NCBI GenBank assembly: GCA_008636095.1
Contig: VSJD01000220.1
Span: 1-17,030 of the forward strand
DNA: 17,030 bases
Reading direction: 5' to 3'
Source: Kiritimatiellota bacterium
Lineage (GTDB): Bacteria > Verrucomicrobiota > Kiritimatiellia > JAAZAB01
Of this stretch, positions 1 through 17,030 are shown piece after piece. Position 1 is the stretch's first letter; every line of letters starts with the position of its first letter. The notes beneath the pieces were generated by a model. That model ran no database searches, had not been told where the DNA came from, and saw nothing but the letters and a program-made list of their open reading frames with translations. The translations under genes and the position numbers were made by a program.

Positions 1-1560
1 AAGGACGCGAAGGCGTTATTGGTCATCGATGAGGCGATTGCGCAAAAAAGCGGAAATTACCGCTTTAGCCAGAAGTGGCATACGATTGGCGACATTGCAT
101 TGCAGAACAATGGCGCAAGACTGGTGCAAAATGGTCCGGCAATGCAGCTGAAATTGGATGTTAATAACAGCGTGATTTCTCACCAAGTTGATGATGGCGA
201 GCGGGCCAAAGGCTGGGCAAAATACCCGTACGCCAAGCCAATCATCAATATAGTTACGCAAACAAGTGAATCCAAGCTGGACAAGGGCGACAAGATCAGA
301 CTGTTGGCTTTGTGGCATGGCGATGAAAACGGCAAACTTGCCGATAGTTTGGTGAAGAGCGCAAAGGATGGCGTCGTTTACCAAATCGGCGATAGTGCCG
401 GGAAAATTACCATTAATGACAAATATCAGGTGGCAATTGCTTACGCCCGGACCCAAAAAATTCCTCGCGCAGTTGCCAAGACGGACAGCGCTTCAAACTG
501 GGCGCAGTGCCCGGTATTGACCAGGAACTGGAGTTACCGCCTGGACAATGCTACCGCGCCGAATCGTCTGGTCAAGTATGCCGATAGTTATCTGGTTGGC
601 GCCAAGGATGGCAGACTTCTGCAAATTGATAACTCCGGCAAACTGCAAAGTACAATCAACACCAGGAAACAAATCAACGACTTGGCGGTCCTCGATTTGA
701 ATGATGACAATGTTGATGAGATCCTGGTGGCCGGAGATGATGGTGTCATCAGGGCCATTGACACGAATGGCAAAAAGGTGTGGGATTTCGAAGCGCCATT
801 CTATCGCATCCAATCCAGTTTTAGCACTATTCGTTTAGTTGATTTGGGAGGTGACGGCAAAATGGAGATTGTCGCAGGCAATCAAAATTGGCATACCTAC
901 GCAATCGGACGGGACGGCAAAGAGTTGTGGAAATTCGAAGTGGTCCATCCCGTGCGCACCATTGAGGTCGCCGATATCGATGGTGATGGCAAGAATGAGA
1001 TAGTATCAGGCACCAAATACTACTGGATCACCGTTTTGGATAATCTAGGCAATAAGCGCTGGGGCGGTGGTTTTGGGCGTGGTTTTGGCGCACTTGGCTT
1101 GCCCAAGGTTGACCAAAAGAGCTGTTCCGTGGTGGCTGGTTGCGATGACGGTAAGATTGATTTTTACAACTTTGCCGGCGAAAAAATCGCGGTGTTCTCC
1201 ACTGGTTATCAGATTGCCATGATTGCGACAGTCAAGTGTGCCGATACGGATGTAGAAAACGTCCTGGTGGCATCGCAAAACGGATTTGTCTACTGCTTTA
1301 CTTCAAGCGGCAAGCGGCTGTGGTCAAGACCGCTGGCGGGCGAGATTACTGTTTTACGTACAACTGCAGATGGCGGCGCGATTGTCGGCAACGATGCCGG
1401 CGAGGTATGGCAGTTGGGCAATGACGGCAAAGTTTTGGCGTACTGCAAAACTGATGGCAAAATCAAAGACATCCTCGTGGACGCAAATAATGCAGTAGTT
1501 GCCACCGGCAATGGCAAGGTTGAATCCTTGAATCTGCTTAAAGAAAGGAAACAGCGATGA
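1..1560 (+). CDS. Heparinase-like beta-sandwich plus FG-GAP/PQQ-like propeller protein, 5' partial
   Basis: The frame is open from base 1 to a TGA at 1558-1560, so about 519 C-terminal residues are visible and the true start lies upstream. The TTG at 19 has no support as a start. Residues 1-140 or so look like the C-terminal beta-sandwich of heparinase II/III-type polysaccharide lyases: a VIDE strand, a 'F..KWH' stretch and a 'DKGDKIRLLALWHGDE' stretch. This is pattern recall, so the family is tentative. From about residue 190 on, the protein is a repetitive propeller. Three blades carry a calcium-type D-x-N/D-x-D/G...E-I-V/L motif (LDLNDDNVDEILVAG, VDLGGDGKMEIVAG, ADIDGDGKNEIVSG), each followed by a 'NGK..W.F'-like strand typical of FG-GAP/PQQ repeats. 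The likely role is extracellular polysaccharide cleavage or binding. The stop overlaps the next ATG by 4 bases, which implies translational coupling. GC by eye is lower than in genes right of 5 kb. The lyase catalytic domain, if any, is outside the window. Confidence 0.6.
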   Translation, partial: KDAKALLVIDEAIAQKSGNYRFSQKWHTIGDIALQNNGARLVQNGPAMQLKLDVNNSVISHQVDDGERAKGWAKYPYAKPIINIVTQTSESKLDKGDKIRLLALWHGDENGKLADSLVKSAKDGVVYQIGDSAGKITINDKYQVAIAYARTQKIPRAVAKTDSASNWAQCPVLTRNWSYRLDNATAPNRLVKYADSYLVGAKDGRLLQIDNSGKLQSTINTRKQINDLAVLDLNDDNVDEILVAGDDGVIRAIDTNGKKVWDFEAPFYRIQSSFSTIRLVDLGGDGKMEIVAGNQNWHTYAIGRDGKELWKFEVVHPVRTIEVADIDGDGKNEIVSGTKYYWITVLDNLGNKRWGGGFGRGFGALGLPKVDQKSCSVVAGCDDGKIDFYNFAGEKIAVFSTGYQIAMIATVKCADTDVENVLVASQNGFVYCFTSSGKRLWSRPLAGEITVLRTTADGGAIVGNDAGEVWQLGNDGKVLAYCKTDGKIKDILVDANNAVVATGNGKVESLNLLKERKQR

Positions 1561-4500
1561 AAGAAAATAATGGAAAATTCATGAATCCCGATTCCCAGTA
1601 CCGCGGGAAACCCTTCTGGGCCTGGAACGGAAAGCTTGAGGAAGGCGAACTTCGCAGACAGCTCAACGTGATGAAGGAGATGGGCCTGGGAGGCGCGTTT
1701 ATGCATTCGCGCGTCGGACTCGCCACCGACTATCTTTCAGATGAATGGTTCAAGCTTGTTAAGGCGTGCGCCGACCAATGCAGGAAGAATGGCATGGAGG
1801 CCTGGATGTACGACGAGGACCGTTGGCCCTCCGGCGCCGCAGGCGGACTTGTCACAAAAAACCCGAGATACCGGATGCGCATGCTAAAGATGACTTCTGC
1901 GGATGCCGCGGACTACAAGTCCGAGGGTGGTGAGCTCGCAGTGTTTATTGCAAAAATGGAAGGCAACACCCTCCGCAGCTACAGGAAGGCGAAATCCGCA
2001 AGGAAACCCGATGCGGAGAAGGGCGAAAAGATACTCGCCTTCAAAGTCCAGCTCGAGGAAAATTCACCTTGGTACAACGGATTCACATACCTCGACACGA
2101 TGTCCGACGAGGCCGTCAAGCAGTTCATCAAGACAACTCATGCGGCATACGCGAAGAACTGCAAGAAGGATTTTGGCAAGCTCATGCCGGGAATATTCAC
2201 CGACGAACCGAACTACGGATACCTTTCCGCAAACAAGAACACATCGAAAATCCCATGGACCGGCAAGCTCCTTCAGACCTTCAAGAAACTTTATGGCTAC
2301 GATCTTACCGACAAGCTTCCCGAAGTGATCTTCCGATTGAACGGCGAGGAATTTTCAAAGGCGCGCCACGATTACTTCGAGACATGCACGCATCTCTTCA
2401 CGAATAATTTCGGCAAGAAGATTTACGAATGGTGCGCCAGGAACAAGGTCGCGTTTACCGGACATGTACTTTCAGAGGAATCCTTGCCAAGCCAGACTCG
2501 TGTCGTCGGCGGAGCGATGCGCTTCTACGAATACATGCAGGCGCCCGGTATTGACATCCTCTGTTCGCGGGGACTTACCCGCGCGGGAAGTCCAGAACCC
2601 GAATATCTTACCGCGAAACAGTGCAGTTCGATGCTTGACCAGTTTGGCCGGAAGTGGATGCTGAGCGAACTCTACGGCTGCACGGGCTGGCATTTCACCT
2701 TTGCGGAACACAAGGCCGTCGGCGATTGGCAGGCCGCGCTCGGCGTCAATCTCCGCTGCCAGCATCTTGCCTGGTACACGATGGAAGGCGAGGCCAAACG
2801 CGATTATCCGGCTTCCATTTTCTTCCATTCCCCATGGTGGCGGGACTACCCGGTCGTCGAAGATTATTTTTCAAGGGTCAACTACATGCTGACGCAAGGC
2901 AGGGCGGTCAGGGATGTCGCCGTGATTCACCCGATCGAAAGCGCGTGGGGCGTCGCGTACCAGCAACTGTTCGATTCCGACGGGGATTTTCCGCTTGGGA
3001 AGGAAGGGGACAAGCAACAGCCGATAATTGCTTTAGATGATAATCTCAAGCAGGTCCAGCAGATACTTCTCGAGGAACATTTCGATTTTGAATATGTGGA
3101 CGAGGACATTCTTGCACGCCACGGCGCCGTAAAAAACGGCAGGTTCAATCTTGTCAAATCCTCGTACAGCACAGTCGTTGTTCCGCCTGCTCACACGCTG
3201 AGGAAGAGCACCTGCGAGATGCTTGCAAAATTCGCCGAAGCCGGCGGGAAAGTGATCTTCGTGGAGCCAACCCCTGCGTATGTCAATGCCGAAAAATGCG
3301 ATTGCATCAATGCGATTGTTGCGAAATGCGCAAAGGTCGGACTCGACAGGGCTGAAATCGTGAAGGCGCTTTCCAAGGACAAGCGCATAAGGAAGATCGC
3401 CGTGAAGGCCGCCGATGGCAAGGAATACAATCCATGCCTTTACATGATGAGGCAGGACAAGAATGGACGCACGGTCGTCTTCGTCTGCCATACTCTGCAG
3501 GACATGGATTCCGGGGAGGTCACGGTTGAAATTCCGGCAGACGGCGTGGTCCAGGAATGGGATGCGATCACAGGAGAGATATATAGCGCCGACGCGCAGA
3601 AGACATCTGCGGGTGTTAAAGTAAAGACGGTCCTTTACGGTTATGGAAGCAGGCTGTTCGTTGTAGACCCGAAAGCTGATGCGTCGCTGAAAAAACGCGC
3701 TGGCGCGAAGGAAAGCAGCCGGCAGAAGATCGAATGCGGAGTCATGAATATCTTCAGGGACGAACCGAATGCGTTCCCGCTCGATGTTCCGGAATATTCA
3801 CTGAACGGCGGGGAATGGAAAAAGGCCAAGGACATTCTGAGAGTTGACGATGCCATCCGTGACTTTACAAAATGGGCCCACCGCGGCGGCGCGATGTGCC
3901 AGCCATGGACACAGAAGGAGACATCCGAATCGAAGAAGGTCAATCTCGGACTCCGCTACACCTTCGAGATCGAGGATATTCCAACCGGTCCATGCCATCT
4001 TGTAATGGAAAGGCCGGAGAAATTCTCGGTAGTCCTCAACGGCTGCGAGCTTAAGCATGACGAGGGTGAAGGCTGGTGGATTGATAATTCATTCCAGAAG
4101 CTTCTTGTGCCTTCGAGAGTCCTCTGTAAAGGCAGAAACGAGCTTCTGCTTACGACCAGATACGGTCAGAAGGACAATCTTGAAGCCATCTACTTCACCG
4201 GAGAATTCGGATTCAAATGGGTCAACGGGACAAGTCCCGTCATAACCAAACTGCCCACAACGCTCAAGATTGGCGATTGGTGCGAACAGGGATTCCCGTG
4301 CTATTCAAGTGCGGTCACGTATTCCATTGATCTCGACATCAACGCTGATCCAGGGAAGAAGGTCGTGCTTGAAGTTCCTGATTGGAAAGGTGCGCTGGTG
4401 AAAGTGCATGTGAATGGCAGGAAGGCCGGCAATATCGCCTGGAAACCCTACGAGGTCGATATTACCAACCTTGTCGTCAAAGGCAAAAACAAGGTTGCGA

Positions 4501-4670
4501 TCGAGGTTGTCGGGACAAGAAGGAATCTTCTCGGTCCGCTGCATCTCAATGTAAAATTTCCGAACTGGACTGGTCCAGGTCAGTACAAGCAACAGGAGGA
4601 CTGGACTGACGAATACGTCAGGTTCCCGTACGGCCTGATGGGCGAACCATCCGTATCGGTGAGGGAATAG
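1557..4670 (+). CDS. GH106-like glycoside hydrolase (alpha-L-rhamnosidase superfamily)
   Basis: A 1037-residue enzyme, full length for the family. GH106 and its relatives remove terminal L-rhamnose or similar sugars from plant and algal polysaccharides. The N-terminal TIM-barrel region shows the family signature: RGKPFWAWNG at about 16-25, MHSRVGL near 49-55 and YDEDRWPSG at 85-93. It is followed by GIFTDEPNYG with D216/E217, GHVLSEES, and MLSELYGCTGWHFT with E371; these acidic residues are the candidate active-site residues. The C-terminal 150 residues form a GH2-like jelly-roll (VLEVPDWKG, VKVHVNGRKAG, WKPYEVDITNLV). No signal peptide or membrane segment is seen, so the enzyme is probably cytoplasmic. 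The ATG is chosen because it overlaps the preceding stop (ATGA) and has AAGGAA about 7 bases upstream. A second Met at residue 9 is possible. The substrate cannot be told: many members of this superfamily are uncharacterised. Confidence 0.8.
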   Translation: MKENNGKFMNPDSQYRGKPFWAWNGKLEEGELRRQLNVMKEMGLGGAFMHSRVGLATDYLSDEWFKLVKACADQCRKNGMEAWMYDEDRWPSGAAGGLVTKNPRYRMRMLKMTSADAADYKSEGGELAVFIAKMEGNTLRSYRKAKSARKPDAEKGEKILAFKVQLEENSPWYNGFTYLDTMSDEAVKQFIKTTHAAYAKNCKKDFGKLMPGIFTDEPNYGYLSANKNTSKIPWTGKLLQTFKKLYGYDLTDKLPEVIFRLNGEEFSKARHDYFETCTHLFTNNFGKKIYEWCARNKVAFTGHVLSEESLPSQTRVVGGAMRFYEYMQAPGIDILCSRGLTRAGSPEPEYLTAKQCSSMLDQFGRKWMLSELYGCTGWHFTFAEHKAVGDWQAALGVNLRCQHLAWYTMEGEAKRDYPASIFFHSPWWRDYPVVEDYFSRVNYMLTQGRAVRDVAVIHPIESAWGVAYQQLFDSDGDFPLGKEGDKQQPIIALDDNLKQVQQILLEEHFDFEYVDEDILARHGAVKNGRFNLVKSSYSTVVVPPAHTLRKSTCEMLAKFAEAGGKVIFVEPTPAYVNAEKCDCINAIVAKCAKVGLDRAEIVKALSKDKRIRKIAVKAADGKEYNPCLYMMRQDKNGRTVVFVCHTLQDMDSGEVTVEIPADGVVQEWDAITGEIYSADAQKTSAGVKVKTVLYGYGSRLFVVDPKADASLKKRAGAKESSRQKIECGVMNIFRDEPNAFPLDVPEYSLNGGEWKKAKDILRVDDAIRDFTKWAHRGGAMCQPWTQKETSESKKVNLGLRYTFEIEDIPTGPCHLVMERPEKFSVVLNGCELKHDEGEGWWIDNSFQKLLVPSRVLCKGRNELLLTTRYGQKDNLEAIYFTGEFGFKWVNGTSPVITKLPTTLKIGDWCEQGFPCYSSAVTYSIDLDINADPGKKVVLEVPDWKGALVKVHVNGRKAGNIAWKPYEVDITNLVVKGKNKVAIEVVGTRRNLLGPLHLNVKFPNWTGPGQYKQQEDWTDEYVRFPYGLMGEPSVSVRE

Positions 4671-4794
4671 TTGATGAGCCGGAGATAACATCAGCCCCGC
4701 CATAGCTCCCTGAGTCGCGGCACGTATTCTGACTGATATCGGCCACCCTTGGTGAATTGGTTTTGCGAAGTTAATAAGAGTGGCGGCGCTGGAT

Positions 4795-4826
4795 AACAAA
4801 AGCACGCAGAGGATTAAAAGGCGTGC
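4795..4826 (-). terminator. Probable intrinsic terminator of tRNA-Arg
   Basis: On the minus strand, GCACGC (4826-4821), a 13-base loop and GCGTGC (4807-4802) form a 6-bp GC-rich stem followed by TTTTGTT (4801-4795). The left arm overlaps the last three bases of the tRNA. The stem is short, so this is plausible rather than certain. Confidence 0.5.
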
Positions 4827-4897
4827 GCCTGGCGGGGATCGAACCCACAACCTTCGGCTTCGGAGGCCGACACTCTATCCAATTGAGCTACAGGCGC
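4824..4897 (-). tRNA. tRNA-Arg (anticodon CCG)
   Basis: Read on the minus strand, 74 bases fold as a complete cloverleaf. The acceptor stem is GCGCCTG/CAGGCGC. The D arm is GCTC/GAGT with loop AATTGGATA, and the anticodon stem is TCGGC/GCCGA around loop CTCCGAA, giving anticodon CCG. The variable loop has 5 bases, and the T arm is GTGGG/CCCGC with loop TTCGATC. The discriminator base is A and the 3' CCA is not encoded. It decodes CGG arginine codons. It stands alone between the GH106-like gene and mutS, opposite in direction to both. Confidence 0.96.
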
Positions 4898-4907
4898 AGT
4901 TAGTCCG

Positions 4908-4942
4908 GAGATTTCACGGTCAAAGATTTTCCGTGAAATCTC
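4908..4942. repeat. Perfect 12-bp inverted repeat upstream of tRNA-Arg
   Basis: Arms GAGATTTCACGG (4908-4919) and CCGTGAAATCTC (4931-4942) are exact reverse complements around an 11-base loop. It lies 11 bases from the 5' end of the tRNA, where its promoter or leader should be. No T-run follows on either strand, so it does not look like a terminator. It may be a pre-tRNA leader hairpin, an operator or a mobile-element remnant. Confidence 0.7.
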
Positions 4943-4948
4943 AGTAGT

Positions 4949-5025
4949 CAGAATACAGAATACAGAATCCAGAATCCAGCACGAAATGCCCATGCGGCTT
5001 TCCTCATTCTGAATTCTGATTCCTG
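4949..5025. repeat. Heptamer repeat array, CAGAATM type, two facing arms
   Basis: Four head-to-tail heptamers (CAGAATA twice, then CAGAATC twice, then CAG) fill 4949-4979. After a 25-base spacer, the opposite orientation follows at 5006-5025 (ATTCTGA twice, then TTCCTG). The arms are roughly complementary. On the minus strand the units read TATTCTG, which resembles a -10 box and could matter for the tRNA. The rest of the 411-base gap 4671-5081 holds nothing else recognisable apart from the tRNA, its terminator, the hairpin and the mutS promoter. Confidence 0.85.
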
Positions 5026-5067
5026 TAGTTATTTGTTTTCTTTGCTTTTTTTTCACCGCACTTCCCC

Positions 5068-5073
5068 TATAGT
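5068..5073 (+). promoter_or_regulatory. Candidate -10 box of mutS (possible leaderless start)
   Basis: TATAGT lies 8 bases before the mutS ATG, so transcription would begin at or within a few bases of the start codon. There is no Shine-Dalgarno sequence upstream; the preceding bases are GCCTCC. The nearest -35-like hexamer, TTGCTT at 5042-5047, is 20 bases away, which is longer than ideal. Confidence 0.4.
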
Positions 5074-5081
5074 ATGCCTCC

Positions 5082-7640
5082 ATGAGCGACCCCATTACCC
5101 CCATGATGAGCCAGTACCGGCGGATCAAAGCCGAATTGCCGCCCGGCACGATTCTCTTTTTCCGGCTGGGCGATTTCTATGAAATGTTTTTTGAGGATGC
5201 CGTTGAGGCCTCGCGGATTCTAGATATCGCACTCACCAAGCGCCAGAAAGTGCCCATGTGCGGAGTGCCGCATCATACCTATGAGACTTACCTGGCGCGG
5301 CTAATCCGCGCCGGCAAAAAAGTGGCCATCTGTGACCAGGTCGAAGACCCCGCCACCGCCCAGGGGATCGTCCGGCGCGAAGTGACCGGCATTCTGACTC
5401 CCGGCGCCGTACTTACGGATCAAATCCTCGACCGTAATCGCAACAATTACCTCGCCGGTCTTTATGAAACCGGTGGTCTCTTTGGCCTGGCCCTGCTGGA
5501 TCTCTCCACGGGCGCATTCCAGGCAGAAGAAACTTCCGATCCGGAGACGCTCCGCGACAGCCTTCTCCGGCTCACGCCCACCGAATGCGTCTTGCCCGCC
5601 GAAGCCTCCCGCGATCCGGCCTCGTCCTTGCGAGCATTGTTGAATCAACTACCGGCGCTCATGGTGAGTCCGTACGACGATTGGACCTTCGAATACGAAA
5701 CGGCCCACGATACGCTCTTGCACCACTTTAAGGTGCAATCCCTGGAGTGTTTCGGCGGCGAGGGTCATCCGGCTATCATTGGCGCGGCCGGCGGCATGGT
5801 GCATTACGTCAGCAATGCGTTGCGCCGCAACCTGGCGCATGTCCAGCGTCTGTGCATCCGGAACCCCGGCGATTTTCTGATCATGGACGAGGCCACGCGA
5901 AGCAACCTGGACCTGGTCGCTTCCCGGAGTTTGCCTTCGGTGTCCTTGCCCGGCGGCTCCGGCCGTAGCGACGGCGACGGCCGTAGCGACGGCACAGCCA
6001 CGACACTTCTGGGCGTGCTGGACAGCACTAAGACCCCCATGGGCGGTCGGCTCCTGCGCGAATGGGTCCTGCGTCCTTTGACCCGGCTCGAAGCCATTAA
6101 GGACCGCCACGACGCCGTCGAAGCCTTTTGTAAAACCCGGACGCTTCTGCGCGATTTGCGCGAGGCCCTGGAGCAAGTGCGCGACATGGAACGCATTATG
6201 GCGCGCCTGGGTGCCGGCACCGGGAATGCCCGGGACATCCGCGCATTGACGCAATCCCTGGCCATATTGCCGACCGCACGCGCGCTCGTGGCCGATTCCC
6301 CGGTTCGCTCCCTGGCCGCTTTGGCACAAACGATTTTGCCCCAACCTGAGCTGGTGGAACTGGTGGAAAAAGCCATTGTTGATGAGCCGCCGATTAGTAT
6401 TAAAGAAGGGGGCCTGATCCGGCACGGCTACCACGCCGAACTGGATACCCTGCGCGACGCCGCCACACAGGGCCGCAACTGGCTGGCCGAGTATCAGGCC
6501 AGGGAACAACAGCGCACCGGTATCAAGACGCTCAAGGTTCGGCATAATAAAATATTCGGCTACTACATCGAGGTTTCCAAGGGCCAGTCCGCCAACGTAC
6601 CGGCCGATTACGCCCGCAAACAGACCCTGGTCAACGCCGAGCGCTTCATCACACCCGAACTGAAAACCTACGAGACAAAAATTTTCGGCGCCCAGGACCA
6701 CGCCATGGCGCTGGAATATGATCTCTTCCTGGAAGTCCGTGACACCCTTGTGCGGGCCACGGAATCCATCCAAGCCTCGGCCCAAGCCCTGGCTCAGTTA
6801 GATGTCCTGGCGGCGCTGGCGGATCGGGCCCTGGCCCTGCGCTACACACGGCCGGTTATGATCCAGACCTCGGCTTTAACCATCCGGGACGGTCGCCATC
6901 CGGTGGTTGAGCAAATGCCCGGCGCGGACCGCTTTGTACCCAACGACACCCTGCTCGATGGCGGTGAAAACCGGGTGATTATCATCACCGGCCCAAACAT
7001 GGCCGGCAAATCCACATATATTCGCCAAGTCGCCCTGATCGTGATCATGGCGCAAATGGGTTCGTTTGTGCCGGCACTCTCCGCCGAAATCGGCATTGTG
7101 GACCGGGTCTTTACCCGCGTGGGCGCCAGTGACGACCTGGCACGCGGGCGCAGTACTTTTATGGTGGAAATGCAGGAAACCGCCAACATCCTGAACAACG
7201 CCACGTCCAATAGTCTCATCGTGCTCGACGAGATTGGCCGCGGGACAAGTACCTTTGACGGCATCAGCATTGCCTGGGCCGTGGCCGAACACTTACATAA
7301 CGCGGTCAAGGCCAAAACCCTGTTTGCCACGCATTTCCACGAACTTACCGATCTGGCCATGACCATGCACGGCGTAAAAAACTATAACGTGCTCGTCCGC
7401 GAACAGGCTGATGGCGTCATTTTCATCCGCAAGATTGTGCCCGGGGGTACCGACAAGAGCTACGGAATTCAAGTGGCCCGCCTGGCCGGCCTGCCTCAGG
7501 AAGTTGTGGACCGTGCCCGGGAAATTCTGCTCAACCTGGAAGATGGTGAATTTGGCGAAGCCGGCCAGCCAAAACTGGCGCTCCACCGCCCGCGCAAAGG
7601 TAAAAACCACCCCGGCCAGATGGCGCTGTTTGAGGTCTGA
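5082..7640 (+). CDS. mutS: DNA mismatch repair protein MutS
   Basis: A cytoplasmic ATPase that recognises base mismatches and small loops and starts methyl- or nick-directed repair with MutL. The 852 residues align from the start (TPMM.QY) with well-known MutS proteins. The mismatch wedge GDFYEMF is at 30-36 (F32 and E34). Walker A GPNMAGKST is at 637-645, Walker B LIVLDEIGRGTS has D716/E717, and THFHEL follows near 750. The C-terminus ends QMALFEV, with QMALF at 846-850 resembling a beta-clamp-binding motif; the tail after the helix-turn-helix region is shorter than in E. coli. Residues 294-305 or so hold an unusual in-frame repeat (GRSDGD, GRSDGT) between SLPGGS and TATTLLGVLD, where the E. 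coli protein is shorter. The ATG at 5082 is chosen by homology; it has no Shine-Dalgarno sequence. No mutL is visible. The stop codon touches the next repeat array. Confidence 0.98.
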   Translation: MSDPITPMMSQYRRIKAELPPGTILFFRLGDFYEMFFEDAVEASRILDIALTKRQKVPMCGVPHHTYETYLARLIRAGKKVAICDQVEDPATAQGIVRREVTGILTPGAVLTDQILDRNRNNYLAGLYETGGLFGLALLDLSTGAFQAEETSDPETLRDSLLRLTPTECVLPAEASRDPASSLRALLNQLPALMVSPYDDWTFEYETAHDTLLHHFKVQSLECFGGEGHPAIIGAAGGMVHYVSNALRRNLAHVQRLCIRNPGDFLIMDEATRSNLDLVASRSLPSVSLPGGSGRSDGDGRSDGTATTLLGVLDSTKTPMGGRLLREWVLRPLTRLEAIKDRHDAVEAFCKTRTLLRDLREALEQVRDMERIMARLGAGTGNARDIRALTQSLAILPTARALVADSPVRSLAALAQTILPQPELVELVEKAIVDEPPISIKEGGLIRHGYHAELDTLRDAATQGRNWLAEYQAREQQRTGIKTLKVRHNKIFGYYIEVSKGQSANVPADYARKQTLVNAERFITPELKTYETKIFGAQDHAMALEYDLFLEVRDTLVRATESIQASAQALAQLDVLAALADRALALRYTRPVMIQTSALTIRDGRHPVVEQMPGADRFVPNDTLLDGGENRVIIITGPNMAGKSTYIRQVALIVIMAQMGSFVPALSAEIGIVDRVFTRVGASDDLARGRSTFMVEMQETANILNNATSNSLIVLDEIGRGTSTFDGISIAWAVAEHLHNAVKAKTLFATHFHELTDLAMTMHGVKNYNVLVREQADGVIFIRKIVPGGTDKSYGIQVARLAGLPQEVVDRAREILLNLEDGEFGEAGQPKLALHRPRKGKNHPGQMALFEV
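5961..5993 (+). repeat. Two-copy 15-bp repeat inside mutS
   Basis: GGCCGTAGCGACGGC occurs exactly at 5961-5975 and 5979-5993 (18-bp period). Each copy contains GCCGT and ACGGC facing each other around AGCG, a small hairpin. The unit is a multiple of three and keeps the MutS frame, adding Gly/Ser/Asp-rich residues. Confidence 0.85.
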
Positions 7641-7641
7641 T

Positions 7642-7772
7642 GCCAGACGGCAGACCGTGAAGAGGACACCAGACGCCAGATGCCGGACGCCGGACCGGAT
7701 ATCAGAAATCGAATTCTCTGACCTTATCCGTCTGTTCTTGTCTGGCGTCAGGCGTCTGGTATCTGGCGTCAG
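7642..7772. repeat. Heptamer repeat array, RGAYGCC type, two facing arms between convergent genes
   Basis: The left arm (7642-7705) has in-register heptamers such as CCAGACG, CCAGATG and CCGGACG. The right arm (7731-7772) has the reverse orientation (TCTGGCG, TCAGGCG, TCTGGTA). Bases 7669-7691 and 7744-7766 are complementary at 19 of 23 positions. The array fills the whole gap between the mutS stop and the stop of the convergent isomerase gene (7775). It could fold into a long imperfect hairpin in either transcript and serve as a bidirectional terminator; no T-run is present. Confidence 0.88.
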
Positions 7773-7774
7773 TT

Positions 7775-9193
7775 CTACATGCCCGCCTGCGGCGACGCCA
7801 CCTGGAAGCCCAGGTAGCGTTCCAGCGCTTCGCGTACCGGCGCGAGGATATGGCCGCCGGCCACGCTGACGTGGTGACGATGGCCGTTCTGCCCGATATG
7901 CAGGAGTACATCCTGGAGCCCCGGTATTTCCACAACCCCCGCGCACCCGAAAAAGTCCGGGGGAATCGGATCGTTGGTAAAGCGGCCCTGCCCCAGGAAG
8001 AATTTCAACCGACCGGCATCGGTGATCATGCTCCCGAACGTACAGTCACCCGGTGCGATGCGGCCGGTGTTACAGCCAAATCCCTTGCCCTTGCCAATCG
8101 CATTGGCGAGAATCAGGTGATCGCTGATCGTGCCCTTGCCCTGCATCAGGTCGGCCGGCACCGGGCCGCAATGGAAGAGAATGCACTTGTCCTCATCATC
8201 GGCGTAATTATTGTTCCAATCCAGGCAGGTGGCAGGGCCATCCGAAGCCAGGGCCAGCGCCTGCATGGTAACCGCGTTGCCGATATCCACTTCGCAGGCC
8301 GCCGTAATTCCACGGTTATTGAGTTCGCTCAGCACGACGCAGGGCGATATGCCCATCAGGGATTGCATTTCGGTCCAACAGCGCAAGGCAATAGCATCCA
8401 GCTTGTATGCGGCAATGATCTCGTCGAGCACGACACCCAGGCGGACCAGGTTATCGAATGCCGCTTTGGGGACCTGGTGCCAGCAGGCATAATTCCTTAG
8501 AATAGCCGCCTTGGCCTTGTAGGCCTTGCCGCTTGCCATCGTCTTGCGCATCCGGTCAAAAACTTCCGATAGGTCAAGCGTTTCCATCGTAATGTCGGCT
8601 TTTTGGAGTGCGATTTCATCGACCCGCACGGTCTTGAACGCCGTGGTGCGCGCGCCGATGGCGCCCACGACCATGCCCTTGATGCCATTGACCACACGAC
8701 AGACACGGTCAAAATGTTCCACGTTGGTTTTGAATTCTTCGCTCAGCGGGCTGACGGTATGCGGCTTGAGCGCCGTGAATTTAACATTGCACTGGTAGAA
8801 GACATCCATGATGGAAAACTTGCCGCAAAACGCGTCGCGCCGCAGGGCCGGCGCCATCTTGTCCAGATCGTCAGGATAGGCCTGCACGAGGATCGGTACG
8901 CCGGCCTCTTTCAGCGCGGCCACAGCGCCGGTTTCATCCCCGAAATTGGGCAATGACAGGATCACACCGCCGTATTTCCCCCGGTTGCGCCGCAGGAACT
9001 CGGCATAGATTTCCCCTTCCCGCGGCGTTTCCACCGCACCGTGCCGGGTAGCAGCTTTATCCAGCAGGATGGAATCGTGTCCCATGCTTTTCAGCACGCG
9101 CGGCAAATCACGCCGGGCACCGTCCATCAGCGAAGCGGGGAAAAATCCGCGGTTTCCGAAATACAAGGCAAACGTGGTTTTAGGCGCCGTCAT
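7775..9193 (-). CDS. L-fucose/L-arabinose isomerase family protein
   Basis: A 472-residue cytoplasmic protein resembling the L-fucose isomerase C-terminal domain family, whose known members interconvert aldoses and ketoses with a divalent metal. It is shorter than FucI (about 590) and nearer in length to L-arabinose isomerase. The N-terminal half has a Rossmann-like pattern (GVILSLPNFGDETGAV, VPILVQAYPDD). The C-terminal half shows RCWTEMQ (E275), AACEVDIGNAVTM (E301, D303) and a His-rich NGHRHHVSV near 436-444, the likely metal and substrate ligands. An AGGAGG five bases before the ATG fixes the start. A TTGACA with TATTAT-like bases lies upstream on the minus strand near 9238-9268, but the spacing is poor. 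The exact sugar cannot be told; D-arabinose, L-fucose or another deoxysugar are options. The stop lies 2 bases from a heptamer array. Confidence 0.85.
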   Translation of the reverse strand: MTAPKTTFALYFGNRGFFPASLMDGARRDLPRVLKSMGHDSILLDKAATRHGAVETPREGEIYAEFLRRNRGKYGGVILSLPNFGDETGAVAALKEAGVPILVQAYPDDLDKMAPALRRDAFCGKFSIMDVFYQCNVKFTALKPHTVSPLSEEFKTNVEHFDRVCRVVNGIKGMVVGAIGARTTAFKTVRVDEIALQKADITMETLDLSEVFDRMRKTMASGKAYKAKAAILRNYACWHQVPKAAFDNLVRLGVVLDEIIAAYKLDAIALRCWTEMQSLMGISPCVVLSELNNRGITAACEVDIGNAVTMQALALASDGPATCLDWNNNYADDEDKCILFHCGPVPADLMQGKGTISDHLILANAIGKGKGFGCNTGRIAPGDCTFGSMITDAGRLKFFLGQGRFTNDPIPPDFFGCAGVVEIPGLQDVLLHIGQNGHRHHVSVAGGHILAPVREALERYLGFQVASPQAGM

Positions 9194-9265
9194 GTGGTCC
9201 TCCTGGTTGTTTGCAAGCTACGGACAAGAAAATACTTCATCAGCATAATACCGTCGCCTCCTGTG

Positions 9266-10126
9266 TCAATGGCAAAACGACCCCAGCTGGCCCGTCAGAA
9301 ACGCGTCCAGCGCCTGACAATAGGCCGGCGAAGTCAGCGCTTCGCCTTCGTTATGATCGCCGGTTAATTCAAAAAATGTTTTCGGCTCGTGAGCGGCGGC
9401 AAACAAACGTTGGCCTTGCTCGAACGGGATCATTTCGTCGTCCCGGCTGTGCGCGATGAGCACCGGGCAGTGGATCTGCTCCAGCCGCGCAAGGGTGTTG
9501 TAACGGTATCTGCTCAGCAGGCGGATCGGCAGCCAGGGATAAAGCCGCGCGCCCATATCCGGGATCGAGGTAAAAGTGGCCTCCAAAATCAGCGCGGCGG
9601 GTGTGATCCGCTCGACCAGGCCGGCTGCCACGGCACCACCCAGTGATCGGCCGAAGACGACGATTTTATCCGGTGGTGTGTTACGTTTCTCGGTCAGGTA
9701 CTGCCAGGCCGCGCGCGCGTCCTGGTAGGTACCCTCTTCCGAGGGTTTGCCGGTACTTTCGCCATATCCGCGATAGTCGAAAACCAGCACATTGAGGCCC
9801 AGCCCGTGGAAAAGGCTGATCGGATGCAGGCGGTCGCCGATATTGCCGCCGTTGCCGTGGCACATGAGCACCGTACCGCGGGCCCCCTCGCAGGGCACAT
9901 ACCAGCCGGCCAGCCGCGTATCGTCGGCCGTCATTAGAGCAACGGATTCATACGCAAGACCGACATCCGACGGCTTTTGCATGACCGGGACCAGTGGAAA
10001 ATAAACCATGTGGGACTGGCGGAAAAAGAGCAGGATGCATAAGCCGACATAAACAGCCGCCACGATTTTTAAGACCGAAAGAGCGATTCTGATGACATCG
10101 GACATATTCATGGATCGCACTCTCAT
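9266..10126 (-). CDS. Membrane-anchored alpha/beta hydrolase, BEM46/YfhR-like
   Basis: A serine hydrolase of 286 residues. Residues 12-35 or so form one hydrophobic N-terminal helix (IRIALSVLKIVAAVYVGLCILLFF), so the protein is probably anchored in the cytoplasmic membrane; the side facing the medium is unknown. The fold markers are CHGNGGN near 89-95 (oxyanion region), the nucleophile elbow GRSLGG with S161, D230 in HSRDDEMIP and H258 in GDHNEG. This is the arrangement of BEM46/ABHD13/ABHD17-like proteins, some of which are depalmitoylases or esterases; the substrate is unknown here. The start is uncertain: ATGs at 10126, 10111 and 10105 are in frame and none has a clear Shine-Dalgarno sequence. 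The longest is given. It lies 72 bases upstream of the isomerase gene and may be co-transcribed with it. Confidence 0.85.
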   Translation of the reverse strand: MRVRSMNMSDVIRIALSVLKIVAAVYVGLCILLFFRQSHMVYFPLVPVMQKPSDVGLAYESVALMTADDTRLAGWYVPCEGARGTVLMCHGNGGNIGDRLHPISLFHGLGLNVLVFDYRGYGESTGKPSEEGTYQDARAAWQYLTEKRNTPPDKIVVFGRSLGGAVAAGLVERITPAALILEATFTSIPDMGARLYPWLPIRLLSRYRYNTLARLEQIHCPVLIAHSRDDEMIPFEQGQRLFAAAHEPKTFFELTGDHNEGEALTSPAYCQALDAFLTGQLGSFCH

Positions 10127-10159
10127 TCCCGGATGGATTTATGTGTGAATTCCGGATGC

Positions 10160-10306
10160 CACAGCCCACGGCCTACAGCCCTCTTAGTCCGCCTTCTGTC
10201 GTCCGTTGTCGGACATTCGACGTTCGGCGTTGGATGTTGGGCGTTCGACGTTTGCTTCGTTCTCTCGTCCTCCGTCATCCGCCGTCCGTCATCCGTCTGT
10301 CCGTCC
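10160..10306. repeat. Heptamer repeat array, mixed types, overlapping the exonuclease 3' end
   Basis: Three blocks of head-to-tail heptamers are visible: CACAGCC, CACGGCC, TACAGCC (10160-10180); five TTSGRYG units (10216-10250, e.g. TTCGACG, TTGGGCG); and CCGTCAT, CCGCCGT, CCGTCAT, CCGTCTG, TCCGTCC (10272-10306). The last block contains the stop codon of the minus-strand exonuclease gene (10275-10277). Apart from these units, the gap 10127-10274 shows nothing recognisable. Confidence 0.85.
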
Positions 10307-11093
10307 CAGCGGGCGGCGTCAGGAAGCGGCCTTCCAGCGCATCGGCAACGATGCGTTTGGTGTCCGCCGGAAAATCACTTTTCAGGATCCACATTAGAAA
10401 CTTGGGATTATCCCGCACGAGGTCTTTGAGTTTTCGGCCGATATTTTGCACGCCGAAATTGATGAGTATTTCGCTGTCCTGCCACTTTAGTTTACCCGTG
10501 CGATCGGCCCAGGCCGGATTGCGCGGCGGATTGCAATACTTGTCCAATTCGTCCAGGGAACGCGGCAGGTCGGCGTATTTCTGCAACTGCGCCTCGAGAA
10601 CAGCAACCGTGGCCAGGGCATCGGCTTCGGCACCGTGGGCGCCCAGGTGCATTTCGCCGCAATAAAAGGTGAGCGCCGCGGAGAGGTCGCGCGGTTCCTT
10701 CTTGTGATAAATCCGCTGGGCATCCACAATGCGCCGGTTGTCGGGATTAAACTCAACCCCGGCGCGCGCAAACTCCTCGGCAAGCATCGGAATATCAAAA
10801 CGCACGACGCCAAACCCGCCCAGGTCACAGTCCGCCAGAATTTCCAGGATGGCGGCGGCCATCTGCCGGAACGGCGGCGCGTGGGCCACGTCGGCATTGG
10901 TAATATGGTGGATGGCCGTGGTCTCGGCCGGGATGGGAATTTCCGGGTTCACACGGAATACATGCTGTTCGCGCCGGCCATCCGGGAACAGCTTGATAAT
11001 CGCCAGGTCAATGATACGGTCCATCCTGGGGTTGATGCCCGTGGATTCGATATCCAGCACCGCCAGTGGCCGTTCCAGCTTCAAATTGGTCAT
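10275..11093 (-). CDS. DEDDh 3'-5' exonuclease with ExoX-like C-terminal domain
   Basis: A 272-residue nuclease of the DnaQ/RNase T superfamily that would remove nucleotides from 3' ends of DNA or RNA using two metal ions. All motifs are present: Exo I LDIESTG (D14, E16), Exo II RFDIPML (D100) and Exo III HGAEAD (H153, D158). Residues 205-257 (ILINFGVQNIGRKL, NPKFLMWILKSDFP) look like the ExoX-like C-terminal domain found in phage and bacterial exonucleases. The ATG at 11093 is preferred over the upstream in-frame TTG (11114) because AAAAGGG sits just before it and homology starts there. The final ten residues or so (ending RRMTDGG) are encoded by heptamer repeat DNA, so the ancestral C-terminus has probably been replaced or extended. 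Roles in mismatch repair (with nearby MutS) or general turnover are possible. Confidence 0.9.
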   Translation of the reverse strand: MTNLKLERPLAVLDIESTGINPRMDRIIDLAIIKLFPDGRREQHVFRVNPEIPIPAETTAIHHITNADVAHAPPFRQMAAAILEILADCDLGGFGVVRFDIPMLAEEFARAGVEFNPDNRRIVDAQRIYHKKEPRDLSAALTFYCGEMHLGAHGAEADALATVAVLEAQLQKYADLPRSLDELDKYCNPPRNPAWADRTGKLKWQDSEILINFGVQNIGRKLKDLVRDNPKFLMWILKSDFPADTKRIVADALEGRFLTPPAGTDRRMTDGG

Positions 11094-11125
11094 GTCCCTT
11101 TTCCCCTTTCGCAAGTTGCCAGCAT

Positions 11126-11155
11126 ACTATAAAGGAGGGCGGCGCCGCTGTCCAA
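11126..11155 (-). promoter_or_regulatory. Candidate promoter of the exonuclease gene
   Basis: On the minus strand, TATAGT (11131-11126) follows TTGGAC (11155-11150) with an 18-base spacer. The 10-mer TATAGTATGC is identical to that ahead of mutS. The -35 is weak. A leader of about 25 bases with AAGGG would precede the ATG at 11093. Confidence 0.35.
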
Positions 11156-11269
11156 GCCAATCATTGTCAATACACATTATCAATCTACCGTTGACACCTG
11201 GAAAGTAATGTGCAAAATTCTATATATCTGTATGGCATCGGTTGAACATTTTACCCAAGGATTCCAAGC
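11156..11269. promoter_or_regulatory. Divergent AT-rich regulatory region
   Basis: This stretch separates the divergent exonuclease and nucleotidyltransferase genes. It has TGTCAA (11165-11170) and TTGACA (11191-11196), a 6-bp inverted repeat that also reads as a -35 box in both directions. TATATA occurs at 11221-11226, 24 bases from TTGACA, so the canonical spacing is not met. AAGGA at 11257-11261 is the ribosome binding site of the plus-strand gene, 8 bases before its ATG. Confidence 0.35.
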
Positions 11270-12175
11270 ATGAAACCAACCTTAGTCGTCATGGCCGCGG
11301 GCGTGGGCAGTCGGTACGGCGGATTGAAACAGATTGAGCCGGTGGGACCCTCCGGGGAAATCATGCTCGATTATTCGGTGTTCGACGCCATCCGCGCCGG
11401 GTTCGGCAAGGTCGTGTTCATTATCCGGCACGATATTGAAAAGGATTTCAAAGAGGCCATCGGGGCACACTTTGAGGGGCGCATCCAGGTGGATTACGTG
11501 TTTCAGGAGTTGGCTGATTTGCCGGCGGGATTCACCCTGCCGCCGGACCGCACCAAACCCTGGGGCACGGGACATGCCGTTTTGCGTTGTAAGACCTTAG
11601 TCAAAGAACCTTTTGCCGTCATCAATGCCGACGATTTTTACGGCGCCAAGTCATATGACGTGATCGCCCGCTACCTGCAAGCCCTTGCCCCCAATGCCAA
11701 TACTTATGCCATGGTCGGTTTCCAGCTGGTGAATACGCTCTCGGCCCACGGATCGGTCACACGCGGCATCTGCGAGGTGGATGCGCACCACATGCTGAAC
11801 AGCGTCGTGGAACGGTTTAAGATCGAGAAAACGGCTGACGGCGCCCGCTACGAAAATGAGCACAGCCAATGGGTACCGCTCCAAGGCCACGAAATCGCCT
11901 CCATGAACATGTTCGGGTTCACGCCGACTTTGTTCGGGTTCCTCGATGAAAAATTTCCCGTGTTCCTGAAAAAAGCCGCCGGCCACCCCAAGGCCGAGTT
12001 CCTGATGCCGGCCATCGCCGACGAACTGATCCGCGAACGGAAAATCACCATGCGCGTGCTCGAGACACCGGAAAAATGGTTTGGCGTCACCTACAAGGAA
12101 GACAAGCCCTTTGTGACGTCCGGCATTCGCCGGCTGATTGAGAACGGCGTGTATCCGGAAAAGCTGTGGGACTGA
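11270..12175 (+). CDS. Sugar nucleotidyltransferase (NTP_transferase family)
   Basis: A 301-residue GT-A-fold enzyme that should join a sugar-1-phosphate to an NTP to make an NDP-sugar and pyrophosphate. The N-terminal MAAGVGSRYGGLKQ at 8-21 is the nucleotide-binding signature, in the variant with a Tyr and two Gly before Leu-Lys. PWGTGHA at 97-103 and NADDFYG at 119-125 (catalytic and metal-binding Asp) follow. It lacks the C-terminal left-handed helix domain of GlmU/GlgC. The ATG has AAGGA 8 bases upstream. It stands alone and divergent from the exonuclease; no glycosyltransferase or kinase adjoins it, so the sugar and the nucleotide cannot be assigned. The stop (12173-12175) is followed after 4 bases by a heptamer array. 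Confidence 0.88.
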   Translation: MKPTLVVMAAGVGSRYGGLKQIEPVGPSGEIMLDYSVFDAIRAGFGKVVFIIRHDIEKDFKEAIGAHFEGRIQVDYVFQELADLPAGFTLPPDRTKPWGTGHAVLRCKTLVKEPFAVINADDFYGAKSYDVIARYLQALAPNANTYAMVGFQLVNTLSAHGSVTRGICEVDAHHMLNSVVERFKIEKTADGARYENEHSQWVPLQGHEIASMNMFGFTPTLFGFLDEKFPVFLKKAAGHPKAEFLMPAIADELIRERKITMRVLETPEKWFGVTYKEDKPFVTSGIRRLIENGVYPEKLWD

Positions 12176-12179
12176 AGAT

Positions 12180-12355
12180 CGGACGCCGGATACCAGACAC
12201 CAGACGCCGGATGCCAGACATCGGAAAGTAGCCAGCCATCCATCGTCTTCCTCTCTTCTCAGTTGTCTTTCTGATCAGGGCTGTCGTCCGACGTCTGTCG
12301 TCTGGCGTCAGTCTTCTCCGGTCAGCCATCCGGCATCAGGCGTCTGGCGTCCGAC
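12180..12355. repeat. Heptamer repeat array, RGAYGCC type, two facing arms between convergent genes
   Basis: The left arm is seven contiguous heptamers at 12180-12228 (CGGACGC, CGGATAC, CAGACAC and so on). The right arm is ten contiguous units in opposite orientation at 12283-12352, all in one 7-bp register (e.g. GGCGTCA, GGCATCA, GGCGTCT). The outer ends of the arms are complementary at about 19 of 28 positions. The interior (12229-12282) is not clearly repetitive. The right arm crosses the stop codon of the acyl-CoA ligase gene (12336-12338). Confidence 0.9.
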
Positions 12356-13937
12356 TTAGAACGCCCCGTTCGAGTTCGCCGTGCTTGCGCAGTTCGCGCT
12401 TCATGATTTTACCGGCGGCGTTCTTGGGCAGCTCGCTCAGGAAGAAAAATTTGCGGGGCACCTCGTGCCGGCCCAAGCTCGCCAGGCAACAAGTCCGGAG
12501 CTGGGCGACCGTTATCCCGACTCTCTCAGAGGTCGGGACGCCTTCCTTGAGCGCCACATAGGCCACGGGAATCTCGCCGTGCATTTTATGCGGCTCGCCC
12601 ACCACCGCCACCTCACGGACGCCCTCGCACCGGGCAAGCACTTCCTCGATAATGCGCGGGTAAATGTTCATGCCGTTGACAATGATCATATCTTTTTTGC
12701 GATCCACGATGCTGAAATAGCCGTCCGCGTCACGGGTGCCTAAGTCGCCCGTGCGGAACCAGTCGCCGAAAAAAGCCTCCTTAGTTTCCGCCGGCAGTTT
12801 CCAGTAGCCCTTCATTACATTCGGCCCACGCACACAGATTTCCCCAATCGTACCGTCGGGCACGTCCTGGCCCTGCTCGTCCACGATTTTCATTTCGACA
12901 TCCGGCACCGGCAGGCCGACCGTGCCAGACTTAGTCCGTCCACCGATCGGGTTGACGCACGTAACCGGCGAGCACTCGGTCGGTCCATCGCCCTCATAAA
13001 TTTTCTTGCCAAACCGCGTCTCGAACTCGCGCATGACCGCCACCGGCAGGGCGGCGCCGCCGGAGACGCAGAATTTCAGCGTCTCGAAATGGGGCACGAC
13101 GGCGTCCGGCAAACGCAGGAGCGCCACATACATGCTGGGTACGCCCATGAACAAGGTGATCCGCTCGGCCGCGATCATCTTGGCCACATGGAGCGGATCG
13201 AAGCGCGACAGCGGCACCATGGTGCTGCCCGACATGAGCGGCAAAAACATGCACGCCATGGCGGCAAAAGCGTGGAAGAGCGGCAGGATAACCAGGAAAC
13301 GCTCCTCCCCCGGCTGAACCTGCATGGCCTGCAAGGTGCTCCTGATATTGCTCACCAGATTACGGTGGGTCAGCATGGCGCCCTTGGGCCGACCCGTTGT
13401 GCCGGAGGTGTACAAAATAGCGGCCAGGTCTTCTGCCGGATTGAAGGCCACCAGCGGCGTTGGCCGCACCACCGGCACCGGCCCTTCCGCCTCCGCGAAT
13501 TCCGCCCACGGAATATCCTGCGGCGGCGGCAGAGCGCCGATGCACACGCAGAATGCCAGGTCCGGCGTTAACGGCCGCAGGGCGTTGACGGCGGGAGCAA
13601 AAACACCATGGTAAAACAAGGCCCGGGCGCCGGCATCATTGAGAATGAACGCGACTTCCTTCGGATTCAGAAGGAGGTTGATCGGCACGACGACCGCGCC
13701 GGCTTTCAGGATGCCGAAATAGGCCAGCGGGAACCAGTCGGAATTGATGCAATAGAGTCCGATGCGGTCGCCTTTCCGAATGCCCCGTCGGGCCAGCGCG
13801 ACGGCCACCCGGTCGCTAATCCGGTCCACAGCGGCAAAATCCAGCGTGCGGCCGTCAAACGTAATAGCGGGTTTACCGGTAAAACGGCGGGCGCAATCTC
13901 TGAACATCTCCGGCAATGAATGGTGTAACAGCTCCAT
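12336..13937 (-). CDS. Long-chain fatty acid-CoA ligase (AMP-binding enzyme)
   Basis: A 533-residue ANL-superfamily enzyme that activates a carboxylic acid to acyl-AMP and then acyl-CoA. The core motifs are intact: the P-loop YTSGTTGRPKGA at 176-187, GDGPTE at 316-321 (in place of the commoner GYGxTE), TGD at 397-399, the hinge VDRKKDMI at 411-418 and catalytic K510 in NAAGKIMKR. The length fits the long-chain acyl-CoA ligase group, but the chain length of the substrate is inferred. No transmembrane segment is clear. The ATG has GGAG 9 bases upstream. The last six residues (SRTPDA) and the stop are encoded by heptamer repeat DNA. It lies 101 bases downstream of the esterase gene, a distance that leaves co-transcription open. 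Confidence 0.92.
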   Translation of the reverse strand: MELLHHSLPEMFRDCARRFTGKPAITFDGRTLDFAAVDRISDRVAVALARRGIRKGDRIGLYCINSDWFPLAYFGILKAGAVVVPINLLLNPKEVAFILNDAGARALFYHGVFAPAVNALRPLTPDLAFCVCIGALPPPQDIPWAEFAEAEGPVPVVRPTPLVAFNPAEDLAAILYTSGTTGRPKGAMLTHRNLVSNIRSTLQAMQVQPGEERFLVILPLFHAFAAMACMFLPLMSGSTMVPLSRFDPLHVAKMIAAERITLFMGVPSMYVALLRLPDAVVPHFETLKFCVSGGAALPVAVMREFETRFGKKIYEGDGPTECSPVTCVNPIGGRTKSGTVGLPVPDVEMKIVDEQGQDVPDGTIGEICVRGPNVMKGYWKLPAETKEAFFGDWFRTGDLGTRDADGYFSIVDRKKDMIIVNGMNIYPRIIEEVLARCEGVREVAVVGEPHKMHGEIPVAYVALKEGVPTSERVGITVAQLRTCCLASLGRHEVPRKFFFLSELPKNAAGKIMKRELRKHGELERGVLSRTPDA

Positions 13938-13957
13938 GTGTCAAATCTCCAAGTCTC

Positions 13958-13973
13958 GGCGTTCAGGCGTTCA
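13958..13973. repeat. Two-copy GGCGTTCA direct repeat
   Basis: Two exact 8-bp copies sit side by side in the 101-base gap upstream of the acyl-CoA ligase gene. The sequence is related to the heptamer arrays (GAACGCC on the other strand) and may be a small or decayed array. Confidence 0.5.
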
Positions 13974-14038
13974 TATTTTCAACCCTACCCGTTTTCCCGC
14001 CACACGCAAAGTACGCTGATGGCAGTCCCGTTAGTACT

Positions 14039-15094
14039 TTATACGTCCCACGGCTTTTCCGGCAAACCGAACTGCTCGGCCAGCCAGCGATACGCCAGTC
14101 GGACCGCGGCTTCCGTCGGCCGATGCCCGGAGGCGTGATCGAAAAAGCCCAGGGCTTCCGAACGGCCAAAGAACTGATACACCGGTTTGACGGCATTCAG
14201 ATATTGCCAGCTGGCGGGCCGGTCCGCCTCACCCCCGATCAACAGGAATGCTCGCGGCGCCATCAGCGCCAGCACGTGGTGATGCGCCCAGGGAAAATCG
14301 GGACGACGAATGCTGTCGCCCAGGTACCAGGGCGCATCCCAATTGGTAAATCCGAAGCCCAGGCCAAAATCCGATCCCACAACCGCTTTGATCCGCTCGT
14401 CCAGCGCGCCGGTATAAAACGCCATTTTTCCGCCCAGCGAATGACCGATGCAGACAATCCGTTCCGTGTCGATGCGCTTCTGGCTCAGCAGGTAATCCAC
14501 GGCGAGGCTGGTGTCCCAGGCCAGCTTGGCCATACCGGTCCAGCGGGGATTCTCTGAAAGCAGTGTATCCGCTCCCGCCTGCCACCAGGCAAAGCCCTTA
14601 TTATTTTGTGGCTCGGGCGCTGTATTGTAGGGAAATGCCTCCGTGCACACAACGACATACCCCTGCTGAACCAGGTGCCGTCCAAACTGTATGATGCGGT
14701 CTTCGGCAAGGGGTTTCCGTTCCTTGAGATCCAACCCCGCCATGGTATCGGGGTGATAAAACGGAACGACTGCGCCGGGACGCCGGGAACGGCCGACACC
14801 GCGCGGTTCCAGCTTAAGCAGGAGTTGGCGGGTCTTCGGTCCGGTTGCCTGCCGCACAAGCGTGGCTGAATAAGTCGGCTGCTCCCAGTGATCCACGACA
14901 TCAACGGCATGTTCAAACGACCGGAATGATGGTTTGCCCAACACCTGGCGCACCTGTTGAAGCAGTTCGGAGCGCCGGCGCTTCCAAGTCAACCGGGTCG
15001 GTACGACGCCAGATGCAAATATCGGCGCCAGATGCTGATCGTCACCCAAATCGGTATAAGGCGGCTGGCTTACTTGCTGTGAGACGGAGCCCAT
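14039..15094 (-). CDS. Alpha/beta hydrolase, Abhydrolase_7/acetyl xylan esterase-like
   Basis: A 351-residue serine hydrolase. The nucleophile elbow is GHSLGG with S219 and is followed by KMAFYTGALDERIKAVVGSD, characteristic of the dienelactone hydrolase/acetyl xylan esterase-like group. The acid is probably D291 (LIGGEADRP) and the base H324 (ASGHRP). An N-terminal helical region of about 90 residues precedes the first beta strands. No signal peptide is seen. The likely reaction is ester cleavage on a sugar or xenobiotic; the substrate is unknown. AGGAGG 6 bases before the ATG fixes the start strongly. It begins 40 bases after the mutarotase stop in the same direction, so both are probably on one transcript, suggesting deacylation of sugar esters; this last link is inference. 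Confidence 0.85.
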   Translation of the reverse strand: MGSVSQQVSQPPYTDLGDDQHLAPIFASGVVPTRLTWKRRRSELLQQVRQVLGKPSFRSFEHAVDVVDHWEQPTYSATLVRQATGPKTRQLLLKLEPRGVGRSRRPGAVVPFYHPDTMAGLDLKERKPLAEDRIIQFGRHLVQQGYVVVCTEAFPYNTAPEPQNNKGFAWWQAGADTLLSENPRWTGMAKLAWDTSLAVDYLLSQKRIDTERIVCIGHSLGGKMAFYTGALDERIKAVVGSDFGLGFGFTNWDAPWYLGDSIRRPDFPWAHHHVLALMAPRAFLLIGGEADRPASWQYLNAVKPVYQFFGRSEALGFFDHASGHRPTEAAVRLAYRWLAEQFGLPEKPWDV

Positions 15095-15134
15095 TCTGTA
15101 CCTCCTAAAATCCTGTGTATCTCATCATTGAAGA

Positions 15135-16031
15135 CTATTCAGGCAGGGTGCCGCACGTCAACGTCGTCCGGCCAGTCCATTGGGCGCCGGGGGCCAGCAC
15201 GACCGGCGCGCGCATGCGGCCGGTTTCAACACAGACCATGTGCCGATATTCATCATCGCCAAAATCTTCTAATCGCTTCGATTTTTCAATCCACGGGTTC
15301 CAGACCACAATGTCGTTCTGTCCGCTTTTCGCGATGGCGATCTTGCGCTTATTGCCCTGGTCATCCAGCACAACGCGATCGGGTGCATTGACATAGATCC
15401 GGTCGGTCTCCCGGTCAAACGTTATGACCTCCCGCGTCTCGACTGCCGGTCCAGGATGGAGAAAGTCCTCAAATGCCGTTCCTTGTAAGCCAAACAGGCT
15501 GGTTTGCGTGATATCGGCCACCTGGAAGTAGGTATGCAAGGCCGTCTGGAATGGGAACGGCGCAGAACCCGGATTTTTTACAGTGAACTCGAGGGTCAAT
15601 GCCAGCCCAAGCGATATCGTCAGTTGCAGGCAAAACGGATGCGGCCAGAGCGCGCGCGTTTGCGCATCGTCTTCCAGCTGGAGGATGATCGAAACCGCCC
15701 CATCCGCGCCCAACGCCGTACGTGCCACGACCCAAGCGCGGGCCCGGACCAGTCCATGTTTGGGAAGCGGGCCGTCGCCGAACTGCGGGAAAATTACCGG
15801 GATCCCGCCCCGGATGGGCACTCCATCCTGAAAGTGCGACACACAACTCACAAAAAGAACTTCGCATCCCCGCGCAGTCTGCCATGCGGTCACATGCGCG
15901 CCGTGCAAATAGATCTCGGCACGCGCGCCGGAAGCGTGCTCAAGCACGGCCTTAACCAATTGGCCCCGCCCTTCCGCAAAGCGGACCCGATCCGGTATGC
16001 CATATTTTTGCTGAAGTTGTCCTGGATTCAT
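15135..16031 (-). CDS. D-hexose-6-phosphate mutarotase (YeaD-like aldose 1-epimerase family)
   Basis: A 298-residue galactose-mutarotase-like beta-sandwich that should interconvert alpha and beta anomers of hexose-6-phosphates in the cytoplasm. Family motifs are clear: RGGIPVIFPQFG at 74-85 (R74), KHGLVRARAW with H92, ALHTYFQV with catalytic H166, IVVWNPW at 241-247, and DEYRHMVCVETG with catalytic E269. The length is normal for the family. The ATG lies 2 bases after the stop of the EF-hand gene, with GGTGGA about 10 bases upstream inside that gene, so translation is probably coupled. The pairing with an exported calcium-binding protein is unexpected. Other members of the aldose epimerase superfamily act on free sugars, but the RGG and NPW motifs favour the phosphate-specific group. 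Confidence 0.93.
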   Translation of the reverse strand: MNPGQLQQKYGIPDRVRFAEGRGQLVKAVLEHASGARAEIYLHGAHVTAWQTARGCEVLFVSCVSHFQDGVPIRGGIPVIFPQFGDGPLPKHGLVRARAWVVARTALGADGAVSIILQLEDDAQTRALWPHPFCLQLTISLGLALTLEFTVKNPGSAPFPFQTALHTYFQVADITQTSLFGLQGTAFEDFLHPGPAVETREVITFDRETDRIYVNAPDRVVLDDQGNKRKIAIAKSGQNDIVVWNPWIEKSKRLEDFGDDEYRHMVCVETGRMRAPVVLAPGAQWTGRTTLTCGTLPE

Positions 16032-16033
16032 GT

Positions 16034-16513
16034 TTAGAAATCCACCGACAATAGCCGGAACATGGGACGCCCGGTCAACTCGTCCGGTGTCAAATTGCTG
16101 TCCCGGTCCCGGTCCAGTGATTTAAACGAATCATTCAAGGCGCTCTTCCAGTCCGCCGTATCTGAAAATTCCGGGTAGCTGATCCTGCCGTTTCGATCTT
16201 TATCCATGGCTTCGAAATGCTTTTCGGCCTCCGGCGAATGGTTCACGGCCTTCCATTCCTCCAGCGTAATCATGCCGTCCTTATCCTGGTCGAGACGCTC
16301 AAAAGTGGATGTCTTGGCGTGCCCGGCAAACTCAGCCTGGCTCACCTGCCCATCGCTATTGGTATCGGCGCTTTGAAAAAAGGTTAACGTGGCGTTGGTT
16401 TGCGCGCGCGCCGCAGTCGCCAGCCCAACGGCGCTTGTTTGCGCCTGGGCCGCAACGGCCCAGATCACAAGGCCAAGTCCCATCATGAGCAGACATTGTC
16501 GAATTATTTGCAT
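16034..16513 (-). CDS. Exported EF-hand calcium-binding protein
   Basis: A 159-residue small protein. Residues 1-25 form a signal peptide (a basic start, the core CLLMMGLGLVIWAVAA, cleavage probable at AQA|Q), so it works outside the cytoplasm. Four EF-hand loops follow as two pairs: 50-61 (DTNSDGQVSQAE), 75-86 (DQDKDGMITLEE), 104-115 (DKDRNGRISYPE) and 134-145 (DRDRDSNLTPDE). In the fourth, Ser replaces the invariant Gly at loop position 6, which may weaken binding. AGGAGG 8 bases before the ATG supports the start. A plausible promoter lies at 16581-16609. It leads the run with mutarotase and esterase. The function beyond calcium binding is unknown. Confidence 0.9.
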   Translation of the reverse strand: MQIIRQCLLMMGLGLVIWAVAAQAQTSAVGLATAARAQTNATLTFFQSADTNSDGQVSQAEFAGHAKTSTFERLDQDKDGMITLEEWKAVNHSPEAEKHFEAMDKDRNGRISYPEFSDTADWKSALNDSFKSLDRDRDSNLTPDELTGRPMFRLLSVDF

Positions 16514-16551
16514 GCAACGATCCTCCTGTTAAGAATTACGCATCATGACGA

Positions 16552-16568
16552 AGCGGCAAAACGCCGCT
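16552..16568. repeat. Small hairpin in the leader of the EF-hand gene
   Basis: AGCGGC (16552-16557) and GCCGCT (16563-16568) are exact reverse complements around a 5-base loop. It lies a few bases after the predicted transcription start of the EF-hand gene and about 40 bases before its ATG, so it may stabilise the 5' end of the mRNA. Confidence 0.5.
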
Positions 16569-16580
16569 CCATAAAAGATT

Positions 16581-16609
16581 AGTTTATATTATCATCAGCG
16601 GATAATCAA
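16581..16609 (-). promoter_or_regulatory. Candidate promoter of the EF-hand/mutarotase/esterase run
   Basis: On the minus strand, TTGATT (16609-16604) is followed after 17 bases by TAAACT (16586-16581), or after 15 bases by TATAAA. The surroundings are AT-rich, unlike most of the window. The other bases of the gap 16514-16733 hold the hairpin, a short GAAAAA/TTTTTC inverted repeat at 16610-16624 and the palindrome. Confidence 0.4.
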
Positions 16610-16670
16610 GAAAAACGCTTTTTCACAGGACAAATTTTCTCAGAGAATTAGAGTTGCCCAATACAAAGAA

Positions 16671-16708
16671 AGGGGGCAGTCCGTGCATATATGCACGGAC
16701 TGCCCCCT
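16671..16708. repeat. 38-bp perfect palindrome, REP-like, possible terminator
   Basis: Every base from 16671 to 16708 pairs with its mirror around 16689/16690 with no spacer. The outer half-site is AGGGGGCAGTCCGTGC and the centre is GCATATATGC. It lies 25 bases beyond the stop of the minus-strand FG-GAP gene. On that strand it is followed by TTCTTTG, so it could act as a terminator. The GGGGGCAGTCC edge also resembles palindromes mobilised by REP-associated (RAYT, Y1) transposases; none is present here. Confidence 0.9.
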
Positions 16709-16733
16709 ACCCCTACCCTCGCATACACAGTCG

Positions 16734-17030
16734 TTACTGCACCGGGGTCCAGCCCGGCCCGCCCAAGACGCCCCCATTGAGGAGGATGATTCCGTTCGCC
16801 AACGAGTAGATGGACCAATACCCGGCATTATATACGGCCAGGTCGGACTTGCCGTCTCCGTCATAATCCCCTGGCACCGGGATGCAATCCGCCCCGCCCC
16901 AGGCACCACCGTCGAGCAGGATGATTCCATTCGCTAACGAGTAGATGGACCAATAGCCATCACGGTAAAAGGCCAGGTCGGACTTGCCGTCTCCGTCATA
17001 ATCCCCTGGCACCGGAATGCAATCCGCACC
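16734..17030 (-). CDS. FG-GAP/VCBS repeat protein, C-terminal end (5' partial)
   Basis: The frame is open to the right edge and ends with TAA at 16734-16736, so 98 C-terminal residues are visible and the start is outside. The GTG at 17012 is internal to a repeat. The visible part is a 45-residue tandem repeat: VPGDYDGDGKSDLA, then GYWSIYSLANGIILL, then GG.WGGADCIP, about two copies plus a final variant ending GGPGWTPVQ. The DYDGDGKSDLA segment is the calcium-binding FG-GAP/VCBS signature, seen in large secreted or surface beta-propeller proteins. The repeat period in DNA is exactly 135 bp and copies are nearly identical, which implies recent duplication or conversion. The substrate or partner is unknown. 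Confidence 0.85.
   Translation of the reverse strand, partial: GADCIPVPGDYDGDGKSDLAFYRDGYWSIYSLANGIILLDGGAWGGADCIPVPGDYDGDGKSDLAVYNAGYWSIYSLANGIILLNGGVLGGPGWTPVQ

Follow-up and report, generated by a model that had tools for sequence, protein, structure and literature searches.

The question raised by this locus is what has filled four of its intergenic gaps with short, drifting tandem repeats. The window (the whole stretch analysed, 17,030 bp of one contig in the 3.8-Mb, 357-contig assembly of genome G000) had been predicted to carry, at 4949-5025, 7642-7772, 10160-10306 and 12180-12355, degenerate head-to-tail arrays of 7-bp units, confined to gaps, comparable to the short tandemly repeated heptamers (STRRs) of cyanobacteria, and produced by an active, genome-wide repeat-generating process. 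The observation is confirmed, and its interpretation was supported in part. Sequence identity at a lag of 7 nt was 0.44-0.52 in the four gaps (0.51-0.64 within the exact limits of the original prediction), compared with 0.25-0.29 in dinucleotide shuffles, and none of 1000 shuffles reached the observed values (z 5.1-8.4). Six further gaps of the window were flat (z -1.8 to 1.2).

A genome scan against shuffled sequence, the check proposed at the outset, recovered 48 lag-7 segments (score at least 14) in 442,792 bp of the window's own genome, compared with one in one shuffled set. The same sequence gave 0-7 segments at each lag from 2 to 13 other than 7, and 29, 10, 13 and 18 segments at lags 14, 15, 18 and 21. 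The window's MutS is most similar to those of Verrucomicrobia/Kiritimatiellia MAGs. Sister species of the genus carried 47 segments in 159 kb (G004), 17 in 60 kb (G001), 12 in 137 kb (G003) and 3 in 9 kb (G002), densities that do not represent a random sample, part of these stretches having been picked for previously listed array matches. Among other genera, 16 of 20 single stretches of 4-20 kb held no lag-7 segment. Taken together, these counts indicate that the feature is real, genome-wide in the genus, and patchy outside it. The degeneracy of the arrays was likewise borne out, but their confinement to gaps is a strong enrichment rather than absolute. In a genus set of 219 segments over 1.2 Mb (low-complexity segments were removed first, and locus L184, which reads N, was dropped), 141 were intergenic, with intergenic sequence making up 18.4% of bases, whereas 63 lay more than 80% inside genes as drawn by a crude caller.

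The window arrays were resolved into the following parts, an arm being an array read as one end of an element:

4941..4979, plus strand: left arm, about five units of CAGAAT plus one variable base (lag-7 segment 4941-4979).
5006..5025, minus strand: right arm, inverted partner of 4941-4979 (inverted alignment, folding).
7642..7695, plus strand: left arm of GACRCCR-type units (CRGA class) with the embedded linker CCGTGAAGAG (lag-7 segment).
7740..7772, minus strand: right arm, inverted partner of 7642..7695 (folding z -5.8).
10159..10180, strand not assigned: short stretch of CTACAGC-type heptamers (by eye and by alignment of the orthologous gap).
10188..10213, minus strand: CRGA-class heptamers adjoining the solo arm (part of lag-7 segment 10188-10297).
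10214..10257, minus strand: solo arm AAGCA-(AACRYCS)n-AATG with both outer boundaries (recurrent family boundaries).
10266..10306, minus strand: CRGA-class heptamers, 10275-10306 lying within the 3' end of an exonuclease ORF.
12180..12218, plus strand: left arm of GACGCCR type, beginning 4 nt past a nucleotidyltransferase stop codon (lag-7 segment).
12281..12355, minus strand: right arm, a composite of CRGA sub-arrays with the linker GACCGGAGAAGA (lag-7 segment).

The 7-bp unit of the original prediction stood, but in three gaps the arrays are paired in inverted orientation and are not plain tandem repeats, with the unit just behind one gene and its reverse complement just before the other. 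As single-stranded DNA, these pairs gave folding z values of -2.8 (4949-5025), -5.8 (7642-7772) and -3.9 (12180-12355), and the fourth gap (10160-10306), a same-strand composite, gave -1.15. Arm 7642..7695 begins 1 nt past the mutS stop codon, its partner 7740..7772 stops 2 nt short of a convergent L-fucose isomerase-like gene, and arm 12281..12355 overlaps an AMP-ligase ORF from 12336, so that 12336-12355 lie within it. All window copies sit between protein or tRNA genes. Known RNA families were rejected as a source of the arrays, as a search returned only the tRNA.

Such an arrangement could reflect hairpins selected between genes as bidirectional terminators or as stabilizers of mRNA 3' ends. 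The strong folding in three gaps and the position of two gaps between convergent genes agree with this, as does the orientation of CRGA arms in the genus: of 40 such arms lying within 40 nt of a stop codon, 37 read in one and the same sense. It is, however, quite an unlikely explanation: the intrinsic-terminator pattern (GC stem and T run) was absent from the four gaps and no commoner in the region than in shuffles (8 against 8.7), arrays also occur upstream of start codons, sister species lack arrays at the same gap, and some arms are separated by an ORF of the S23 family, described below.

Across the genus, the units split into many families, and polarity is constant within a family. This held for all 20 adjacent opposite pairs, drawn from six families (12 CRGA, 3 AACNAAG, 2 AATCNNM, and one each of AACNYCS, AATGG and AATGNAG), three of which contribute a single pair each, while both AATCNNM pairs lie in contigs syntenic between two species. 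One of the 20 pairs (L192) encloses an S23 gene. Judged by gap side alone, the polarity bias was strong but not total (CRGA 57 versus 15, AATCNNM 15 versus 2). Recurrent outer boundaries, AGCA before and AAT after, were present in most of the 24 genus copies of the AACRYCS family. The arrays share head-to-tail 7-bp units, an intergenic position and multiple copies with STRRs and heptanucleotide simple sequence repeats (SSRs), but with one polarity per motif family in 20 of 20 pairs they are not plain direct repeats lacking polarity or partner.

The latter point bears on slippage, by which 7-nt steps would build microsatellites in unconstrained gaps and mutation would degrade them, the S23 genes being coincidental. 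Heptamers are over-represented among bacterial SSRs and an idea of slippage related to the polymerase footprint exists (PMC4692102), and some arrays, for example C110 and C283 of G000, are long and nearly perfect. Slippage does not predict inverted partners of constant polarity, nor boundaries that recur as AGCA before AAC at one end and AAT before G at the other, nor, as shown below, an S23 gene between arms and the presence or absence of the whole unit. It is unlikely as the origin of the arrays, and a repeat-generating process, as originally proposed, is not the best account of them, although slippage may still alter copy number within an arm.

In alignments of orthologous gaps between sister species, inserts were bounded by inverted arrays and carried a small ORF. 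Two of these ORFs scored as PF05635 (G000:C280, E 8.4e-29; G004:C16, E 9.4e-31), and the protein of the second also matched TIGR02436, the 'four helix bundle protein' model (E 6.2e-30), and resembled XCC0516, PDB 2gsc (E 2.6e-10). Heptamer addition at break ends, an earlier candidate, was dropped after S23 genes appeared between arms. A profile search of the genus gave 40 PF05635 matches, and the flanks of these were compared with those of 250 other genes taken from the same contigs as controls, using 250-bp windows and requiring either a lag-7 score of at least 10 on both sides or an ungapped inverted score of at least 12. The test was passed by 29 of the 40 loci and by 14 controls (11 by both-sided lag 7, 3 by inversion; Fisher on the 'either' criterion, 1.5e-20), and both criteria together by 24 loci and no control. 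That ordinary genes pass the looser criterion at all is explained by how common array-rich gaps are in the genus. With 200-bp windows, both-sided lag 7 was seen at 19 of 30 S23 loci versus 6 of 250 genes, and inversion at 22 of 30 versus 1 of 250. Eleven of the 40 loci were without arms by the flank test; three of these adjoin a Cas4-like ORF (L313, L317, L318), four fall among the sub-cut-off matches (the low-scoring group being L325, L360, L361, L364 and L365), and L297, L298, L301 and L306 have weak or irregular repeats. The S23 protein is under purifying selection, with dN/dS of 0.04-0.15 in 11 of 12 pairs (stop codons skipped), dS being saturated in the twelfth.

The nature of the enclosed gene also bears on whether the arrays are REP/RAYT-type palindromes mobilised by Y1 (IS200-like) transposases. 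They are dispersed, intergenic and inverted, and Verrucomicrobia do have REPs (O. terrae; PMC3733652), but the gene between arms is PF05635 and not Y1, Y1 matches number two to four per genome with none in G002, and eight of ten Y1 loci, in a transposase search that covered the Y1 family, have no array. This explanation is very improbable.

Starting from arms instead of genes, a scan for inverted pairs found 27 in 1.2 Mb, of which 19 are less than 150 bp apart and have no S23 gene. Of four pairs spaced 300-480 bp, three enclose an S23 gene; these three are all the S23 ORFs that the model found in the scanned sample, and they were already known and part of the model used. The remaining 24 of the 27 pairs are without the gene, so that ORF-less copies are tied to S23 elements by their arms only.

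This tie was examined for the window by aligning eight of its stretches to the sequences on either side of the S23 loci in the genus, with 20 shuffles each, and seven exceeded the shuffled maximum. In the first gap, 4945-4985 was most similar to the arms of L315/L319 (score 20 versus 14) and 4995-5030 to the L315 arm, L315/L319 again fitting best (15 versus 13). In the second, both 7655-7700 (21 versus 14, including TGAAGAG) and 7735-7774 (18 versus 14) matched the L312 arm best. The composite gap gave 32 versus 15 for 10195-10262, which fits L357/L363 with both boundaries, and 22 versus 19 for 10262-10310 against the L299 arm, also the best match of 12278-12358 (32 versus 19). The exception was 12180-12225, which scored 18 against the L299/L312 arms, below the shuffled maximum of 19. 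Overall, the CRGA stretches of the window fit S23 loci L299, L307 or L312 best, L299 and L357 are loci of the window's own genome, and the solo arm at 10214..10257 has a 44-bp match to element L357. Polarity points the same way, since five families (CRGA, AACNYCS, AATGG, AACNAAG and AATGNAG) share it with S23-bearing elements; the sixth, AATCNNM, is mixed among S23 loci (L320 and L323 agree, L358 is opposite). No S23 gene lies within the window and its four arrays hold no S23 ORF. Inverted terminal repeats, expected of S23/IVS-type elements, are present in three of the four window gaps, and an S23p-family ORF lies between arms in other copies of the window arm families. As in MITEs, the window copies are short, have inverted ends and no ORF, and share their ends with an ORF-bearing element (seven of eight arm tests). 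Most likely, the arrays in the window represent S23 elements, either as copies that lack the ORF or as solo ends.

Orthologous gaps showed the arms and the S23 gene to form one unit, present in some species, absent from others and subject to erosion. Filled sites L302/L303 correspond to a leftover arm in G000, L309 to ORF-less arrays in G001 and G004, L307/L312 to an ORF-less array in G002, and L315, L324/L326 and L359/L362 to short gaps in G003, in one of which an arm is left. One gap holds unrelated S23 proteins (29% identity) with unrelated units in G004 (L315) and G000 (L358). The window gaps vary as well: the exonuclease-side array exceeds that of G004 by about 100 bp, and G004 is without 14 bp of the 10159..10180 stretch; between tRNA-Arg and mutS, the array takes the place of a stretch common to G004 and G003; and at 12180-12355, G004 and G002 keep the arm ends but have a different centre. 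Four comparisons of filled and empty sites revealed no target-site duplication.

The association extends well beyond the genus. The AACRYCS pattern, derived from the genus, was present in 53 of the 387 Verrucomicrobiota genomes searched, with a backward control that was non-zero in four genomes. PF05635 matches, found in 297 of the 387, were present in all 53 of these genomes versus 244 of the other 334 (Fisher 3e-7, hand tally). In the rest of the Verrucomicrobiota, the flank test was passed by 32 of 40 loci (the best 30 PF05635 matches and 10 lower-ranked ones), compared with 2 of 125 control genes of the class. Named MAGs, mostly of other phyla and reached through other loci, passed in 22 of 29 cases, a thirtieth locus having too little flank; the passing loci belong to Desulfobacteraceae, to other 'Deltaproteobacteria', to Firestonebacteria and to an unplaced bacterium, and the seven failures included both Omnitrophota loci. 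A tblastn search of 72,556 plasmids with one S23 protein returned 26 records, mostly cyanobacterial (Nostoc, Calothrix, Anabaena, Trichormus and relatives). All 25 testable records passed, the 26th match lying at the very start of its record, but three Riemerella, two Trichormus and two Calothrix brevissima records are near-identical, so the independent number is nearer 20 than 25. On two of these plasmids, 2 of 77 control CDS passed, the 77 being what was left of 96 annotated features once S23 genes, their neighbors, end-cut and some small ones were omitted. Cyanobacterial STRRs are tandem heptamers of Nostoc, Calothrix and Anabaena relatives, and S23 genes on plasmids of just such hosts carry the same kind of heptamer arms, which upholds the analogy originally drawn.

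A survey of 108 S23 loci left 81 with a summed score of at least 20, for which the best period was 7 in 67, 9 in 8 and 8 in 6. The 76 two-armed periodic loci had periods of 7 (66), 8 (6) and 9 (4), and 7-mer arms had a median of 4.9 units. The order of unit variants agreed from arm to arm above unit shuffles in 20 of the 76 elements (P at most 0.05), which supports pairing or copying between arms only in a subset. Unit similarity was 0.70 between S23 proteins of more than 80% identity; below 60% identity, the correlation of unit with protein (rho 0.115) lay within 300 permutations (maximum 0.151).

With these data, it can be asked whether S23 is a passenger whose genes land preferentially in gaps already repetitive, the arrays having another origin. 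Such a view draws on the 24 of 27 inverted pairs without the gene, on the finding that the looser test also places 14 of 250 ordinary genes between arrays, and on the mobilising enzyme being only putative. It is improbable, however, as 24 of 40 S23 loci and none of 250 genes satisfied both criteria, related S23 proteins keep their unit, the unrelated S23 proteins in one shared gap have different units (L315 and L358), and the same layout is found again on plasmids of cyanobacteria, in which arrays are less frequent (8 segments in 100 kb).

Constant polarity, recurrent boundaries, inverted pairing, an enclosed gene, and presence or absence as a unit all argue for the ends of a dispersed element, and the arrays are probably the arms of S23/four-helix-bundle elements, represented in the window by ORF-less pairs and a solo arm. 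A full element measures about 0.45-0.53 kb and has a single gene (PF05635/TIGR02436), some 120-130 codons long, between two inverted arms, each made up of about 4-6 degenerate heptamers in tandem. This family, S23p, is the '23S rRNA-intervening sequence protein', known from intervening sequences (IVSs) in 23S rRNA (PMC4990558). ORF-less, MITE-like pairs would be those at 4941-5025, 7642-7772 and 12180-12355, and the solo arm would be that within the composite 10159-10306. The elements presumably move by means of a putative mobilising enzyme, internal deletion or cross-mobilisation of minimal elements may have produced the ORF-less pairs and solo arms, and insertions would survive mainly in gaps, which would account for the confinement of arrays to them. 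The solved S23p of X. campestris is reported as a homopentamer (PMC4990558) and PF05635 resembles Avd, a DGR protein (PMC10053308). By analogy with these, and given about five units per arm, it is proposed that the 7-nt phase arises from an oligomeric S23 protein binding the tandem array, plausibly with one unit per subunit. Spaced triplets are read in a comparable manner by TRAP. Against a strict unit code, units drift faster than proteins and some arms consist of 8- or 9-mers.

If this is true, two old puzzles may be one, namely the role of S23 or 'four helix bundle' genes and the degenerate heptamers that fill bacterial gaps. Many genes of the former kind could then be annotated as mobile elements with predictable arms, and a defined substrate would make it possible to test the mobility of 23S rRNA intervening sequences, a guess now decades old. 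No link between this family and intergenic heptamer arrays was found in the literature searched, which was that outside subscription journals and preprints. Among the closest known systems is the 23S rRNA IVS of C. burnetii, in which an S23p-family ORF is preceded by tandem heptamers, GACAGAT, of the same class as the CRGA arms; for IVSs, inverted repeats have been discussed, the term selfish element used, and transposition suggested since 1990 (PMC4990558). The present elements, in contrast, are found between protein genes, with several in each genome, an arm on either side and many unit families, and most inverted pairs of the sample (24 of 27) lack the ORF.

Other heptamer arrays have also been described. 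The Beggiatoaceae TAACTGA repeats are intergenic 7-nt direct repeats, patchy over phyla and proposed as translational regulator sites, but they comprise 169 direct sets and one indirect, mostly just upstream of starts (PMC4679880). In Xanthomonas and Nostoc, GGGAATC and GGGGAYT arrays are 89-93% intergenic and on average 28 nt behind stop codons, Xcc has 70 inverted convergent pairs, the same gap varies between species, and Calothrix heptanucleotides are also mentioned (PMC4692102). These resemble the present arrays in unit length, intergenic position close behind stops, inverted pairing and species-variable gaps, but the unit is a single G-rich one read as a G-quadruplex, and the available parts of that account make no link to S23 (PMC4692102). 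The class 3 'global regulator sites' of Geobacter metallireducens, five tandem heptamers of MTYCTGA (reverse complement TCAGRAK), are similarly drawn as strand-switching pairs, but were read as possible IHF/HU sites, and the portion of the paper available proposes neither an element nor an S23 gene (PMC2700814). Both the Xanthomonas/Nostoc heptamers and the Geobacter pairs share their layout, and sometimes their unit, with the arrays described here. A tentative possibility is that, throughout the bacteria, cyanobacterial STRRs, the Geobacter pairs, the Xanthomonas inverted repeats and the present arrays are one phenomenon, the full or left-over arms of a very large class of minimal S23 elements, in which a pentamer might read about five heptamers, one unit per subunit, on ssDNA or RNA, perhaps in concert with a reverse transcriptase, either that of the host or a DGR-like one.

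At the mutS/fucose-isomerase-like junction (positions 7641-7774 of the window) the two genes are directly adjacent, while the distance between them in sister species of the genus is 9.5 kb (G004), 1.3 kb (G003) and 1.5 kb (G001). This difference in spacing represents gene loss or gain at the array. On the other side of mutS, at window positions 4898-5030, an array and a GGAGATTTCACGG hairpin stand in place of sequence that G004 and G003 have in common between their tRNA-Arg and mutS genes; by eye, this shared sequence is promoter-like for the tRNA. In the gap between the nucleotidyltransferase and AMP-ligase genes, loci L185 and L190 carry a palindromic, GAAGCCTTGGCGAAGGCGGGA-type repeat in the centre, with conserved arms (inverted arrays of degenerate tandem heptamers) on either side, and the same type of repeat was recognized by eye in several further gaps of the genus.

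A 135-bp repeat of about two copies, coding on the minus strand, lies at the contig end (window 16739-17027). In G003, a long poly-C run adjoining N (L201, 10266-10452) is likely an assembly artefact, and was left out of the genus segment count as low complexity.

PF05635 (four-helix-bundle protein) genes at three loci of the genus (L313, L317, L318) and three on plasmids (L408, L415, L420) adjoin genes that are Cas4-like, as judged by eye, or are cas6/cas4 or cas10/cmr3; arms were absent from all three genus loci and present at all three plasmid loci.

Repeats of 9 bp also occur at PF05635 loci. Arrays of the GTCCGACAA type and others, largely one-sided, adjoin PF05635 matches that score below the cut-off (L361, L364, L398, L399), and 9-mer arms, such as CTAAAGTGN, are found on the S23 elements (the name for a PF05635/TIGR02436 gene together with its arms) L378, L394, L395, L396 and L402, the hosts being Desulfobacteraceae/Deltaproteobacteria and Firestonebacteria MAGs.
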